From Coriobacteriaceae bacterium EMTCatB1 (GTDB taxonomy: Bacteria; Actinomycetota; Coriobacteriia; Anaerosomatales; Anaerosomataceae): a DNA stretch of 64,000 bases. Below the pieces are notes generated by a model that saw nothing but the letters and a program-made list of their open reading frames with translations, ran no database searches and was not told the DNA's origin. A program made the position numbers and the translations under genes. Positions 1 through 64,000 of the stretch are shown one piece after another. The stretch is from assembly GCA_001950395.1 (NCBI GenBank), contig BDLO01000001.1, positions 1,029,979-1,093,978 of the forward strand. The letters are read 5' to 3'. Within the stretch, counting starts at the first letter, position 1. Every line of letters begins with the position of its first letter.

Positions 1-2
1 GC

Positions 3-65
3 ATCTCGCCCGAGGCCGAGCTGAGCGAAGCGCACGCCTTGCACCCCGCGCACGCCGCCGTCTGA
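3..65 (+). CDS. possible C-terminal end of an unidentified protein (5' truncated by window edge)
   Basis: The frame starting at base 3 is open from the window edge and reads ISPEAELSEAHALHPAHAAV before a TGA at 63-65. The composition is protein-like but far too short to identify. It would converge with the amidohydrolase gene, leaving 55 bases between the two stops. It could also be a chance open frame in GC-rich DNA. Confidence 0.3.
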   Translation: MSPEAELSEAHALHPAHAAV

Positions 66-120
66 CCGAGGGCCACGTCCACGCGGCTTCCGCGCACCGC
101 AACTACCGTCCCACGCTCTC

Positions 121-1479
121 TCACGCGGAGCCCCCGTCGCGCAGCTTCGCCTGGACGCGGTCCGCGCGCTCGACGAGATCGGCGAAACTCGCCGCGTCGA
201 CGGAGCCGCGGTCGAAGACTACCTCCCCGTCGATCATCGTCAGAAGCACGTCATCCTGATTCGTGGTGTGCACCACCGCACCGTACGGATCGCGCGTCGG
301 GACCTGGTGGCTGCGGGATAGGTCGACCGCCACGACGTCGGCACGCTTGCCGGGCTCGAGGCTTCCCACGAGGTGGTCGATGCCGAGCGCTCGCGCGCCG
401 TCGAGGGTCGCCATGCGTACGAAGCGCTCCGCTGGATAGAATCGCGCCTCGCCGGCTAAACCGCGCTGGACGAGGAGGCCGATGCGCATCTCGTCGAAGA
501 AGTCCATGGTGCTGTTCGAGGCCGGGGAATCGGTGCCGATGCCCACCACGACGCCGGCGTCCACGAGCTCGCGCAGCGGAGCGATCCCCATGCCGAGCTT
601 CAGATTGCATCGTGGGCAGTACGCAACTGCCGTCCGCGTCTTGGCCAGGATGTCGACGTCTCCCTCGTCGAGGTGGACACAGTGGACCGCGAGCATCCGG
701 GGCACCTCGAGGATGCCCCACTGATACACGTAACGCACCGGGCTCACGCCCGTCGGCAACCACCCGATGCTCGACCAGCCCGAAGCGTCACGGTAGTCCT
801 GGCCGAGAAGCGACGACCCGTACTTCACGAAGTCGTGCTCGTCCTTGGAGCCCGCGAGGTGCATCGCCACGGGCAGATCCTCCTCGACAGCGGCGTGCGC
901 GACGGCTTCGAAGAGCTTCGGATGGCACGAGTACGGCGAGTGCGGAGCGACGCCTATCTCGATGCGAGCAGAGGCCGCGTCCTTCCACCGAGCCACGTCT
1001 CCAAGCGCCTCGTCGAGCGCTTGCTCCACTCGGGCGCGGTCCATCGTCGAGACTTCTCGGTAGATCACCCCTCGCAACCCGGCGGCAGACGCTGCGCCCA
1101 CCGAAGCGCCGGAGTCAGTGATGTCCGCGATCGTGGTGATGCCCGACCGCACGGCTTCCGTAGCGCCGAGCTCGGCAGAGACGGCCCAGTCCTCGGGCTC
1201 GAGCGCGGCCTCCTTGCGCATCACCTGGAGCTTCCACTGCGAGTACGGCGCATCGTCCACCATCCCGCGGAAGACGGCGTACTCGAGGTGCGTGTGCAGA
1301 TCCACGAACCCGGGCATGAGCGCTGCCTGCCCGAAATCGCGCACCTCTTCTTCGGGATACCGCGCGACGAGATCGTCACGAGCGCCGACCTCAACGATGA
1401 CGCCGTCGCGGACCAGCACGGCCCCGTGCTCGACGAACGGCGCGCTCACGGGAAGGACGTAGCGGGCTGCAAGCAGCAT
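121..1479 (-). CDS. metal-dependent amidohydrolase (MtaD/SsnA-like purine-type deaminase)
   Basis: A 452-residue protein of the amidohydrolase superfamily that hydrolytically deaminates small heterocycles in the cytoplasm. The first metal-binding motif is HTH (His62, His64). A second His-rich segment reads MHLAGSKDEH, followed by AVHCVHLDE and then GIGTDSPASN, which carries the catalytic Asp. The N- and C-terminal beta-sandwich segments typical of the family are present. The start was set at 1479 because GGAGG lies 6 bases upstream; a longer frame opens at 1509. It lies 71 bases downstream of menG on the same strand, so aminodeoxyfutalosine deaminase (futalosine menaquinone route) is attractive. 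S-adenosylhomocysteine/methylthioadenosine deaminase is equally compatible with the motifs. Confidence 0.8.
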   Translation of the reverse strand: MLLAARYVLPVSAPFVEHGAVLVRDGVIVEVGARDDLVARYPEEEVRDFGQAALMPGFVDLHTHLEYAVFRGMVDDAPYSQWKLQVMRKEAALEPEDWAVSAELGATEAVRSGITTIADITDSGASVGAASAAGLRGVIYREVSTMDRARVEQALDEALGDVARWKDAASARIEIGVAPHSPYSCHPKLFEAVAHAAVEEDLPVAMHLAGSKDEHDFVKYGSSLLGQDYRDASGWSSIGWLPTGVSPVRYVYQWGILEVPRMLAVHCVHLDEGDVDILAKTRTAVAYCPRCNLKLGMGIAPLRELVDAGVVVGIGTDSPASNSTMDFFDEMRIGLLVQRGLAGEARFYPAERFVRMATLDGARALGIDHLVGSLEPGKRADVVAVDLSRSHQVPTRDPYGAVVHTTNQDDVLLTMIDGEVVFDRGSVDAASFADLVERADRVQAKLRDGGSA

Positions 1480-1550
1480 GGGCGACCTCCGAGACGACCA
1501 GATACGCAAGACATCCTAGCACGCGCGCGGCGCCGACTGCGCGGGACGGC

Positions 1551-2276
1551 TCAGACCTCCGCGACGTGCACCGCCACGATGCCGCCAGTGAGGTTCCGCC
1601 ACCGCACGCGCGAGAATCCGGCCGCCTCGAGCTCGCGTGCAAGCTCTGCTTGCTTGGGGAACGCGCGTATCGAAGCATTGAGGTACTCGAACGACGCGCG
1701 GTCCCCCGCGATGAGCGCTCCAAGCGCAGGAATGACCCGCCCGAGGTACGCGTGGTACACCGCACGGAACAGAGCGCACTGCGGCGTGCTGAACTCGAGG
1801 ATCACGTACCGCCCGCCGGGGCGCAGCACCCGCCTCACCTCACGGAAGTTCGCCGCACGGTCGGGCAGGTTGCGCACGCCGAATGCTATCGTGACGACGT
1901 CGAACGACGCATCCGGGAAGGGCAACGCTTGCGCGTCCGCGTGCGCGAACGAGATGCGCGTGGGGCCGTCGTATCGCGCTGCCTTGCGCTTGCCGACCTC
2001 GAGCATCTCCTCGACGAAGTCGGTCGACATGACCGAGGCCGGTCGGCCGTGCCTGGCGATCGCAAGCGTCAGGTCGCCGGTGCCAGCAGCGAGGTCGAGC
2101 ACGTCGGACTCCGGCGTGAGGCCGGCCATGCGCACTGTCGTACGGCGCCACAGCCGATCGAGGCCGAAGCTCGACACCAGGTTGAAGGCGTCGTACCGCG
2201 GAGCGATGCGGGAGAAGATGCCGCGAACCCGTTCGGTGGTGGGGGCTCCGCTCGAGGGCTCTCGCGCCTCGCTCAC
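1551..2276 (-). CDS. menG: demethylmenaquinone methyltransferase (UbiE/MenG family)
   Basis: A 241-residue class I SAM-dependent methyltransferase that would make menaquinone from demethylmenaquinone, the last step of quinone synthesis for an anaerobic respiratory chain. The family N-terminal block is present (FSRIAPRYDAFN), then the SAM-binding motif LDLAAGTGDL near residues 60-69, the FGVRNLPD segment, and VLRPGGRYVILEFS. The start is a GTG at 2276 that overlaps the TGA of the upstream radical SAM gene (GTGA), which implies translational coupling. A longer open frame runs upstream but only through the neighbouring gene. A close relative methylating another quinone is possible. Confidence 0.92.
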   Translation of the reverse strand: MSEAREPSSGAPTTERVRGIFSRIAPRYDAFNLVSSFGLDRLWRRTTVRMAGLTPESDVLDLAAGTGDLTLAIARHGRPASVMSTDFVEEMLEVGKRKAARYDGPTRISFAHADAQALPFPDASFDVVTIAFGVRNLPDRAANFREVRRVLRPGGRYVILEFSTPQCALFRAVYHAYLGRVIPALGALIAGDRASFEYLNASIRAFPKQAELARELEAAGFSRVRWRNLTGGIVAVHVAEV

Positions 2277-4048
2277 CCAACGCCCCCTTCGCGCGCCAGC
2301 CGACGCCTTCGGATCGCCGGGAATAGCATCTCGATGTTCACCTTGAGCCACAGGTGCGCATTCGCGATGACGTGCGTCGGGCGCACGCTCCGAGGCCACT
2401 GGAGCTCCGACTTCACGCACACGGTGTTCTCGTTGAGCTGATCGATCTCTCGCTTGAGCGCGGCTAACCGTCGCTCGCGCTCCTCGCCTTCCGAAGACTC
2501 CACGATCTCGTCGATGCGCCGCATCGTGGCCCGCGCCTCGCGGATGCGCACGTCAGTCGCAGCCGCAGCCGCAGCGTCCAGGATGCCGATCTCGCCCTTG
2601 ATGCGGTTGAAACCGAGCGCCGCTTCGTACGTGCTGTCGACGAGCTCGTCGCGGGTCATGCCGTCTGGCTCGTAGTTCAAGATGTGCTTCCACGACGGTT
2701 GGAGCAGCAGCTGCCGATGCTCCTCCAGCGTACGGGCGCGGAGCCGGTAGCCGTACGCGTCCGGCTGGTCGAACACCATGGAGCCAGGATCGAGGAACGG
2801 CGCCATCGGCGAGATGAAGGCGAGCAAGCGCTTGTCGTCGCCCACACTGGCGTACAGATCGCGAACGGCAGGGACGGTGTCGAGCACGGACTGCGCGGTC
2901 TGCGTCGGGATGCCGGTCATGAAGTAGAGGTCGAACCGCGAGCAGCCGTGCTTGAACGCGTGGCGGATCGACTCTGCGACCTCCTCGAAGCTGTAGTGCT
3001 TGCCGAACGCGGCGCGCACCTGGTCGTCGTGGCTCTCGCAGGAGACCTCCATCGACCAATCGTTCAGGTTCTCGCCGAGGAACGCGCAGAACTCCTCTGT
3101 GGGCGGCGTGAAGAACTCGAACCCGATGGGGTTCTTGAAATCGATGCGCTTGAGCCCCTTGATGAAGGCCTCGACGTACTCCTGCCCTGCCTGCTGGAAG
3201 TCGTTGAGCACGAATACGGGACCGGGGATGTGCTTTGCCACGTGCTTGATGTCGGCCACCAAGCGTTCGGGGTCGCGGAACGCGGGCCGCGTGCGCCCGA
3301 AGTGCCGCGCGAAGGCGTACGCGGAGCCGCCGCACGTCGGGCACTGCTTCGTGCAGCCGCGACACACGAGCGACGCGGTCACGGGGTAGCCCAGCCAACC
3401 GCGGAACGGCAGCGAGCTCGTGAAGTCGCGGTCACGGATGACCGCTCGCATGTTGAAGCTGTAGTCGAGCTTGACGTGGTCGAAGGTCTCGGGGACCCAC
3501 GAGAGCTCGTTGACGACGACGTCTCCTGCCCGCGTCTTGTAGGTGAGGTTCGGGATGTGCGCGACCGACCCGCCGCGCCGAAGCGCGAACATGAGCGCCG
3601 TGAACGGCGCCTCGGTCGAGTCCCCCCGGAGCACGTAATCGACGCAGTCGTAGCGGATGAGCTCCTCGTGGAAGTACGAGGCCGACAGCCCACCCATGAC
3701 CACGGGGATGTCCGGATGCAGGCGCTTGCAGATGCGGGCGACCTCGATCGCGCCGTGCGCGTGCGGCAGCCAGTGCAGGTCGATGCCGAACGCGACTGGA
3801 CGCATCGCACGGATCGCCGCTTCGACGTCGAAGCGCGGCTTGGCGAGCATGTGCATCGCGAGGTTGACGATGCGCACGCGAAGACCTTGGCGCTCCATGT
3901 ACTCCGCGAGCGTCGTGAAGCCGATCGGGTACATCTCGAAGATCGGCGTCGAGGGCACGAGGTCAGACACCGGCCCGAACATGATGGACCGCTCACGGAA
4001 GTCGTACACGCTCGGGGCGTGCAGCAGCACGAGATCGGTGTGAGGCAC
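2273..4048 (-). CDS. B12-binding-domain/radical SAM protein of unknown substrate
   Basis: A 591-residue protein. Residues about 45-160 look like a cobalamin-binding Rossmann-type domain (VVMGGLSASYF, then CVDYVLRGDST). A radical SAM core follows, with the CX3CX2C cluster at Cys232, Cys236 and Cys239 and an extra Cys at 229. The C-terminal 150 residues are helical and charged. The start is GTG at 4048 with AAGGAG 4 bases upstream. A longer open frame exists but it invades the Rex-like gene. The gene overlaps menG by 4 bases. Proteins of this layout include methyltransferases and ring-modifying enzymes; the substrate is not evident. Coupling to menG hints at quinone modification, which is inference only. 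Confidence 0.8.
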   Translation of the reverse strand: MPHTDLVLLHAPSVYDFRERSIMFGPVSDLVPSTPIFEMYPIGFTTLAEYMERQGLRVRIVNLAMHMLAKPRFDVEAAIRAMRPVAFGIDLHWLPHAHGAIEVARICKRLHPDIPVVMGGLSASYFHEELIRYDCVDYVLRGDSTEAPFTALMFALRRGGSVAHIPNLTYKTRAGDVVVNELSWVPETFDHVKLDYSFNMRAVIRDRDFTSSLPFRGWLGYPVTASLVCRGCTKQCPTCGGSAYAFARHFGRTRPAFRDPERLVADIKHVAKHIPGPVFVLNDFQQAGQEYVEAFIKGLKRIDFKNPIGFEFFTPPTEEFCAFLGENLNDWSMEVSCESHDDQVRAAFGKHYSFEEVAESIRHAFKHGCSRFDLYFMTGIPTQTAQSVLDTVPAVRDLYASVGDDKRLLAFISPMAPFLDPGSMVFDQPDAYGYRLRARTLEEHRQLLLQPSWKHILNYEPDGMTRDELVDSTYEAALGFNRIKGEIGILDAAAAAATDVRIREARATMRRIDEIVESSEGEERERRLAALKREIDQLNENTVCVKSELQWPRSVRPTHVIANAHLWLKVNIEMLFPAIRRRRLAREGGVG

Positions 4049-4101
4049 GACGCTCCTTCTCGCACAGGCCGCCTGCGCGGAGCGGCCCCCAGACCGTGCG
4101 C

Positions 4102-4130
4102 ATGATACCACAGGAGGGTGTGTTCGTTCA
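4102..4130 (-). promoter_or_regulatory. candidate sigma70-type promoter for the radical SAM-menG operon
   Basis: Read on the minus strand, TGAACG (4125-4130) is followed after 17 bases by TATCAT (4102-4107). A start of transcription near 4095 would give a leader of about 47 bases before the GTG at 4048. The -10 match is good and the -35 match is weak. Confidence 0.45.
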
Positions 4131-4247
4131 CATGCCGCGGGCTCCTGCAACGAGCAGGCACGCCGCGGGGCTCGGTGCGTGAGCAGCGCGATGAGCAGCT
4201 GCGCCTTAGCTGCGAGGCAACCGCGACCCGCAAGACGTCCCGTGCGC

Positions 4248-4907
4248 TCAGTCGTTCGGTCGGCCAGCGCCGATCGGCACCTGGCACTTGCACGCGAGCG
4301 ACTTGATGTCGCACGGCACGCGCACCTGGTGGATCTGCATCCCTTCCGGCTTCCGCACGTGGATGACCGGCGTGATGAGCAGCACGCCCGTGATCCCGGC
4401 GTTGGCGAGCAGGTCCAAGGTGACCTGGACCCACCCCGGCGAGCATGCCACCAATGCGACGGTGACGCCCAGGTTCGTATCCAGCTTCGCAAGATCTGTG
4501 AGGTGCTGCACGGTCAAGTCGCCTATCTTCGTGCCGGCATCTTCGGGGAGCTCCGAGAACAGAGCGACGGGCTTCACACCGTAGCGCTCGGACGGGAAAA
4601 CGACCTGCAGCGCTTCGAGCATCTTCGCGGTTCCGACGAGCGCAATCGGGTACTCCTCGGACAGACCCAGGTACCGCGTGAACTCACGATAAAGGTCCCC
4701 GGGCTTGTAGCCGGCTCCCGGACGTCCTATCTCGCCCACGAACGAGATGTCCCGACGAACCGTCTCCTCCTTGATACCGAGTTCGCGGGCGAGCTCTGAC
4801 GACGTGATGCGCTCCGGCGCGCCCACTCGCAGAAGCTCGCCCAGGTAGCAGTGATAGAGCGAGAGGCGGTACAGGGTGGCATCGGGTGCATTGCGGCCGT
4901 CCGGCAT
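4248..4907 (-). CDS. Rex-family regulator with degenerate NAD(H) pocket
   Basis: A 219-residue protein with the two-domain Rex layout. It has an N-terminal winged helix (ITSSELARELGIKEETVRRDISFVGEIG, residues 34-61) and a Rossmann-like C-terminal domain. Two hallmarks of NAD(H) binding are absent: where Rex has GxGxxG this protein has GTAKML (92-97), and the acidic residue at the end of the second strand is replaced (VALFSEL, 115-120). The C-terminus instead carries Cys199, Cys206 and Cys208 (VPCD and ACKCQ). The start is ATG 4907 with AGGAGG about 10 bases upstream. A canonical Rex lies at 15615-16262 for comparison. It probably binds DNA, but NADH/NAD sensing is doubtful. Confidence 0.75.
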   Translation of the reverse strand: MPDGRNAPDATLYRLSLYHCYLGELLRVGAPERITSSELARELGIKEETVRRDISFVGEIGRPGAGYKPGDLYREFTRYLGLSEEYPIALVGTAKMLEALQVVFPSERYGVKPVALFSELPEDAGTKIGDLTVQHLTDLAKLDTNLGVTVALVACSPGWVQVTLDLLANAGITGVLLITPVIHVRKPEGMQIHQVRVPCDIKSLACKCQVPIGAGRPND

Positions 4908-5076
4908 AAGACGGAGCCCTCCTCGCGTGAACGTGAGACCGTTATCGAGCCTTAGACTACCACAAGCAATCGGCAACTCGGTAACGATTCTGCTCCCAGA
5001 GCGATTCGCTGAAGTGCTGGGAAACGCAAAGTCACGGTTCTCGAACGCAGTCGCTCTAAGTCGCCGATAACGGACT

Positions 5077-5904
5077 TCAGTATCCGATGAGGTACGCGCC
5101 GTGGATCGACTTGTAGACCAACGCCACGCCGACGAGAGCGAACAGCACGATCGGCAACGCCGCGATGGCTGCCCAGGCGAAACGCCGACCGCGCCAGCCA
5201 AGCGTCAGCCGTCCGTGGAGCACGAGAGCGTACGCCAACCATGAGATGAGCGACCACGTCTCGATCGGATCCCACCCCCAGTACCTGCCCCACGCCTCGT
5301 TCGCCCAGATAGCGCCTGCGGCGATCATGATGCCGAGGAACAGGAATCCGGCCGCCACGAACTTGAACGCCAGGTCGTCGAGCGTCTCAGGCGCCAGTTT
5401 CCCGAGGAGAGGGTCGCCTTTCGCCGTCTTTCCCTCGCGAACCAAGAACAGCACGGCAAGACAGAACGCCGTGATGAACGAGCCGTACGAGAGCTTCGCG
5501 AAGGCGACGTGGATCGCGAGCCACCAGCTCGCCAGTGTGCCGGTTATGGCCAGATCGCTCTTGGGCGCAAGCATCGCGCCCCCAAGGCCGAGGAACGCGA
5601 TGGGCATCACCACGGCAGCCAGCGGCTGCAAGACGCGCTTGCGCGCGACCAGGAGCGTGAACGCCGCGACCCCGACGAATGCGTACGACGAGACGACCTC
5701 GTAGAAGCCCAGGAACGGACCATGACCCACGCGCACCCAGCGATAGCCGATGCCCACGGCGTGCACGGCCAGACCTGCAAGCGCGACGACAGTCGACGCG
5801 CGTTCAAGGGCAGGCTTGCGGAACACGAAGCCGAGGATCGCGCACACGGCCGAGACCGCGTACAGAGTCACCGCGATCCACATGACGATAATCTCAGTCG
5901 TCAC
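5077..5904 (-). CDS. ccsA: cytochrome c biogenesis protein CcsA/ResC (System II)
   Basis: A 275-residue polytopic membrane protein with about eight hydrophobic segments. The heme-handling WWD motif GAIWANEAWGRYWGWDPIE lies near residues 203-221, and conserved His residues flank it (for example IHVAFAKLSYG). With ResB it forms the System II heme lyase that exports heme and ligates it to CXXCH apocytochromes outside the membrane. The GTG start at 5904 overlaps the resB stop by 11 bases and has AGGAGG upstream. The pair lies downstream of, and on the same strand as, two multiheme cytochromes, its likely substrates. Confidence 0.92.
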   Translation of the reverse strand: MTTEIIVMWIAVTLYAVSAVCAILGFVFRKPALERASTVVALAGLAVHAVGIGYRWVRVGHGPFLGFYEVVSSYAFVGVAAFTLLVARKRVLQPLAAVVMPIAFLGLGGAMLAPKSDLAITGTLASWWLAIHVAFAKLSYGSFITAFCLAVLFLVREGKTAKGDPLLGKLAPETLDDLAFKFVAAGFLFLGIMIAAGAIWANEAWGRYWGWDPIETWSLISWLAYALVLHGRLTLGWRGRRFAWAAIAALPIVLFALVGVALVYKSIHGAYLIGY

Positions 5905-7276
5905 CTTCGGACCTCCTCTTGACTGTCGTGGGCGCGATGCCCGAAAAGCGCTCGACGCATCCCTGCACCCGCCGGGCGAATGAGGGGTCCCGCCGCACGT
6001 GGCGGGCCCGCACGTAGACGACGGCGGCTCCCGGCCGCACCTCTAAGAGCGCGGCCGCTTCGCGATACGGCGCAAAAAGCGCGATGGCGAGCGCGATGGC
6101 AGCGAGCGCGAAGATGAGGTACATCGGATAGACGCTCCAATCGTCGGCCACGGAGAGCCGTGCGTAGTATCGTACGCTGCCGACGCCTACCTCGAAACCT
6201 GGCAGCGGTTCGAATCTCTCACCAGGCGCTACGACGCCGCTCGAGCGGCCGCTCGGCCCGGACGCCGTCCACTCGACGCGAGGCTCTCTCGGCATCGCCG
6301 TCACGCACCTGCCTCGCGACGTCTCCAACGGCACGGACAGCTCCATCTTCGTCGTCCCGTCGGGGCCGGCGACCTCCAGCACGCTCGCTGAGCGCGCGAC
6401 GCACGCATCCTCGTCGAAGTCGAGAAGGACGTCAGTCGTCGCGCCGTCAGGAGCGGTGAGCGTCACGGCTAACCCGACGGCATTGGAGTGAACGACCAGC
6501 GACTTGTACCGCAGCGGGTGGTTCGGGAAGACGTATCCGGACGCCACGGGCTGCGGTCCGTCGTAGAGCTCCACGTACGGCGTCGGCCCCCTGTCGATGC
6601 CGTCCACGACGTGGGTGAGCTCGAGCGAGGGAACCGCGACGGTCAGCATCGTGAAGCGCTTGTGCAACGGCCCTTCGCTCACCACGCCGTACGACTCGCG
6701 CGTGTCCAACCGCGCAGAGCCCACAGGCACGCCCATCAGGCCCTCGGCCCGGGTGAGCTGGCCAGCTCCGATGACGGCGATGAGCAGCACGAGCAGCCAG
6801 TGGAACACCGGACTGCCCCACACGCCGAAGCGCGCAGATGTCGCGAACACCGCCTCGTCTGAAGCGGAGCGCACCACGAGGCCCGCCTCGCGAAACGCTT
6901 CTCTCACCGATCGCGCGGCCTCAGATGCGTCGCCGAGAGCGACCGTGAAGTCGCTGTTGCTCGCTGAAGGCAGGCTGCGTGGACCGCCCGCGCGGGCGCG
7001 TCGCCACAGCCGCAGCGCGCCTCTCGTGCGCTCAAGCGCACACGCCGCCGTCGAGCACATAAGAAGCACAGCGAGCGCAAGGAAGATCGGCGCGCTGAAA
7101 GCGTGGTCGAGACCGATCGCCGCAGCAAGCCCGCTCGCGGGCGACGACCGGGCAGCGGCGCTGCCGCGCTGAGGCACCACGGTTGCGAGAGCCGACCAAA
7201 CCGCCGTCGCGGCGAGGAGCGCCGCGGCAAGCCGCCTGGATCGAAAGAAGTCGTACACCCTGGAGAGGACGGGCAT
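5894..7276 (-). CDS. resB: cytochrome c biogenesis protein ResB/Ccs1 (System II)
   Basis: A 460-residue protein. It has three N-terminal membrane segments (around residues 15-32, 60-80 and 155-175), a long extracytoplasmic domain (about 180-370) and a last membrane segment near 385-405. This is the ResB/Ccs1 topology. The N-terminus RVYDFFRSRRLAAALL is typical. Partner of CcsA in heme delivery and apocytochrome handling. Expression is coupled to ccsA by overlap. The gene starts 9 bases after the lipoprotein gene ends, so the three form an operon. Confidence 0.88.
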   Translation of the reverse strand: MPVLSRVYDFFRSRRLAAALLAATAVWSALATVVPQRGSAAARSSPASGLAAAIGLDHAFSAPIFLALAVLLMCSTAACALERTRGALRLWRRARAGGPRSLPSASNSDFTVALGDASEAARSVREAFREAGLVVRSASDEAVFATSARFGVWGSPVFHWLLVLLIAVIGAGQLTRAEGLMGVPVGSARLDTRESYGVVSEGPLHKRFTMLTVAVPSLELTHVVDGIDRGPTPYVELYDGPQPVASGYVFPNHPLRYKSLVVHSNAVGLAVTLTAPDGATTDVLLDFDEDACVARSASVLEVAGPDGTTKMELSVPLETSRGRCVTAMPREPRVEWTASGPSGRSSGVVAPGERFEPLPGFEVGVGSVRYYARLSVADDWSVYPMYLIFALAAIALAIALFAPYREAAALLEVRPGAAVVYVRARHVRRDPSFARRVQGCVERFSGIAPTTVKRRSEGDD

Positions 7277-7285
7277 GGCAGCGCC

Positions 7286-7861
7286 TCAGGGCAGTGGCGT
7301 CGGGGTCGCGTCGCCGGACTGCGACAGCACCTTGGTGTGCGCGACGAGCCACCCGCCGCTCCTCCGAGAGAGCAGGTACTCGACCTCGTAGGTGGTGTCG
7401 GCCCAGTCGGTGGACGGCTGGCGGGTGCTGAGACTCCAGTAGCGCCAGCGCCACGCCTCGCTCGTGCGCACCGTAGCCGAGGTCGTCTCTGCTGACGGCG
7501 AGTCCGCCGAGAGCACCGAGAACGCCGTCAGGTCCATCTCCAGGGCTTGGCCTTGCTGCCGGTTGAGCTCGATGTACGCGTCCTCGCGGACCTCTTGCTC
7601 TTCGGTGACGTACGGCGCCACGATGCTCGTCTCGAGGCTGTAGTACGCCTCGGCAGCAGCCGAGAGATACGCAGTGACCGCCTGCTTCGGGGTGCTCGAC
7701 GGCAGGCGCTCGACCGGCGCATCGCCGATCGGCAGTACACCGGAAGTCGGCTCTCGTGCGGGCACGTTCTTGGCGCGCGCGCATCCAGCCGCGACCGCGA
7801 GCGCAGCGCAGCACACGACGCACACGACCAGTCGTATCACACGAGATCTCACGAGCGCCAT
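7286..7861 (-). CDS. secreted lipoprotein, function unknown
   Basis: A 191-residue protein with a hydrophobic signal and the lipobox LAVAAGC ending at Cys27, so it should be lipid-anchored on the outer face of the membrane. The mature part starts with a Pro/Ser linker and then a compact alpha+beta domain ending in VEYLLSRRSGGWLVAHTKVL. That pattern resembles NTF2-like or ARC6-IMS-like folds, but I do not recognise the family. It is first in an apparent operon with resB-ccsA. A role as a chaperone or receptor for exported apocytochrome or heme is inference from position only. Confidence 0.75.
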   Translation of the reverse strand: MALVRSRVIRLVVCVVCCAALAVAAGCARAKNVPAREPTSGVLPIGDAPVERLPSSTPKQAVTAYLSAAAEAYYSLETSIVAPYVTEEQEVREDAYIELNRQQGQALEMDLTAFSVLSADSPSAETTSATVRTSEAWRWRYWSLSTRQPSTDWADTTYEVEYLLSRRSGGWLVAHTKVLSQSGDATPTPLP

Positions 7862-7883
7862 TCTACGACACCTCGCATGAGCA

Positions 7884-7913
7884 GCGGGTCGCGAGCAGTG
7901 ACCCGCGACCCGC
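7884..7913 (-). terminator. GC-rich stem-loop between the 37-heme gene and the lipoprotein gene
   Basis: GCGGGTCGCG (7884-7893) and its exact complement CGCGACCCGC (7904-7913) form a 10-bp stem with a 10-base loop, 28 bases past the stop of the 37-heme cytochrome. There is no T-run, so this may be a Rho-assisted pause or an mRNA 3'-end stabiliser rather than a classical intrinsic terminator. Confidence 0.4.
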
Positions 7914-7940
7914 GCTCAGACACCCATGCGGATGTGATCG

Positions 7941-10900
7941 CTACTGGAACACCCTCAGCTCGGCGATGCCGTAGCCATTGTTGCGACCGGTGCCCGTTTT
8001 GCGGCACTCCACCTTGACGTACCGGGCATCGCGCGCCGAGAACGTGACCGTCGTCGTCCCTTTGACGGCGCTGGTGGTCGAGTACACCTGCGTCCAGTTG
8101 CGGTTGTCGGTGGACACGTACACGCGGAACTCCTTGGCCCAGTAGTCACCGTACCAGGCGACCTCCACGCGGCTGACTCTGTACCGGGAGGCGAGACCCA
8201 CCTTCAGCCACTGGGTGTCTGATGCCCCGCCGTCGCGCTTCGACCACCAGTACGTGGACTCGCTGCCGTCTCCTGCCTTTGCGGGAGCGTAGCTCGAGCT
8301 CTCGTACCGCGAGGCGGTGAAGGTCTTCCCGAGCGCGAGGTTGCTGCCGCCGCCCGTCGAGGTCGGGGTCAATGCGGCGTTCACTGTGACCGTCGAGCCG
8401 TTCACGACGGTGACCGATGAGGACCACGACTGGTACCCGGTCGCCGTGACCGTCATCGTGTACGTCCCGCCGGCGATGCCTGTGATGCTGTACTTCCCAT
8501 CAGAACCGGTCGTGGCCGACTTACCAGCGACGCTCACCATCGCGCCAGCAACTGGAGCGCCAGTCGAGGAGTCGGTGACCGTGCCGGCGACGTCGCCTGT
8601 CGTCGGGGCCGTCGGGTCGAGCACCAGCGGCCACACCGGCGTGACGGAGCTCTTGTGCTCGCCGCACGAAGTGGAGCAGTCGCCTTCGCTCCACTGCGTG
8701 GGCGTGTAGCTCTTCAGCACGAGCCCCGTAAGGCCAGTGCTCGCGTAGGGCGACCCGTCGGTGGTGTACGCCAGCAGACGCGGACGCTTCCACCCGTGCG
8801 GCACCTGAGCGTGGCACAGGATGCACTTACCCCTGTTGGATCCCTGGTGATCGCCCTTCTCGTGCACCTTGTTGCTCCAGGTGTTGCTCGTGCCGTTGAG
8901 GTCGTGGCACTTGGCGCAGATCACCGTCGTGGAGCTCATGCCGTTGGACGAGTTGGTGAGGTACGCGCTCTTCCAGCTCGTCGGGTACGCCGGGTCGATG
9001 TTCACCTTCATCGCGGCCCCGTGAGGACCGGACGCGCCGGTGTAGGTGTGGCAGGAGTCGCAGGACATGACGGAGTCGGTGGACCAGCCGCTCTTCAGGA
9101 ACGAGGAGGCGGCGGGAAGCGTCCAGGTGTACGTCTTGCCGTTCACGGAGAACGACGACTGCATGCCTGGCAGGTCGCTCGAGACGCGGTGGCCAGACGA
9201 CATCTTCGGCGTGAACTCCCACGCCTGACGCGCGTTGTGCGGTGAGTCCGGATGGCAGGTCAGGCAGCGCCGGTCGCCTGCAGCGATCGCCGCCTGCACC
9301 GTGGCGTTCGTCGAGCCGTGGCAGGTCTGGCAGGTGTATCCGAGCGCCGCGTGCTCATCGTCCAGGTACATGAAGTGGCAGCCCTTGCAGCCGCTCGGGT
9401 TCGCGCCCGAGGCGTCGTGCGCCTCGTGGTGGTTCGGCCCGACGCCAGCGTGGCAGACAGTGCAGTCGGTGGTCGTCGCTGGCTGATCGGGACCCTTGTG
9501 GCACGCCGAGCAGCCGCCTTGCGGCAGCCCGGCGTGGATGGCGTCCACCTTCGTGATGTCGTGGCAGCCAGTGCCAGCGCACGCCGTGTTCGTCGACTGG
9601 TGCTTCGTCTGCCGCTCAGCGTGCTTCACGGGGTGGCACGCGCCGCACGTCTTGTCCCACGGAGCCGTGAAGGCGTCGACCTTGAGCTCGTGGCACTGCA
9701 CGCACGTCACGCCGACCGTGGGCTTGAAGTGCTCGGCCTTCATGTCTTTGTAGTGGCACTGGCCGCAGCCGGACTCGGCAGAGGCGTCGTGGGCAGCGGC
9801 CGGATAGTGGTTCGGATCCACCGGGCTCAAAGCGCCGTGGCAGTTGGCGCACTTCGTGGACGCAGGAAGCGTCACCTGCGCGTTGTGGCAGTAGTCGCAC
9901 GACGCTTCCTGGCTTGCGCCGTGGATGTCGCGCACGTCCGCGGTCTCGTGGCAGTCCACGCACTCCTGGCTGTCCGGAGCGGTGTGGATGGCGGCGATGT
10001 CGCCGTGCACCGTATGGCAGCTCGAGCAGTCCGCGCTCGCCTGGCTCCAATCGATGCGAGCGGGGTCGGCGTTCTGGTGGCACAGAGCGCACGTCGTCGC
10101 GTACTGCGGATAGCGAGACAGGTACGGCTCATGCGCTTCGGGCAGGGTGTTCGCGGCATGGCAGCGTGAGCCGACGCAGCTCGACGGCATCGCGCTGAAG
10201 GTGTGCGCCTCTGGCAAGCCGCGATGGTAGTCCGTGCCCTCCGCCGCATGGCAGCTCGCGCATGCAGCCGTCTTCGCCGTGATGTCCGGAACCCTCGTCG
10301 GGTTGGCGTGGCACACTGTGCATCCGCCGAGCGCGGCGTTCTTATGCACCACGGTCACGTCGAGCGGCTGGCCCGCAGCACCGTGGCACGAGGAGCAGCC
10401 GTCCACGCTCGCTTCGTCATCGGCCGTGTGCTTGACAGCGGCGCCCGCGTGGTAGCTCGCGTGGCACGCCGTGCACCGCGTGTCGTTCGCCACCTCGATC
10501 GCGAACTGCACCTCTTGGCCGCGTTCGCCCTCGTAGTTGCTGTGGCACACGTCGCAGCCGTTCAGCTGCTCCCCGCTTGGGGTCGTCGCCGTCACGCCTT
10601 CGTGAGCATCGACGAGCGATGCCGCGTGGCAACCGCTGCAACCCTGGTCGCCTGACGGCGTGAAGGCGCTGCGGTGAGCAGTCGATGTGGGGGCATGCAC
10701 GGGATGGCAGGCCTCGCAGTTCGTCTTGCCAGTGGCGATCGCGTCCAGGACTTCGAGCTTCGAGGACTTGTGGCACGAGTCGCAGGAGAGCGGTGTGCCG
10801 TCAGATGCGTACCTCGGAAGACGGGTGACGACGCCGTTCGACGTGCCCATGTGCTCGTCGATCAGGTTCGACGTGTGGCACATGATGCAGTCGCTCGTAG

Positions 10901-11900
10901 GCGCGGTCGACGCGGAGCCGGTGTAGTAGCCGTAGTGCGGACCGGTGGCGTCGACGAGCGGCGGCTCGGCCCAGTGGATAGCGCGGTGCGCATCGCCAGC
11001 CGTAGCGTCGTGGCACGCCCCGCACGCCGTGTCGCCTGCCGAGATGGCGGCTGCGTAGCGCGGGTCAGAGGTGTTGCCGTGGCACAGCGTGCAGCCCTCG
11101 CCGGGGCGCCGCGCTTCGTGCTCAGCGACGAGGTCGCGCGAGTCGTGGCAGCCGGACGCCAGGCAGCCGTCCATCGACCAGGTGCTCAGGTGCGTGTCGG
11201 CCGCGTAGTGCTGGTCGAGCGGCTTGTGGCAGTTCGTGCACGCCGGCAGATCGGCGCCCGCAGAAAGCGCGGCCTTCGGATGGCACGCAGCTGCGTAGCA
11301 CGAGACGGGTCGCGTCCCGTAGTTGAACGTGCTCTCGATCGTAACCGCTCCGGCGGCGCCCGTGCAGACTTGGCTTGGCACCGGCGCGTACGACGCGACC
11401 GCAGATTGCGCGATCACGTGATCGCCATGAGAGGAGGGAGCGTCGTGGCACGCGTCGCACGCTGCGGCGAGGTGGCAGTTCTTGCACCACTGGCTGGAGA
11501 AGTCGCCACCAGTCACCCAGTCGGCGTCGCCGTGGATGCGATGCAGCTCCTCGGGTGAGGTCATGAGAGAGGCCGATGATGCGAACCGACCAGCCACAGG
11601 GTCGTAATACTGTCCGAGCCACGCGGTGTTGGCATCCGTGCGACCGTGGCACTGGCTGCAAAGCGGCATGTACACCGACTTCTCGTGAATCCCCGAATCA
11701 GGACTCATCAAATGGCACGCTTTGCACTTCTCGAGAGAGACCGGGGCGCCGAAGTCGACCGTCTTCGACGAGCTGCCTGCGGTCACCGAATGACATCCGA
11801 GACACACCTGGTTCTCAGCCGGGGCTGCGGCGGAGGCAGCGCCCATGAAGACGAACAGCACGAGAACCGCAGCCGTCGCGAGCAGGATCGCTCTTCTCAT
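7941..11900 (-). CDS. secreted 37-heme c-type cytochrome with carboxypeptidase-regulatory-like and discoidin-type domains
   Basis: A 1319-residue secreted protein. A signal peptide covers about residues 1-24 (MRRAILLATAAVLVLF...). Counting by hand gives 33 CXXCH motifs and four spaced CX4CH motifs (CYAAACH, CLASGCH, CVGSRCH, CAGTGCH), 37 potential hemes in total, filling residues 33 to about 1065. A beta-sandwich linker of carboxypeptidase-regulatory type follows at about 1102-1186 (GTVTDSSTGAPVAGA). An F5/8 type C (discoidin) domain, usually carbohydrate-binding, ends the protein at about 1187-1319. The start at 11900 is chosen because the signal peptide begins there. Likely role: long-range extracellular electron conduction attached to cell-surface glycan. 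Confidence 0.9.
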   Translation of the reverse strand: MRRAILLATAAVLVLFVFMGAASAAAPAENQVCLGCHSVTAGSSSKTVDFGAPVSLEKCKACHLMSPDSGIHEKSVYMPLCSQCHGRTDANTAWLGQYYDPVAGRFASSASLMTSPEELHRIHGDADWVTGGDFSSQWCKNCHLAAACDACHDAPSSHGDHVIAQSAVASYAPVPSQVCTGAAGAVTIESTFNYGTRPVSCYAAACHPKAALSAGADLPACTNCHKPLDQHYAADTHLSTWSMDGCLASGCHDSRDLVAEHEARRPGEGCTLCHGNTSDPRYAAAISAGDTACGACHDATAGDAHRAIHWAEPPLVDATGPHYGYYTGSASTAPTSDCIMCHTSNLIDEHMGTSNGVVTRLPRYASDGTPLSCDSCHKSSKLEVLDAIATGKTNCEACHPVHAPTSTAHRSAFTPSGDQGCSGCHAASLVDAHEGVTATTPSGEQLNGCDVCHSNYEGERGQEVQFAIEVANDTRCTACHASYHAGAAVKHTADDEASVDGCSSCHGAAGQPLDVTVVHKNAALGGCTVCHANPTRVPDITAKTAACASCHAAEGTDYHRGLPEAHTFSAMPSSCVGSRCHAANTLPEAHEPYLSRYPQYATTCALCHQNADPARIDWSQASADCSSCHTVHGDIAAIHTAPDSQECVDCHETADVRDIHGASQEASCDYCHNAQVTLPASTKCANCHGALSPVDPNHYPAAAHDASAESGCGQCHYKDMKAEHFKPTVGVTCVQCHELKVDAFTAPWDKTCGACHPVKHAERQTKHQSTNTACAGTGCHDITKVDAIHAGLPQGGCSACHKGPDQPATTTDCTVCHAGVGPNHHEAHDASGANPSGCKGCHFMYLDDEHAALGYTCQTCHGSTNATVQAAIAAGDRRCLTCHPDSPHNARQAWEFTPKMSSGHRVSSDLPGMQSSFSVNGKTYTWTLPAASSFLKSGWSTDSVMSCDSCHTYTGASGPHGAAMKVNIDPAYPTSWKSAYLTNSSNGMSSTTVICAKCHDLNGTSNTWSNKVHEKGDHQGSNRGKCILCHAQVPHGWKRPRLLAYTTDGSPYASTGLTGLVLKSYTPTQWSEGDCSTSCGEHKSSVTPVWPLVLDPTAPTTGDVAGTVTDSSTGAPVAGAMVSVAGKSATTGSDGKYSITGIAGGTYTMTVTATGYQSWSSSVTVVNGSTVTVNAALTPTSTGGGSNLALGKTFTASRYESSSYAPAKAGDGSESTYWWSKRDGGASDTQWLKVGLASRYRVSRVEVAWYGDYWAKEFRVYVSTDNRNWTQVYSTTSAVKGTTTVTFSARDARYVKVECRKTGTGRNNGYGIAELRVFQ

Positions 11901-12202
11901 GACTCCCCTCTTCCCACGTGACGAGCAAGGTCCGATGTCGCCAGCGGGGACAAGGGGCGTTTCGTGATTCGGCGGTCTCGTGCCCCGGCACTGTCCTGCT
12001 GACGCGCTCTCGGCCGGTTGCGCCACTGGCTCGTCGCCGCCCAAGGCGCCCACGTCACGGGCAGCGAGTCATCGCCTCCGAACCGCAGACCGGCAGTGCG
12101 CCCCTCACGTCCGGACTCGCGGTGTGTGAATTGTGAGCGAAGTCACCGGATTAGTCAATAGTGACTTTGGTCACATAGCGGCTGTGAAGGCGATGGTGGG
12201 CG
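11901..12202. other. 302-base intergenic region upstream of the 37-heme gene
   Basis: No gene is visible here. The right third holds two GTGA-N6-TCAC inverted repeats, annotated separately. A weak -10-like CACAAT on the minus strand lies at 12130-12135. That would place a transcription start near 12123 and leave a leader of more than 200 bases before the ATG at 11900. The left two thirds are GC-rich with no evident structure. Confidence 0.5.
12133..12174. promoter_or_regulatory. two tandem CRP/FNR-type operators (GTGA-N6-TCAC)
   Basis: GTGAGCGAAGTCAC lies at 12133-12146 and GTGACTTTGGTCAC at 12161-12174. Both match the GTGA-N6-TCAC half-site arrangement recognised by CRP-like regulators. Their centres are 28 bases apart. 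Relative to a possible start near 12123, the upstream site would sit close to -44 (activating) and the other would overlap the -10 region (repressing). Which regulator binds is unknown. Confidence 0.5.
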
Positions 12203-13669
12203 TCAGAAGTCGATGCCGACGCGCTTGCCAGGCACGACCTGGTGACAGATCAGACAGTTCCCGTCCCTCGGAAAGTCGTAGTACCTGAGCATGTAGTTCT
12301 GCTGCGTCCCGTGGGGGTTGTGGCAGGTCGACGTGCACGTGAGCGGCTTTCGCGCGTTCACGTCGTAGTGCTTAGGTCTCACGGGATGGTTGTTGCGATA
12401 CTCCGTAGCCGAGGACTCGTCGAAAGCGGATGCGGGGTGGCACTGCAAGCACACCTCGGGCTGGGGCTTGATGAGCAGCGGCGCCCAGTTCGAGCCGTGC
12501 GGGGTGTGGCACCGCACACAGAGCGTGTCGAAGTGCGCGCTCCGGTCATAGGTCGCCTGTATCGCCGCCCGGTGGCACTGGTAGCACATCGCGTTGTTCT
12601 TGGCTGCCAAGAGCGCCGGATAGTCGGCGGCATGCGGGTTGTGGCAGTCCGCGCAATTCAGCTTCACTGTGCCGACCGGATGATGGCTCGGCTTCAAGAA
12701 GTCGTACTTGATGCCTGGATGGCACCTGTAACAGAGACCTGGCTGGTACTCGATGAGAAGCGGAGTGTAGTCAGACCCGTGCGGCTCGTGGCAGCCGGTG
12801 CAGTTGTCGTATAGGAACGGGTGGTGCTGCACCGGCTTGAGCGACAGCGGCGCCACCGTCGGGTGGCAGGTGAAACAGAGGTCACGCTGATTGTCCACGA
12901 GGATCCCGCGGTAGTTCGACGCGTGCGGGTCGTGGCAGTTCAGGCACCAGCGGCCCCCGGCGGGCGGATGGACCTGCGCCCTGTTCAGCTCACGGCCGAT
13001 CGGATGACAGGTCACGCACAAGTCGCGCTCGTCTTGGGTGAGCAGCGCGCGGAACTTCGACGCATGCGGCTCGTGGCATTCCGTGCAACGACCCTCTTGG
13101 AACGGGACATGGGGATAGTCGCCCGACAGCAACGGCCCCATATCGCCGTGGCACATCCAGCAAAGCTCGCTTTTGGGAAGCGTCGGCTCGGAGTCCTTGC
13201 CTTTGACCTTCTTCTCGGTCTTGGAGACGACCTCCCCGCCCTTCTCCTCGGCGACCTTGCCGTCGCCGGTCGAGAAGACGTCGAGCACCACCTTAAGCGG
13301 CAGCCACTCGACGAGCGTCTTGACGCGCTGCCAGACCTGCTTCGCCCCCGCGATGACAGAGGTGACTTCGACGTGGCCGTGGGGCGTGTGGCACGTCGTG
13401 CAGTCCTTTCGCATGAAAGGATCGTGCACGGTCGGATACGAGAACTGCGGGATCAGCTCCGAGTGGCACTGCAGGCACTCGAGGTTGCGCGTGATGCGTT
13501 TGATCTGCTCGGGAGTCTTCGTCGTGTAGGTTTGGACGACGGTGGTGATGCCGCACGCGAGCAGCAGCACGAGAAGGGCGGCCCCGAGGGCGAGCCGGCC
13601 GCGCCGCTCATTGGCTCGATCGTGCTGACCGTCGGACTTCGGCCCCGCTTTGACCTCGGCGTCGCTCAC
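12203..13669 (-). CDS. membrane-anchored 15-heme c-type cytochrome (doubled-CXXCH repeats)
   Basis: A 488-residue protein. It has a short charged cytoplasmic N-terminus, one membrane segment (about residues 25-47) and an exported domain. I count 14 CXXCH motifs plus one CX3CH (CTSTCH near residue 455). They alternate in the doubled-CXXCH pattern, with CxxCHxPHxS followed by LCxxCH about 30 residues later. A Lys/Glu-rich spacer near 120-165 separates the first two hemes from the rest. The GTG start at 13669 is preceded by GAGGAGGGG. Likely passes electrons from the quinone pool or a membrane donor towards the extracellular 37-heme protein encoded next. An NrfH/NapC-like quinol oxidase role is possible but not shown. 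Confidence 0.9.
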   Translation of the reverse strand: MSDAEVKAGPKSDGQHDRANERRGRLALGAALLVLLLACGITTVVQTYTTKTPEQIKRITRNLECLQCHSELIPQFSYPTVHDPFMRKDCTTCHTPHGHVEVTSVIAGAKQVWQRVKTLVEWLPLKVVLDVFSTGDGKVAEEKGGEVVSKTEKKVKGKDSEPTLPKSELCWMCHGDMGPLLSGDYPHVPFQEGRCTECHEPHASKFRALLTQDERDLCVTCHPIGRELNRAQVHPPAGGRWCLNCHDPHASNYRGILVDNQRDLCFTCHPTVAPLSLKPVQHHPFLYDNCTGCHEPHGSDYTPLLIEYQPGLCYRCHPGIKYDFLKPSHHPVGTVKLNCADCHNPHAADYPALLAAKNNAMCYQCHRAAIQATYDRSAHFDTLCVRCHTPHGSNWAPLLIKPQPEVCLQCHPASAFDESSATEYRNNHPVRPKHYDVNARKPLTCTSTCHNPHGTQQNYMLRYYDFPRDGNCLICHQVVPGKRVGIDF

Positions 13670-13716
13670 CCACCCCTCCTCAGGCGCACACGCGATCGGT
13701 GAATAGAACCGCTCAT

Positions 13717-13730
13717 GTGAAGTCTATCAC
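13717..13730. promoter_or_regulatory. CRP/FNR-type operator upstream of the 15-heme gene
   Basis: GTGAAGTCTATCAC is a GTGA-N6-TCAC inverted repeat centred 54 bases before the GTG of the 15-heme cytochrome. A TTCTAT on the minus strand (13703-13708) could be its -10 element. The same motif occurs twice before the 37-heme gene, which suggests common control. Confidence 0.45.
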
Positions 13731-13768
13731 GCACAGAACCTGTGGGGCAGCCTCGTCCACAAGATTCG

Positions 13769-14869
13769 CTAACGTCCCGTCAGTCGAACGCACTGCACGC
13801 GTCCATTCTCCTTATCGGCGATGACGAGGAAACCCCTGAGGCGCTCGACGTCGTTCGGGAAGTTGAGCTGGCCCGGCTCGGTCCCCCTCTCTCCGTAGCG
13901 CGCGGTGATCGTGTGCTCCTCAGACGAGATCCGCACGAGCTGGAACGCGAACGAGTCGGCCACGAGGACGTCGCCGTCGTCCAGAACCGTCAGCCCACGG
14001 GGAAGCTGAAGCGGGCGCGGCGAGCGGTCGTTCAGTCCCTTCGGCGGCGTGCCGACGCTCCACAGCGGCGTGCCGTCTTGGCTGAATGCGGTCACCCTCG
14101 CGTGGTTTGAGTCCGACACGTACACAGTGCCGTCCGCGCCGACTGTCAGGCCATTGGGATGGTCGAGGTCACCGATCTCGAGCCCCGGCTTTCCCCACTG
14201 GCGGACGAACGTGCCGTCCCGCTTGAAGACGAACACCTGCCACTGGTCCGTGGCAAACACGTAGTCGCCGCTCACGGCGACGTCCGTGACGGCGATGCCT
14301 CCTCCGTCTTGACCGGACGACCCGCGACCGACGGGCTTCGTCGGGTCCGGGAAGCGTCGCAGCGGCTTGCCGTCTGGGTCGTAGACCTCGATCGAGTCGT
14401 TGTAGAAGCTCGCGACGTAGACGTTGCCGTCCTGGTCGACGTCGATGCCGACCGGGTAGTTCAGCCGCCCAGGCTTGTACGAGTACGTGCCGCCTGGGAC
14501 CGGTTTCGCGACACCGAACCCGCCGAACTCGAACAGGAACCTGCCGTTCGAGTCGAAGACGCAGACGCGGTTGTTGCCCGAGTCGGTCACGTACACTCGA
14601 CCGCCCTTGCCCACGGCGACGCCCATCGGGCGATCGAAAAGCGGCTTGTCCCCGACTCCTGGCCCGTACACCTGCCAGACCGGTTTGATGCCTTCCTTGG
14701 GCGGCACGGACCCGAGCGACTCAGGTCGGCCCAAGAAGTAGAAGAGGTACACCAGCAGAGCTACCAAGAGCAGCAGCAACACCACCGCCAGCACGGCGAA
14801 CCACTGCCGCGGGGTGAGCCGGATGCCCTTCTTGAGCGGGGCGAACGGATCGAGACGACGCTTCGTCAC
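13769..14869 (-). CDS. membrane-anchored NHL-repeat beta-propeller protein
   Basis: A 366-residue protein. A short basic N-terminus is followed by one strong membrane segment (about residues 19-41). The rest consists of successive NHL-type blades, with repeated motifs such as GVAVGKGGRVYVTDSGNNRV and GIDVDQDGNVYVAS, probably forming a six-bladed propeller outside the membrane. The GTG start overlaps the TGA of the TPR gene (GTGA). NHL and TPR proteins recur beside multiheme cytochrome genes in metal-reducing bacteria; an assembly or scaffold role is inferred from that. No catalytic residues are evident. Confidence 0.82.
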   Translation of the reverse strand: MTKRRLDPFAPLKKGIRLTPRQWFAVLAVVLLLLLVALLVYLFYFLGRPESLGSVPPKEGIKPVWQVYGPGVGDKPLFDRPMGVAVGKGGRVYVTDSGNNRVCVFDSNGRFLFEFGGFGVAKPVPGGTYSYKPGRLNYPVGIDVDQDGNVYVASFYNDSIEVYDPDGKPLRRFPDPTKPVGRGSSGQDGGGIAVTDVAVSGDYVFATDQWQVFVFKRDGTFVRQWGKPGLEIGDLDHPNGLTVGADGTVYVSDSNHARVTAFSQDGTPLWSVGTPPKGLNDRSPRPLQLPRGLTVLDDGDVLVADSFAFQLVRISSEEHTITARYGERGTEPGQLNFPNDVERLRGFLVIADKENGRVQCVRLTGR

Positions 14870-15618
14870 TGGCTGGCCCCCAGTCTCTTGAGCCCGTCTT
14901 TCGCTTCTGCCATGTCTGGCGCGTACTTCAGCGCCGCGCGGTAGTACGCGATCGCTTCGTCGCGCTTGCCCAATTGCTCGCTCGCGTAGCCGGCGATGTA
15001 CTGCAAGTCGGCGTACTGGGGCTGGCTCTTCAGCACCGGCTCGACCGTGAACAGCGCCGACTTGTAGTGCTTCTGGCTGAGGTACAGCTCGCCGAGCGTC
15101 TTGGCGGCCAGCACGTGGTCCGGGGCGACTTTCAGCACCTCCCACAGCGCGGCCTCCGCGTCCTTTGACTTGCCTTGCGCGAGCAGCACCATCCCGCGGT
15201 TGTACATCGCCGCGAGGTTCTGTGGATCGCGCTTGAGGACTTCTTCGTACTGCGCGAGCGCGTCGTCCCAACGTTGCTGCTGCTGATACGAGTACGCGAG
15301 GTTGAGCCGCGCCTCGAGGTCCTCCGGGTCGCGCTCAAGCGCTGCCTTCCAAGCGTCCTCCGCGACGGTAGCCGGCGTGGCCTGCTTCCCGCGCGTGAGC
15401 ACGCCGCGAAGCACGAAGCCGCCAGCCGCCGTGACTGCGAGCAGCAACAGCAATACGAGCAGCGCAAGCCAGCCAGGAACGAGATCCTCCTCGCGCGGCT
15501 CGCGCTCGGAGCCTTCACGCTCGCTCGCTTCGACGCCCGCCGCCTCCTCACCGACCGCGAGCGAAGCGTCTTGCTTGAGCACGGGCTCAGCGTCCTCCGA
15601 GAGCTTCTTGGGCGTCAT
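14866..15618 (-). CDS. membrane-anchored TPR protein
   Basis: A 250-residue protein. The first 45 residues are acidic and rich in Glu/Ser. One membrane segment follows (about 50-72), then four to five tetratricopeptide repeats (for example AWKAALERDPEDLEARLNLA and AIAYYRAALKYAPDMAEAKD). TPRs mediate protein-protein contacts, so this is a likely partner or assembly factor for the NHL protein and the cytochromes. The ATG at 15618 overlaps the rex stop (ATGA) and the stop overlaps the next gene (GTGA), so all three are translationally chained. Confidence 0.83.
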   Translation of the reverse strand: MTPKKLSEDAEPVLKQDASLAVGEEAAGVEASEREGSEREPREEDLVPGWLALLVLLLLLAVTAAGGFVLRGVLTRGKQATPATVAEDAWKAALERDPEDLEARLNLAYSYQQQQRWDDALAQYEEVLKRDPQNLAAMYNRGMVLLAQGKSKDAEAALWEVLKVAPDHVLAAKTLGELYLSQKHYKSALFTVEPVLKSQPQYADLQYIAGYASEQLGKRDEAIAYYRAALKYAPDMAEAKDGLKRLGASQ

Positions 15619-16262
15619 CGAGCCCCCTCCTGCTGCGCAAGCCGGAACGAGAGGATCTGCAAGTCGGTCGAAAGACACACCTGTCGGACGTTCACGTCGT
15701 CCGGCACGACGAGCCGTGTCGGCGCCAGGTTGAGGATCGCCTTGACGCCGCCTTCGACCACCGCGTCTGCCGCGAGCTGCGCGGCGTGCGGTGGCGTCGC
15801 TAGGATCGCGATCTCGACGCCAAGCTCGCGCAGGACCTTCGGCGCTTCGTCGAGGTGGTGGACCGCCAGGCCGTCGAAGACCTGGCCGACCTTGGCAGGG
15901 TCCACGTCGAACAGCGCGACGACCTCGAACCCGCGCTCCGGAAAGCCAGGGTATCCGTGCAGCGCGGCGCCCAGCTTGCCATACCCGACGATCGCCGCCT
16001 TTCGCCGTTCCTTGACGCCGAGGATCTGCGAGATGTGCTCTACGAGAGCCGCGACCTCGTATCCGATGCCGCGGGTCCCGAGCTCTCCCAGGTACGAGAA
16101 GTCCTTGCGGACCTGCGCAGCGTTCGTGCCGCACAGCGCCGCGAGCCGTTCGGACTTCACGAGCGGGACACCGAGCGCCTGCAGCTCGATGAGGCACCTC
16201 AGATACTGAGGCAGCCGCTCAATCGTGCTCTCCGGGATCCCGGAGCCGTTCTTCTCGCTCAT
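15615..16262 (-). CDS. rex: redox-sensing transcriptional repressor Rex
   Basis: A 215-residue canonical Rex. The N-terminal winged helix includes the DNA-contact segment VRKDFSYLGELGTRGIGY (residues 51-68). The Rossmann domain has the intact GYGKLG (93-98) and Asp119 at the end of the next strand. The C-terminal swap helix is present. Rex represses respiration and fermentation genes at high NAD/NADH ratio and releases DNA when NADH rises. Unusually it is embedded in an operon, overlapping an O-antigen-ligase gene upstream and a TPR gene downstream by ATGA on both sides. It may control the operon it belongs to. Confidence 0.95.
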   Translation of the reverse strand: MSEKNGSGIPESTIERLPQYLRCLIELQALGVPLVKSERLAALCGTNAAQVRKDFSYLGELGTRGIGYEVAALVEHISQILGVKERRKAAIVGYGKLGAALHGYPGFPERGFEVVALFDVDPAKVGQVFDGLAVHHLDEAPKVLRELGVEIAILATPPHAAQLAADAVVEGGVKAILNLAPTRLVVPDDVNVRQVCLSTDLQILSFRLAQQEGAR

Positions 16263-18400
16263 CGTGTCGTCTCCTTCGCCGCCAGGCTCGCTTCGACCGA
16301 CTGGAGCGCCTGCTGGGCGTCCGCCCTGCCGCCAGACAGCTGCACCGCCCTCTCGAACGCCGCTTTCGCGCCCTGCAAGTCACCGAGCAGTCGCCGAGCG
16401 TCGCCGAGCGCCATCCACGCCTCGACGTAGTTCGGGTCCTGATCTGCTGCCTCGGCCGCCTGAGCGGCAGCATCAGCGAACTGTCCGCGCGTCATCAGCG
16501 CGAGCGCAAGCTGCACGCGGATGGCAGGCCCGAACGGCTCGACCTCGACGCCCCTGCGGGCGATCTCGACCGCTTTGTCTGCATACGCGGGATCGAGGTA
16601 GTACGATGCCTGATTGTACAAATTCGCGAGGAACACGTAGTTGTCGTACTCGGTGGGCACGAAGTCGATGACCGACAAGAACTCGCGCTCAGCCTGAGAC
16701 AGATAGTACTCCGCACGCTGTCGAGATTGCGCGTCGCCGACGCCCTGCATGACCTGCGAGATGAACAGATCCTGCCACGCGAGCCCGACCTCCGTGCGGT
16801 ACATGTCGTTGTACGGGTTCAGCTTCACCGCCTTCTCGGCGTACTCCACGCGAGTCATGCCCTGCGAGCCGATGCGAGCCTTCAGGTACATGTTGTCGGC
16901 GCGTACGTACACGACGTTGCCCACGAACAGAGCGGCGCACAGGCCGCAGACGGCCGCGGTCGCCGGCATACCGAGCGAAGGCGCCTCGACCTCACGCACG
17001 GCGGCGTGCGGCGACAGGAGCAATCCCAGGCTCAACCACAACAGCACCGTCGAGCCCGTGATCGAGAGCCCGAAGGTGAGGTGCACGATGTACCCGAGCG
17101 CCGCTGCCCAGAACCCCGCGAGCACGATCCGCTCGGTGCCGCTTCCCTTCACGAACACCGTGCGGAACGACCGCGCGAGCGTCCACGCGAAGAAGCCGTA
17201 GAGCATGAGCAGCCCTGGGACGCCTATCGCAGACGCGAGCTGGAGCGGGTAGTTGTGCACGTTGTCCGCCACCGACAGGTAGCCGGCAGTGCCCGTGTAG
17301 GCCCGCGGCTTGAAGCGCGGGAACAGCAGCCGGAACGTGTCGGCGCCCCAGCCCAGGATCGGCCGCTCCTTGATGGCGGCCAGCGCGGCCTGCCAGATCT
17401 GGAACCGCGTGAGCGCGCTGCCCTGCCCGAACTCGAAGATGGACTTGATGCGCGCGACGACGTTCGTCACGCCGTCCGTCGACGACAAGCTGCGGACCGT
17501 CTCGACGACCGCGAGCACCGCGCTCACGCCCACCGCTCCCCAATCCACGCTCGTCCATGGGGTGCGGGCGACGAGCGCCGCGGCAGCGATGGCGACGATC
17601 GCGACCGTCCCTCCGATCCACGCGCCGCGCACGTACGACACCAGCAAGCAGAACCCGATGACGGCGAACGCCGCCCACCAGCCGGCCCTCGCCTCGCGCC
17701 GCTTCTCCGAAAGCGCGAGCGAGAGGGCGACCGCGAGCGGGAAGATGAGGTAGCCTCCGAGCAAGTCGGGGTTCCCGAAGGTCGAGAACGCGCGACGCTG
17801 CTCGAACGGAAGCGAGCCCCAGGGAGCCGGGTCGATGCCGAAACGCTGCGCCACGCCGTAGCCCGCGACCAGCACGCCGCCGACGACGAGCGAACGCGCG
17901 AGCGAGCGGATGCGCGACGGCCGGTCAGCGAGCTGCAACGCCAGGAAGAACCAGCCGCCGTAGGTGAGGAAGGACAGCAGCCCTTCGAACCTGCGGTACT
18001 TGCCGAAGATGGCGGTCGGCGGGTGGATCGAGGTGACCGAGGTGAGGAGAACCCAGCCGAGGAACGCGAGCACCAGCCACTCGACTCTCGTGAACCGCAC
18101 CTTGCCGCCGCGCAGCAGCAATCCGGAAAGCCACGCTGCGGCAGCCACGAGCAGCAGCGCGCGCATGGTGAAAACCTTGACGATGTCGAACTGGTCGTAG
18201 GTGAGCGGCATCGCCCTGATGCCGACGACGCTCGGGTTGGACACTGCAAGCGGCACGAGGATCACCATGAGGTGCATGCACACCCAGGCGATGCGGTCGA
18301 AGACGTCCATCGGCGCCGCCTGCGGCTGCGGAGCGCGGGGCCTCGAGCGCTGAGCAGCAGCCGTGGACGGCTTGACGGTCGATGCTTTCTTCTTCGCCAT
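16259..18400 (-). CDS. O-antigen ligase/polymerase family membrane protein with C-terminal TPR domain
   Basis: A 713-residue protein. A Lys/Ala/Pro-rich cytoplasmic N-terminus (1-30) precedes about 12 membrane segments (about 35-470). The Wzy_C-type periplasmic loop includes RFQIWQAALAAIKERPILGWGADTF and the LSVADNVHNYPLQLASAIG segment with its conserved His. The last 200 residues are TPR repeats. Such proteins polymerise or transfer lipid-linked glycan outside the membrane; some are protein O-glycan ligases. The ATGA overlap with rex ties glycan transfer to the TPR-NHL-cytochrome cassette. Protein glycosylation and polysaccharide polymerisation cannot be told apart from sequence alone. Confidence 0.85.
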   Translation of the reverse strand: MAKKKASTVKPSTAAAQRSRPRAPQPQAAPMDVFDRIAWVCMHLMVILVPLAVSNPSVVGIRAMPLTYDQFDIVKVFTMRALLLVAAAAWLSGLLLRGGKVRFTRVEWLVLAFLGWVLLTSVTSIHPPTAIFGKYRRFEGLLSFLTYGGWFFLALQLADRPSRIRSLARSLVVGGVLVAGYGVAQRFGIDPAPWGSLPFEQRRAFSTFGNPDLLGGYLIFPLAVALSLALSEKRREARAGWWAAFAVIGFCLLVSYVRGAWIGGTVAIVAIAAAALVARTPWTSVDWGAVGVSAVLAVVETVRSLSSTDGVTNVVARIKSIFEFGQGSALTRFQIWQAALAAIKERPILGWGADTFRLLFPRFKPRAYTGTAGYLSVADNVHNYPLQLASAIGVPGLLMLYGFFAWTLARSFRTVFVKGSGTERIVLAGFWAAALGYIVHLTFGLSITGSTVLLWLSLGLLLSPHAAVREVEAPSLGMPATAAVCGLCAALFVGNVVYVRADNMYLKARIGSQGMTRVEYAEKAVKLNPYNDMYRTEVGLAWQDLFISQVMQGVGDAQSRQRAEYYLSQAEREFLSVIDFVPTEYDNYVFLANLYNQASYYLDPAYADKAVEIARRGVEVEPFGPAIRVQLALALMTRGQFADAAAQAAEAADQDPNYVEAWMALGDARRLLGDLQGAKAAFERAVQLSGGRADAQQALQSVEASLAAKETTR

Positions 18401-18409
18401 TCGTTCTCC

Positions 18410-19774
18410 TTAACGGGCCCCACGACCGGTGAGCACGACCCGAAGCGTCTCGACGAGGATCTGCAGGTCCATGAGCAGACTCTGATGATACATGTAGATG
18501 AGGTCGAACTTCAGCTTCCGTTCCGCAGTCGTCGCATAGCCGCCGCTCACCTGAGCGAGTCCCGTGACGCCCGGCTTGACGCGGAACCGCTCGCGATAGC
18601 CGGGGATCTCTCGCAGGTGCTGCTCGACGAAGAACGGCCGCTCGGGACGCGGGCCGATGAAGCTCATGTCGCCTTTGAGGATGTTGAGGAGCTGCGGAAG
18701 CTCGTCGATGCGATAGCGGCGCAGGAAGCGGCCGAACGGCGTGATGCGCGGGTCGTCCTCTTCCGCGAGGACCGGGCCCGTCTTTCGCTCGGCATCGCGC
18801 ACCATCGTGCGGAACTTGACGATGCGGAACACGCGCAGGTCCTTCCCGACGCGCTCCTGCGTGTAGAAGACGGGTCGGCCCATCGTGACGAGGATGCCGA
18901 GCGCCGCGAACAGCAGCACGGGCGAGAGGATCGTGAGCAAGACGAGCGCGCCCACGACGTCGATCGTTCGCTTCGAGACCTCGAACCAGCCCGGCACCGG
19001 CCGGCCAGTGAGCTGCATGAGCGGGATGTCGCTCACCGCGCTGTCGACCGTGCCGATGAAGATCTCGTACAGGTCGGGTACGACCTCGACCCGGACGTCG
19101 ATCTCGTCAGATAGCGCCAGCTGCTCGATGAGTTCGCGCACCGCCGGGGGCGACGAGACGATGATGCGGTCGGCCTCAAGCTCTCCGGCCAAGCGAGCGG
19201 CATCGCGAACCGAGCCCAGCACGGAAAAGCCCGCGACCTGGGCATCCTGGACGGGCTCCCGTGCGATCAGCCCGAGCACGCGAGGCCCCCATCCCGAACG
19301 GCGCTGAAGCTCGCGCGCGAGCTCGATCGCCGCGTCGTCCGTGCCGAGAATGAGGATGCGGCTTTCGGGCCACCGTATCGGGGTCAGGCGCAGCGCAGCG
19401 AGACGCCACGCCACCAAAGCCGTGAACTGCAGCACCGGGGCGATGAGGATGACGAGGCGGTTGAAGGAGAAGAACCTCGGGCCGAGGAAGAACGCGGTCG
19501 CCGCGGTGAGCAGTATGCCGAGCACAGTGGCGCGCGCCACCGCGCTGGCCACCGCCCACGCGCTCTCGGTCCGCTCCGGCTCGTACAGCCCGTACACGTA
19601 GCCCGCGAGCAGGTAGAAGGCGGTGATGAGCGGCCAGAGCAGCACGTACGGCGTGTAGTTGAACGCAGGCGGCTGGCCGCCGTACCGGATGAAGAACGCG
19701 GCGACGAAGCATGCGTTGACGAACAGCGCATCCAGCAGCACCGAGAGCGCGACGAAGGACTTCCTCGACATCAC
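18410..19774 (-). CDS. polyprenyl-phosphate sugar-1-phosphate transferase (WcaJ/WbaP-type)
   Basis: A 454-residue protein. Four N-terminal membrane segments come first, then a CoA-binding-like Rossmann region (RILILGTDDAAIELARELQ). The C-terminal bacterial sugar transferase domain starts near 265 with KRTIDVVGALVLL. Its catalytic signatures are KFRTM, RYRIDELPQLLNILKGDMSFIGPRPE and PGVTGLAQVSG. It starts glycan assembly by moving a sugar-1-phosphate onto undecaprenyl phosphate at the inner face of the membrane. Start: the GTG at 19774 overlaps the stop of the upstream GT4 gene (GTGA), and an ATG follows immediately. Which sugar is transferred is not evident; galU- and manC-type genes nearby would supply glucose or mannose. 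Confidence 0.93.
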   Translation of the reverse strand: MMSRKSFVALSVLLDALFVNACFVAAFFIRYGGQPPAFNYTPYVLLWPLITAFYLLAGYVYGLYEPERTESAWAVASAVARATVLGILLTAATAFFLGPRFFSFNRLVILIAPVLQFTALVAWRLAALRLTPIRWPESRILILGTDDAAIELARELQRRSGWGPRVLGLIAREPVQDAQVAGFSVLGSVRDAARLAGELEADRIIVSSPPAVRELIEQLALSDEIDVRVEVVPDLYEIFIGTVDSAVSDIPLMQLTGRPVPGWFEVSKRTIDVVGALVLLTILSPVLLFAALGILVTMGRPVFYTQERVGKDLRVFRIVKFRTMVRDAERKTGPVLAEEDDPRITPFGRFLRRYRIDELPQLLNILKGDMSFIGPRPERPFFVEQHLREIPGYRERFRVKPGVTGLAQVSGGYATTAERKLKFDLIYMYHQSLLMDLQILVETLRVVLTGRGAR

Positions 19775-20889
19775 ACGGCCTCCATGGCCTCACGGTACAC
19801 GGCGAGCGTGCGCTCCACCATCCCGTCGCGTGTGAACTCGGCGCGCACCCGCTCGCGCGCCTGCGCGCCGAGGCGCGCCCGCAGGTCCCCGTCTTCGACG
19901 AGCGTGCGAAGCGCGTCCGCAAGCGCGTCGACGTCGCCGGGCGGGACCACGAGCCCGCTCGTGCCGTGCTGGTTCACAAACGGAACGCCAGTCGGCAGGG
20001 CGGTCGAGACGACCGGCGTTCCCGCCGCCATCGCCTCGATCTGCACGAGCCCGAACGCCTCCGAACGCGCCACGCTCGGCAGGCAGAACACGTCGGCGGC
20101 GCGATAGTGCGCGGCGAGCTCACGGCGCGAAAGCGGCGGCAGGACGGTCAGGCGCGCTTCGACGCCGAGCTCGCGGGCCAACGCACGCAGCTCGCCCTCG
20201 AGCGGGCCAGAGCCGACGACGACGAGGTCGGCATCGACGCGCGCCATCGCCCGCACGAGCACGTCCACGCCCTTGTAGTAGATGAGCCGTCCGACGAAGA
20301 GCACGATCGGGCGCTCGTGCTGCGCACGGATCTGCTGCGCAAGCGGCTCGAGCGCGGGGTCGGCGAACTCGTCCGGATCGATGCCGAACGGCACCACCCT
20401 GCACTTGTCTGCGACCGGCGAGAGGAACGCGCTGTGCTCGATCATCTGCGGGTTCGACACGATGATGCGCCCCACGCGCGCCAGCACGCGCCTGAGGAAC
20501 GGGGCGTAGCCGGCGAGCAGCACGCGCTGCCGGACGATGTCGCTGTGGTAGGTGAGCACCGAGGGCAGCTTCGGCGCCGCGCGCAGCCACTCGAGCTCGC
20601 CCCACGGGTAGGGCGAGTGGAGGTGCAGCACGTCCGCGCGGCGCTCCTCCTCGCGAAGCGCGCGCGCCATCCCGAACGCCACCGGAGCGGACGACACGTT
20701 GAACGCGCGCCCGAGGCGCACCACCTCCACCCCGCCACGCGTCTCGGTCACCGTGTCGGGGGCCTCGTTCGCGACGATCGCGCGCACCGCGTGACCGCGC
20801 TCGACGAGCGCTTCTGCCAGGTCGCGCACGTGGTGCTCGATGCCTCCGAGGTGCGGCGGGTAGTGCTTGTTCAGCATCGTGATGCGCAT
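19771..20889 (-). CDS. GT4-family glycosyltransferase
   Basis: A 372-residue cytoplasmic glycosyltransferase of the GT-B fold. The N-terminal acceptor domain starts with the Gly-rich loop NKHYPPHLGGIEHHV. The C-terminal donor domain has FVGRLIYYKGVDVLVRAM and the family E-x7-E motif (SEAFGLVQIEAMAAGTPVV). It adds a sugar from a nucleotide donor to a lipid-linked acceptor. It begins 20 bases after the phosphohexomutase gene and overlaps the sugar-phosphate transferase by 4 bases, so it likely adds an early sugar of the same glycan. Donor and linkage cannot be read from sequence. Confidence 0.9.
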   Translation of the reverse strand: MRITMLNKHYPPHLGGIEHHVRDLAEALVERGHAVRAIVANEAPDTVTETRGGVEVVRLGRAFNVSSAPVAFGMARALREEERRADVLHLHSPYPWGELEWLRAAPKLPSVLTYHSDIVRQRVLLAGYAPFLRRVLARVGRIIVSNPQMIEHSAFLSPVADKCRVVPFGIDPDEFADPALEPLAQQIRAQHERPIVLFVGRLIYYKGVDVLVRAMARVDADLVVVGSGPLEGELRALARELGVEARLTVLPPLSRRELAAHYRAADVFCLPSVARSEAFGLVQIEAMAAGTPVVSTALPTGVPFVNQHGTSGLVVPPGDVDALADALRTLVEDGDLRARLGAQARERVRAEFTRDGMVERTLAVYREAMEAV

Positions 20890-20909
20890 CGGCGGGCCGC
20901 GCGTCTCCT

Positions 20910-22310
20910 TCAGTCGTCTTCGCCGAGCACGAGGCGCTCGCCTGCTGCGAGAAGCTCGTCCACCACGCCGGCGTTCGGCGCCTCAGCGTAGATGCGCACG
21001 AGCGGCTCGGTGCCCGACGTGCGGAGCAAGAGCCACGCGTCGTCCGGCAGCAGGAACTTCACGCCGTCATCGCGCACGACGGCCTTCACAGGCAGCCCCG
21101 CGATGGCGTCCGGCGCAAGCGACGGCATGCGCGCGACGAACGCGTCTTTCGCCTCCTGCGCAAGCGCCAGATCGCGCCTGAGGTACTCCATCGGGCCGGT
21201 GACGGCGAGCAGGTCCTCCACGAGCTCGCCAAGGCCCATGCGGCGCTTCCCCATCATCTCGGCGAGCAGGAGCGCCATCAGCAGCCCGTCGCGTTCGCGC
21301 ACGTGCTCGGGGATGCCGATGCCGCCGCTCTCCTCGCCGCCGATGAGGACGCCTCCTGCCACCATCTGCTCGTAGATCCACTTGAAGCCGACGGGGGTCG
21401 TGGCGACCTCCAGGCCGAGGTGCTGCGCGATCCGGTCGACGAGCACGGAGGTCGAGAGCGTCTTGACGACGCGGCCGCGCATGCCGCGGCCCTCGACGAG
21501 GTGCCGCGTGACGAGCGCGAGGATGCGGTGCGGGTTGACGAATGCGCCCGTGCGGTCGCAGGCGCCGATGCGGTCGGCGTCGCCGTCGGTGGCGAAGCCC
21601 GCGTCGAACCCGCCGTCGGCCACCGCCCGGCGCATCGCGTCGATGTGCGGCGGGATGGGCTCGGGGTGCAGGCCGCCGAAACCAGGGTTGCGCTCGCCGT
21701 GGATCTCCGTCACCTCGACGCCGAGCGCCGTCAGCGTCTCGGCGAGATAGCCCTGGCCCGCGCCGTACAGCGGGTCGACCACCACGCGCAGCCCTGCCGC
21801 GCGGACAGCGTCTGCGTCGACGAACGAGCGCAGCGCCTCCACGTACGGCCCGACGAGGTCGACCGTCTCGAACTTCCCGCGTGCGTCGGGAGCCTCGTCG
21901 CGAAGCGCGGCCTCGACCCGGTCGGTGAACGAGACGGGGCTCGCGCCGCCGTCTTCCATGCGGAGCTTGAAGCCGAGGTACTTCGCGGGGTTGTGGCTCG
22001 CGGTGAGCATGACGCCGCCCGCGGCCTCGGAGTGAGCGACCGACCAGCACAGCGCTGGCGTCGGCAGCGGACGGTCGGAGACGCGGACCTTCAGGCCGTG
22101 GGCCGCGAGCACCTCCGCGGCGGCCTGCGCGAACGCCCCGGCCTCGAACCGCGTGTCGTAGCCGACGATGATCACGCCCCCGGGGCGGTCTTCGGCGAAC
22201 ACGCGACCTGCCGCGTCGGCGACGCGGCGCAGGTTCTCGTACGTGAAGCCGTCAGCGATGACGGCCCGCCACCCGTCCGTCCCGAATCTGATGTCGCGCG
22301 CAGAGGGCAT
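20910..22310 (-). CDS. phosphoglucomutase/phosphomannomutase family enzyme
   Basis: A 466-residue alpha-D-phosphohexomutase. The active-site phosphoserine loop TASHNP has Ser105. The metal loop is DGDADR, the sugar-binding loop is GGEESGG, and the phosphate-binding loop RTSGTEPLVRIYAE is near the C-terminus. It interconverts hexose 6- and 1-phosphates and so feeds GDP-mannose (manC, divergent neighbour) or UDP-glucose (galU). ATG 22310 has AGGAGG 6 bases upstream. An open frame extends further upstream only through antisense of manC. Glucose versus mannose specificity cannot be decided here; the divergent manC gene favours mannose. Confidence 0.93.
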   Translation of the reverse strand: MPSARDIRFGTDGWRAVIADGFTYENLRRVADAAGRVFAEDRPGGVIIVGYDTRFEAGAFAQAAAEVLAAHGLKVRVSDRPLPTPALCWSVAHSEAAGGVMLTASHNPAKYLGFKLRMEDGGASPVSFTDRVEAALRDEAPDARGKFETVDLVGPYVEALRSFVDADAVRAAGLRVVVDPLYGAGQGYLAETLTALGVEVTEIHGERNPGFGGLHPEPIPPHIDAMRRAVADGGFDAGFATDGDADRIGACDRTGAFVNPHRILALVTRHLVEGRGMRGRVVKTLSTSVLVDRIAQHLGLEVATTPVGFKWIYEQMVAGGVLIGGEESGGIGIPEHVRERDGLLMALLLAEMMGKRRMGLGELVEDLLAVTGPMEYLRRDLALAQEAKDAFVARMPSLAPDAIAGLPVKAVVRDDGVKFLLPDDAWLLLRTSGTEPLVRIYAEAPNAGVVDELLAAGERLVLGEDD

Positions 22311-22411
22311 GACGACCTCCTCGAAGACTCGCTGGGCAACCACCGGTCCGCGCCTATTGTGCCGCATCCGGGCATCGAGCGATACCGCGAGCGCACGTCG
22401 GCGGCGACCGC

Positions 22412-22424
22412 TATACTTGGCCGC
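22412..22424 (+). promoter_or_regulatory. candidate leaderless promoter of the manC-type gene
   Basis: TATACT at 22412-22417 is followed by 7 bases and then the ATG at 22425. No Shine-Dalgarno sequence is visible. This spacing places the transcription start on the A of the start codon, a leaderless arrangement common in high-GC actinobacteria. No clear -35 element is seen. Confidence 0.5.
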
Positions 22425-23882
22425 ATGCTGACTGAAGACCGCATCCCTCACCTGCACGCTGTCGTCCTCGCGGGCGGCAGCGGCACGCGCTTCTGGCCGC
22501 TCTCGCGCGAGCTCGCTCCCAAGCAGTTCGTGTCGATCTTCGGCGGCGTGTCGCTCATCACCCGTGCAGTGGCGCGCATCGCGCCTGTCGTCGACGCGGG
22601 CGGCGTGCACGTGCTCACCAACGAGCGGCTGCTCGACGAGCTCCGCAACCACCTCTCGGCGCAACAGGCGCTCGAGGGCGTCGCGATCGACTACCTGGCG
22701 GAGCCCGTGCCGCGCAACACCGCGCCGGCGATCGCGCTCGCGGCGGCGTACCTGTCGCGGCTCGACCCCGACGCGGTGATGGTCGTGCTCCCCTCCGACC
22801 ACCTGCTCGAGGACGGCGAGGTGTGGCACCGCGTGCTTCGCGTGGCCGCCCAGGTCGCCGAAGACGGACGGCTCGTCACCATCGGGCTTGAGCCTGACCG
22901 CCCGGAGACCGGCTACGGCTACATCCGCCTCGGCGCACCGCTTCCCGGTCGCGCGGAGGGCGACGTGGCGGCACACGAGGTGGCGGCGTTCGTCGAGAAG
23001 CCGGACCGCGCGACGGCCGAGCGCTACCTCGCCGACGGCGGCTACCTGTGGAACTCCGGCATGCTCGTTGCGCGCGCAGACGCGGTGTTGCGCGAGCTGG
23101 AGGCGGTCGGGGCCGGACACATCGCGAAGACCGCCCGTACGCTCGCGGCCCGCCCGCCGGCTGAGTGGGTCTCGCACGAGGCGCGCGCCCTCTTCGAGCA
23201 GCTGGAGGCAGAGCCGTTCGACACCGCGGTCCTGGAGAAGTCGAGCGCCGTGGCCGTCGTCCCTGCACGGCTCGCGTGGTCCGACGTCGGGTCGCTCGTC
23301 GCGCTCAGCATGGTCGCGCCGCCCGATGAGCGCGGCAACGTGCTCGTCGGCAACGTCGTGGACGTCGGCTCTGAGGGGCTCATCGCGTACTCTGCGGACC
23401 GCTTGGTCGCGACGCTCGGGCTGAAAGACCTCCTCGTCGTCGACACCGCAGACGCGACGCTCGTCGCGCCGAAGGACCGTGCGCAAGACGTGCGCCTCGT
23501 GGTGGACGCGCTTAAAGCGCGCGGCGCAAAAGAGGTCGTCGAGCCGCGCTCGTCGCTCCGCCCGTGGGGGTCGTGGACGCTGCTCGTGAAAGGCGCGGGC
23601 TTCCAGGTGAAGACGATCGAGGTGCTCCCCCACCGCCGGCTCTCGCTGCAGAGCCACGCGCACCGGAGCGAGCACTGGGTCGTCGTCGCAGGCGAGGCGC
23701 TCGTGGAGCGCGACGGCGAGACCGTCTCGCTTCGCCCCGGCGAAAGCGCGTTCATCCCCGTCGGCATGCGGCACCGGCTCACGAACGCCGGGGACGCGCC
23801 GCTCAAGATCGTGGAGATCGCCGTCGGCGACTACCTCGGCGAGGACGACATCGTCCGCTACGAGGACGACTGGGCGCGCTAG
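22425..23882 (+). CDS. manC: mannose-1-phosphate guanylyltransferase with C-terminal mannose-6-phosphate isomerase-type cupin
   Basis: A 485-residue protein. The N-terminal nucleotidyltransferase domain carries the pyrophosphorylase signature VVLAGGSGTRFWPLSRELAPKQ, then LPSDHL and FVEKPD. The C-terminal cupin of the type II mannose-6-phosphate isomerase kind starts near 370 (RPWGSW) and has the metal-site pattern QSHAHRSEHW. The bifunctional layout makes GDP-mannose from mannose 1-phosphate and may also isomerise fructose 6-phosphate. It is divergent from the phosphohexomutase gene. Its TAG at 23880-23882 lies inside a CTAG that also provides the stop of the convergent glycosyltransferase gene. 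Confidence 0.92.
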   Translation: MLTEDRIPHLHAVVLAGGSGTRFWPLSRELAPKQFVSIFGGVSLITRAVARIAPVVDAGGVHVLTNERLLDELRNHLSAQQALEGVAIDYLAEPVPRNTAPAIALAAAYLSRLDPDAVMVVLPSDHLLEDGEVWHRVLRVAAQVAEDGRLVTIGLEPDRPETGYGYIRLGAPLPGRAEGDVAAHEVAAFVEKPDRATAERYLADGGYLWNSGMLVARADAVLRELEAVGAGHIAKTARTLAARPPAEWVSHEARALFEQLEAEPFDTAVLEKSSAVAVVPARLAWSDVGSLVALSMVAPPDERGNVLVGNVVDVGSEGLIAYSADRLVATLGLKDLLVVDTADATLVAPKDRAQDVRLVVDALKARGAKEVVEPRSSLRPWGSWTLLVKGAGFQVKTIEVLPHRRLSLQSHAHRSEHWVVVAGEALVERDGETVSLRPGESAFIPVGMRHRLTNAGDAPLKIVEIAVGDYLGEDDIVRYEDDWAR

Positions 23883-24997
23883 GCCCGGCCGGCCGCCAGC
23901 CGGCGGTACAGCGCAAGGTGCCGCTCCACCGAGTCCGCCGCCTGGAAGCGGTCGATCGCCGCGAGCCGCCCGCGCTCGCCCAGCGCTGACGCGAACGCCG
24001 GGTCGGCAAGCAGCCGCAGCACCGCGTCGGCGAGCGCGTCGGTGTCGCGCGCCGGGACGACCAGCGCCTCGACGCCCTCCTCGAGCAGGCCGGCGACGCC
24101 CGGGACCGCCGTCACGACCGTCGGGCGGCCGAGCGCGAGCGCTTCGAGTAGCGGCGTCGGGATCCCTGGCTCGACGAGCGGGAACACGCACACGTCCAGA
24201 CGCGCGAGCACGGCTGGAACGCTGGCCACGGGCGCGACGAGGTCGATCCTGCCGTCGCGCACGGCCGCGTGCAGCGCGTGGCGCTCCAGCCCCTCCCCCG
24301 CCACCACCACGCGCGCGCCCGGGTGCTGCCCCTTGATGCGCGGCGCAATCGCCGCCAACGCCGTGAGACCGCGGCTGCGCACGAGCGCTCCAGCGTACCC
24401 CACGAGCGGGCAGCCGTCCGGGAGCTCGACGTCGACGTCGGCCTCATCGAGCACGCGCGCGATACGGACGCTCGGCGGGTCCAGCACCACGCGGTCGCGC
24501 GGAACGCCTGCGGCGACCGCTCGCTCCACCATCTCAGGCGCGTCCACCACGAACGCGTCCAGACGCGGCAGCGTGTCACGGTCGAGGCGCTGGCGGATCC
24601 AGGTGTCGAACACGCCCGTCCCGCGCGGCGGCCACGACGAGCAGGTCGCTGACGACACGATCGCCACCGGCAGGTCGGACGCCGCCCACCGCGTCACGAC
24701 GTCGGCCTCGTAGCCGGTGGTGTGCACGATCGCCGGGCGGTAGCGCAGCAGGTACTTCCGCAGGCGAGAGCGCGTGCGGACGAGGTTGAAGCGGTCGAGC
24801 CGGTACGGCGCGACGGTGACGCCCCGGGCCCGCGCTTCGCCTTCGACCGGCGCCCGAAGCGCGCACACCAGGTGCACGTGCGCGCCCTGCGCGACGAGCG
24901 CTTCCATGACGCGCAGCCAGCGTCGCTCGACGCGCCCGAGCGTGCGCCCGGAATGCGAGGTCACGAACACGACAGAGATGCCGGAAAGGGAGGTCAT
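23879..24997 (-). CDS. GT4-family glycosyltransferase
   Basis: A 372-residue GT-B glycosyltransferase. The N-terminus SLSGISVVFVTSHSGRTLGRVERRWLRVM is followed by a C-terminal donor domain with LVGYAGALVRSRGLTALAAIAP and the acidic motif EPGIPTPLLEALALGRPTVV. The start at 24997 overlaps the stop of the upstream GT4 gene (ATGA). Compared with typical GT4 proteins, the first acidic residue of E-x7-E lies in a non-standard context (VEPGIPTPLLEAL). It belongs to the two-gene glycosyltransferase unit transcribed away from the palindrome at 26.17 kb. Specificity is unknown. Confidence 0.85.
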   Translation of the reverse strand: MTSLSGISVVFVTSHSGRTLGRVERRWLRVMEALVAQGAHVHLVCALRAPVEGEARARGVTVAPYRLDRFNLVRTRSRLRKYLLRYRPAIVHTTGYEADVVTRWAASDLPVAIVSSATCSSWPPRGTGVFDTWIRQRLDRDTLPRLDAFVVDAPEMVERAVAAGVPRDRVVLDPPSVRIARVLDEADVDVELPDGCPLVGYAGALVRSRGLTALAAIAPRIKGQHPGARVVVAGEGLERHALHAAVRDGRIDLVAPVASVPAVLARLDVCVFPLVEPGIPTPLLEALALGRPTVVTAVPGVAGLLEEGVEALVVPARDTDALADAVLRLLADPAFASALGERGRLAAIDRFQAADSVERHLALYRRLAAGRA

Positions 24998-26058
24998 GGC
25001 CTCACGACGTCTCGATACACCTGTACGGTGAGCTCTGCCGTTCTGTCCCACGAGAACTCGGACGCTCTCGTACGTCCCCGTTCCGCGAGCGATCCACGCA
25101 GCTGCTCGTCCTCAAGCAGTCGGCGGATCGCCTCACGCAGCGCAGAAGCGTCGCCGGCGGGAACGGACAGCGCCGCGTCGCCGACGACTTCCGGGAGCGA
25201 TGCCGCGGCCGTCGTGATGACAGGAGCGCCGAGCGCCATCGCCTCGAGCGGCGGCAGTCCAAAGCCTTCGTAGAACGACGGGAAGACGAACGCCTCCGCG
25301 TTCGCGTACAGCGCGCGGAGCGTGGCGTCGTCCACCTGGCCCGTGAACCGCACGCGGTCCGGGTCGTGCGAGGCCCGCTCGCCGCTTCGAGCCGCCTCGC
25401 CTTCGTCGCCCACCAGCACGAGCAGCACTTCGGGGAAATCCGAAGCGACGGCGTCGAACGCGTCGATGAGGAGGCGCCTTCCCTTGTGGGGCTTCGGATT
25501 CGCCATCGCAAGGAGATAGCGGCGCCCGGTGAGCCACCGCGGAAGCGCGCCGTGCGGCCCCTCCACGAAGTCGTCGGCGGCAAGCGGCACCACCCGCGTC
25601 TTCGGCGCCGCCTGCGGCCAGTACGCTTCGAGGTCCCTCGCTGTCTGCGCAGACGGCACGACGATCGCGTCTGCCATCCGCACCGCACGCGCGACCATCG
25701 CGCGATACGCCGCCCGCGCAGTGCGCCGCGGCATGCTCTCGGGCACACGCAGCGGGATGAGGTCGTGGATCGTCGCCACGAGCGGCATCTGCACCCGAAG
25801 CGGCGTCGGAAAGTGAGCGCAGTGCGCGACGTCCGCGCCGCTCGCAGTGAGCGCGCGCGCGAGGCCCGCCGCGCCGGCCGGCGAGAACGGATGCCCGTGC
25901 GCGACGACGGCACCCGCGTCGGCCAGCGGCGCCATCTCCGGCGCGAGGACCTGCACCACCTCGACGTCCCCGCGCTTCGCAAGCGCGCGCACGAGCCCGC
26001 GGGTGTAGCGCCCGACGCCCGACCACCCCGCCATCCGGCAATCAATCGCGATGCGCAC
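24994..26058 (-). CDS. GT4-family glycosyltransferase (mannosyltransferase-like)
   Basis: A 354-residue GT-B enzyme. The N-terminus MRIAIDCRMAGWSGVGRYTRGLVRAL holds the donor-loop glycine pattern. An ATIHDLIPL segment follows, and the C-terminal donor domain has YLLAMANPKPHKGRRLLIDAF and EGFGLPPLEAMALGAPVI. The IHDLIPL and NPKPHKG signatures resemble GDP-mannose-dependent transferases of polysaccharide loci, consistent with manC next door. The GTG start at 26058 has GGAGG upstream. First gene of the leftward unit beginning at the divergent palindrome. Confidence 0.88.
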   Translation of the reverse strand: MRIAIDCRMAGWSGVGRYTRGLVRALAKRGDVEVVQVLAPEMAPLADAGAVVAHGHPFSPAGAAGLARALTASGADVAHCAHFPTPLRVQMPLVATIHDLIPLRVPESMPRRTARAAYRAMVARAVRMADAIVVPSAQTARDLEAYWPQAAPKTRVVPLAADDFVEGPHGALPRWLTGRRYLLAMANPKPHKGRRLLIDAFDAVASDFPEVLLVLVGDEGEAARSGERASHDPDRVRFTGQVDDATLRALYANAEAFVFPSFYEGFGLPPLEAMALGAPVITTAAASLPEVVGDAALSVPAGDASALREAIRRLLEDEQLRGSLAERGRTRASEFSWDRTAELTVQVYRDVVRP

Positions 26059-26153
26059 CCGGACACCTCCGCTCGAGCGCCTCTTTCACCGCCGCGACTG
26101 TCTGCACAAAGAGCGCGCACAGCAAGACGCGGCAATCGTGGCAACGGGCGTAG

Positions 26154-26179
26154 CGATGCTCAAGTATACTTGAGCATCG
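26154..26179. promoter_or_regulatory. perfect 26-bp palindrome with TATACT on both strands (divergent operator/promoter)
   Basis: The half-site CGATGCTCAAGTA (26154-26166) is followed directly by its exact reverse complement (26167-26179), with no spacer and no mismatch. The centre holds TATACT reading rightward (26165-26170) and, by symmetry, TATACT reading leftward (26163-26168). One symmetrical site could therefore serve as -10 element for both the ABC exporter (ATG 26209) and the leftward glycosyltransferase pair (GTG 26058). A dimeric regulator bound here would block both. Confidence 0.65.
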
Positions 26180-26208
26180 ACTGGAGCCCCGAGAGTCAGG
26201 CGTCCTTC

Positions 26209-28074
26209 ATGCTGAAACGCATCCTCGATACCGTCTTCGAGTATCTACGGATCACAGCCATCAAACGCGTGCTCGCCTCATCGCAGGCGCGACGTACAGA
26301 GATCATCGCGCTGGCGATTCTGTCCATTGTGTTCGCCGCACTTGAAGGGCTCGGGCTGTCGCTCCTGCTCCCGATCCTGCAATACGCGGAGAGCGGCAAG
26401 ACGGCGCTCGAAGAGAGCTCGGGAGTATTCTGGTCCGTGATTGCGAGCGTTATCCGGTTCCTCGGACTCCCCGTGAACCTTCTGGTGCTCCTGCTGCTGG
26501 CTTTTGTGCCGATACTGCTGAGACAGGCGGTGTTCTACCTGAATGCATGGCTGTCCGCATCTGTCGGAACGCGTGTGGCCTCTCGTAAGCGGATGGAGGC
26601 CGTCGACGCGATTCTTCAGGCCGACATCGAATTCTTCGAACGGCACCCGTTAGGCCATCTGGTCGGAGCGGTGACGACACAAGCCGAGACGGCCAGCGAG
26701 GCGGTCCTGGCGGTGATGCGGACTCTCTTGGTCGTGCTCTTGATCTCACTGTACCTGGCGATCATGGTCGCTATCTCCGCACCTCTCACCGCGACGACTC
26801 TCGCATTCGCCGTTCTGGTCTCGATGGTGGTGAGGCGGTGCATCGTCGCAATACGCAGATTCAGCGATCACGCGATCTCGGTGAGTCAAACGATGACTTC
26901 GCGCGTGCTTGAGCGCTTCTCGCTGGCACGCCTGATCAAGATGCGACACAGCGAAGCACTCGAACGCGACCTGATCGAACGGCTCTCACTGGAGATGCGC
27001 GCGATACGGATACGACAAGCGAGGCTCGGCGCGTCCATTGAAATACTGGCCGATCCGCTCTTGATGCTTTCGGCGTTCGTCACTCTGTACGTCGGGATCA
27101 CGCTGCTTCACATGACGCTCGCACAGCTGGGATTGATGCTGTTCCTCATGACTCGGCTGAATGCCAAAGTCAAGGAGTTCAACGACGGCCGGCAACAGAT
27201 ATCCCTGAAGATGGCCGGCCTGCAATTACTGAACGAGGTCGCTGCTGAAGCTCGGGCATCTCGGGTCATCGTTTCCGGGAGGCGTCCGTTCGAAGGGATA
27301 CGCCGCAATCTTGTATTCGACAGCGTCTCGTTCTCATTCCCGTCACGGGCGCCCGCTGACCGAGATCGCACCCCGAGCAATGTCGTCTTGGCGGACATCT
27401 CTTTCGAGATTCCAGCAGGGTCGCTTGTCGCAATCGTCGGCCGCTCCGGACAAGGGAAATCGACGATCCTCGAGTTGATTCCGAGACTGCGAGAGCCCTC
27501 CTCTGGGAGCATCTTGATCGACGGCGTGGACATTCGCGAGTTCGATCTCGGGTCGCTGCGCAGGTCGATCGGCTACCTGACACAGGACCCGATGCTCTTC
27601 AATGACACGGTCCGCAACAACCTTACCTACGCTCTCGACAAGGAGCCGTCCGACCAGCAATTAGCGGAGGCTTTGCAGGCCGCACATGCCGAATTCGTGT
27701 ACGACTTGCCCGACGGACTCGACACCGTCTTGCAGGACCGTGGCGCCCGTCTTTCCGGCGGAGAGCGACAGCGTTTGGCCCTTGCCCGCGTGCTCCTGGC
27801 CGATCCCCGATTGCTGCTCTTGGATGAGCCGACCAGCGCGCTGGACTCAGAATCGGAATCAGCGATTCAGCACGCGCTTTCCACGATTCGCGGCAAGAAG
27901 ACCATCATCACCGTCGCTCATCGTCTCGCCACCGTCGTGGACGCAGACAGGATCTTCGTCGTGGAGAACGGGCGGATAGTGCAGCAGGGCACACACCCAC
28001 AACTTGCAGAAGCAGAGGGACCGTACAAGAAGCTGTTCAGGAACCAGATGTCGCTTGGCAGCGACGTTCTGTGA
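26209..28074 (+). CDS. ABC exporter with fused membrane and ATPase domains (PglK/MsbA-like)
   Basis: A 621-residue half-transporter. Six membrane segments lie within about residues 35-300. The ATPase domain has Walker A GRSGQGKST, Q-loop LTQDPMLF, signature LSGGERQR, Walker B LLLLDEPTSALD and H-loop VAHRLATVV. As a homodimer it would flip lipid-linked glycan or export lipid across the membrane; location in a glycan locus favours the flippase role. Less GC-rich than the left and right flanks, suggesting transfer. The stop lies 9 bases from the stop of the convergent GT4 gene. Confidence 0.9.
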   Translation: MLKRILDTVFEYLRITAIKRVLASSQARRTEIIALAILSIVFAALEGLGLSLLLPILQYAESGKTALEESSGVFWSVIASVIRFLGLPVNLLVLLLLAFVPILLRQAVFYLNAWLSASVGTRVASRKRMEAVDAILQADIEFFERHPLGHLVGAVTTQAETASEAVLAVMRTLLVVLLISLYLAIMVAISAPLTATTLAFAVLVSMVVRRCIVAIRRFSDHAISVSQTMTSRVLERFSLARLIKMRHSEALERDLIERLSLEMRAIRIRQARLGASIEILADPLLMLSAFVTLYVGITLLHMTLAQLGLMLFLMTRLNAKVKEFNDGRQQISLKMAGLQLLNEVAAEARASRVIVSGRRPFEGIRRNLVFDSVSFSFPSRAPADRDRTPSNVVLADISFEIPAGSLVAIVGRSGQGKSTILELIPRLREPSSGSILIDGVDIREFDLGSLRRSIGYLTQDPMLFNDTVRNNLTYALDKEPSDQQLAEALQAAHAEFVYDLPDGLDTVLQDRGARLSGGERQRLALARVLLADPRLLLLDEPTSALDSESESAIQHALSTIRGKKTIITVAHRLATVVDADRIFVVENGRIVQQGTHPQLAEAEGPYKKLFRNQMSLGSDVL

Positions 28075-28083
28075 GGGATTCCC

Positions 28084-29262
28084 TCAGATCATGGCCACAA
28101 GATCCAAGAACTCCTCGCTCTTCTCGATCATGTCCCGCAGATCAAAGCGCTCTTGAGCAACACGCTTCGCCTGCTGCGCAAGACTCGAACACAGATTGGG
28201 CGATGTGGCCAGTAGACGGATCGCTCGCCAAAGCTGCTCTGGCGAACCCGGGTCGACAAGAAGCCCGGAGCGTCCGTCCTCGAGCATCTCAGGTATGCCA
28301 CCGACACGCGTCGCAATGACAGCACGACCGGCAGCCATCGCTTCGCTGATCGCATACGGGAGACCTTCGTACAGCGACGGCAACACCGCAGCGTCGGCCG
28401 CTGAGAGAAGGTCTGGGATGTCGTCTCTGTGCCCTAGGAAGACGACGACGCGCTCGAGGCCGGTCTCATGAAGCCTCGCTTGGTAGCGACTCACATGCGA
28501 GCTCTCGCCTGCGACGAAAACGCGGATACCTTCGACCAGGTCTGGCTCTTCGGCAAGGCCCCTCGATAGAGCCTCGAGAAGCACATCGATCCCTTTTCCG
28601 GGATACGGCCTCGCGACCACGAGAAGAACGAACAGAGCGTCGTCGACGCCGAGAAGCCGCCTGGTAGCACCCCGGTCGCCGGCCGCATAACGCTCGACGT
28701 CGATGCCGTTGTAGACCACGGCGGACGCCCTCGGAACGAATCCGAATGCAAGATAGTCCTGCAGTGCGGCCCGATTGACGGCGAGCAGCCCTCCCACACG
28801 CGTACGCATCTGGGCATGCACCTTGCCCGGCGCGGACGTCTTCATCCACGGCTCGAGCGGCGCGTGCAAGGTCCATGCAACTGGAACGCCCTCTTTGTGA
28901 CCAAATGAGGTGACCCAGAGCTTCTCCTTCACGTGCTGTGCGTGAAGGACATCGATCGGCCGTTCTTCGTTCAGTGCGCTCAAGACGCGCTCGAGCCCCG
29001 TTCTGCGTGGGTTCGCGTAGAGATCCGCCCAGTTGAGGGGGTGATTCAGCGCACCCATTCTCCCATGCCACCCGACCGTCAGACCCAGATCGAGCCCGAT
29101 GAGGCGGACCTCCGTGCCTTCGAGCGACTGAAACAACCGGCCATGCGGTTTGCCGATGAGCACGACGTCATGGCCACGTTGCGCCAGTCCGAGCAGCAGG
29201 TCCCGCGTGTACCGCTCGGCACCTCCCCATTCTGCCGCACCGTGCACGGAAACGATTCTCAT
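28084..29262 (-). CDS. GT4-family glycosyltransferase
   Basis: A 392-residue GT-B enzyme. The N-terminal motif is HGAAEWGGAERYTRDLLLGLAQRGHDV. The C-terminal domain has LLVVARPYPGKGIDVLLEAL, a GHRDDIPDLLSAADAAVLPSLYEGLPY stretch and ISEAMAAGRAVIATRVGGIPEML. Last gene of a six-gene leftward unit that starts with the methyltransferase at 34.3 kb. Its ATG overlaps the stop of the GT2 gene (ATGA). Sugar specificity is unknown. Confidence 0.9.
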   Translation of the reverse strand: MRIVSVHGAAEWGGAERYTRDLLLGLAQRGHDVVLIGKPHGRLFQSLEGTEVRLIGLDLGLTVGWHGRMGALNHPLNWADLYANPRRTGLERVLSALNEERPIDVLHAQHVKEKLWVTSFGHKEGVPVAWTLHAPLEPWMKTSAPGKVHAQMRTRVGGLLAVNRAALQDYLAFGFVPRASAVVYNGIDVERYAAGDRGATRRLLGVDDALFVLLVVARPYPGKGIDVLLEALSRGLAEEPDLVEGIRVFVAGESSHVSRYQARLHETGLERVVVFLGHRDDIPDLLSAADAAVLPSLYEGLPYAISEAMAAGRAVIATRVGGIPEMLEDGRSGLLVDPGSPEQLWRAIRLLATSPNLCSSLAQQAKRVAQERFDLRDMIEKSEEFLDLVAMI

Positions 29263-30170
29263 GGTGAGCTCACACTGCCGAAGACGATCGCACCTAGACC
29301 ATCGATGAGGCCGTGGATCTTATGCCACTGTTCTCTTCGGTCTCCGAACGCGAGCGCCTTGCCAAATGTGAGGATGATGTCACCGAAGACCGACCACCAG
29401 AAGGCCGCCAACGACATTCCCATGCCTCGATACCTCTTCACGAACCTGAATCTCCGAACCACTTCGTCTCTCCAGATCGTCCGCCGGACAGACAGCGTGA
29501 CGCCCTTCTCCAGATGCTGCAAGCGCGCTTGTGGGCAGACAACCAATCGGCCGAGTCGCGAGACCCCAAAACTGAAATCCACGTCCTCTCCAAGCGAGTA
29601 GCCCTCGAGATCCGTGTCGAACGAGCAAGAAGAGAAAACGTCTCTCCGGTAGCTCATCGAGCAACCGGAAAGCCACTGGACTTCGGTGCGTTCCAGCGCT
29701 TCGAAACAACGTATGTTCACACCGGACCTCAAGACGACGCCCTGCCGTCTCGAGTCCAGCAGGAACAGCCGGTTGAGGAGGTGCGGGGGCCGGTGCCGCA
29801 TCGTATTGGTCACGACTCCTCCGACACCGACGATGTCGGGGCTCGATGCGAAGCACGACTCTATTGCACTGAAGTAGTCCGGCTCGAGCAGCACATCGTC
29901 GTCTATGAAATGAACGATACGGCAGTCAGACGACAGGTGTGCGATGCCCGCCATGCGCTGACGGGTCAGCCCTGGCTCCGACTTGACGTACTCCACTCCT
30001 GGCCATCCGCTCGCCGAGGCGAATGCACGGACGGAATGCTCGGACGACGCGTCGTCACTCGAATCCACCACGATCAGACGTGGCCTGACCTCTTGGCCAA
30101 GGAGATTCTGCAGGAGCCGCGCTACATCGTCCGTTCGGTTCCGGGTGCACACGATGATCTCGCTATGCAA
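29259..30170 (-). CDS. GT2-family glycosyltransferase
   Basis: A 303-residue GT-A enzyme. It starts with EIIVCTRNRTDDVARLLQNLLGQ. The metal-binding acidic motif is HFIDDDVLLEPDYF, and the catalytic-base region (YSLGEDVDFSFGVSRLG) corresponds to the ED motif of the family. A hydrophobic C-terminal stretch (MSLAAFWWSVFGDIILTFG) may touch the membrane. It overlaps both neighbours (8 bases upstream, ATGA downstream), so it is part of the same polycistronic unit. Inverting transferase of unknown donor. Confidence 0.88.
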   Translation of the reverse strand: MHSEIIVCTRNRTDDVARLLQNLLGQEVRPRLIVVDSSDDASSEHSVRAFASASGWPGVEYVKSEPGLTRQRMAGIAHLSSDCRIVHFIDDDVLLEPDYFSAIESCFASSPDIVGVGGVVTNTMRHRPPHLLNRLFLLDSRRQGVVLRSGVNIRCFEALERTEVQWLSGCSMSYRRDVFSSCSFDTDLEGYSLGEDVDFSFGVSRLGRLVVCPQARLQHLEKGVTLSVRRTIWRDEVVRRFRFVKRYRGMGMSLAAFWWSVFGDIILTFGKALAFGDRREQWHKIHGLIDGLGAIVFGSVSSP

Positions 30171-31365
30171 GAGAGGATACCTCCCGGTACAGACGCTCGT
30201 ACTGCTTCACGATCGACTCCCACGTATAGCGTTCGAGCCACGCCGCACGCCCTTGAGCTCCGAGACGCTCGCGCACATTTGGGCGATCGATGAGTCGTGA
30301 CATCTCCTCAGCCATGGCGTCCACATCGTCCACGACGATTCCGCCTTCGAGCTCGGGAATGTTCCCCGCAGGGAAGCTGATCCACGGCAGCCCGGCAGCC
30401 ATGCTCTCGTAGATCACAAGGGGCGCGCACTCGACTTTGGATGCGAAGGCGAAGACGTCCGCCTCGAAGTATGCGGCCAGCACCATATCCCTCGGCACCC
30501 CAGCAAGGACGATGGACCGAGTGCCTGCGGGCGAGTCGAGCTCGTACCGGTGGCGACGATCGGGGTGTATGGCCGACTCGAAAAGCTCGTGGCGCAGTAT
30601 GTTCACCTTTCGGCGGACATCGTAGGCAGGGCCGTTCCGGGTCCTCATCGCGCCAGTCACGTAGCGATTGATTTCGCTTCCGATGAATACGAGAGCTGCA
30701 TCTTTCAATCCGGAACGGCTGAACGCAGCGTGCACGTCGCGCTGGCCTTTGATATCCATCAGGTTGCCAACGCACAGGATCAGAGAGGCTTCATAGATTC
30801 CGTACGCCTCTCTGAATCCGGAACGCGGCCTTTCGAACTCGACGAGAGACGCCCCGTTAGGAATCACTACTCCATTCGTCAGGCCGTGCTCGTCGCTGAA
30901 CCGATTGTCCTGGTAATTGCTCGACATGTAGACGGCCCGGTCGTATTGCCGCAGACGCTCGGGCATCTTGCGAAAGTACGTCGCATAGGCCGGGTCTCTC
31001 AAGCGAGAGTACCCGCACGGAACGATGACCTTGCCGCACGAGAGATTCGGAAGGAGCGGGAAGACCAAGTCCGTGGTGCAGATCTGCGCAGCGTAGTTGA
31101 GCATCACATCACAATCGAAACTGCGGACGAACTCCGTGAACCCCGCAACATCTCCACGGTATCCCTCCGCCTCGTTGCCACGCACATCGAATTCAGCGAT
31201 GCGGACGCCGTTGTGTTCGCGAACGCCTTGCCGCGCCTGGCAGAAGGCGGTCGCCACGGTCACTTCGTGGCCCATCGCCGCCAGACCTTCGGAAAGACGC
31301 TGCATGACAACAGACACTCCGTCGGCGAGAGGCCAATACGTGAAGCACGTGTGCAGAATCTTCAC
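30163..31365 (-). CDS. GT4-family glycosyltransferase
   Basis: A 400-residue GT-B protein. The N-terminus is HTCFTYWPLADGVSVVMQRLSEGLAAMGHEV, the donor domain has LILCVGNLMDIKGQRDV, and the acidic motif reads KVECAPLVIYESMAAGLPWI. The linker between domains is longer than usual (about residues 225-290). It overlaps the CgeB-like gene upstream and the GT2 gene downstream, so expression is coupled. Codon use is less GC-biased than in the core genes, as in the whole 26-34.5 kb block. Confidence 0.87.
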   Translation of the reverse strand: MKILHTCFTYWPLADGVSVVMQRLSEGLAAMGHEVTVATAFCQARQGVREHNGVRIAEFDVRGNEAEGYRGDVAGFTEFVRSFDCDVMLNYAAQICTTDLVFPLLPNLSCGKVIVPCGYSRLRDPAYATYFRKMPERLRQYDRAVYMSSNYQDNRFSDEHGLTNGVVIPNGASLVEFERPRSGFREAYGIYEASLILCVGNLMDIKGQRDVHAAFSRSGLKDAALVFIGSEINRYVTGAMRTRNGPAYDVRRKVNILRHELFESAIHPDRRHRYELDSPAGTRSIVLAGVPRDMVLAAYFEADVFAFASKVECAPLVIYESMAAGLPWISFPAGNIPELEGGIVVDDVDAMAEEMSRLIDRPNVRERLGAQGRAAWLERYTWESIVKQYERLYREVSSLA

Positions 31366-32522
31366 CGAGACTCATCTCCCAAACCAAGATCCGCGAACAA
31401 GTCCGAGAAGCGCTTCTGCCATGTGTGGTCGCGGCGAGCTCGCTCGAGTCCCGCAAGACGAATCGCCTCGCGTTCGTCTGGATGAGCCAGGTAGTATCGG
31501 CACTTCTCCACCAGGTCGTCTGGATCCGTGAAACAGACGATCTCCTTTCCGATTTCGAAGAACTCTTCTATCTCCTCTTGATACTCGGTCATGTAGAAGG
31601 CTCCGCTCATCGGTGCCTCGAAATCACGCAGCCGAATCTGTTTGATCGGTCGCCCGTCAGCGCCAGAGTCCACCGCCGCGAAACCAAGGGATATGCGGCT
31701 CCTGCTGTACATCTCGACCATCTCTTCATCGCTGAGCACAGGACCGCACACCGCCCGCGGGAGCACGGGCTGCACACGCTCCGGCGCGAAGGCGCGGCGG
31801 TACGCACGCGCGGCAAGTCGTTTCAATGTGCCCGGGTGCCGCACGATTCTCAGAAGGTCTGCCGGCGACTCGACCTGCTTTACGAGCGCAGGATCCCGCC
31901 AGCCGGGGCCAAACGCGCGCACGTCGATTCCCACATCTGCCAGCGCCTTGATGTATCTTGGCCTGTCTCTGTAGCACGCACCCACGAACGTGACGTCTAG
32001 GTCACGGCTCACGGAGCGCGGATAGTACACGTCTGGGTTCGCCGCCTCTTGAAAGTACACCGGATTCGCCCCGAGCGCCTTGTAGTCCTCGATGCGGTAC
32101 TTCTCCGGCACGAGGCACCAGTCATACGCGGGAGCAAGGTCGGCGACCAGGTGCAGCTGATAAGACGCGTTGCAGTACCAGTTCATCGTTTTGATGCCCA
32201 TAGACCGGATCTTCAGTATTGTCTCGGCTGTGCAACACGAGGAGTAGAAATAGCTGAAGAACAAGTCGACGTGCTTCTCTTCCTCTGCCTGTTTCACTTG
32301 ATCGAGCAGTGCTCCCTCCGCATGCGGACGCCAGCGCTCGACGAATTCGCGGTTGGCAGGAACGGTGATGTCGGCCGCTGCGAGGAGCGGTTCTAGGTCG
32401 TAGTCGAACTCGACCACATCGTGGCCGAGGCTGACGAGGGCACCGTAGAGGTTCTTCCGCCAAATCTCAGAGCCCGCTACGGCTCCATTCGGAGTACGCC
32501 CGGAAGCATAGAAGATCCGCAT
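31362..32522 (-). CDS. CgeB-like glycosyltransferase
   Basis: A 386-residue protein of the CgeB/spore-maturation glycosyltransferase type. The N-terminus is MRIFYASGRTPNGAVAGSEIWRKNLYGAL. The middle region has DVTFVGACYRDRPRYIKAL, and the C-terminal glycosyltransferase segment reads RDFEAPMSGAFYMTEYQEEIEEFFEIGKEIVCF. The start was placed at 32522, where the conserved protein begins; an upstream extension only overlaps the next gene. Two adjacent cysteines (SSCCTAE) sit near residue 88. Presumed to add a sugar in the same pathway. Confidence 0.82.
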   Translation of the reverse strand: MRIFYASGRTPNGAVAGSEIWRKNLYGALVSLGHDVVEFDYDLEPLLAAADITVPANREFVERWRPHAEGALLDQVKQAEEEKHVDLFFSYFYSSCCTAETILKIRSMGIKTMNWYCNASYQLHLVADLAPAYDWCLVPEKYRIEDYKALGANPVYFQEAANPDVYYPRSVSRDLDVTFVGACYRDRPRYIKALADVGIDVRAFGPGWRDPALVKQVESPADLLRIVRHPGTLKRLAARAYRRAFAPERVQPVLPRAVCGPVLSDEEMVEMYSRSRISLGFAAVDSGADGRPIKQIRLRDFEAPMSGAFYMTEYQEEIEEFFEIGKEIVCFTDPDDLVEKCRYYLAHPDEREAIRLAGLERARRDHTWQKRFSDLFADLGLGDESR

Positions 32523-32568
32523 GACCAACGCCCTTCGTCGCATCGGTGATGGAGCTGCATGGCCAAGA

Positions 32569-33585
32569 CTAGTGCAGGACGAGCGCCGCGGCCAGGGACT
32601 TCCATGCATCGATGAACAGCGGCCGAGACTGCAGCGCCTTCACCGCCATTTCCCTGGCCAGTCTTCGATCGCCCTGAAGCCTCGCAGCCCGAGACATCTC
32701 CGTATGTACGAGCGCGCGCCTGCGCCTGATCGTCCGTCGATGTGAAACGGCTACCGACGGATAGCGCTGTTCGAGTCGAGTGAGGGCCGCTAGAACGTTC
32801 TCACAGGTTTGCATGGCTGAGATCGAATCTCGATGACTCGTGCCCCAGTCCCGGTAGACCAACCAGGGTTCGTCGATGTATACAAACCTTCCGCCCTCCG
32901 CGACGACTCGCAACCACAGGTCGTAATCCTCGACCCCCGCAGCGTCATCGGAAGTAGAGAACAAGCCTGCCTCCATCAGTGCCGCACGACGCGCGACTAC
33001 GCTCGATGTGATAACGCGGTTGTCTAGAATCAACGCGTCCAGCAACGCTGGCGACGACCCCCCCTCGGGACCAAGCAGCAGATCCATGTCCTGGACCGGC
33101 TGATTCGGGGAGGATCTCCGGTAGGCATTCGTGCATGTGAACGCAATGCCTGGATCGTGAAGCAGGACCGTAAGCTGGCGCTCGAGCTTTCCCGGCATCC
33201 AAACATCGTCGGAGTCCAAGAAAGCCACAACATCGAACTTCGCCGCTTGAACACCGGCGTTTCTGGCATAGGCCGGATTCCCGACATGGGGCAGCTCCAG
33301 AACCCGAACGCAATCACCACAGCGACGTGCTATCTCACTCGTGGCATCGGTCGATCCGTCATCGCAGACGATCACCTCTCCGGTTTCTGCCTCACGCAGG
33401 GCGCTTTCTATCGCCGCCCTGATGAAGCGCGCCGAATTGAACGCAGGAATTACCACGCTCACAGAACATCCAGCGTCCAACCTATTCGTTCCGAAATTGC
33501 TGGATGGTGACAGTGATGCAGCGCAGCGAACAAGGGCACCGTCGCAATCAGGCACATCCAGTCCCAAGTCGGTCAGCCCGCCCAT
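32569..33585 (-). CDS. GT2-family glycosyltransferase
   Basis: A 338-residue GT-A enzyme. After about 40 non-conserved residues comes SVVIPAFNSARFIRAAIESAL, then CDDGSTDAT, FLDSDDVWMPGKLERQL (the DxD metal site) and VEDYDLWLRVVAEGGRF (catalytic base region). The C-terminal 70 residues are helical and basic. Start is uncertain: ATG 33585 overlaps the upstream methyltransferase gene by 13 bases, while an in-frame start at 33621 would lengthen the overlap to 49. It is separated from the CgeB-like start by 46 bases. Confidence 0.87.
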   Translation of the reverse strand: MGGLTDLGLDVPDCDGALVRCAASLSPSSNFGTNRLDAGCSVSVVIPAFNSARFIRAAIESALREAETGEVIVCDDGSTDATSEIARRCGDCVRVLELPHVGNPAYARNAGVQAAKFDVVAFLDSDDVWMPGKLERQLTVLLHDPGIAFTCTNAYRRSSPNQPVQDMDLLLGPEGGSSPALLDALILDNRVITSSVVARRAALMEAGLFSTSDDAAGVEDYDLWLRVVAEGGRFVYIDEPWLVYRDWGTSHRDSISAMQTCENVLAALTRLEQRYPSVAVSHRRTIRRRRALVHTEMSRAARLQGDRRLAREMAVKALQSRPLFIDAWKSLAAALVLH

Positions 33586-34280
33586 CCTAACTCGACTTGT
33601 GCGTCGTATTGACGGATCCATTCACGCAGCAAGCGCTGCTCTCCGATACTGCCATCGACAGTGAACTGCCGCAGGTAGTCATGGACCCTCTCTCGGAGCT
33701 GATTGCGGTTCGGTGGCGTATCGCGCAGCTCCGCAACTACATCTACGTTGTATGTGCCCTTCCAGGATGTGCGCTTACACTCCACCACGGTCAGCCCATA
33801 CAGACGCATAAGCCTCGTCAGTCGCTTTGGGCCCCAGCCATCCAAGTGCACGGCCCACTGGGCCTCGTTCGAACCGAAGATGTGGCGAAGCGCTACACAC
33901 TTCTCTCGCTCCGAAGAAAACGGGCTGATGGCTCTCAGGGCCGACCTGGTGAAGTCCGGTGTCTCTATTCGGATTCGCCCACCCTCGACCAACCACGAAA
34001 CCCAGCACGACAGCAAACCGCATGCTACCGGTCGTGCAAAGTGCTCGTACAGATGGTGAGACCGTACCTCAGCAACCGAGTGGCTTGGCAGTCGCAGTTC
34101 ACGGATGTCCATGAATGCGTCGGCCGGCGATGATTGCTGCACGCTGTGCGCGCTGGGAGGGAAATCCACATTCACATACCCATCCAGATAGCGCTCGCCG
34201 CAGCCCAAGTGCAACTTCAAGGGGCGGTCGTGATCGGCAGCAAATACCGCCTGCATCGTTCCATCTTTGCACGCAGTCAT
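33573..34280 (-). CDS. class I SAM-dependent methyltransferase (glycan-locus type)
   Basis: About 235 residues. The SAM-binding motif LKLHLGCGERYLDGYVNVD lies near the N-terminus and the acidic strand end is DAFMDIREL. The segment HHLYEHFARPVACGLLSCWVSWLVEGGRIRIETPD matches small methyltransferases often found among glycosyltransferases. It likely methylates a sugar or caps the glycan. GTG at 34298 and ATG at 34256 are alternative starts; 34280 has GGAGG 11 bases before it. First gene of the leftward six-gene unit. Confidence 0.8.
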   Translation of the reverse strand: MTACKDGTMQAVFAADHDRPLKLHLGCGERYLDGYVNVDFPPSAHSVQQSSPADAFMDIRELRLPSHSVAEVRSHHLYEHFARPVACGLLSCWVSWLVEGGRIRIETPDFTRSALRAISPFSSEREKCVALRHIFGSNEAQWAVHLDGWGPKRLTRLMRLYGLTVVECKRTSWKGTYNVDVVAELRDTPPNRNQLRERVHDYLRQFTVDGSIGEQRLLREWIRQYDAQVELGWAG

Positions 34281-34323
34281 GGCGATGCGAACCTCCACAG
34301 AGGGCCCTCACGTCCACGGCACC

Positions 34324-34351
34324 ATCATAGCCTGAACTACTCAGCAAGCAA
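34324..34351 (-). promoter_or_regulatory. candidate promoter of the methyltransferase-glycosyltransferase unit
   Basis: On the minus strand TTGCTT (34346-34351) is followed by 16 bases and TATGAT (34324-34329). A transcription start near 34317 would lie about 19-37 bases upstream of the possible starts of the methyltransferase. It is the best sigma70-like match in the region. Confidence 0.5.
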
Positions 34352-34570
34352 TCAACCGACCGGCTCCGCCGCACGGCACGGAGTTGGACATCGGGCTCAT
34401 CTGACTCCGAAACAGAGATGTTCAAACGACGCGGCCTTTCGACGCCCGAGCTCTCGTGCGAAAGAGAGAAACGGCCTGCGAGTTCTTGACCGCGAAAAGG
34501 ACGCCTGGACCTTTGACTGCCGACTTCGGACCGCGGGCAAGAACGGCGACCGCTCGGCAAGCGTCCGCCC

Positions 34571-34624
34571 CCTACACCTCGCCTCGCGTTCCTCTCTCGA
34601 GCAGCGCCTCCAGACGCTCGCGCA
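34571..34624 (-). pseudogene. galU 3'-end remnant (repeat copy A)
   Basis: 54 bases that match 35896-35949, the end of intact galU, at 50 positions. Read on the minus strand the fragment encodes VRERLEALLERGTRGEV and a stop, against LRERLEALLERGARGEA and a stop in galU. Similarity ends abruptly on both sides and an in-frame stop lies about 44 codons upstream, so no gene is left. Copies A and B are in the same orientation and flank wecB. Confidence 0.7.
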
Positions 34625-34790
34625 CAACAGGCCTTGTGGCAGTCGCGTCGACGATTCGAGAAATCCTGAACCGTCGGCGATAGCCACGCCCGAGAGGCCC
34701 TCAACGAAGGCCCCGCGCCGACCCCGTATCGCCCCAACCTGCTCGTGTGCAAGAATGTCCGGGAACACTCGGCAGCAGAAAGGTTGATAC

Positions 34791-35879
34791 GTGAGTGCGA
34801 TGAGGATTCTCTCGGTCGTTGGCGCCCGCCCGCAGTTCATCAAGGCCGCACCGGTATCGCGGGCACTGCGTCAGCGCTGTCACGAGGTGCTCGTACACTC
34901 CGGCCAACACTACGACTCCGCGATGTCTGACGTGTTCTTCGAACAGCTCGGCATCCCCGCGCCTGACCATGAGCTGGGCATCGGCTCGGGACGGCATGGG
35001 GAGCAGACAGCAGCAATGCTCGCTGCGATCGAGGCGCTGCTCATCGACCTCGCTCCGGACGCCGTGCTCGTCTACGGCGACACGAACACCACGCTCGCAG
35101 GCGGACTAGCTGCGGCGAAGCTCGGCGTGCCGGTGGTGCACGTCGAGGCCGGCCTGCGCTCGTTCAACCGCGCCATGCCCGAGGAGATCAACCGCGTGGT
35201 CGTCGATCACCTTTCCGAGCTCCTCTTTTGCCCGACGCAGGTCGCAGCAGACAACCTGGCAGCCGAAGGCATCCGCAAGGGTGTGCACGTCGTCGGCGAT
35301 GTCATGCTTGACACGCTCCGGCTGTTCGCCGGGCATGAGGCCGCTGGCTCTCACGTGCCTGCCGCCTTCGGCGTCGAACCAGGCCGCTACCACCTCGCGA
35401 CCGTGCACCGCGCCGCCAACGCGGACGACCCCGATGCGCTCGCGCGGCTCATCGAAGGCTTCGAGCGCATCGGCGAGCCGGTCCTGTGGGCCGTCCACCC
35501 CCGCACACACGCGCGCCTCGCCGAATTCGGCCTTGCGCCGGCCGTCGAGCGGGCGAAGAACCTACGCGTGCTTGAGCCGGTGCCCTACCTCGAGACCATC
35601 GGGCTGCTGCGCGCGGCCAAGACGCTGCTCACCGACTCGGGCGGCATGCAGAAAGAAGCATACTTCTTCGGCGTGCCGTGCGTGACGCTGCGTGACGAGA
35701 CCGAATGGGTCGAGACTGTCGAACTCGGCTGGAACACGCTCGTCGGCACGGACCCCGACCGCATAGCGCAAGCATCCTTGCATCCGCGACGTCCTTCGGA
35801 GCGACCACCCGTCTACGGCGATGGACACGCCGCCGAGCGCATCGCCGATGTGATTGTCACGCACCTCCGCGAGCGGTAA
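34791..35879 (+). CDS. wecB: UDP-N-acetylglucosamine 2-epimerase (non-hydrolysing)
   Basis: A 362-residue GT-B-fold epimerase that makes UDP-ManNAc from UDP-GlcNAc for surface glycans. Recognisable blocks are VVGARPQFIKAAPVSRAL, the HSGQHYD motif, GDTNTTLAGGLAAAKL, VHVEAGLRSFNRAMPEEINR and TDSGGMQKEAYFFGVPCVTLRDETEWVET. The GTG at 34791 has AAAGG upstream; an ATG three codons later is possible. GC content returns to core level here. It is lone on the plus strand, convergent with galU, and bracketed by the two copies of the galU-end repeat. Confidence 0.93.
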   Translation: MSAMRILSVVGARPQFIKAAPVSRALRQRCHEVLVHSGQHYDSAMSDVFFEQLGIPAPDHELGIGSGRHGEQTAAMLAAIEALLIDLAPDAVLVYGDTNTTLAGGLAAAKLGVPVVHVEAGLRSFNRAMPEEINRVVVDHLSELLFCPTQVAADNLAAEGIRKGVHVVGDVMLDTLRLFAGHEAAGSHVPAAFGVEPGRYHLATVHRAANADDPDALARLIEGFERIGEPVLWAVHPRTHARLAEFGLAPAVERAKNLRVLEPVPYLETIGLLRAAKTLLTDSGGMQKEAYFFGVPCVTLRDETEWVETVELGWNTLVGTDPDRIAQASLHPRRPSERPPVYGDGHAAERIADVIVTHLRER

Positions 35880-35895
35880 CGTTCTCCGCTCTCAC

Positions 35896-35949
35896 CCTAC
35901 GCCTCGCCTCGCGCCCCTCTCTCGAGCAGCGCTTCCAGACGCTCGCGCA
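35896..35949 (-). repeat. direct repeat copy B, the 3' end of intact galU
   Basis: The last 17 codons and stop of galU plus one base. It is 50/54 identical to 34571-34624 in the same orientation. The distance between copies is 1325 bases and the interval contains only wecB. Confidence 0.7.
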
Positions 35950-36769
35950 GGTCTGCGCCGAACTCGGGGCTCTCAAGCCCGAGCGCGATGTTCGCCTCGA
36001 TCCACGAGAGCACGTTGCCGGTGTCGTAGCCCTCGCACTCGAGTGAGATGGCGTAGAGGTCCTCGCTCTTGAGCAGCTCGCGGAGCGCGTCGGTGAGCTG
36101 GATCTCACCTCCCCTGCCGGGCTCGACGTGCGGCAGGACCTCCATCACCTTCGGAGTGAGAAGGTAGCGGCCGAAGATGGCCATGTTGCTGGGCGCGGTG
36201 TTGATGGCGGGCTTCTCAACCAGGTCGCTCACCTTCCACACGCCCGGCTCCACCTCGTGCCCACCGATGACGCCGTACCGGCTCACGTACTGCTCCTCCA
36301 CCGGCGTGACGGCAAGGACGGACGACCCGTACCGCTCGTGGACTTCGCGAAGCCGCTTCAGACACGAGGCGTTCGGCATGATGACGTCGCCGAGCAGCAC
36401 GAAGAACGGCTTATCGCCCGTGTGCGCGGCGCCGCACAGCACCGCGTGGCCGAGGCCGCGCGGCCGCTTCTGGCGCACGTAGAAGACCTCCGCGAGCTCG
36501 GAGATGCCGCGCACCTGCCGAAGCTTCTCCGTGTCGCCTGCGCGCTCGAGCAGGTCTTCCAGCTCCACCGAGCGGTCGAAGTGGTCCTCGATCGCGCGCT
36601 TGCCGCGCCCGGTGATGATCAAGACGTCGTCGACGCCGGCCGCCACGGCCTCCTCGACGACGTACTGGATCACCGGCTTGTTCAGCACCGGGAGCATCTC
36701 TTTGGGCTGCGCCTTGGTGGCCGGCAAGAAGCGGGTGCCGAGACCCGCCGCTGGGATGATGGCCTTCAT
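35897..36769 (-). CDS. galU: UTP-glucose-1-phosphate uridylyltransferase
   Basis: A 290-residue nucleotidyltransferase that makes UDP-glucose for glycan synthesis. The N-terminal signature is MKAIIPAAGLGTRFLPATKAQPKEMLPVLNKP. LLGDVIMPNASCL supplies the metal Asp, followed by VSRYGVIGG, LVEKP, and the ECEGYDTGN motif that binds the sugar. ATG 36769 with GGAG 6 bases upstream is preferred over a GTG two codons earlier. It ends 17 bases from the stop of the convergent wecB gene. Its 3' end is duplicated at 34.57 kb. Confidence 0.95.
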   Translation of the reverse strand: MKAIIPAAGLGTRFLPATKAQPKEMLPVLNKPVIQYVVEEAVAAGVDDVLIITGRGKRAIEDHFDRSVELEDLLERAGDTEKLRQVRGISELAEVFYVRQKRPRGLGHAVLCGAAHTGDKPFFVLLGDVIMPNASCLKRLREVHERYGSSVLAVTPVEEQYVSRYGVIGGHEVEPGVWKVSDLVEKPAINTAPSNMAIFGRYLLTPKVMEVLPHVEPGRGGEIQLTDALRELLKSEDLYAISLECEGYDTGNVLSWIEANIALGLESPEFGADLRERLEALLERGARGEA

Positions 36770-36864
36770 CGTCACTCCTCACACCCTTCGTGACCCCGCG
36801 CCGCGCGAACAGCGCTGATGGCAACCTCCACAGGGTACACCAGCGGCACGAGACGCAGAAGTGG

Positions 36865-36990
36865 TCAGCCGTTCGCCTCTGTCGCACCGGCCCCCGCGAT
36901 CAGATGCCACGGCAGCGCCACGATTCCGTCCCATGCGAGCACGAAGTCTGCTCGACGGCTTGATGCGTCCTCCAGTAGGAATCCATCACC
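36865..36990 (-). other. possible orphan C-terminal coding fragment
   Basis: In the 279-base gap between galU and hemL, the minus strand reads WGDGFLLEDASSRRADFVLA and continues through a hydrophobic stretch to a stop at 36865. The composition is protein-like, but the frame runs upstream only into the hairpin and hemL's end. It could be the remnant of a lost gene. I do not recognise it. Confidence 0.2.
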
Positions 36991-37022
36991 CCATGAATGA
37001 TTTTCATTCACGGGGTGAATGG
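36983..37022. terminator. long imperfect hairpin just past hemL
   Basis: CACCCCATGAATGA (36987-37000) and TCATTCACGGGGTG (37004-37017) pair with one mismatch around a 3-base loop. CCAT/ATGG outside extends the stem with a bulge. It begins about 33 bases beyond the hemL stop, where an operon-end signal is expected. There is no T-run on the minus strand, so termination would be non-canonical. The AT-rich core also resembles an operator. Confidence 0.4.
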
Positions 37023-37054
37023 TTTTCCGAACCCGCGCTTGGCAACCGCCCCGC

Positions 37055-38341
37055 TCACGCGATGCTCGCAAGCACCTCCGCGGCAGCAGCGGTCATGCGG
37101 TCGATGTCGTCGTCTGTGTGCGCGAGCCCGACGAAGGTCGCCTCGAACTGGCTCGGCGCGAGCATGACGCCCCGCTCCAGCATGCCGCGGAAGTATCGCG
37201 CGTACCGGTCGGTGTCGCTCGTCGAAGCGGTCTTCCAGTCCCGCACCTGCTCCGCCGTGAAGAACATGCACGCCATCGACCCCACGCGTGTCAGGAACGC
37301 GTCCACTCCCGCGTGCTCGACCGCCTCGCGCAGGCCGGCCTCCAGCCGCGCGCCCTTGCGCTCGAGCTCGTCGTACACGCCCGGCTGCTTGAGGGCCTCG
37401 ATCAGCGCGAGACCGGCGACCATCGCGACCGGGTTGCCCGAGAGCGTGCCGGCCTGGTAGACAGGACCGACGGGCGCCAGACGCTCCATGATCTCGCGCT
37501 TGCCGCCGAAAGCGCCCACCGGGAAGCCGCCGCCGATAATCTTGCCGAGCGTGGTGAGGTCCGGCATGACGCCGTAGCGCTCCTGCGCGCCGCCCAGCGC
37601 GACGCGGAACCCGGTGATGACCTCGTCGAAGATGAGGACCGCGCCGTACTCGTCGCACACCGCGCGCAGCCCCGCAAGGAACCCTTCGGCTGGGGGAACC
37701 ACGCCCATGTTGCCGGCCACCGGCTCGACGATCACCGCCGCGATCTGCTCGCCCTGCTCCGCGAACGCCGCGCGCACGGCCTCGATGTCGTTGTACGGCA
37801 AGACGATCGTGTCGGCGGCCGCGCCCTTGGTCACGCCCGGCGTGCTGGGGATGCCCAGCGTCAGAAGCCCGCTTCCGGCGGCCACGAGCAGCGCATCGGA
37901 GTGCCCGTGGTAGCACCCGTCGAACTTCACGAACTTCTCGCGCCCGGTATATCCGCGCGCGAGCCGGATCGCGCTCATCGTCGCCTCGGTGCCGCTGGAG
38001 ACCATCCGCACCATCTCGATCGACGGCACCGCCTCGACGACCGCTTCGGCCATCAGCACCTCGGCCTCGCACGGCGCGCCGTACGAGGTGCCGCGCTCCA
38101 GCTGCTCGCGGACCGCGTCGAGCACTGCGTCCGGCGCGTGCCCGAGGATCATCGGGCCCCACGACGCGACGAAGTCGATGAACTCGTTGCCGTCGGCGTC
38201 CCACACCCGGCAACCCTTCGCGCGCTCGTAGAACACCGGCTCGCCGCCGACGCTCTTGAACGCCCGCACGGGCGAGTTCACGCCGCCCGGGATGACGCGC
38301 CGGGCGCGCTCGAGAAGCTCGTGGGAACGGTCGGTGCGCAT
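37055..38341 (-). CDS. hemL: glutamate-1-semialdehyde 2,1-aminomutase
   Basis: A 428-residue PLP enzyme that makes 5-aminolevulinate, second step of the C5 tetrapyrrole route. The signatures are [17 protein letters not shown] near the N-terminus, [32 protein letters not shown], and the PLP lysine Lys267 in [16 protein letters not shown]. The ATG at 38341 lies 2 bases past the stop of the radical SAM gene with AAGGGAG upstream. It is the last gene of the heme operon; its substrate is made by HemA at the other end. Confidence 0.95.
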
Positions 38342-38343
38342 GC

Positions 38344-39927
38344 TCAGCAGCTCCCTTCCGGGGTCTTCGGCTCGTACACGCAATACGGCTCGGCCTCGAG
38401 GTAGTCGCCCGTGATCTCCAGCGCGCGGGCGCGGCACCCGCCGCACACGGCCTTGTACTCGCAGCGGCCGCACTTGCCCTTGAGCTTGCTGTAGTCGCGC
38501 AGGTCGTTGAAGACCGGCGATTCAGTCCAGATCTTCGAGAACGGCTGCTCTTTCACGTTGCCGAGCTGCATGTCGAAGTAGCCGCACGGCTGCACGTCGC
38601 CGATGTGGCTGATGAAGCAGAACGTGATGCCGCCCAGGCACCCGCGGGTCATCGCGTCGAGCCCGTACTCCTCGCGCGTGACCTTGCGGCCCTCGGCCTT
38701 CGCCAGCTGCCGGATGATGCGGTAGTAGTGCGGCGAGTCGGTGGGCTTGAAGTGCAGCGGGCTCGTCTTCTGCCGGTGGTACGCCCACGTGAGCACGCGC
38801 TCGTACTCCTCGGGCGGGAGCTCCTTGTCGAGCAGGTCGGCGCCGCGCCCGGTCGGGACGAGCATGAAGATGTGGAACGCGTCCACGCCGAGCGACTCGG
38901 CCAAGTCGTGCACCTCGGCCACCTTCGTGTGGTTGAGCGTGGTGACGGTCATGTTGATCTGCACGCCGATGCCGTGGCGCTTGGCGATCTTGATGCCCTC
39001 GATGCTCGCTTCGAAGCACCCCGGCTGGCCGCGGAAGGCGTCGTGCTCCTCGGCCGTCGGGAAGTCGATCGAGACCGAGATGCGCGGGATCTTGTGCTCC
39101 GCCATCTTGGCCGCGATCTCATCGGTGATCAGCGTGGCGTTGGTGCCGATAACGGGCATGCAGCCCTTCTCGTGCGCGTAGTCGACGATGTCCCAGATGT
39201 CGGGCCGCATCAAAGGCTCGCCGCCGGTGAGGATGAGGATCGGGTTGCTGATCGTGGCGATGTCGTCGATGACCGCCTTTATCTCGTCGAGCGACAGCTC
39301 GCCCGGGTAGTAGCCGAACTCGGCCGCAGCGCGGCAGTGCGCGCACGACAGGTTGCACGAGCGCGTGATCTCCCACGCGATGATGCGCGGCGCCTTGATG
39401 CCGGTGCGCTCCTCGTACGCGAGCGCCTGCGGGCCGCCGCCCGGCCGGAAGCCGACCGAGCGCGCCCCGCCGTGACGCTGGCGCGGCACGCCGGACGGAT
39501 GCCCGCCGGAGCCGCCAGGCACGCCGGCCGGATGCCCGCCGGCGGCGTGCGCGTGCGGCGAGGGGGAGGCGCTCGGCGAAGCCTCTGCAGCCGCCGAAGG
39601 CGGGGGACCCGCGGGGGTGTCCGCGTGCGGCGAGGGGGAGGCGCTCGGCGAAGCCTCTGCAGCCGCCGAAGGCAGGGGACCCGCGGGGGTGTCCGCGTGC
39701 GGCGAGGGGGAGGCGCTCGACGAAGCCTCTGCAGCCGCCGAAGGCGGCGAAGCCAGCGAGGAGAGCGCCTCCCCCTCGCCGCCTCCGATCACGATCGCGA
39801 CGCCGGTCCCGCACCCGGCCTCGGCGGCCGCAAGCTCGCTCTCGTCGAGCACCGGCCGGTCGTCGCCGAGTTCCTGCTCAAGATCCAGGTCGGGCCGCGC
39901 GTCTGCGTTCCCTACGTTCTCAGCCAT
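38344..39927 (-). CDS. ahbD: AhbD-like radical SAM heme biosynthesis enzyme with a repetitive N-terminal extension
   Basis: A 527-residue protein. The catalytic part starts near 175: [20 protein letters not shown] carries CX3CX2C at Cys191, Cys195 and Cys198, then [11 protein letters not shown]. The C-terminal SPASM-like cysteine region reads [18 protein letters not shown]. This is the AhbD/NirJ type; AhbD decarboxylates iron-coproporphyrin III to heme in the siroheme-dependent route. Location between hemB and hemL supports a heme role. The first 165 residues are unusual: a short acidic start, then three copies of an Ala/Ser/Pro/His-rich 24-residue unit, then Gly/Pro/His repeats. AhbC/NirJ remains an alternative. 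Confidence 0.82.
39551..39749. repeat. 72-bp in-frame tandem repeat inside ahbD
   Basis: About 2.75 copies of a 72-base unit start at 39551, 39623 and 39695 with only scattered substitutions. Each encodes 24 residues of the type [20 protein letters not shown] plus AGPP. The near identity of copies shows recent expansion. Confidence 0.85.
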
Positions 39928-39947
39928 GAAGTCCCTCTCGATTCACG

Positions 39948-40931
39948 TCACGCCTCGGCAAGCCAGCGAGCCACGTCTTTGGCGTGGTAGGTCAAGATGA
40001 GGTCCGCACCCGCCCGTTTCATGCTCGTGAGCGTCTCGAGCACCACACGACGCTCGTCGATCCAGCCATTGGCGGCAGCGGCTTTCACCATCGCGTACTC
40101 GCCGCTCACGTTGTAGGCCGCCGTCGGGTACCCGAACTCGTCCTTCACGCGACGCACGATGTCGAGGTACGCGAGCGCCGGCTTGACCATGACGATGTCG
40201 GCGCCCTCCTCGATGTCGAGCAGCACCTCGCGAAGCGCCTCCTCGGCGTTCGCGGGATCCATCTGGTACGCGCGCCTATCGCCGAACGCAGGCGCGCTGT
40301 CCGCGGCGTCGCGGAACGGGCCATAGTACGCGCTCGCGTACTTCGCGGAGTAGGCCATGATCGGAACGTCGGTGAACCCTTCGGCATCCAGCGCCGACCG
40401 GATCGCGGCGACCCGTCCGTCCATCATGTCGGACGGCGCCACCATGTCTGCGCCTGCCTCGGCGTGGCTGACGGCCGTCTGGGCGAGCATCTCCAGGGTG
40501 ACGTCGTTCATCACGCAGCCGTGCTCGTCGAGGATGCCGCAGTGCCCGTGCGAGGTGTACTCGCACATGCACACGTCGGTGATGACGAAGAAGTCCGGGT
40601 CGTGCGCCTTGATGGTGCGGATCGCCTGCTGGACGATGCCCTCCTCGGCGTACGCGCCGCTGCCTGCTTCGTCTTTCGACGCAGGGATGCCGAACAGGAT
40701 GACTGCGGGGATGCCGAGCGACTTGAGCTCGTCGATCTCACCAGGAAGCTGGTCGAGCGACATGTTGTACACGCCCGGCATCGAGGGCACTTCGCGCTTC
40801 ACGCCCTCGCCGAACTCGACGAACAGCGGGTAGATGAGGTCGCGCGCATCGAGCGACGTCTCGCGCACCATCGCGCGCAGCGTCTCGCTTCGGCGCAAGC
40901 GCCTCGGACGGTACACCGGGAACTCGGGCAT
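39948..40931 (-). CDS. hemB: delta-aminolevulinic acid dehydratase (porphobilinogen synthase)
   Basis: A 327-residue enzyme joining two 5-aminolevulinates to porphobilinogen. The zinc site is the Cys-rich motif [14 protein letters not shown], so it is the zinc-dependent form. The two active-site lysines are in [15 protein letters not shown] and [18 protein letters not shown] and PSDMMDGR blocks are also family-typical. It lies 36 bases downstream of the small membrane protein gene and 20 bases upstream of ahbD, so it belongs to the heme operon. Confidence 0.96.
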
Positions 40932-40967
40932 GGTGCTTCGCCTCGCTCTCTTGGCTCGGACTCGGCG

Positions 40968-41186
40968 TCACTCCACGAACGGTTCGACGTCGACAGTCGG
41001 TTCGTCAGCGGTCTGGCCGACGCCCGCCTCCTGGCCGCGGCTTGTGACGTGGTCGACCCACCGCTTCAGCAACAGCACTGCCCACACCGCGGCTGCGGCC
41101 ACCACGATCCAGTACAGCATCTGGACGATCGGCCCTGCGTAGTACACGAACTTCTGAAAGCCTTCCGCAAACCCATTTGTCGCCAT
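40968..41186 (-). CDS. small single-pass membrane protein, unknown
   Basis: A 72-residue protein. An amphipathic start (MATNGFAEGFQKFVYYAGP) is followed by one membrane helix (about residues 19-43, IVQMLYWIVVAAAAVWAVLLL) and an acidic Gln/Glu/Asp-rich tail. ATG 41186 has a strong AGGAGG 6 bases upstream, which supports translation. It sits between tRNA-Ala and hemB in a heme operon. I do not recognise it; a membrane tether or heme-handling helper is speculation from position. Confidence 0.75.
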   Translation of the reverse strand: MATNGFAEGFQKFVYYAGPIVQMLYWIVVAAAAVWAVLLLKRWVDHVTSRGQEAGVGQTADEPTVDVEPFVE

Positions 41187-41270
41187 GCTTTTCCTCCTGC
41201 TCGTCCGTCGCTGTCCACAGAAACAGTCGAGGCGCCCTGAGCGCACAGGCCGCCTCGACATCGTATACGT

Positions 41271-41346
41271 TGGTGGAGATGAGCGGACTCGAACCGCCGG
41301 CCTCTACCGTGCGAAGGTAGCGCTCTCCCAGCTGAGCTACATCCCC
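41271..41346 (-). tRNA. tRNA-Ala(CGC)
   Basis: A full cloverleaf can be drawn. The 7-bp acceptor GGGGATG/CATCTCC has the G3:U70 pair that identifies alanine tRNAs. The D arm is GCTC/GAGC. The anticodon arm is CTACC-TTCGCAC-GGTAG with anticodon CGC (reads GCG). The T loop is TTCGAGT, the discriminator is A and the encoded CCA lies at 41271-41273. It sits in the 145-base gap between hemD and the small membrane protein gene, same strand. GCG is expected to be a frequent Ala codon in such GC-rich DNA. Confidence 0.95.
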
Positions 41347-41375
41347 GTTGTCCGACCCGGCCCTGCCGGGGCAGA

Positions 41376-41409
41376 TGTATACAATGCCGACCTCGACGCG
41401 CTTTGTCAA
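41376..41409 (-). promoter_or_regulatory. candidate promoter of tRNA-Ala and downstream hemB genes
   Basis: On the minus strand TTGACA (41404-41409) overlaps the hemD stop and TATACA (41376-41381) lies 22 bases on. Each hexamer is a good match but the spacer is longer than the usual 17. A start near 41369 would give a 23-base tRNA 5' leader. Confidence 0.35.
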
Positions 41410-42215
41410 TCCGTCCAGGGCTCGGAACTCCGGCGCCTTGCGTGCCGCTCGATTGCTTCCACGAGCGCGGGCGCCGTGTACTCCACCGGCTCGATGACGG
41501 TCGCGAATCCCGCCTCACGGGCGGTCTTCGCAGTGATCGGTCCGATGCACGCTGCGACCACGCGCTCGCGATTCACGCTCGGAGCTAGTTCGACGAAGTA
41601 GCGCACCGTGGAGCCGGAGGTGAACGTCACGTAGTCGACCTCGCCCGCCTCGAGCGCAGCGAGCGTCCCGGGATCGCCCTCTCCTTTCACGGTGCGGTAC
41701 GCCACGACGACGTCCACGAGCGCGCCCTCCTCCCGCAAAGCATCGGGGAGCACCTCGCGGGCCTCCTCCGCGCGCGGCAGCAGCACTCGCGAGCCCTCCC
41801 GCACGCCGCGGGCGAGCAGCCCTTCAGCGAGCGCTTCGCCGACGTGCTTCTCGGCCACGTAGTCAGGGCGGATGCCGTTGCGCTCGCACGCAGCTGCGGT
41901 CGCCGGGCCGACGCAGGCGATCCGCACGCCGTGCAAGTGACGCGCGTCCCGCCCACTGCCGTACAGACGCGCGAAGAACCGTTCGACCGCATTCGCCGAG
42001 GTGAACACGGCCCACGAGTACACCTCGAGGTGGCGGATCGCCTCGTCGAGCGGAGCCAGATCCTCGGGATCCGCGATGGCGATCGTCGGGAACGGAAGCA
42101 CCCGTGCACCGAGCTCTTCGAGGAGCTCGACCAGCTCCTTCGACTGCTCCGGCGCACGCGTCACCGCCACGGTGACGCCCGTGAGCGGTCCTTCGACGTC
42201 TCGCTGCACGCTCAT
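41406..42215 (-). CDS. hemD: uroporphyrinogen-III synthase
   Basis: A 269-residue protein of the two-domain HemD fold. It closes hydroxymethylbilane with inversion of ring D. Family sequence is weakly conserved; seen here are VAVTRAPEQSKELVELLEELGARVLPFPTIAI at the start, VFTSANAVERFF, VGPATAAACERNG, and the second-domain echo VTFTSGSTVRYF with CIGPITAKTAREAG. It starts 3 bases after hemC ends, which confirms the call. It is a stand-alone enzyme, not fused to a uroporphyrinogen methyltransferase. Confidence 0.92.
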   Translation of the reverse strand: MSVQRDVEGPLTGVTVAVTRAPEQSKELVELLEELGARVLPFPTIAIADPEDLAPLDEAIRHLEVYSWAVFTSANAVERFFARLYGSGRDARHLHGVRIACVGPATAAACERNGIRPDYVAEKHVGEALAEGLLARGVREGSRVLLPRAEEAREVLPDALREEGALVDVVVAYRTVKGEGDPGTLAALEAGEVDYVTFTSGSTVRYFVELAPSVNRERVVAACIGPITAKTAREAGFATVIEPVEYTAPALVEAIERHARRRSSEPWTD

Positions 42216-42218
42216 CGC

Positions 42219-43178
42219 TCAGGTCCCCAGAAGCTCGTCGGCCCGCTCAGCGCCACGGATCTCGGCGAGGATCTCGCCTGCGCCGCCGTCCAGAAGCTCG
42301 CGCACCATGCGCTCCCCGAGCGCGACCGGGTCCTCGGCCGGGCCCTCGACGTGCCTGCGGATTATCGTGGAGCCGTCGAGCGAACCGACCATCGCGTCCA
42401 TGACCATCGTCGCTCCCTCGATGCGAGCGTACGCGCCGATCGGCACCTGGCACCCGCCCTCGAGCCGCCGCATCACGACGCGCTCCGCGGTGACGCACTC
42501 CATCGTCTCCGGGTGGCCGATGCGCTCCATGAGGTGGCGCATCTCCTCGTCGTCTTCGCGTATCTCCACGCCGATCGCGCCCTGACCGACGGCGCTGATC
42601 ATCTGCTCGGGCTCGATGTAGTGGGTGATGCGGTCGGCCCAGCCCATGCGCGTGATGCCAGCGGCCGCGAGGATGACGGCGTCGACGACGCCCTCCTCAG
42701 CCTTGCGCATACGCGTATCGAGGTTGCCGCGCACGTCCACGATCTCCACGTCTGGCCTCAGGTTCCGAACCTGCGCGACGCGCCGCAAGCTCGAGGTGCC
42801 GACGCGCGCCCCTTCCGGCAGCGTGTCGAGCGTGTACCCGGCGCCGCTCACGATCACGTCGCGGGGATCGACGCGCTCGGGCATAGCGGCGATGAACAGG
42901 CCTTCGGGCAGCTCGGTCGGGACGTCTTTCATCGAGTGGACGCACATGTCGACTTCGCCGGCCATCAGCGCGACTTCGAGCTCCTTGGTGAACAGCCCCT
43001 TGCCGCCCACCTTCGCGAGCGGGACGTCGAGGATCTTGTCGCCCGTGGTCTTTATGACCTTGAGGCGCACCGGAAGCCCGGTTATCTCCTCGACCATCCC
43101 CTTGATGTGCTCGGCCTGCCACAGGGCGAGCTTGCTGCCCCTGGTGCCGATGACGAGCTCAGTGCGCTCAGCAGCCAA
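42219..43178 (-). CDS. hemC: hydroxymethylbilane synthase (porphobilinogen deaminase)
   Basis: A 319-residue enzyme that polymerises four porphobilinogens. Signatures are IGTRGSKLALWQAEHIK at the start, VHSMKDVPTELP, GTSSLRRVAQVR, GNLDTRMRK, and the dipyrromethane-cofactor cysteine in RLEGGCQVPIGAYA. Likely start: TTG at 43178, overlapping the hemA 3' end by 11 bases, with GGGAG about 7 bases upstream. No ATG or GTG fits the conserved N-terminus, and an upstream ATG would add about 35 residues of non-family sequence. Confidence 0.94.
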   Translation of the reverse strand: MAAERTELVIGTRGSKLALWQAEHIKGMVEEITGLPVRLKVIKTTGDKILDVPLAKVGGKGLFTKELEVALMAGEVDMCVHSMKDVPTELPEGLFIAAMPERVDPRDVIVSGAGYTLDTLPEGARVGTSSLRRVAQVRNLRPDVEIVDVRGNLDTRMRKAEEGVVDAVILAAAGITRMGWADRITHYIEPEQMISAVGQGAIGVEIREDDEEMRHLMERIGHPETMECVTAERVVMRRLEGGCQVPIGAYARIEGATMVMDAMVGSLDGSTIIRRHVEGPAEDPVALGERMVRELLDGGAGEILAEIRGAERADELLGT

Positions 43179-44541
43179 GTCCGTCTCCCGTCTCCTTCGC
43201 AGCGTGCGTGTCGTGGATCTCGCGGGCCTTGCGGTTGAGAAGCGAGCGAAGCAGCCCTGATCCGCGAGCGCCTTCGGCCTCATCCAGCCCGTAGAGCTCG
43301 CGCGCGGCCTCGACGACGAGGTAGCCGTCCGCCTCTTCGGCGGCCGCCTTGAGCCGAGCCGTCGGGCCGTGGAGCATCTTGTTGACGATCGCGCACGTGA
43401 GCGCGTCGATCGTGGCCAGCTCCTTCTCAGACAGCCCGCTCAGACGCTTGAGGGCGCGCTCGAGCTCGGCCTGGCGGATCGCCTCGGCCTTCGCGCGGAT
43501 TGCGGCGACGGTCGGAACGACCTCGAGGGACTCCTGCCACTTCAAGAACTCGGCGATCTCCTCTTCGATGATCGCCTCGGCGCGCTCGGCCTCGCGCATG
43601 CGCTCTTCCAGATTCGACTCGACGACGCCGTTCAAGTCGTCGATGTCGTACACGTAGACGTCAGAGAGGTCGTTCACCGCAGGATCGACGTCACGCGGGA
43701 CCGCGATGTCGATGAAGAAGAGCGGCTTGCCCCGACGGCCCCTCATCACCTCAGCGACGTCGGCCTTCCTCACGACGAAGTCCTGCGCTGCCGTCGAGGA
43801 GATCACGATGTCGGCCTCGCGCATGCACTCGAACAGCGAGCCGTACTCGATCGCGCGCCCCGAGAAGCGCTCGGCGAGCTCCACAGCCCGCTCGTAGGTC
43901 CGGTTCGCGACGAGCACGTCGACCGCCCCGTTGCACACGAGGTACTTCGCGGTGAGCTCGCTCATCTTGCCCGCGCCGATGATGAGCACCGTGCGGCCTT
44001 CGAGCGAGTCGAAGACCTTCTTGGCGAGCTCCACGGCCGCGTAGCTGATCGAGACCGCGTTCTCGCCGATGGCCGTCTCCGTGCGAACGCGCTTTCCCAC
44101 CTCGAACGACTGCCTGAACAAGCGGTTGAACGCTCTGCCCGTGGCGCCGTTCTCGAACGCGTGCTCGTAGGCCTCCTTGACCTGCCCGAGGATCTGCGCC
44201 TCGCCGATGACCATCGAGTCGAGCGACGACACCACGCGGAACAGGTGCCGCACGACCGCCTCGCCCTTGACGACGTACAGGTAGCGCACGAGGTCGTGGC
44301 GGTCGAGGTCGTGGTAGTCGGCCAAGAAGCCCCGGACCGCGTCCACGCCTCGATCGGCGTCGGAGGAAAGCGCGTAGATCTCGGTGCGGTTGCAGGTCGA
44401 AAGGATGACCGCCTCGGAGACGGCACCGTCAGAAGTGAGCTGAGAGAGCGCCTCCGCCTGCCGCGCAGCAGGGAAGGTGAGCTTCTCCCTCATCTCTATG
44501 GGCGCGGTCTTGTGGCTCAGACCGACGAGAACCAGGTGCAT
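43168..44541 (-). CDS. hemA: glutamyl-tRNA reductase
   Basis: A 457-residue NADPH-dependent enzyme that commits glutamyl-tRNA to tetrapyrroles. The N-terminal motif LVGLSHKTAPIEMREKL is followed by the catalytic Cys50 in ILSTCNRTEIY, MVIGEAQILGQVK, the NADPH site IIGAGKMSELTAKYL, and the C-terminal dimerisation helix with LERALKRL. First gene of the hemA-C-D unit. The Shine-Dalgarno sequence is poor. A foldable leader with a terminator-like hairpin precedes it, so expression is probably controlled after initiation. Confidence 0.95.
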   Translation of the reverse strand: MHLVLVGLSHKTAPIEMREKLTFPAARQAEALSQLTSDGAVSEAVILSTCNRTEIYALSSDADRGVDAVRGFLADYHDLDRHDLVRYLYVVKGEAVVRHLFRVVSSLDSMVIGEAQILGQVKEAYEHAFENGATGRAFNRLFRQSFEVGKRVRTETAIGENAVSISYAAVELAKKVFDSLEGRTVLIIGAGKMSELTAKYLVCNGAVDVLVANRTYERAVELAERFSGRAIEYGSLFECMREADIVISSTAAQDFVVRKADVAEVMRGRRGKPLFFIDIAVPRDVDPAVNDLSDVYVYDIDDLNGVVESNLEERMREAERAEAIIEEEIAEFLKWQESLEVVPTVAAIRAKAEAIRQAELERALKRLSGLSEKELATIDALTCAIVNKMLHGPTARLKAAAEEADGYLVVEAARELYGLDEAEGARGSGLLRSLLNRKAREIHDTHAAKETGDGLGC

Positions 44542-44575
44542 GTCGCCTGCTTCGTCACGCCTCTGCCTGCATCAC

Positions 44576-44680
44576 AAAAAGGGTCGCCCCCGCCGGTGCG
44601 GTGCGTTGTTGTTCAGGCAAGCAGGCCCGGCGGGGGCGGTATACGCCTCGCATCTGCGCACACGCTACGCTTGCCTGAAC
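44576..44680 (-). promoter_or_regulatory. hemA leader with interleaved inverted repeats and terminator-like hairpin
   Basis: In transcript order (minus strand) the leader has four segments: GTTCAGGCAAGC (44680-44669), CGCCCCCGCCGG (44638-44627), GCTTGCCTGAAC (44622-44611) and CCGGCGGGGGCG (44596-44585), followed by ACCC and TTTTT (44580-44576). Segments 1 and 3 are exact complements, and so are 2 and 4. The 2/4 stem with the T-run looks like an intrinsic terminator 35 bases before hemA. The 1/3 pairing traps segment 2 and could prevent it, or both may form a pseudoknot. Confidence 0.65.
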
Positions 44681-44686
44681 GCCCCA

Positions 44687-44716
44687 ATGCTACCACCCGG
44701 CACGCCCGTCGCACAA
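44687..44716 (-). promoter_or_regulatory. candidate hemA operon promoter
   Basis: On the minus strand TTGTGC (44711-44716) is followed by 18 bases and TAGCAT (44687-44692). The predicted transcription start is near 44680, exactly where the first arm of the foldable leader begins. This supports an RNA-level role for the leader. Confidence 0.45.
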
Positions 44717-44745
44717 TGCAAGCGGCGTGCCAGGAAGTTCCCGTC

Positions 44746-45957
44746 TCATGCTTCGAGCCACGACTCGACGGGAAGGCGCAAGAACTCTGCCACGGGAATC
44801 CCGTCTCCGCCCACGAGCAGCGGACGCGCACCAGGGACTCGTTTCGTGAACGCGTCTAGCCCAGAGAGGCGGCCTGCGCGTCGGCCGCTCTTGACCTCGA
44901 TCGCCACGACGCGCTTGCCCTTGGCGATGACGAAGTCCACTTCCTCGTTGCCATCGCGCCACCAGTAGAGCTTCACGGTCCCTGCCGCTGCGGCATTCAC
45001 GAGATGGGCGCCCACCGCGGACTCCACCCAGTGGCCCCAGATCTCTGGGTCGCCTCGGACATCGTCGAAACGCGCATCAGCCATCGCCGATAGCAGTGCG
45101 TTGTTGTGCACCTGCAGCTTCGGACTGGAACCTCGCCTCCTCACCGGCTGCGTCGAGTACTTCTGCAGTCCGGAAAGCAGGCCGGCGCCGGACAAGAGGT
45201 CGAGATAGTGCGCCAGCGTCACCGTGTTGCCTACGTCTTGAAGCTGACCGAGCATCTTGTTGTAAGAGACGACGCTGCCGGAGTGCTCACAGCCCAAACT
45301 GAACAACCGTCTGAGCAAGGCAGGCTTCTCGATGCGCTGCAGCAACAGTATGTCGCGCGAGATAGCCGTCTCCACAAGAGAGTCGAGCACGTACGCTCGC
45401 CACCGCGGCTCGTCATGGATCAGCCATGCGGCTCCCGGATAACCGCCGAAATACACGAACTCATCGAACTCGACGTTGAAGGCAGACGCCATCTCATCGT
45501 ATGACCAATGGAGCACGTGAATCGTCTCGAATCGACCCGCCAAACTCTCGGAGACGCCGTGGACAAGGAGGACCGGGGTCGATCCCAGAAGGACTGTTTT
45601 CACGGAGGTCCCAGCCGACGTGTCCTCGTCCCACAGCCGCTTGACGGTCTCCGGCCAACCCGTGACCTTTTGGATCTCGTCCACGACGAGGATGCACGAG
45701 CCCTCCTTGCGGGCGTGGACGCGAGCGCGCTCCCACTGAGCCGCAAGCCACGCGCGGTCCTTCAGGGCCGGCTCGTCCGCTGATACCGATACGACAGGCT
45801 CGTCAACGATCGAGAGCACCTGTCGAACCATGGTCGTCTTACCTACCTGGCGCGGACCGACGATGACCTGGATGAGACGACGTGGCTCAGACAGCCGCTC
45901 GGCCAACACGCCGACCTGCGCGCGCCGATACGGCGGGATGTCGGGCAAAATGCTCAT
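44746..45957 (-). CDS. AAA ATPase with C-terminal DUF4143-type nuclease-like domain
   Basis: A 403-residue protein of the AAA_14/DUF4143 kind common in bacteria and archaea. Walker A is VGPRQVGKTT (residues 33-42), Walker B ILVVDEIQK and sensor LLGSTP. A winged-helix region follows, then a C-terminal restriction-endonuclease-like core (YWWRDGNEEVDFVIAKGKRVVAIEVKSG with D, E and K). Cellular role is unknown for the family. It interrupts the ccm and hem blocks and has its own palindromic operator-like sequence, so it looks like an inserted, self-regulated gene unrelated to heme. Confidence 0.85.
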   Translation of the reverse strand: MSILPDIPPYRRAQVGVLAERLSEPRRLIQVIVGPRQVGKTTMVRQVLSIVDEPVVSVSADEPALKDRAWLAAQWERARVHARKEGSCILVVDEIQKVTGWPETVKRLWDEDTSAGTSVKTVLLGSTPVLLVHGVSESLAGRFETIHVLHWSYDEMASAFNVEFDEFVYFGGYPGAAWLIHDEPRWRAYVLDSLVETAISRDILLLQRIEKPALLRRLFSLGCEHSGSVVSYNKMLGQLQDVGNTVTLAHYLDLLSGAGLLSGLQKYSTQPVRRRGSSPKLQVHNNALLSAMADARFDDVRGDPEIWGHWVESAVGAHLVNAAAAGTVKLYWWRDGNEEVDFVIAKGKRVVAIEVKSGRRAGRLSGLDAFTKRVPGARPLLVGGDGIPVAEFLRLPVESWLEA

Positions 45958-45962
45958 GCTAG

Positions 45963-45978
45963 TGAGTATTTTTACTCA
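45963..45978. promoter_or_regulatory. palindromic operator-like site at the ATPase start
   Basis: TGAGTATTTTTACTCA is an inverted repeat (TGAGTA/TACTCA around TTTT) ending 5 bases before the start codon. On the minus strand it includes TAAAAT, a plausible -10 element about 10 bases from the ATG, with no Shine-Dalgarno sequence. A short-leader or leaderless transcript blocked by a dimeric repressor is plausible. Confidence 0.45.
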
Positions 45979-46010
45979 TTCCACTGAGCAAAAGCAACTT
46001 CGCTGATCCG

Positions 46011-46847
46011 TCACGTCTTGCATTTCGCAGACCTGACCTGCCCTATCTGACGGTCGAACACCCAGAAGAAGAGCTCCGGCCACACGCCCTTCAGCCGGTA
46101 GAGCAGCGCGTTGCCCGCGCCGGGAACCCACAGGTGCTTCTTGCTGCGTGCCGCCTTGAGGATGACTGCCGCGATCTCGTCGGCTGAGACCGCCTTGGCG
46201 TTGCCGGCGATCTTCGCAGTCTCGGGCGGGCGAATGGCTTTCTCGGCCGCGAATCCCGGCGTGTCGACGTCAGGAGGACACACGACGCTCACGCGCACGC
46301 CGTGCGGGGCGAGCTCGCTTCGCAGCACCTCCGAAAAGCCCATTACGCCGTACTTGGCGGCGCTGTACGCGGAGTAGCCGTACACGCCCACGAAGCCCGC
46401 CATCGACGAGACGTTGACGATAGCGCCGCTTCCCCGCTTCACCATGCCCGGCGCAACCGCACGCGTGACGTGTGCGACGCCCATGAGGTCGACCTCGACG
46501 TGCGCGCGGAACAGCTCCGGCGACATCTCCAGGAAGGGCTGCGGCACGTAGATGCCCGCGCAGTTCACCGCCACGTCGATGCGCCCGAGCTCAGCCAGGC
46601 ATCGGTCGACGGCCTCGCTCACCGCGCGTTCGTCGGCGACGTCTGCAGCGAGCGCGAGCACGCGCTGGCTTTGAGAGCGCGCCGCTTCGCGCACAGCAGC
46701 AGCCGCCTGCTCAAGGCGCTCGGGGTTGCGAGCAATGAGCGCTACGTGCGCTCCCTCTGACGCGAAGGCGCGAGCGGTCGCAAGCCCGATGCCGCTCGAA
46801 GCGCCGGTGACGAGCGCGACGGAGCCGTCGAATCCGCGAGCAGCCAC
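46011..46847 (-). CDS. short-chain dehydrogenase/reductase
   Basis: A 278-residue SDR. The cofactor motif is VTGASSGIG (residues 13-21), NCAG is near 95, and catalytic Ser plus YSAAK lie near 147-163. The basic residues after the first strand (ARNPERL) suggest NADP. The C-terminal GVWPELFFWVFDRQIGQVR resembles 3-ketosphinganine-reductase-like members, which reduce lipid keto groups. GTG 46847 follows the CcsA-like stop by one base, with GGAG upstream. Last gene of the ccm unit; its link to cytochromes is unclear. Confidence 0.85.
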   Translation of the reverse strand: MAARGFDGSVALVTGASSGIGLATARAFASEGAHVALIARNPERLEQAAAAVREAARSQSQRVLALAADVADERAVSEAVDRCLAELGRIDVAVNCAGIYVPQPFLEMSPELFRAHVEVDLMGVAHVTRAVAPGMVKRGSGAIVNVSSMAGFVGVYGYSAYSAAKYGVMGFSEVLRSELAPHGVRVSVVCPPDVDTPGFAAEKAIRPPETAKIAGNAKAVSADEIAAVILKAARSKKHLWVPGAGNALLYRLKGVWPELFFWVFDRQIGQVRSAKCKT

Positions 46848-46848
46848 G

Positions 46849-47676
46849 CTAGACTCCGAAGACGTGGAAGCCAGCTGGCACAGTCCGCGCGACTATCGCC
46901 AGCACCGCTACGAGCACAGCTCCGACGATCGCGAGCCGCGCCGTCGTTCGCGCCGTCGCGCGCTCCGAGTAGTGAAGCGCGAGGTACGTCCCGAAAGCCG
47001 CCCACACCAGACCTGCGAGCATCACGCGTGGGTCGGCCCACCAGCCCTGCTGGTCAGTCTCGTAGGCCCGCACGATGCCGAGCATCAGCCCAGCCGTGTA
47101 CGCCGGGAAGGCGAACGCGATGGCGCGCCGCGCGAGCAGGTCGATGCTCGCAAGCGGCGGCAGCCGCTTGAAGAGCATGCTCGTCTTGCGGAGCTTGAGC
47201 TGACGCTCCTGGATCAGATACGCAAGCGATGCGACCGCGCCGACGATGAACCCTGCGTTCGCGAACACGATCATCGCCACGTGGATGCCGATCTTCCAGT
47301 TCTCGACCAGCGGCGAGACCGGTGCTGCGCCCTTGCGGGCGAAGAACTGCGAGACCACCATCAAAAGCGAGCCTGCCGGAACGAGCAGCACGCCGTAGAC
47401 CTTGATCTTCACCAGGTGCTCGACCACGAAGTAAACGAGGACGAGCGCCCACGCGAGAAGGATCAGCTGGTTCTGGCCGTCGAGCCGCGTACCGTCCTCA
47501 GCGATCGAGCGCATGCCGATCGACGCGGTGTGGCACAAGAAGCCGGCGCCCGTGAAGAAGGTCGCGTACCACGAGTAGGCCGGCCGTTTGCTGAGGAAGT
47601 GGTACGCGTAGAGCACGGTCGCCGCGCCGTACAGCAGCGTCGCGAACCAGAAGGCGATGACGGCCGCGGTGGCCAC
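46849..47676 (-). CDS. CcsA/HemX-like cytochrome c assembly membrane protein
   Basis: A 275-residue protein with eight membrane segments of the cytochrome c assembly (CcmC/CcsA) family. The usual WWD motif is modified: the equivalent region reads ETDQQGWWADPRVMLAGLVW. Conserved histidines remain near 49 (LCHTAS) and in IHVAMIVFANAGF. HemX proteins of hemA operons have this size and layout and modulate glutamyl-tRNA reductase. It is the second CcsA-type protein in the window but has no ResB partner beside it. GTG start at 47676 with GGAGG upstream, 9 bases after ccmD. Confidence 0.75.
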   Translation of the reverse strand: MATAAVIAFWFATLLYGAATVLYAYHFLSKRPAYSWYATFFTGAGFLCHTASIGMRSIAEDGTRLDGQNQLILLAWALVLVYFVVEHLVKIKVYGVLLVPAGSLLMVVSQFFARKGAAPVSPLVENWKIGIHVAMIVFANAGFIVGAVASLAYLIQERQLKLRKTSMLFKRLPPLASIDLLARRAIAFAFPAYTAGLMLGIVRAYETDQQGWWADPRVMLAGLVWAAFGTYLALHYSERATARTTARLAIVGAVLVAVLAIVARTVPAGFHVFGV

Positions 47677-47685
47677 GCATCCTCC

Positions 47686-47862
47686 CTACGCCTGCTGCTC
47701 GCGACGCTTGAGCGCCTCTTCGAGCACCTGCATCTGCTTGTCGAGACGGCGCAAGCGGGCAAACACCATGGCCACGAACCCCAGCAGCGAGACCCAGATG
47801 AGCGCGTACGCCCAGATCACGTACGGGGCCTGAGGGATCACCTGCGAGTAGATGTCCTGCAT
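47686..47862 (-). CDS. ccmD: CcmD-like heme exporter small subunit
   Basis: A 58-residue protein. A short polar start (MQDIYSQVIPQAP) is followed by one membrane helix (about residues 13-35, YVIWAYALIWVSLLGFVAMV) and a basic coiled tail (RLRRLDKQMQVLEEALKRREQQA). That is the CcmD layout. CcmD stabilises the CcmABC-CcmE heme-loading complex. It starts 4 bases after ccmC, with GGAGG upstream. Confidence 0.82.
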   Translation of the reverse strand: MQDIYSQVIPQAPYVIWAYALIWVSLLGFVAMVFARLRRLDKQMQVLEEALKRREQQA

Positions 47863-47866
47863 CGCG

Positions 47867-48550
47867 TCAGCCTCCTAGCCCGATCTTGAGCGCTTCGAGG
47901 CGCTCCTTGAGCTCTTCTTCCTTCAAGCGCAGCTGGTAGAACGCGTATCCCAGCATCAGCATCCCGATCTGGCCGACGATGAAGGTCACGAGCATCGGCG
48001 GCTCGAGCCCTCCGCTCTTGAACACGACCGGGTGCGTGCTCTGCACGACGCGCGTGATGAAGAACGAGATCGGCGCGTCGATGAACGCAAGGATGCCGAA
48101 CGCCGCCGCGTACGTCGCGCGGCGCTCCTCGTCCTCGACGGAGTTGCGCAGCACGAAGTACCCGATCACGAGGAGCGTCATGATGAAGTACGTCGTCAGC
48201 CGCGGCTCCCACTGCCACCAGACGTTCCACTCCACGCGCGTCCAGAGGATGCCTGTGGCCATCGTCAGCAGCACGAAGAAGAGCGTCACTTCCGTGGCGA
48301 TGCGCGCCTTGACGTCGAACTCCTTGCGCTTCGTCATCAAGAACCGCACGCCATAGAACGCCGTGAAGAAGAACACGAGGAACGACGCTTCGGCCACCGG
48401 CACGTGGAAGTAGAAGATCTTCTGCGCGAAGTCCACCCGTCCGTCCGGATACACGCTTGGCGGGGCCCAGAAGAAGGTCATGAGGAATGCCGCGGTAGTG
48501 AGGACCGCGCCGAGCACCAGCATGACCTCCGCGAGGTAGCCGCGCTTCAT
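47867..48550 (-). CDS. ccmC: heme handling protein CcmC (System I)
   Basis: A 227-residue protein with six membrane segments. The WWD heme-binding motif reads TRVEWNVWWQWEPRLTTYF near residues 103-121, flanked by conserved histidines in YFHVPVAEASF and near RVVQSTHPVVF. CcmC loads heme covalently onto CcmE outside the membrane with the CcmAB ATPase. The charged C-terminal helix (LRLKEEELKERLEALK) is cytoplasmic. It lies 19 bases after ccmB. Confidence 0.93.
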   Translation of the reverse strand: MKRGYLAEVMLVLGAVLTTAAFLMTFFWAPPSVYPDGRVDFAQKIFYFHVPVAEASFLVFFFTAFYGVRFLMTKRKEFDVKARIATEVTLFFVLLTMATGILWTRVEWNVWWQWEPRLTTYFIMTLLVIGYFVLRNSVEDEERRATYAAAFGILAFIDAPISFFITRVVQSTHPVVFKSGGLEPPMLVTFIVGQIGMLMLGYAFYQLRLKEEELKERLEALKIGLGG

Positions 48551-48569
48551 GCGGGACTCCTTCCTGCGC

Positions 48570-49274
48570 TCACGCTTCGATGACGAACTCGTACAGCCCG
48601 AAGGCTGCGAGCACCATTATGATATCGAATCCCGCGATCCAGCCCATCCAGTTCCAGAACGACGCCGTCGCGTCCGGACCGCCGATCACCGCCGCGAAGG
48701 TGGCGCCGACCGCCGCGCGAAGCAGCGGGTACTGCAGCGGCACGAACAGGACGGCGAGCATGATGTCCTTGCCGGTGGTGTTCACCGAGATGGTGGCGAG
48801 CAAAGTCCCGATTCCCGAGATGCCGATCGACGCGCCGACGAGCACGAGCGCGACCATCCACAGCGGCCCGCCGAACCCCGCGCGCCCCTGCAGGAAGAGG
48901 AATGCGAACACCGGCAGCGTGAGCGCCTCGACAACGAGCAAGAACAGCAGGTTGCCTGCGAACTTCGCGAGGAAGATCACCGGGCGGTCGATCGGCGCAA
49001 GCAGGAGCGCGTCCAGGCACCCCTGGTCCTTCTCGTGCACGAACGAGCGGTTGAGCCCGAGCATCGACATGAAGATGAAGGCCACCCAGATAAGCCCTGG
49101 CATCACGAGCCGCACGTCCAGCCCTTCGCCGGCCTCCACGAGCGCGATCTGGTAGACGACCATCGTGAGGATCGCGTACAGCCCCATCGAGGTAAGCATC
49201 TCGCGAGTGCGGAGCTCCATGACGATGTCTTTGCGCAGGATCGCCTTGAACTGGCGCCAGGAGAGCGAGCCCAT
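48570..49274 (-). CDS. ccmB: heme exporter membrane subunit CcmB (System I)
   Basis: A 234-residue protein with six membrane segments. Near the start is the ATPase-contact region SWRQFKAILRKDIVMELRTREM. The stretch RSFVHEKDQGCLDALLLAPIDRPVIFLAKF is typical of the CcmB family. It pairs with CcmA. The ATG at 49274 shares a base with the ccmA stop (TGATG), so the subunits are translationally coupled. Confidence 0.92.
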   Translation of the reverse strand: MGSLSWRQFKAILRKDIVMELRTREMLTSMGLYAILTMVVYQIALVEAGEGLDVRLVMPGLIWVAFIFMSMLGLNRSFVHEKDQGCLDALLLAPIDRPVIFLAKFAGNLLFLLVVEALTLPVFAFLFLQGRAGFGGPLWMVALVLVGASIGISGIGTLLATISVNTTGKDIMLAVLFVPLQYPLLRAAVGATFAAVIGGPDATASFWNWMGWIAGFDIIMVLAAFGLYEFVIEA

Positions 49275-50002
49275 CACGACACCCCCATGCCGACGACCGA
49301 CCGGTAGGTGGCGCGGAACGCGCGCTCGTCGATGTCCTCGCGCTTCTCGAAGAGCACGACGCGGCCTTGCGCGAGGATGAGCGCGTGCGTGCACAGCTCG
49401 AGGCCCTTCTCGAGGTCGTGGCTCACCATCACGAAGGTGTGGTGCTGTCTGATGCTCGCGACGAGCGAATCGAGGATGTCCATCGCGTGCGGGTCGAGAC
49501 CCGAGTACGGCTCATCGAGGAAGAGCACATCTGGCCTATGCAGCAGCGCCCGCGCGATCGACAAGCGCTGGAGCATGCCGCGCGAGAAGGTCCTGGTGGT
49601 GTCGAGACGACGGTGGTCGAGCTCCACCGCCTCGAGCAGCTCCCGAACCCGCTCCTCGGGACGCTCCACGCCGTACATCTCGGCGAAGAAGAGCAGGTTC
49701 TCCTCGGCGGTGAGGTCCGGATAGAGCAGCGGGTTGTGGCTGATGAGCCCGATGCGTGAGCGCAGCTCGACGGCGCCTTCAACCACGTCCAGACCGCACA
49801 CGCGCGCGCTCCCGCTTGAAGGAGCCACGAGCGTCGTGAGCACCTTGAGCAGCGTGGTCTTGCCGGCCCCGTTCGGGCCGAACACCGAGAGGAACGCCCC
49901 TTCCGGGACCGAGAAGCTCACACCGTCGAGCGCCTTGCGGACGCCGAAGGCCCGCGTCAGATCGCGGACCTCGACGGCAGGCTGATCGACCGGCTCGGGC
50001 AT
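49274..50002 (-). CDS. ccmA: heme exporter ATPase CcmA (System I)
   Basis: A 242-residue ABC ATPase. Walker A is FGPNGAGKTT (residues 41-50), the Q-loop region is LISHNPLLYPDL, the signature is altered to FSRGMLQRLSIARAL (SRGM replacing SGGQ, as common in CcmA), Walker B is LFLDEPYSGLD and the H-loop is VSHD. With CcmB and CcmC it releases heme-loaded CcmE. Seven bases follow ccmF. Confidence 0.93.
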   Translation of the reverse strand: MPEPVDQPAVEVRDLTRAFGVRKALDGVSFSVPEGAFLSVFGPNGAGKTTLLKVLTTLVAPSSGSARVCGLDVVEGAVELRSRIGLISHNPLLYPDLTAEENLLFFAEMYGVERPEERVRELLEAVELDHRRLDTTRTFSRGMLQRLSIARALLHRPDVLFLDEPYSGLDPHAMDILDSLVASIRQHHTFVMVSHDLEKGLELCTHALILAQGRVVLFEKREDIDERAFRATYRSVVGMGVS

Positions 50003-50009
50003 CGCGTCC

Positions 50010-52064
50010 TCACGCCGCCTGGAGCTGCCGCTTCGGCCACGACGCGAGCGCCGTGCCGACGATCGTCACGATGAATCCGGCCCACACCCACCACTGCATC
50101 GGGAAGAACTTGACGGTCACCGACGCCTGGCCGTTCTGGTCGACGCCGTGGAACGAGACGAAGACGTCTTTGAGCGGCTCCTGGATGAGCGCGACCTTCT
50201 GGGTGCTCTGATTCTTGCTCTGCAGCTGTATCGGGAACACGATCTTCGGCTTCAGCACACCGATGTCGCGAGCGCCCCGCTTGGCAGCAAGCTCCAGCGT
50301 GTACACCACGTCGCCGTTCGGTTCCGTCGTTTCCTTGAGCTCGCGGACAGCGAAGGAATACCCGTGCGCTTCTGCGACCGTCCCCGGCTTCGTCTCCACA
50401 GAAAGCTCGTGCGTCTCCACGAACATCGTCGAACCTACGAGGCCGACGAGGATGATCCCCATGCCGAGGTGGGTGAGGTAGCCGCCCGATTGCGTCCGGG
50501 CCTTCGTCATGATCCGACGGAGCGCCGTGAAGAAGCTCTCGCCTCGAGCGGCCGCCCTCTTGCGCGCGCCGTCGTAGAACAGGTACAGCGGCAGCGCGAT
50601 CGCGAGCGCTGCGGTGAGCAGCCCGGACACGGCGATGAAGTGGTGCCAGAACGCGCTTTCGCCTGCGGGCTGGTAGTACGGCAGCATCCCGTTGAAGAAG
50701 ATCGCCATCAGTCCCGCGAACACGGCCAGCCCTCCTGCGAGCGGCCACTTCGCGCGCTTCCAGAACTCCGCCCAGCCCTGGCCGCCCCACGACAGGATCG
50801 GGCAGACGGTCATCACGAGGATGTAGAAGATGCCGAGCGGCCTGGCCAGGAGGTTGTAGTCGTCGATGCCGTACGTCTTGCCGCCACCGATCCACGCAGG
50901 CAGCGACTGCGCGAGCGTCATGTACGCAATGAGGAAGGTCGCGAGCAGCATGATGAGGTTGTTGAAGTAGTACGAGCCCTCTTTGGAGATCACGCGGTCG
51001 AACGCGTCGTTCCCTGCCAGAGCGTCACGCCGCCAGACGATGGCCCCGACCATCACCACGAGCGAACCCACCATCATCGAGAGGAACAACCAGAACGACA
51101 GCGGATCCTGCTCGAAGGCGTGCACCGACTGGACGATGCCCGAGCGCGTGATGAAGGTGCCCAGCAGCACCACGACGAAGGTGACGGCGGACATGAACAT
51201 CGTCCACCCTTTGAAGCCCTCGCGCCGGCGGTACACCGTCATCGAGTGGATGAGCGCGACGCCGGTGAGCCACGGGAGAAGCGACGCGTTCTCAACCGGG
51301 TCCCACGCCCAGTAGCCGCCGAACGCAAGCTCGATGTACGCCCAGATCGCGCCGAGCCCGATGCCGACGCCGAGCATCAACCACGAGAAGACGGTGATGC
51401 GGTCGGACATCTGCACCCACCGCTTCGAGGTGTCGCCGAGGAACAGAGCCGCCAAGGCGAACGCGAACGGCACGGCCAGACCTGCGTATCCGATGAACAG
51501 CGTCGGCGGGTGTGCCACCATCGCCCAGGTCTGGAGCAGCGGGTTCATGGCCGCCTCGATGAGCAGACGGCCCGTCTGCGGATCGAGGTACTCAGGCGGC
51601 AGCAGCTTGAACGGGTTGTTCAGCGGGATGAACAGCGCCGCCAGGAAGAACAGCTGGATGAAGTTCAGCACGCCTGTCGCCGCAAAGCCCAGGTCGTCGT
51701 CGTGCTTGAGCGCCTTGTAGCCCACGTACGCAGCGTAGATGGCGATGAGCCACTCCCAGAACAGCAGCGAGCCCTCGCGACCGGCCCATATCCCCGATAC
51801 GCGGAACAACCACGCCCAGGGACCGACAAGAGTGGGGTGGTTGTACGCCACGTACTCCAAGGTGAAGTTCTCGCCGAGGAATGCAGCGACGATGAGCACC
51901 ACGGCGAGCGTCGTGAACGCGAGCGTCCCGTACGTGAGGTACACCGCGAGAGGGCGAGCCCCACCCCTGGCGGGCGTACGCGTCATCGCCGCAGACACGA
52001 TGGACCCCAACGCGCAGATGCTCGCGAAGGCCAGAAGAAGGTTGCCCAGGGTGTCGAGCCCCAT
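50010..52064 (-). CDS. ccmF: cytochrome c heme lyase subunit CcmF (System I)
   Basis: A 684-residue polytopic protein (about 15 membrane segments). The WWD motif reads GAIWAYIELAFGGYWAWDPVENASLLPWL near residues 235-265, and conserved histidines occur in MVAHPPTLFIGYAG and ALIHSMTVY. The C-terminal large periplasmic domain is present. CcmF transfers heme from CcmE to CXXCH apocytochromes. No CcmH or CcmG gene is visible nearby, fitting a reduced System I. It lies 51 bases after ccmE. Confidence 0.94.
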   Translation of the reverse strand: MGLDTLGNLLLAFASICALGSIVSAAMTRTPARGGARPLAVYLTYGTLAFTTLAVVLIVAAFLGENFTLEYVAYNHPTLVGPWAWLFRVSGIWAGREGSLLFWEWLIAIYAAYVGYKALKHDDDLGFAATGVLNFIQLFFLAALFIPLNNPFKLLPPEYLDPQTGRLLIEAAMNPLLQTWAMVAHPPTLFIGYAGLAVPFAFALAALFLGDTSKRWVQMSDRITVFSWLMLGVGIGLGAIWAYIELAFGGYWAWDPVENASLLPWLTGVALIHSMTVYRRREGFKGWTMFMSAVTFVVVLLGTFITRSGIVQSVHAFEQDPLSFWLFLSMMVGSLVVMVGAIVWRRDALAGNDAFDRVISKEGSYYFNNLIMLLATFLIAYMTLAQSLPAWIGGGKTYGIDDYNLLARPLGIFYILVMTVCPILSWGGQGWAEFWKRAKWPLAGGLAVFAGLMAIFFNGMLPYYQPAGESAFWHHFIAVSGLLTAALAIALPLYLFYDGARKRAAARGESFFTALRRIMTKARTQSGGYLTHLGMGIILVGLVGSTMFVETHELSVETKPGTVAEAHGYSFAVRELKETTEPNGDVVYTLELAAKRGARDIGVLKPKIVFPIQLQSKNQSTQKVALIQEPLKDVFVSFHGVDQNGQASVTVKFFPMQWWVWAGFIVTIVGTALASWPKRQLQAA

Positions 52065-52115
52065 CCAGTCTCCTATCGTCGAATCGTCACGACCCCGCCG
52101 AGAGCACGGGCCACG

Positions 52116-52787
52116 CTACTTCTCGTTCTCGTCGACCGCCACGTCAGTGGCGACGAACACGCCGTTCATCAGCTCGCCAGAGATGACCATCTTCGCGCCA
52201 GACGTGGCACCCTGCGGCATGGCGCCGGACCACGAGACGTCGACGGTCTCGCCGCCCTTCGAAGTCGTGCCGAGCGTGAAGCGCGGCTCGGTGCCCGAGG
52301 GCTTCACGCTGCCCTCGACCACGTAGCCCGTGATCTTGACCGGCTTGCCTGCTAGTTGGCTCTTCAGGAGCGCATCGACCGTCAACGCGTCTCTCGCCGA
52401 CGCGTACTTGCTGGGGCACTGCGTGATCAGCTGTTTCGCCTCGATGGTCTGGTCTTCGCCCACGATGCCCGTCACGATAGCGACCGTGCCGTCGCCGAAC
52501 GCGCTCGGAACCGGGCCGTTCCACACGACCTTGATCGTCGGGCCGTTGGCGTCGTCCATCTGGCGGATGGCGAAGGTGAGCGGCTTGGCGTCGGGCGTCC
52601 ACGACCCGGCCACCACCGGGCCTTGCACCTGCACCTGCTTGCCGACGAGCGAAGGATCGGACACCACCTCGGCGACCGACTTCTTGTACGCGCCGCCTTG
52701 CGTCATGACGAAGAGCACGAACGCTCCGACGACGACCAAGATGAGCACTGTCACGCCGACCAGGCGCTGCTTGGCTCGCTTGTTCAA
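52116..52787 (-). CDS. ccmE: cytochrome c maturation protein CcmE, CXXXY variant with a second OB-like domain
   Basis: A 223-residue protein. An N-terminal membrane anchor (about residues 9-28) precedes an OB-fold heme chaperone domain (about 45-122). The covalent heme ligand is Cys124 in QCPSKY (CXXXY) instead of the common HXXXY. This cysteine form is known from archaea and some bacteria whose Ccm system lacks CcmH (System I*). Past the motif, where typical CcmE ends, a further 75 residues (VKITGYVVEGSVKPSGTE to MNGVFVATDV) look like another OB-type barrel. First gene of the ccm unit, behind a foldable leader. Confidence 0.88.
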   Translation of the reverse strand: MNKRAKQRLVGVTVLILVVVGAFVLFVMTQGGAYKKSVAEVVSDPSLVGKQVQVQGPVVAGSWTPDAKPLTFAIRQMDDANGPTIKVVWNGPVPSAFGDGTVAIVTGIVGEDQTIEAKQLITQCPSKYASARDALTVDALLKSQLAGKPVKITGYVVEGSVKPSGTEPRFTLGTTSKGGETVDVSWSGAMPQGATSGAKMVISGELMNGVFVATDVAVDENEK

Positions 52788-52879
52788 CGGGCCTCACTCC
52801 ATTCGTGTGCCGAACGTAGACCGGGCGAGATGGGCTTCGCGAAGCGCTCGCTTCGCGCGAGAAGCACCGTTCGTCGCCT

Positions 52880-52959
52880 GCTTGCCTGAACAGGTGGATA
52901 GTACCACCTGGCGCCGTCCCCGCCAACGCAGGGGCGGCTGTCCGTCCACTCAAGCAAGC
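52880..52959 (-). ncRNA. candidate three-way-junction RNA in the ccmE leader
   Basis: Read as minus-strand RNA, GCTTGCTTGA (52959-52950) pairs completely with TCAGGCAAGC (52889-52880), including one G-U pair. They enclose two hairpins: GCCGCCCC/GGGG-A-CGGC (52938-52931 with 52921-52913) and CAGGTGG/CCACCTG with a 6-base loop (52910-52891). The G-U pair is a pair only in RNA of this strand. The closing helix has the same sequence as the helix in the hemA leader. It lies 92 bases before ccmE and I match it to no known riboswitch. Confidence 0.55.
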
Positions 52960-52969
52960 GGCATGCCGC

Positions 52970-53734
52970 TCATGCGTTGCGTCGATACAAGACGAGAAGG
53001 CCTCGCAAGGTGAGGTCGGGGTCGACCATGTCGATCGTCTCGCACAGCGGCGCCATGCGCGCGGCAAGCCCGCCGGTGGCCACGACGCGGCACGACGCCC
53101 CAAGCTCGGACTGGATGCGACGCACGAGCCCATCGACCATCGCTGCCTCGCCCAGCAGCAAGCCGGCCTGCACCGACTCGGTGGTGTTGCGCCCGATGAC
53201 GCGGCTGGGCGCCTCGAGATCCACTTTCGCGAGCCGAGCCGCTCGCGAGAACAGCGCATCTGCGCTCGTCTCGACGCCGGGAGCGATCGCTCCGCCGACG
53301 TAGGCGCCGGAAGCGTCGACGACGTCGAACGTCGTCGCCGTGCCGAAGTCCACGACGATGACCGGCACACCGTAGGCTTCGACGGCCGCCACGGCGTTCA
53401 CGATGCGGTCCGCCCCCACCTCGCGCGGGTCGTCGTACCTGATGGGGATGCCGGTCTTGATGCCAGGCCCTACCACCATCGGCGGCGTGCCGGTCGCGCG
53501 CTCGGCCATCACCTCGTACTGGTCGGTCAGCGCCGGCACCACCGAGGAGAGCACCACCCGCTCGACGTCGGCGAAGGACACGCCCTCAAGCTCGAGGAGC
53601 CCGCCTACCTTCACGCGAAGCTCGTCTGCCGTCATCGACGCGTCCGTAGCGATGCGCCAGTGACCGTCGAGCTCGTCGCCGTCGAACAGGCCGAGCACAG
53701 TCTGTGTGTTGCCCACGTCGATCCCGAGGATCAT
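52970..53734 (-). CDS. coaX: type III pantothenate kinase
   Basis: A 254-residue ASKHA-fold kinase phosphorylating pantothenate, first step of CoA synthesis. Motifs are MILGIDVGNTQTVLGLF at the start, DDPREVGADRIVNAVAA, VVDFGTATTFDVV and YVGGAIAPGVETSADAL. The ATG at 53734 has GGAGG 5 bases upstream. It is divergent from the two-component system and upstream of the ccm leader on the same strand, so read-through into ccm is possible. Confidence 0.94.
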   Translation of the reverse strand: MILGIDVGNTQTVLGLFDGDELDGHWRIATDASMTADELRVKVGGLLELEGVSFADVERVVLSSVVPALTDQYEVMAERATGTPPMVVGPGIKTGIPIRYDDPREVGADRIVNAVAAVEAYGVPVIVVDFGTATTFDVVDASGAYVGGAIAPGVETSADALFSRAARLAKVDLEAPSRVIGRNTTESVQAGLLLGEAAMVDGLVRRIQSELGASCRVVATGGLAARMAPLCETIDMVDPDLTLRGLLVLYRRNA

Positions 53735-53852
53735 CACGCCTCCCTCGCACAGCGTCCGCGCGTACCATACCACCCCGCGAGGACGCGCCGCGAGCTCGCG
53801 ACCACTCACCCGGCTCGAACGCTACAGGCCGGCAACGCCGCAGGTCGCAGCC

Positions 53853-53882
53853 GACGTCCGGTGCTATCATCGGGACGTCCGG
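53853..53882 (+). promoter_or_regulatory. extended -10 promoter flanked by direct repeats, upstream of the response regulator
   Basis: TATCAT (53865-53870) is preceded by TGC, giving an extended -10. It is flanked by GACGTCCGG at 53853-53861 and 53874-53882, direct repeats 21 bases apart (two helical turns). OmpR/PhoB-type regulators bind direct repeats, so autoregulation is plausible. Confidence 0.4.
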
Positions 53883-53907
53883 GACCGATCGATCCGGGAG
53901 GGATCCG

Positions 53908-54609
53908 ATGACGCTGCCTCAGGCCCGCATCCTCGTCGTGGACGACGAGGACTCCATCCTTCAGTTCGTCTCGTACAACCTCAGGAAGGAGGGGTACGAG
54001 GTCGAGTGCGCACACGATGGCGACGAGGCCCTCGCGCTGTTCGACGCCAAGCCCTTCGACCTCGTGATCCTCGACATCATGCTCCCTGGGACCGACGGGT
54101 ACGAGGTGTGCCGTCGGCTGCGCGCTCGCAGCGCCGTGCCGGTGCTGTTCCTGTCCGCGCGCGACACCGAGCTCGACAAGGTCGTGGGGCTGGAGCTCGG
54201 CGCCGACGATTACCTCGCCAAGCCGTTCGGCATCCGGGAGCTCCAGGCGCGCGTGAAGGCGCTCCTCCGCCGCGCGGCGGGAGCCGGCGGAACGCAGCCG
54301 GTCGCCCACGACGTCCTCAAGGCCGCGGGCATCACGCTTGACGAGGACGCACACGAAGCGCGCTTTGGCGAGACGCTCATCGACCTCACGCCGCGCGAGT
54401 TCGAGCTCCTGGCGTGCCTCATGCGCCACGCCGGCAAAGTGCTCTCGCGCGAGCACCTGCTGCGCGAGGCGTGGGGCTGGCAGTACCTGGTGGAGACCAA
54501 GACGGTCGACACGCACGTCAAGCGCCTGCGTGACAAGCTCTCGCAGGCAGGAGTCGACCCGTCAGTCGTCGAGACGGTGCGCGGCTACGGCTATCGGATC
54601 GTCGCGTAG
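53908..54609 (+). CDS. OmpR/PhoB-family response regulator
   Basis: A 233-residue protein. The receiver domain (about 7-120) has the acidic pair Asp12-Asp13, phospho-acceptor Asp56 in LVILDIMLPG, and switch Lys in DYLAKPFG. The winged-helix domain (about 140-230) has LTPREFELLACLM and TVDTHVKRLRDKL...VRGYGYRI. It acts as a DNA-binding output of the sensor kinase encoded next. ATG 53908 has GGGAGG upstream. PhoB-like, but its target genes cannot be inferred. Confidence 0.94.
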   Translation: MTLPQARILVVDDEDSILQFVSYNLRKEGYEVECAHDGDEALALFDAKPFDLVILDIMLPGTDGYEVCRRLRARSAVPVLFLSARDTELDKVVGLELGADDYLAKPFGIRELQARVKALLRRAAGAGGTQPVAHDVLKAAGITLDEDAHEARFGETLIDLTPREFELLACLMRHAGKVLSREHLLREAWGWQYLVETKTVDTHVKRLRDKLSQAGVDPSVVETVRGYGYRIVA

Positions 54610-54612
54610 CGC

Positions 54613-56067
54613 GTGATGCTCAGAAGCTCGATACGGACGCGCTTGCTCGTCGCGCTTCTCGCAGCGGCTCTCGTGTCCGCGGTCGGGTTGTCGGCGTACT
54701 TCCTGCACGAGCTCGAATCGTTCGCGCTGCGCAAGCTCGAAGAGCGGCTGCACACGCAGGCGCGGCTCACTGCGGCGCTCGTCTCTGAGATCGCGCTCGC
54801 CGACGACGCACGCTTCGACGCGTCGGAGACCGCAGCCATCCAGCGTGCCCTCGACGATGCGGCCCCGTACGCGGCCTCGCGCATGCGCGTGCTGGATGCC
54901 GACGGCGTCGTGATCGCCGACTCCGGCGGCGCGCCTGGGACTTCGTACGCCGAACGGCCCGAAGTGAGGGAAGCCCTCGAGGGCGGATACGGCGCCGCGA
55001 CCCGCGTCACGGAACGGGGGCGCGTGGCGCTGTACGTCGCTGTCCCGATCAAGCGGGGCGATGAGGTGGTCGGCGTCTCGTATGCATCCTCCACGACCTT
55101 CTCCATCATGAGCCTGCTCTCGGACTACCGCACGCGCCTCGCGCTCGTCGTCGCGGCGTTCGCCGCGCTCACGTTCGCCCTGGCCGAGCTGCTGTCGCGT
55201 TGGCTGTCGCAGCCGCTGCGAGACCTCGCGACCGTCGCCTCCCGATTCGCAGGCGGCGACCACTCCGCACGAGCCGTGCCGCGCGGCTCGGTCGAGACGC
55301 GGGCGCTCGCACAGGCGTTCAACGCCATGGCCGACGAGGTCGAGCGCGCGATCGGCGAGCTCAAAGAGGAGGAGCGGAGGAAGAGCCGGTTCGTCTCCGA
55401 CGTCAGCCACGAGCTGCGCACACCGCTCACTGCCATCCGCGGCGCCGCCGAGACGCTGCTCGACGGCGACGTCTCCGAGGAAGACGAGCGGCAGTTCCTC
55501 GCCTCGATCGTGCGCGAGGCCGACCGGCTCACGCGGCTCGCGAACGACCTGCTCACACTGCAGCGCATCGAAGGCGCGACGGGCGAGCTGCCGCTCGGCC
55601 GGGTGCCGCTCCGAGAAGTCGCCGAACGCGCGGTCGAAGCGCTGCAACCGCTCACAGAGGCCAGGGGCGTCCGTGTTGTCGTCACCGGCGACGCGCCTAT
55701 CGTGCTCGGTGACGCCGACCGGCTCCAGCAAGTCGTGGCGAACCTGCTCGACAACGCCACACGCGTCACGCCCGAGGGCGGAACCGTCGAGGTACGCATC
55801 GCTGCCAGCGACGAGGGCGTGTCGCTGCAGGTGCTCGACGAGGGGCCCGGCATCCCCAAGGAGGCCCTGCCGCACCTCTTCGAGCGCTTCTTCCGGGCGC
55901 AAGTCAGCCGCGACCGCTCGACCGGCGGCGCCGGACTCGGACTCGCGATCGTGGCCGCCATCGTCCGCGCGCACGCAGGCACCGTCGAGGCCGCGAACCG
56001 CCCCGAGGGCGGCAGCGTCTTCACCGTGCGGCTGCCTGCGCTCAGCCTCGACCGTCGGGAACGCTAG
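54613..56067 (+). CDS. sensor histidine kinase (PhoR-like, HAMP-containing)
   Basis: A 484-residue protein. Two membrane segments (about 9-31 and 175-195) bracket an extracytoplasmic sensor region. A HAMP region (about 197-250) precedes the dimerisation domain with His266 in FVSDVSHELRTPLTAIRG. The ATPase domain carries N, G1 and G2 boxes (NLLDNATRVTP, DEGPGIPKEALPHLFERFF and GGAGLGLAI). It starts 3 bases after the response regulator stop (GTG 54613, or ATG next). Its stop shares the CTAG at 56064-56067 with the convergent yhaN-like gene. Confidence 0.93.
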   Translation: MMLRSSIRTRLLVALLAAALVSAVGLSAYFLHELESFALRKLEERLHTQARLTAALVSEIALADDARFDASETAAIQRALDDAAPYAASRMRVLDADGVVIADSGGAPGTSYAERPEVREALEGGYGAATRVTERGRVALYVAVPIKRGDEVVGVSYASSTTFSIMSLLSDYRTRLALVVAAFAALTFALAELLSRWLSQPLRDLATVASRFAGGDHSARAVPRGSVETRALAQAFNAMADEVERAIGELKEEERRKSRFVSDVSHELRTPLTAIRGAAETLLDGDVSEEDERQFLASIVREADRLTRLANDLLTLQRIEGATGELPLGRVPLREVAERAVEALQPLTEARGVRVVVTGDAPIVLGDADRLQQVVANLLDNATRVTPEGGTVEVRIAASDEGVSLQVLDEGPGIPKEALPHLFERFFRAQVSRDRSTGGAGLGLAIVAAIVRAHAGTVEAANRPEGGSVFTVRLPALSLDRRER

Positions 56068-58712
56068 ATGCGACCTGGAAGGTCGACGCGGACGGTGCCC
56101 TCAGGGCCCGCCTCCGTCAGCATCCCTGCGATGGCGTCGTGACACGTGAAGTACACGACTTGCCGCTTTGTCGCGAGCTCCGCGATCGCCTTGACGGCGC
56201 CCTCAAGCCGCTCTGCATCGAAATTGGCGAGCACATCGTCGATGAGCATCGGCAGCCCTGGCCCGACCCCGTCGAGCCTGCTCACGAGCCCGAGCCGCAG
56301 CGCAAGGTAGAGCGCTTCGGCAGTGCCCTTCGAGAGCTTCGCGGTGTCTTTCGAGGCCGCGCGCTCGTCGAGCACCTCGATGCGGCCAGCGTCGAGAGGG
56401 GCGACCACGCGCTGGTACCGATCGCCTGTGACGTCTCGGAAGATGCGTTCCGCGGCCTTGATGACGTCGGGCTGCCTCTCCCGCTCATACCGCTCGCGCG
56501 CCATCTCGAGGAGCTTCACACCGAGAGCTGCGACGGCGTACTGCTCGACGGATCCCTCGATTTGCTCGACCAAGCCGGCCTCCTCGAAATGCGCCTCCGC
56601 GGCCTGCTCGTCGCTCGCGATGGACCGTAGCCGCTCCTCGAGCCGAGACCGCTCGGCAGCGACCTCCTCGCGGCGCGCCACCAACGCTCGCTCTGCCCGC
56701 TGGGCCTCCTCGAGCAGCGAGCGCAGGCCATCCGCCGACGCATATGCCCGCTCGTAGCGCTCAAAGACCGCGCGCGCTTCGGCCTCCGCTTCTTCTCTCA
56801 GACGCCGCATCTCGTCCAGACGCGCATCGAGCTCCTTGATGCGCGCCTCGATGGCATGGACGCGCTCCATGCGCTCGCGTGCGTCGTGGAGACGCTTCTC
56901 GAGCACTGCCAGGGCGCTTGCCGCGTCTTGGAACGAGTCGATCGGGGACTCGAACCCTGCCGTCTTGGCGGCAGCTCGAACCTCCTCCACGAAGGCTTGC
57001 GCGACCGCAGCCACGCGGTCGGCCTCGTCCTGGGCCTTCCGAGCTTCCGCGTCGTGCGCCTGCGCGACCCGGATGGCGTCGAGCAACCGAGACGCGGCCC
57101 GAGCGTCCAGGTCACGCGGGAGGCCACCGTTCTCCAACGCGTTCGCAAGGATCTCCCGCCGGGTTACGAGCGTGGTTTCCGCTGACGCGACGTATGCCTT
57201 CGCGCGCTCGGCCTCGGCACGCGCGACCTCGTAGCGTTGAAGCTTGTCACGAGCGTCGAGGAGGAGCCGCCTGCGTCGCGCAGCCTCGGGGCCGGAGCCA
57301 GCCCCACGGCCGGCGCGGAGATCTTTCGCAAACGCGAGGAGGCCAAGAACGACAAGCACCGGACCGGCGATGAGAGAAACGGTCTCTTGAAGCCACAGGC
57401 CGCCTGCGAAGAACACGAACGCCCCTAAGACGGCGACCGCGATCGCCAGAAGCCGGTCACGCGAACCCGCGGGTGCGGCGGTCTGCTCCCCGGCATCCAT
57501 CTCCGCGAGCTCGCGGTCGAGGTCGTGGTGCGTGACGGACTCGCCGAGACCGAGAGGCTCGAGGGCTCGGCGATGCTCTGCATCCGCTCGCTCGACCTCG
57601 GCCTCGGCGCGCGCCTGCTCTCTGCGCAGCGCCTCAAGCCCGCTCTCGAGGCGTGCGATGTCCTCGAGCGCTCCGTCGACGGCAGCGGCGAGCGGACCGT
57701 CGACCGCCACCGACCGCACCACGTCCTGCGACAATCCGAGCGAGCTGCAGGATTGCTCGAAGTCTGCGCGAGCCGCACGCGCGCGCTCGCGATGGCGCTC
57801 AGCGTCCGCAGCCGCCTGCGCCGCCTGCGGGCGCTGGTGAAGCAGCGTCTCGATGACGTCAGCGGCGCCGAGCACGCCCTGATCGACTTCGATCGAAGCG
57901 GCCTCGGCGACAAGCTTGGAGCGCTCCTGGCTGGCGTTCTCGGCGTCCTTGGCAAGCTGCTGCGCCCGCTCGAGCGCCGAGACCGCTTGCTGGTGGTCGC
58001 TCGAGAGGCGGACGACGGCGTCGTGCGCCTCCTTCACCTCGCCATCCAGCTGCGCGTACTCGTTCTCGAGCTGCCCAAGGCGCGCGCGGTCGTGCTCGTA
58101 CCGCTCGCCCAGCGCACGCGCCTCTTGGATGCGCCCACGCGTCTCCTTGAGAGCCTTGATCAGCTTGCTGATCTCACGATCGCCCGTCGAGAGGAAGAGC
58201 TTGTCCCTGCGCTCGGCGAGCACCTTTCTCACCGCATCCGGATTGACTCGCAGCCCAGCGCTCGCCGAATACAGAGCTCCCGCGATGCTGTCCTGGTCGC
58301 GCCTGGCCTCCTCAATCTTCGCCATCTCATCGAGGCCGAACCCGAAGACCACGCGATAGGCTTCCTCGTTGACGCCGCGCGAGATCTCCGCCAGAAGGTC
58401 GGGGCGGTCGGGACCTTCGAGCGCGCTGACGACGGCGGTCCCGCCCTTCGTTCCGTCGCGGCGCTCCACAGCCCACCGACCCGTATCGTCCTCGAAGATC
58501 AAGCGAGCGAGGCGCGACCCGCTGGCCGGGATGTACGCATCGCGATGGCTCGGCGTGCGATAGCCGTAGACGACGCTGCGCACGAGCGCGATGAGCGTGG
58601 ACTTCCCCGCCTCGTTCGGGCCGTGCACGACGGTGAGCGTGTCCGACAGCCCGTCGAGCGTGAAGTCCTCGAGCGCCCCGAACCGGACGGCTTCGATACG
58701 CTTGAGTCTCAC
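56064..58712 (-). CDS. YhaN/Rad50-like ATPase with coiled coils and a membrane segment
   Basis: An 882-residue protein. The N-terminus has LKRIEAVRFGALEDFTLDGL and Walker A HGPNEAGKST (about 30-39). Long Ala/Glu/Arg-rich coiled coils occupy most of 170-730. They are interrupted near 425-470 by two hydrophobic segments (LLAIAVAVLGAFVFFAGGLWLQ and a second), as in YhaN-type proteins. The C-terminal ABC half has LSKGTAEALYLALRLGL (signature) and PMLIDDVLANFD (Walker B). It probably works with the adjacent nuclease on DNA ends, possibly at the membrane. Confidence 0.87.
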   Translation of the reverse strand: MRLKRIEAVRFGALEDFTLDGLSDTLTVVHGPNEAGKSTLIALVRSVVYGYRTPSHRDAYIPASGSRLARLIFEDDTGRWAVERRDGTKGGTAVVSALEGPDRPDLLAEISRGVNEEAYRVVFGFGLDEMAKIEEARRDQDSIAGALYSASAGLRVNPDAVRKVLAERRDKLFLSTGDREISKLIKALKETRGRIQEARALGERYEHDRARLGQLENEYAQLDGEVKEAHDAVVRLSSDHQQAVSALERAQQLAKDAENASQERSKLVAEAASIEVDQGVLGAADVIETLLHQRPQAAQAAADAERHRERARAARADFEQSCSSLGLSQDVVRSVAVDGPLAAAVDGALEDIARLESGLEALRREQARAEAEVERADAEHRRALEPLGLGESVTHHDLDRELAEMDAGEQTAAPAGSRDRLLAIAVAVLGAFVFFAGGLWLQETVSLIAGPVLVVLGLLAFAKDLRAGRGAGSGPEAARRRRLLLDARDKLQRYEVARAEAERAKAYVASAETTLVTRREILANALENGGLPRDLDARAASRLLDAIRVAQAHDAEARKAQDEADRVAAVAQAFVEEVRAAAKTAGFESPIDSFQDAASALAVLEKRLHDARERMERVHAIEARIKELDARLDEMRRLREEAEAEARAVFERYERAYASADGLRSLLEEAQRAERALVARREEVAAERSRLEERLRSIASDEQAAEAHFEEAGLVEQIEGSVEQYAVAALGVKLLEMARERYERERQPDVIKAAERIFRDVTGDRYQRVVAPLDAGRIEVLDERAASKDTAKLSKGTAEALYLALRLGLVSRLDGVGPGLPMLIDDVLANFDAERLEGAVKAIAELATKRQVVYFTCHDAIAGMLTEAGPEGTVRVDLPGRI

Positions 58713-59971
58713 TTTCCCTCCTCCGCGAGCACCAGGTCGAGCACCAGGTCGCGCGCGCGCTCGACGAGGGCGACAGCATCGGCAGCCGGATCCAGGTCGA
58801 GGTTGGCCTGCCGGAGCTTTGCGCGCAGCGGTTGGAACAGCTCGCTCGCCAGACGCCGGGCATCATCGGGGCTCGCCATCAGCTCGTCGGCGATCCGCAC
58901 GATGTCGGACGAAAGGTCGGTGCCAGACCGCACAGAGTCGAGGTCGACGGCCGGCGCGGTGCGGTCGACGAGGGAGTCGAGCCACACCCACGGCTCCCAC
59001 TCCATGGCGCGCTCGCGCAAGCGCGGCAACACGGTCGTGTGAGGCTCAGGACCGGCCAGCGAAGCGTGCACCTCGCCTCTGCCCGTGAGCGTGACGCGGA
59101 CGATCGCCGGACGACCCCGCGTGCGTGAGACCTCCGCGCACGCCTCGAGGACGCGGTCCTCGACTGCGTCCAGCGTCGCCAGGTCGCTCACGTCGACGGA
59201 ACGGGCGTCCCACACCACGCCCGAGAGCGGCACGAACGCGGCCTCAGCGTGACCTGGCTCGACGCTCACCAGGTAGCACCCACGCTCGCCCGTCTGCGTC
59301 GGGTCGAGCCCCTGCGGCGCCCCCGCGTACACCGCAAGCGGCGTCTCGCTCACGACCCCCGGCTCGTGGACGTGGCCGAGCGCCCAGTAGTCCATGCCCG
59401 CGGCCGCCAGGTCCGCCAGCGAGCACGGGGCGTAGTCGTCGTAGCCGCGTCTACCCCCGACGTTGGCGTGCAGCACTCCGATCGCGATGGCATCGTCTCC
59501 CTCGCGCGCGAAACCGGCTGCCAGGTTCTCCTTGACCTCTCGCTTGCCGAAGCTGCGGCCGTACAGCGCGCACACGACCTCGCCGTCACGCTCGAACGTC
59601 ACGCGCTCGACGCGGTCGTGCGCGAACACGTGCACGTTCCCGGGCAACCCCACGAGCACACGAGCGTCGCTCGCTGGGTCGTGGTTGCCGTGCACCACGA
59701 ACATCCGTATGCCCGCCTCGTCGAGCGTGCGCGCGGCATCAGCGAGCGCGAGCTGCGGGCGCACCGGCCGCTCGGCGCTGTTGTAGAGGTCCCCCGAGAC
59801 GACCAGGAAGTCCACCTGCTCGCGCACGCAGAGCTCCACGATCGCCACGAGCGCCCGGTACGGCGCCTCGACGAGCGCGTGCCGCACCCGTTCGTCTTCG
59901 GCGGCCACGCCCTTGAACGGCGCTCCCAGGTGCAGGTCGGCCGCGTGCACGAATCTGACTTCACCGCCCAT
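58709..59971 (-). CDS. YhaO/SbcD/Mre11-like DNA repair exonuclease
   Basis: A 420-residue calcineurin-like phosphoesterase. Metal-site motifs are HAADLHLGAPF near the start, VVSGDLYNS, VVHGNHDP and later GVLHANVGG and ALGHVHEPG. These are the DxH, GD, GNH and GH(x)H signatures. The last 150 residues would contact the partner ATPase. Its stop overlaps the partner's ATG (ATGA), giving a coupled nuclease-ATPase pair. ATG 59971 with GGAGGG upstream. Confidence 0.9.
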   Translation of the reverse strand: MGGEVRFVHAADLHLGAPFKGVAAEDERVRHALVEAPYRALVAIVELCVREQVDFLVVSGDLYNSAERPVRPQLALADAARTLDEAGIRMFVVHGNHDPASDARVLVGLPGNVHVFAHDRVERVTFERDGEVVCALYGRSFGKREVKENLAAGFAREGDDAIAIGVLHANVGGRRGYDDYAPCSLADLAAAGMDYWALGHVHEPGVVSETPLAVYAGAPQGLDPTQTGERGCYLVSVEPGHAEAAFVPLSGVVWDARSVDVSDLATLDAVEDRVLEACAEVSRTRGRPAIVRVTLTGRGEVHASLAGPEPHTTVLPRLRERAMEWEPWVWLDSLVDRTAPAVDLDSVRSGTDLSSDIVRIADELMASPDDARRLASELFQPLRAKLRQANLDLDPAADAVALVERARDLVLDLVLAEEGK

Positions 59972-60040
59972 GATCCCTCCGATGACGGGCTTTCAGTGCC
60001 TGCGACTATCCTACGCGGAGGGTCTGACAGAAAGAAGGCG

Positions 60041-60580
60041 TCAGCGCGAAACGACCCGTGCGGCGCGCAGCACGCGCGCGGTCGCGATCGCCCCCGCGGC
60101 CTTCGCGGCGTCCAGCGCGATGAACGGCAGCACGCCGGTGGCGAAGGCGGCGACTGGGCCCGCTCCCAGGACGAACGCGATGTGCGCCCACCCGAGCAGG
60201 TACACCGCGGCGATCACGGCAGCCGACGCCACGGCGTCGACCACGAGCTCGTTCGCGCGGCCCTTCAGCGCGCTGCGCAACCACGCTCCTGCCGCCGCGC
60301 CGACGAGGAAGCCGACGAGGTATCCGCCGCTCGGTCCGGCGAAGACCTGCAGCCCCGCTCTGCCGCCTGAGAACACAGGCGCCCCGATCGCTCCTGCCAG
60401 CAGGTACACGGCGACGGCCATGCCGGCTTCGTACGGCGTAAGGACGAGAGCGCACAAGACCACCACCAGCACCTGCAGCGTGAAGGGCACCTGGCCGATC
60501 GGGACAGACACCCACGCGCCAGCCGCGATCAGGGCAGCGAGCAGCGCGATGCGAGTGAGGGAGCGGACGCGAGAGGTCAT
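60041..60580 (-). CDS. bioY: biotin transporter substrate-binding membrane subunit BioY
   Basis: A 179-residue S-component of an ECF-type vitamin transporter, with six membrane segments. BioY signatures include VPIGQVPFTLQVLVVVLCALVLTP and GLQVFAGPSGGYLVGF. No bioM/bioN is adjacent; solitary BioY or sharing of the general ECF module is known. Biotin auxotrophy or salvage is suggested. A BirA-like operator lies just upstream. Confidence 0.94.
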   Translation of the reverse strand: MTSRVRSLTRIALLAALIAAGAWVSVPIGQVPFTLQVLVVVLCALVLTPYEAGMAVAVYLLAGAIGAPVFSGGRAGLQVFAGPSGGYLVGFLVGAAAGAWLRSALKGRANELVVDAVASAAVIAAVYLLGWAHIAFVLGAGPVAAFATGVLPFIALDAAKAAGAIATARVLRAARVVSR

Positions 60581-60594
60581 GCCGGCGCCTTTCT

Positions 60595-60621
60595 GTAAAC
60601 CGCTTGCGGTTGGCAGTTTAC
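60595..60621. promoter_or_regulatory. BirA-type biotin operator before bioY
   Basis: GTAAAC (60595-60600) and GTTTAC (60616-60621) form an inverted repeat separated by 15 bases. This is close to the BirA consensus (TTGTAAACC, spacer of about 15, GGTTTACAA). It sits 14 bases before the bioY start codon, placed to block transcription when biotin is plentiful. Confidence 0.6.
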
Positions 60622-60670
60622 TTTAGCCGCGACCTCGCGCTGCGTCAAGCGCGCTTGACGCCGTTGCGCT

Positions 60671-63610
60671 CTACGGCCGCGTGTACGAGACGCCCGACGC
60701 CGGATGGCAGGCGTTCGTGCACGCGCCACCGTCGGAAGCAAGCGACAGCCCCACGTCGGTGCGCGCCAGCCGGTCCTCGGTCGGCGACCCGTGGCTCACA
60801 TGGCACGCGCCGCACGAAAGCCCGGCTGCGTTCATGTGCGCCGCGTGGAGCGCTCCCGCTGTCGCGTCGTAGAACAGGCTCGCGGATCCCGTGTCGTCGA
60901 CGCCCGTGTAGTACACCGAGCGCTTGTGGCACGCATAGCAGAGCATCCCCGCGTCCCCGGTCGCAACGCCAGCGTACGGCTGCTTGAGCAGCGGCGACGC
61001 GTTCGATGCGTGCGGGCCCGCCGGAGCGCCGGCATCCGCGGTGCCGTGGCAGTCGACGCAGTACAGCACCGAGTCCGCCGCCCACCCGGTCTCGAAGGTG
61101 GAGGCCGGAGCGCTCGTCAACCGCGACTCCTCGATCGAGTGGACGGAGACGTTTCGGGTGTTCACTTCGCTCGCGATGTCGCGCACGCCGCTCCATCCGC
61201 CGTACGCGGAGTGGCACTTGAAGCACACCTCGTACTCGTTCGTCACGGGCTGCGCGTCCGCGTACGTGATGGCGGCGCCTGCTCCGGTGTTCGTCACCGC
61301 AGCTCCGAACACGCCCTTGAGCTGGCCGTACACGGCAGGAGCCGCCGCCACGGTGCTCGTCGCTTCGTGCGGATCGTGGCAGTCGACGCACTCGACGTGA
61401 CGCGCGAACGGCGGCGTCTCGGTGGAGTTGTGCGAGCCCGGGACCGCGCCCACGGGGTGCCGCGACTTTCCGACGGCGCCGAGATCGCCGACGGCCAGCG
61501 GCACCGATCCTGCGCGCTCGGTCCCGCCGAGCGGCAGTTCCTGGGTGAGCGTGAGCACGCCGTCGAATACCGCCGCGCTCGGCCCGACGCCGGAAGCCCA
61601 CCAGCCGCCGTTGCCGCAGACGAGCTCCGCCGCCCCATCGCCGTCCACGTCGCCAGAAGCAAGCGTAGAGGTCGCCTTAGCCGTTCCCGTGTCGAGCCGT
61701 ACGGGTGTGACGTTCAGACCGCCGCCGCTTTGACGGAAGACGTTGAGCGAGCTTGCGCCGCCGAACCCGTTCACGGCCACGGCGAGCTCGGAGCCAGGGG
61801 ATGCGCCGTCGAGCTCGACGACGAGCGTGTCCCACGCGCGAGCGCCGCCCGCGACGTCAGCATCCACGGCGACCGTGCCCAGCAGCGCGCCGCTGCCGTC
61901 GTACACCGCGACCGTGTCGCTCGTCTCGGCGGCGTTCGCCACCACGATCTCCGGGCCTGCTGACGCGCTCCACACGTCGCCGACGCTCGGCCCTCGCGGA
62001 GCGGCGTACGCGCTCGGGATGGTCGTCGTGACCTGGAGCTGATCGACGCCCGTCTCTGTGATGATGCGGACCTCGTTTGCGCCGTCGTCGGTCACCACGA
62101 TGTCGTCCGAAAGCCCGCCGGTGACGTCGCCGAACGCCATGCCGCTCGACGAAGCGCCCACCGCTACGGTCGTCACGGGCGCGAGCGTGTTGCCGTCCCA
62201 CCGGTAGACGTGCAGCGTGCTGCCGCCTCGGTCAAGCGCGAGCACTTCTGGCAGGCCGTCCAGGTCGCCCAGCACGTCTGCGACGCCGACGAACTCCGCG
62301 CTCGCTGGGATGGCGACGTCGGCGCGCGAAAGGCCCGTGAGAGGATCGGCGCGCAGGATGCTGAGCTTCGCGACGTCAGCGTATCCGACGATCGCCTCAG
62401 CGACGCCGTCCCCATCGACGTCGCCCATCGCGACGTCGGAGACGGCCCCCGCAGGCTCGGACTCTCGCGGCCCCACGAGCGGCCACGGCGCGACGGTCGC
62501 CTCGCTCACTGCGAGCGCAAGCGTGCTGTATGCGGTGCCGGTCGCATCCGGCGACAGGCCGGCGAGCACCTCGAGGTGCGTCGCGGCCGCAGCCGGGTAC
62601 GCGGTCGCGGAGACATCGGTGCTCGCAGGACCGTCCGCGTCGTGGCAGCGGTCGCATAGAGCGCGCCCGTCGACTTCGAGCAGCTTCGGCACAGCCGTGC
62701 CAGATCCGTCGTTCGACCCCATCGGCGCGTGGCAGTTCTGGCACTCGCCCACCAGCCGTGATGCGCCAGCGGCCGGCCACTCGCCCGCGATGGCGACCGT
62801 GGCGTTCGAGCTGGCGTGCGCAGACGACGGGTACGCCGATTCGCCGGGGTACGTGCCCGCAGGATCGGGATGGCAGGCGAAGCACAGCGTGCGGTCGTTC
62901 GCGGCGATCGTCACCGTGGCGGCGAGAGCGGGCGACGCGATCTGGCTCACGATGAGCGGCGCGATGGCCGAGCCGTGGGCGACGTGGCAGTTCGAGCACC
63001 GGATCTTGGTGCCGTTCGCAGGCTCCGGCAGCGCAGCGAAGTGCGCGGTCTGTTTGAAGATGCCGAGCCCGTCCCAGACGTCGTTCTGCCGGTCTTCGAA
63101 GTGGCAGGTCGCGCAGTACTCCTCGCGCTCGAAGAAGGCCGTGCCCGTCGACGTCCGGGCCCGCAGCAGGTACGGGTAGGGCACGCCGGTCGTGACTTCG
63201 TCTGAGCCGTGCGAGTCGTGGCAGCTGCTGCACTGGATGACGCTCGGCCCGTACGGTGCGCTTGCAGGCGCGAGGTCGTGCGCGGAGGTCGCCAGGAACG
63301 ACGACTGCACGTCCGTGCCTGAGCCCAGCGCGTCCACGCCGTGGCACGCGTAGCAGAGCATCGTGTCGCCGGACGTGCCCGACGCGTCGGCCGCGGCGAG
63401 CACGAGCGCATTGGCGGTGGGCTCCCAGCTGTCGGCAGCCGAACGGCCGAACGGCGCGGTTGCGGTGTGCGTGCGGTGGCACATCGCGCAGGTATCGGGC
63501 GCGGTGTCACTTGCGACGTGCGGGGCCGTCTGTGCGTACGCAGGCGCGGCGGCCAGCGCACCAGCCACCGCTACGAACGCCGCAATCACCGCAAGCCGAC
63601 GAACCCGCAT
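60671..63610 (-). CDS. secreted 14-heme c-type cytochrome with an internal FG-GAP/VCBS-like propeller
   Basis: A 979-residue protein with a signal peptide (cleavage near APAYA, about residue 26). Eight CXXCH motifs fall in about residues 40-345. About 370 residues without hemes follow, with repeated FG-GAP-like blades (VAMGDVDGDGVAEAIVG, FGDVTGGLSDDIVV, ASGDVDGDGAAELVCG), probably a calcium-binding beta-propeller. Six more hemes come in about 735-970, the last as CX3CH (CTNACH). Total 14. An outward-facing electron-transfer protein is likely. The AG-rich stretch before the ATG is the only ribosome-binding candidate. Confidence 0.88.
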   Translation of the reverse strand: MRVRRLAVIAAFVAVAGALAAAPAYAQTAPHVASDTAPDTCAMCHRTHTATAPFGRSAADSWEPTANALVLAAADASGTSGDTMLCYACHGVDALGSGTDVQSSFLATSAHDLAPASAPYGPSVIQCSSCHDSHGSDEVTTGVPYPYLLRARTSTGTAFFEREEYCATCHFEDRQNDVWDGLGIFKQTAHFAALPEPANGTKIRCSNCHVAHGSAIAPLIVSQIASPALAATVTIAANDRTLCFACHPDPAGTYPGESAYPSSAHASSNATVAIAGEWPAAGASRLVGECQNCHAPMGSNDGSGTAVPKLLEVDGRALCDRCHDADGPASTDVSATAYPAAAATHLEVLAGLSPDATGTAYSTLALAVSEATVAPWPLVGPRESEPAGAVSDVAMGDVDGDGVAEAIVGYADVAKLSILRADPLTGLSRADVAIPASAEFVGVADVLGDLDGLPEVLALDRGGSTLHVYRWDGNTLAPVTTVAVGASSSGMAFGDVTGGLSDDIVVTDDGANEVRIITETGVDQLQVTTTIPSAYAAPRGPSVGDVWSASAGPEIVVANAAETSDTVAVYDGSGALLGTVAVDADVAGGARAWDTLVVELDGASPGSELAVAVNGFGGASSLNVFRQSGGGLNVTPVRLDTGTAKATSTLASGDVDGDGAAELVCGNGGWWASGVGPSAAVFDGVLTLTQELPLGGTERAGSVPLAVGDLGAVGKSRHPVGAVPGSHNSTETPPFARHVECVDCHDPHEATSTVAAAPAVYGQLKGVFGAAVTNTGAGAAITYADAQPVTNEYEVCFKCHSAYGGWSGVRDIASEVNTRNVSVHSIEESRLTSAPASTFETGWAADSVLYCVDCHGTADAGAPAGPHASNASPLLKQPYAGVATGDAGMLCYACHKRSVYYTGVDDTGSASLFYDATAGALHAAHMNAAGLSCGACHVSHGSPTEDRLARTDVGLSLASDGGACTNACHPASGVSYTRP

Positions 63611-63656
63611 ACCCCGCTCCCCTGCGCGCTACGCGCGCGCAAAACGACGCACCCAC

Positions 63657-63662
63657 AGTATA
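63657..63662 (-). promoter_or_regulatory. candidate -10 element of the 14-heme gene
   Basis: TATACT on the minus strand, 46 bases before the start codon, in the 129-base gap that otherwise shows only a GCGCGC-rich inverted repeat next to the start. No GTGA-N6-TCAC site of the type found at the other cytochrome genes was seen here. Confidence 0.35.
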
Positions 63663-63739
63663 CGCGACAGGATCCGCTCGACATCGCACGATTGTGTGTT
63701 CTCGCTCGATGCGGTGCTACCCTGCCTCGAACAGGGCCT

Positions 63740-64000
63740 CTACTTTATCGCCCTCAGCACCGCGTTCCTCACCATCTGCGAGACGGCGCCCGTGCCGCCG
63801 AAGAAGCGGACCTTCGAGATGAAGCGCTTGTTTTCAGCAAGCGCCGTCCTCGTCGGGTCGGGAAGCGAGGCGGTCTTGGTGAGCAGGACCACCGAGCCCA
63901 AGCGCCCGAGCGAGGCGCCAGCAGAAAGCGCGTCGGGGAAGTTCTCGCCGGTGGCGATGCCCACGCCGTCGAAGGAGAGGCCTGCCTGCACGCTTTTCTG
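63740..64000 (-). CDS. cell-wall-binding repeat 2 (CWB2) protein, C-terminal part, 5' end outside window
   Basis: The last 86 codons of a gene running off the right edge. The segment DGVGIATGENFPDALSAGASLG followed by VVLLTKTASLPDPTRTAL and VRFFGGTGAVSQMVRNAV is the CWB2 repeat, which anchors proteins to cell-wall polymers in Gram-positive bacteria. It supports a Gram-positive-type envelope for this organism. The function of the rest of the protein is unknown. Confidence 0.88.
   Translation of the reverse strand, partial: QKSVQAGLSFDGVGIATGENFPDALSAGASLGRLGSVVLLTKTASLPDPTRTALAENKRFISKVRFFGGTGAVSQMVRNAVLRAIK

Follow-up and report, generated by a model that had tools for sequence, protein, structure and literature searches.

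The leader of hemA in the window, as the whole stretch of 64,000 nucleotides analysed here is called, carries a conserved hairpin which is probably a base-pairing regulatory RNA, originating either in the hemA leader or at the ccm 3' end and acting on the mRNA of ccmE as well as on other mRNAs; a copy of its target is present in cis in the hemA leader. Comparison with related genomes shows a conserved structure, conserved complementarity at +1 of ccmE, variation that tolerates wobble pairs and joint loss of the hairpin and its sites, and from these sequence patterns we infer a separate short RNA, its pairing in cells and an effect of that pairing. The original prediction that heme synthesis and heme attachment share a common regulator is well supported, with an RNA favored over a DNA operator, while the structure it assigned to the ccmE leader did not hold.

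The starting point is a 17-mer, GCCTGCTTGCCTGAACA, which occurs on the plus strand at 52876-52892 and as its reverse complement at 44610-44626, just as had been noted. Since hemA and ccmE both lie on the minus strand, their mRNAs carry complementary sequences: the copy in the ccmE mRNA is the complement of that in the hemA mRNA and not an identical sequence. The two copies have opposite senses, and the earlier idea that one and the same helix closes both leaders had to be abandoned. Read as mRNA, ccmE contains 5'-GUUCAGGCAAGCAGGC (element A) and hemA contains GCCUGCUUGCCUGAAC (element A'), with an A of its own farther upstream; the loop of the hemA hairpin presents GCUUGCCUGAAC (A') and the predicted +1 of the ccmE mRNA its complement GUUCAGGCAAGC (A). 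The window contains GTTCAGGCAAGC three times, against 0.34 expected with up to one mismatch allowed. The 1.84 Mb genome holds only four copies, every one within a gene leader: two (A and A') in the hemA leader, one (A) in that of ccmE, and one (A) just ahead of the Shine-Dalgarno sequence of an unlinked gene whose product is membrane-anchored (hereafter the envelope gene). A genome-wide search over 41 genomes of the same order returned 107 exact matches to the 12-mer against 14 for its reversed control; the random scatter named beforehand as a refutation was not seen. A REP-like dispersed repeat was considered and rejected on account of the four genome copies, all of them located in leaders.

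The hemA leader comprises the following features.

43168-44541, minus strand: hemA, encoding glutamyl-tRNA reductase (Pfam GlutR_N, Shikimate_DH and GlutR_dimer)
44575-44680, minus strand: predicted RNA element of the hemA leader (match to covariance model R1 scoring 113 bits, with a single copy per genome; 35-sequence alignment A2)
44585-44596, minus strand: B', 3' strand of the hairpin (pairing analysis)
44601-44605, minus strand: C', CGCAC, pairing with C (alignment and pairing analysis)
44611-44622, minus strand: A', GCUUGCCUGAAC, hairpin-loop sequence complementary to ccmE A
44627-44638, minus strand: B, 5' strand of the 12-bp hairpin
44657-44661, minus strand: C, GUGCG, pairing with C'
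44669-44680, minus strand: A, GUUCAGGCAAGC, at the predicted +1 of hemA, pairing in cis with A'
44687-44692, minus strand: -10-like hexamer TAGCAT, 6 nt before A (spacing of 6-7 nt in 31 of 36 relatives)

These elements follow one another in the order A-C-B-A'-C'-B'. The B-B' helix (12 bp) is paired in 100% of the cells of the alignment and C-C' (7 bp) in 90%, each with compensatory changes at three pairs, and A-A' (8 bp) is paired in 99.6% of cells with almost no variation; the exact partner foreseen for the motif in hemA is present, at 44669-44680. The A-A', B-B' and C-C' pairings cross one another and may form a pseudoknot or represent alternative structures. In the nested fold the B hairpin forms and CCUGAA is exposed in its loop. 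Across the 35 aligned sequences A' (GCTTGCCTGAAC) does not vary, whereas A is variable past its eighth base, so that the constraint on A' exceeds what pairing with A explains. In hemA and ccmE alike a -10-like hexamer precedes A by 6 nt and a -35-like hexamer lies a further 17-18 nt upstream, a promoter-like spacing which places A at the predicted +1 of both genes. An attenuator based on an intrinsic terminator was rejected, a T-run being found in only a few of the 35 hemA leaders. No conserved intrinsic terminator occurs 3' of the hairpin in these 35 leaders of the window's order, and release of a short RNA there would therefore need processing. A search against Rfam gave no convincing match to the hemA leader element. 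Elsewhere in the window, a cyclic di-GMP-II riboswitch aptamer (12003-12087, minus strand) scores above the Rfam gathering threshold.

The ccm cluster and the leader of its first gene are laid out as follows.

47867-52064, minus strand: remaining ccm cluster (ccmF, ccmA, ccmB-like gene, ccmC)
52116-52787, minus strand: ccmE, with a TTG start (Pfam CcmE, 1.6e-26)
52864-52868, minus strand: C-like GGUGC of the ccmE leader (comparison with relatives)
52876-52891, minus strand: A of ccmE, at the predicted +1, with complementarity to the hemA loop over 16 nt
52898-52903, minus strand: -10-like hexamer TACTAT, ending 6 nt before A

The A arm of ccmE begins 6 nt past TACTAT and should therefore start the transcript. 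Among relatives, TANNNT ends 6-8 nt upstream of A in all 63 ccmE leaders tested, and GUUCAGG(C/U) is found in 72 of 74 intact ccmE leaders; these leaders were located through the protein and not through the motif, so that the count is unbiased by it. A stretch resembling GCGGTGCGT, complementary to C', is present in 44 of 61 ccmE leaders (10.4 in shuffles), mostly at +20-25, and by its sequence the ccmE 5' end is similar to the 5' arm of hemA. A TTGCTC or TGCTCA box, possibly a separate regulatory site, recurs at similar distance in 14 of 63 ccmE upstream regions of relatives (1.4 in shuffles), about 60-75 nt ahead of +1.

The ccmE leader had further been proposed to fold into a three-way junction. 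The partner arm invoked (about 52950-52960) lies upstream of the predicted promoter and outside the transcript of that promoter, and the pairing is not conserved, all 10 of its positions being paired in only one of 36 leaders. The best pairing averages 7.31 against 7.15 in shuffled sequences, at the level of chance, and the junction was set aside as what looks like a chance fold.

Variation at the ccmE site is informative on the nature of the partner. In the ccmE leaders bearing the motif the core GUUCAGG is invariant, which puts pairing of the core itself beyond the reach of a covariation test. Past it, the counts are 61 C and 11 T at position 8, 71 A and 1 G at position 9, 49 A, 21 G and 2 others at position 10, 47 C, 16 T and 9 others at position 12, and 41 A, 21 G and 10 others at position 13. 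Of 91 substitutions facing a G or U of A', 70 still allow a pair (this and the preceding counts ignore shared ancestry), and variation past position 7 mostly appears to follow RNA pairing with a fixed A', chiefly through G-U wobbles. A change on the other side is seen in two genomes (G044 and G064), where A replaces G in A' opposite U8 of ccmE and gives U-A in place of the U-G of their sisters, in a single event. An exception is family f12, in which a change next to the A' core (pairing position 13) has no matching ccmE change in G115 and G117. Loss is also coordinated: G038 lacks the hairpin at hemA, the ccmE site and the envelope-gene site together, and its family mates G098 and G104 retain the hairpin and the ccmE site. 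A further genome, G045, supplies the other intact ccmE leader without the motif, and the covariance model finds no hairpin in it, its hemA leader lying outside the stretch read. An exposed region of a structured RNA is thus complementary to mRNA leaders in a conserved manner and, with the exception of f12, variation in the target tends to preserve the pairing, as expected of a small RNA.

Within the order sampled (little-studied actinobacteria, probably Anaerosomatales, Coriobacteriia), the covariance model detects exactly one hairpin per genome in 65 of 69 genomes, and the hemA leader carries the element in 38 of the 39 genomes in which hemA was located by protein. Three other families of the class (f17, f20 and f21) contribute nine genomes with diverged copies (E-values of 9e-9 to 5e-4). 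In most f20 genomes the hairpin precedes hemA and the A strand is absent there, with A still present at ccmE; in one of them (G044) the hairpin stem overlaps the likely Shine-Dalgarno sequence of hemA. Three related genomes, of f21, have the hairpin in the 3' UTR of the ccm operon, after ccmC and a ccmD-like gene, and not at hemA. There, a single ccmEFABC(D) operon of G057 carries A at its 5' end and A' at its 3' end, and a terminator-like hairpin follows in G057 and G061. The contigs of G051 and G055 end short of the expected position of the hairpin. In the window the ccm cluster and hemA share a strand, with hemA coming after, so that one intergenic place is at once downstream of ccm and the leader of hemA. 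An ATPase-like gene (P-loop motif GPRQVGKTT; 44746-45957, minus strand) separates an SDR-like gene from hemA in the window; the hemA leader of several relatives is directly preceded by the SDR-like gene.

The envelope gene carries the exact 12-mer between a small hairpin and its Shine-Dalgarno sequence in 26 of 34 leaders located by script; the site is lost or altered in the remainder, some of which retain the hemA hairpin. Its product is membrane-anchored, with a weak sub-threshold match to MecA_N (NTF2-like). Sites confined to single genomes precede an adenosylhomocysteinase-like gene (G023), a gene for a second membrane-anchored protein (G029) and, exactly matched and ahead of a likely Shine-Dalgarno sequence, an HtrA-like serine protease gene (G066, L377:1501-1600). 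These three, named from sequence, are candidate targets, and the last hints at an envelope-related target set. In four genomes the 12-mer follows directly after a TACGCT box (L087, L128, L133 and L135), with no clear conserved gene downstream, and may perhaps belong to another RNA.

Other explanations of the complementarity were weighed against a regulatory RNA acting in trans. Pairing might take place inside one long mRNA, between the hairpin, as part of the 3' region of the ccm transcript, and the 5' end of that molecule, in the manner of icaR, with no need of a free small RNA. The arrangement in G057 speaks for such a mechanism, and the hairpin does follow the ccm cluster on the same strand in the window's order; yet the same 12-mer stands in the unlinked envelope gene, promoter-like signals lie directly ahead of the hairpin in the window's order and an extra ATPase gene intervenes in G000, and this account is considered unlikely, if a serious one. 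It is quite improbable that the hemA leader acts only in cis, as a pseudoknotted riboswitch-like sensor (perhaps of heme), and that ccmE shares the A and C arms through the same factor or ligand. Although all six elements of the hemA leader are conserved and ccmE has A and a C-like stretch, ccmE is devoid of A', C' and B and could not adopt the same fold; in addition, hemA of f20 is without the A strand, the f21 hairpin lies away from hemA and the envelope gene has A without C.

A DNA-binding protein reading GTTCAGGC as an operator at the hemA and ccmE start sites would account for the presence of A at both promoters with fixed spacing, and loss of such a protein would also explain the joint loss in G038. 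This reading, very improbable in our judgment, is at odds with variation that obeys RNA pairing rules, with the maintenance of A' inside a covarying RNA hairpin and with the absence of the site from f20 hemA promoters; nor is the promoter position fixed at every gene, the envelope-gene site lying about 20 nt downstream of the -10 hexamer and adjoining the Shine-Dalgarno sequence. Chance, or a dispersed repeat, can scarcely be credited. In favor of it are the shortness of the motif and the count of the 9-mer GTTCAGGCA in the genome itself, which is close to its control (20 vs. 16); other sites of the 9-mer there occur at control frequency, mostly within long reading frames. The excess of the 12-mer over its control, however, falls at specific leaders, the hairpin is single-copy and the conservation tests already contradict this explanation.

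Under the preferred reading, a base-pairing regulatory RNA, the hairpin loop UGCUUGCCUGAAC would pair with the very start of the ccmE mRNA, GUUCAGGC(AAGC), and with an identical 12-mer adjoining the Shine-Dalgarno sequence of the mRNA for the membrane-anchored protein. With the ccm cluster on one side of the hairpin and hemA on the other, either the hemA 5' leader or a ccm transcript, at its 3' end, could be the source of the RNA, and a short RNA would be freed from one or the other. Pairing at the extreme 5' end would most likely change the stability of the ccmE mRNA, an effect for which RoxS-yflS provides a precedent, and pairing next to the Shine-Dalgarno sequence would change how the envelope gene is translated. 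In the hemA leader, the A and C arms, folding back on the loop, would act as a competitor in cis against ccmE. By these means heme supply and cytochrome c maturation would be kept matched.

Parts of this scheme have counterparts in known systems. In Bacillus subtilis, pairing of RoxS with the 5' end of the yflS mRNA impairs RNase J1 (PMC5419742), and the pairing lies at the extreme 5' end of the target as proposed for ccmE; RoxS, however, is encoded by an sRNA gene of its own, for which the portion of that account drawn on here mentions no connection with hemA or ccm. Vsr217 arises from the 5' UTR of Vibrio malK and is proposed to act in cis and in trans (PMC8265627), as suggested here for a leader of a metabolic gene, but it concerns other genes in another lineage, and the copy of the target within the leader is a feature of hemA. 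OppZ and CarZ of Vibrio cholerae are autoregulatory sRNAs derived from 3' UTRs as RNase E products (PMC7398697); the f21 hairpin likewise lies in the 3' UTR of an operon whose first gene bears the target, whereas the target site of this hairpin is at +1. In icaR of Staphylococcus aureus the 5' and 3' UTRs pair within the transcript at the Shine-Dalgarno sequence (PMC3868564), and the two transcript ends are complementary as in the f21 arrangement; in contrast, the ccmE site is at +1 and an unlinked gene also bears it. No earlier report of the element was found in literature searches conducted mostly outside subscription journals.

A broader model, put forward tentatively and with somewhat less than an even chance of being right in full, is that of an RNA circuit extending across the class. 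A single hairpin would have shifted over evolutionary time between the ccm 3' UTR and the hemA 5' leader, and would regulate ccmE by way of the 8-12 bases that open the ccmE mRNA. The hemA leader, with a pseudoknot that holds a target copy (the A and C arms), would combine the roles of regulator and decoy, and possibly that of sensor as well. If true, heme supply and cytochrome c maturation would be linked post-transcriptionally in a lineage for which the literature searched describes no such regulatory RNA, and a regulatory RNA would have kept its target while switching its host gene, residing in the ccm 3' UTR or in the hemA 5' leader. For cultured relatives a simple rule would follow, namely that GUUCAGGC at +1 marks a target.
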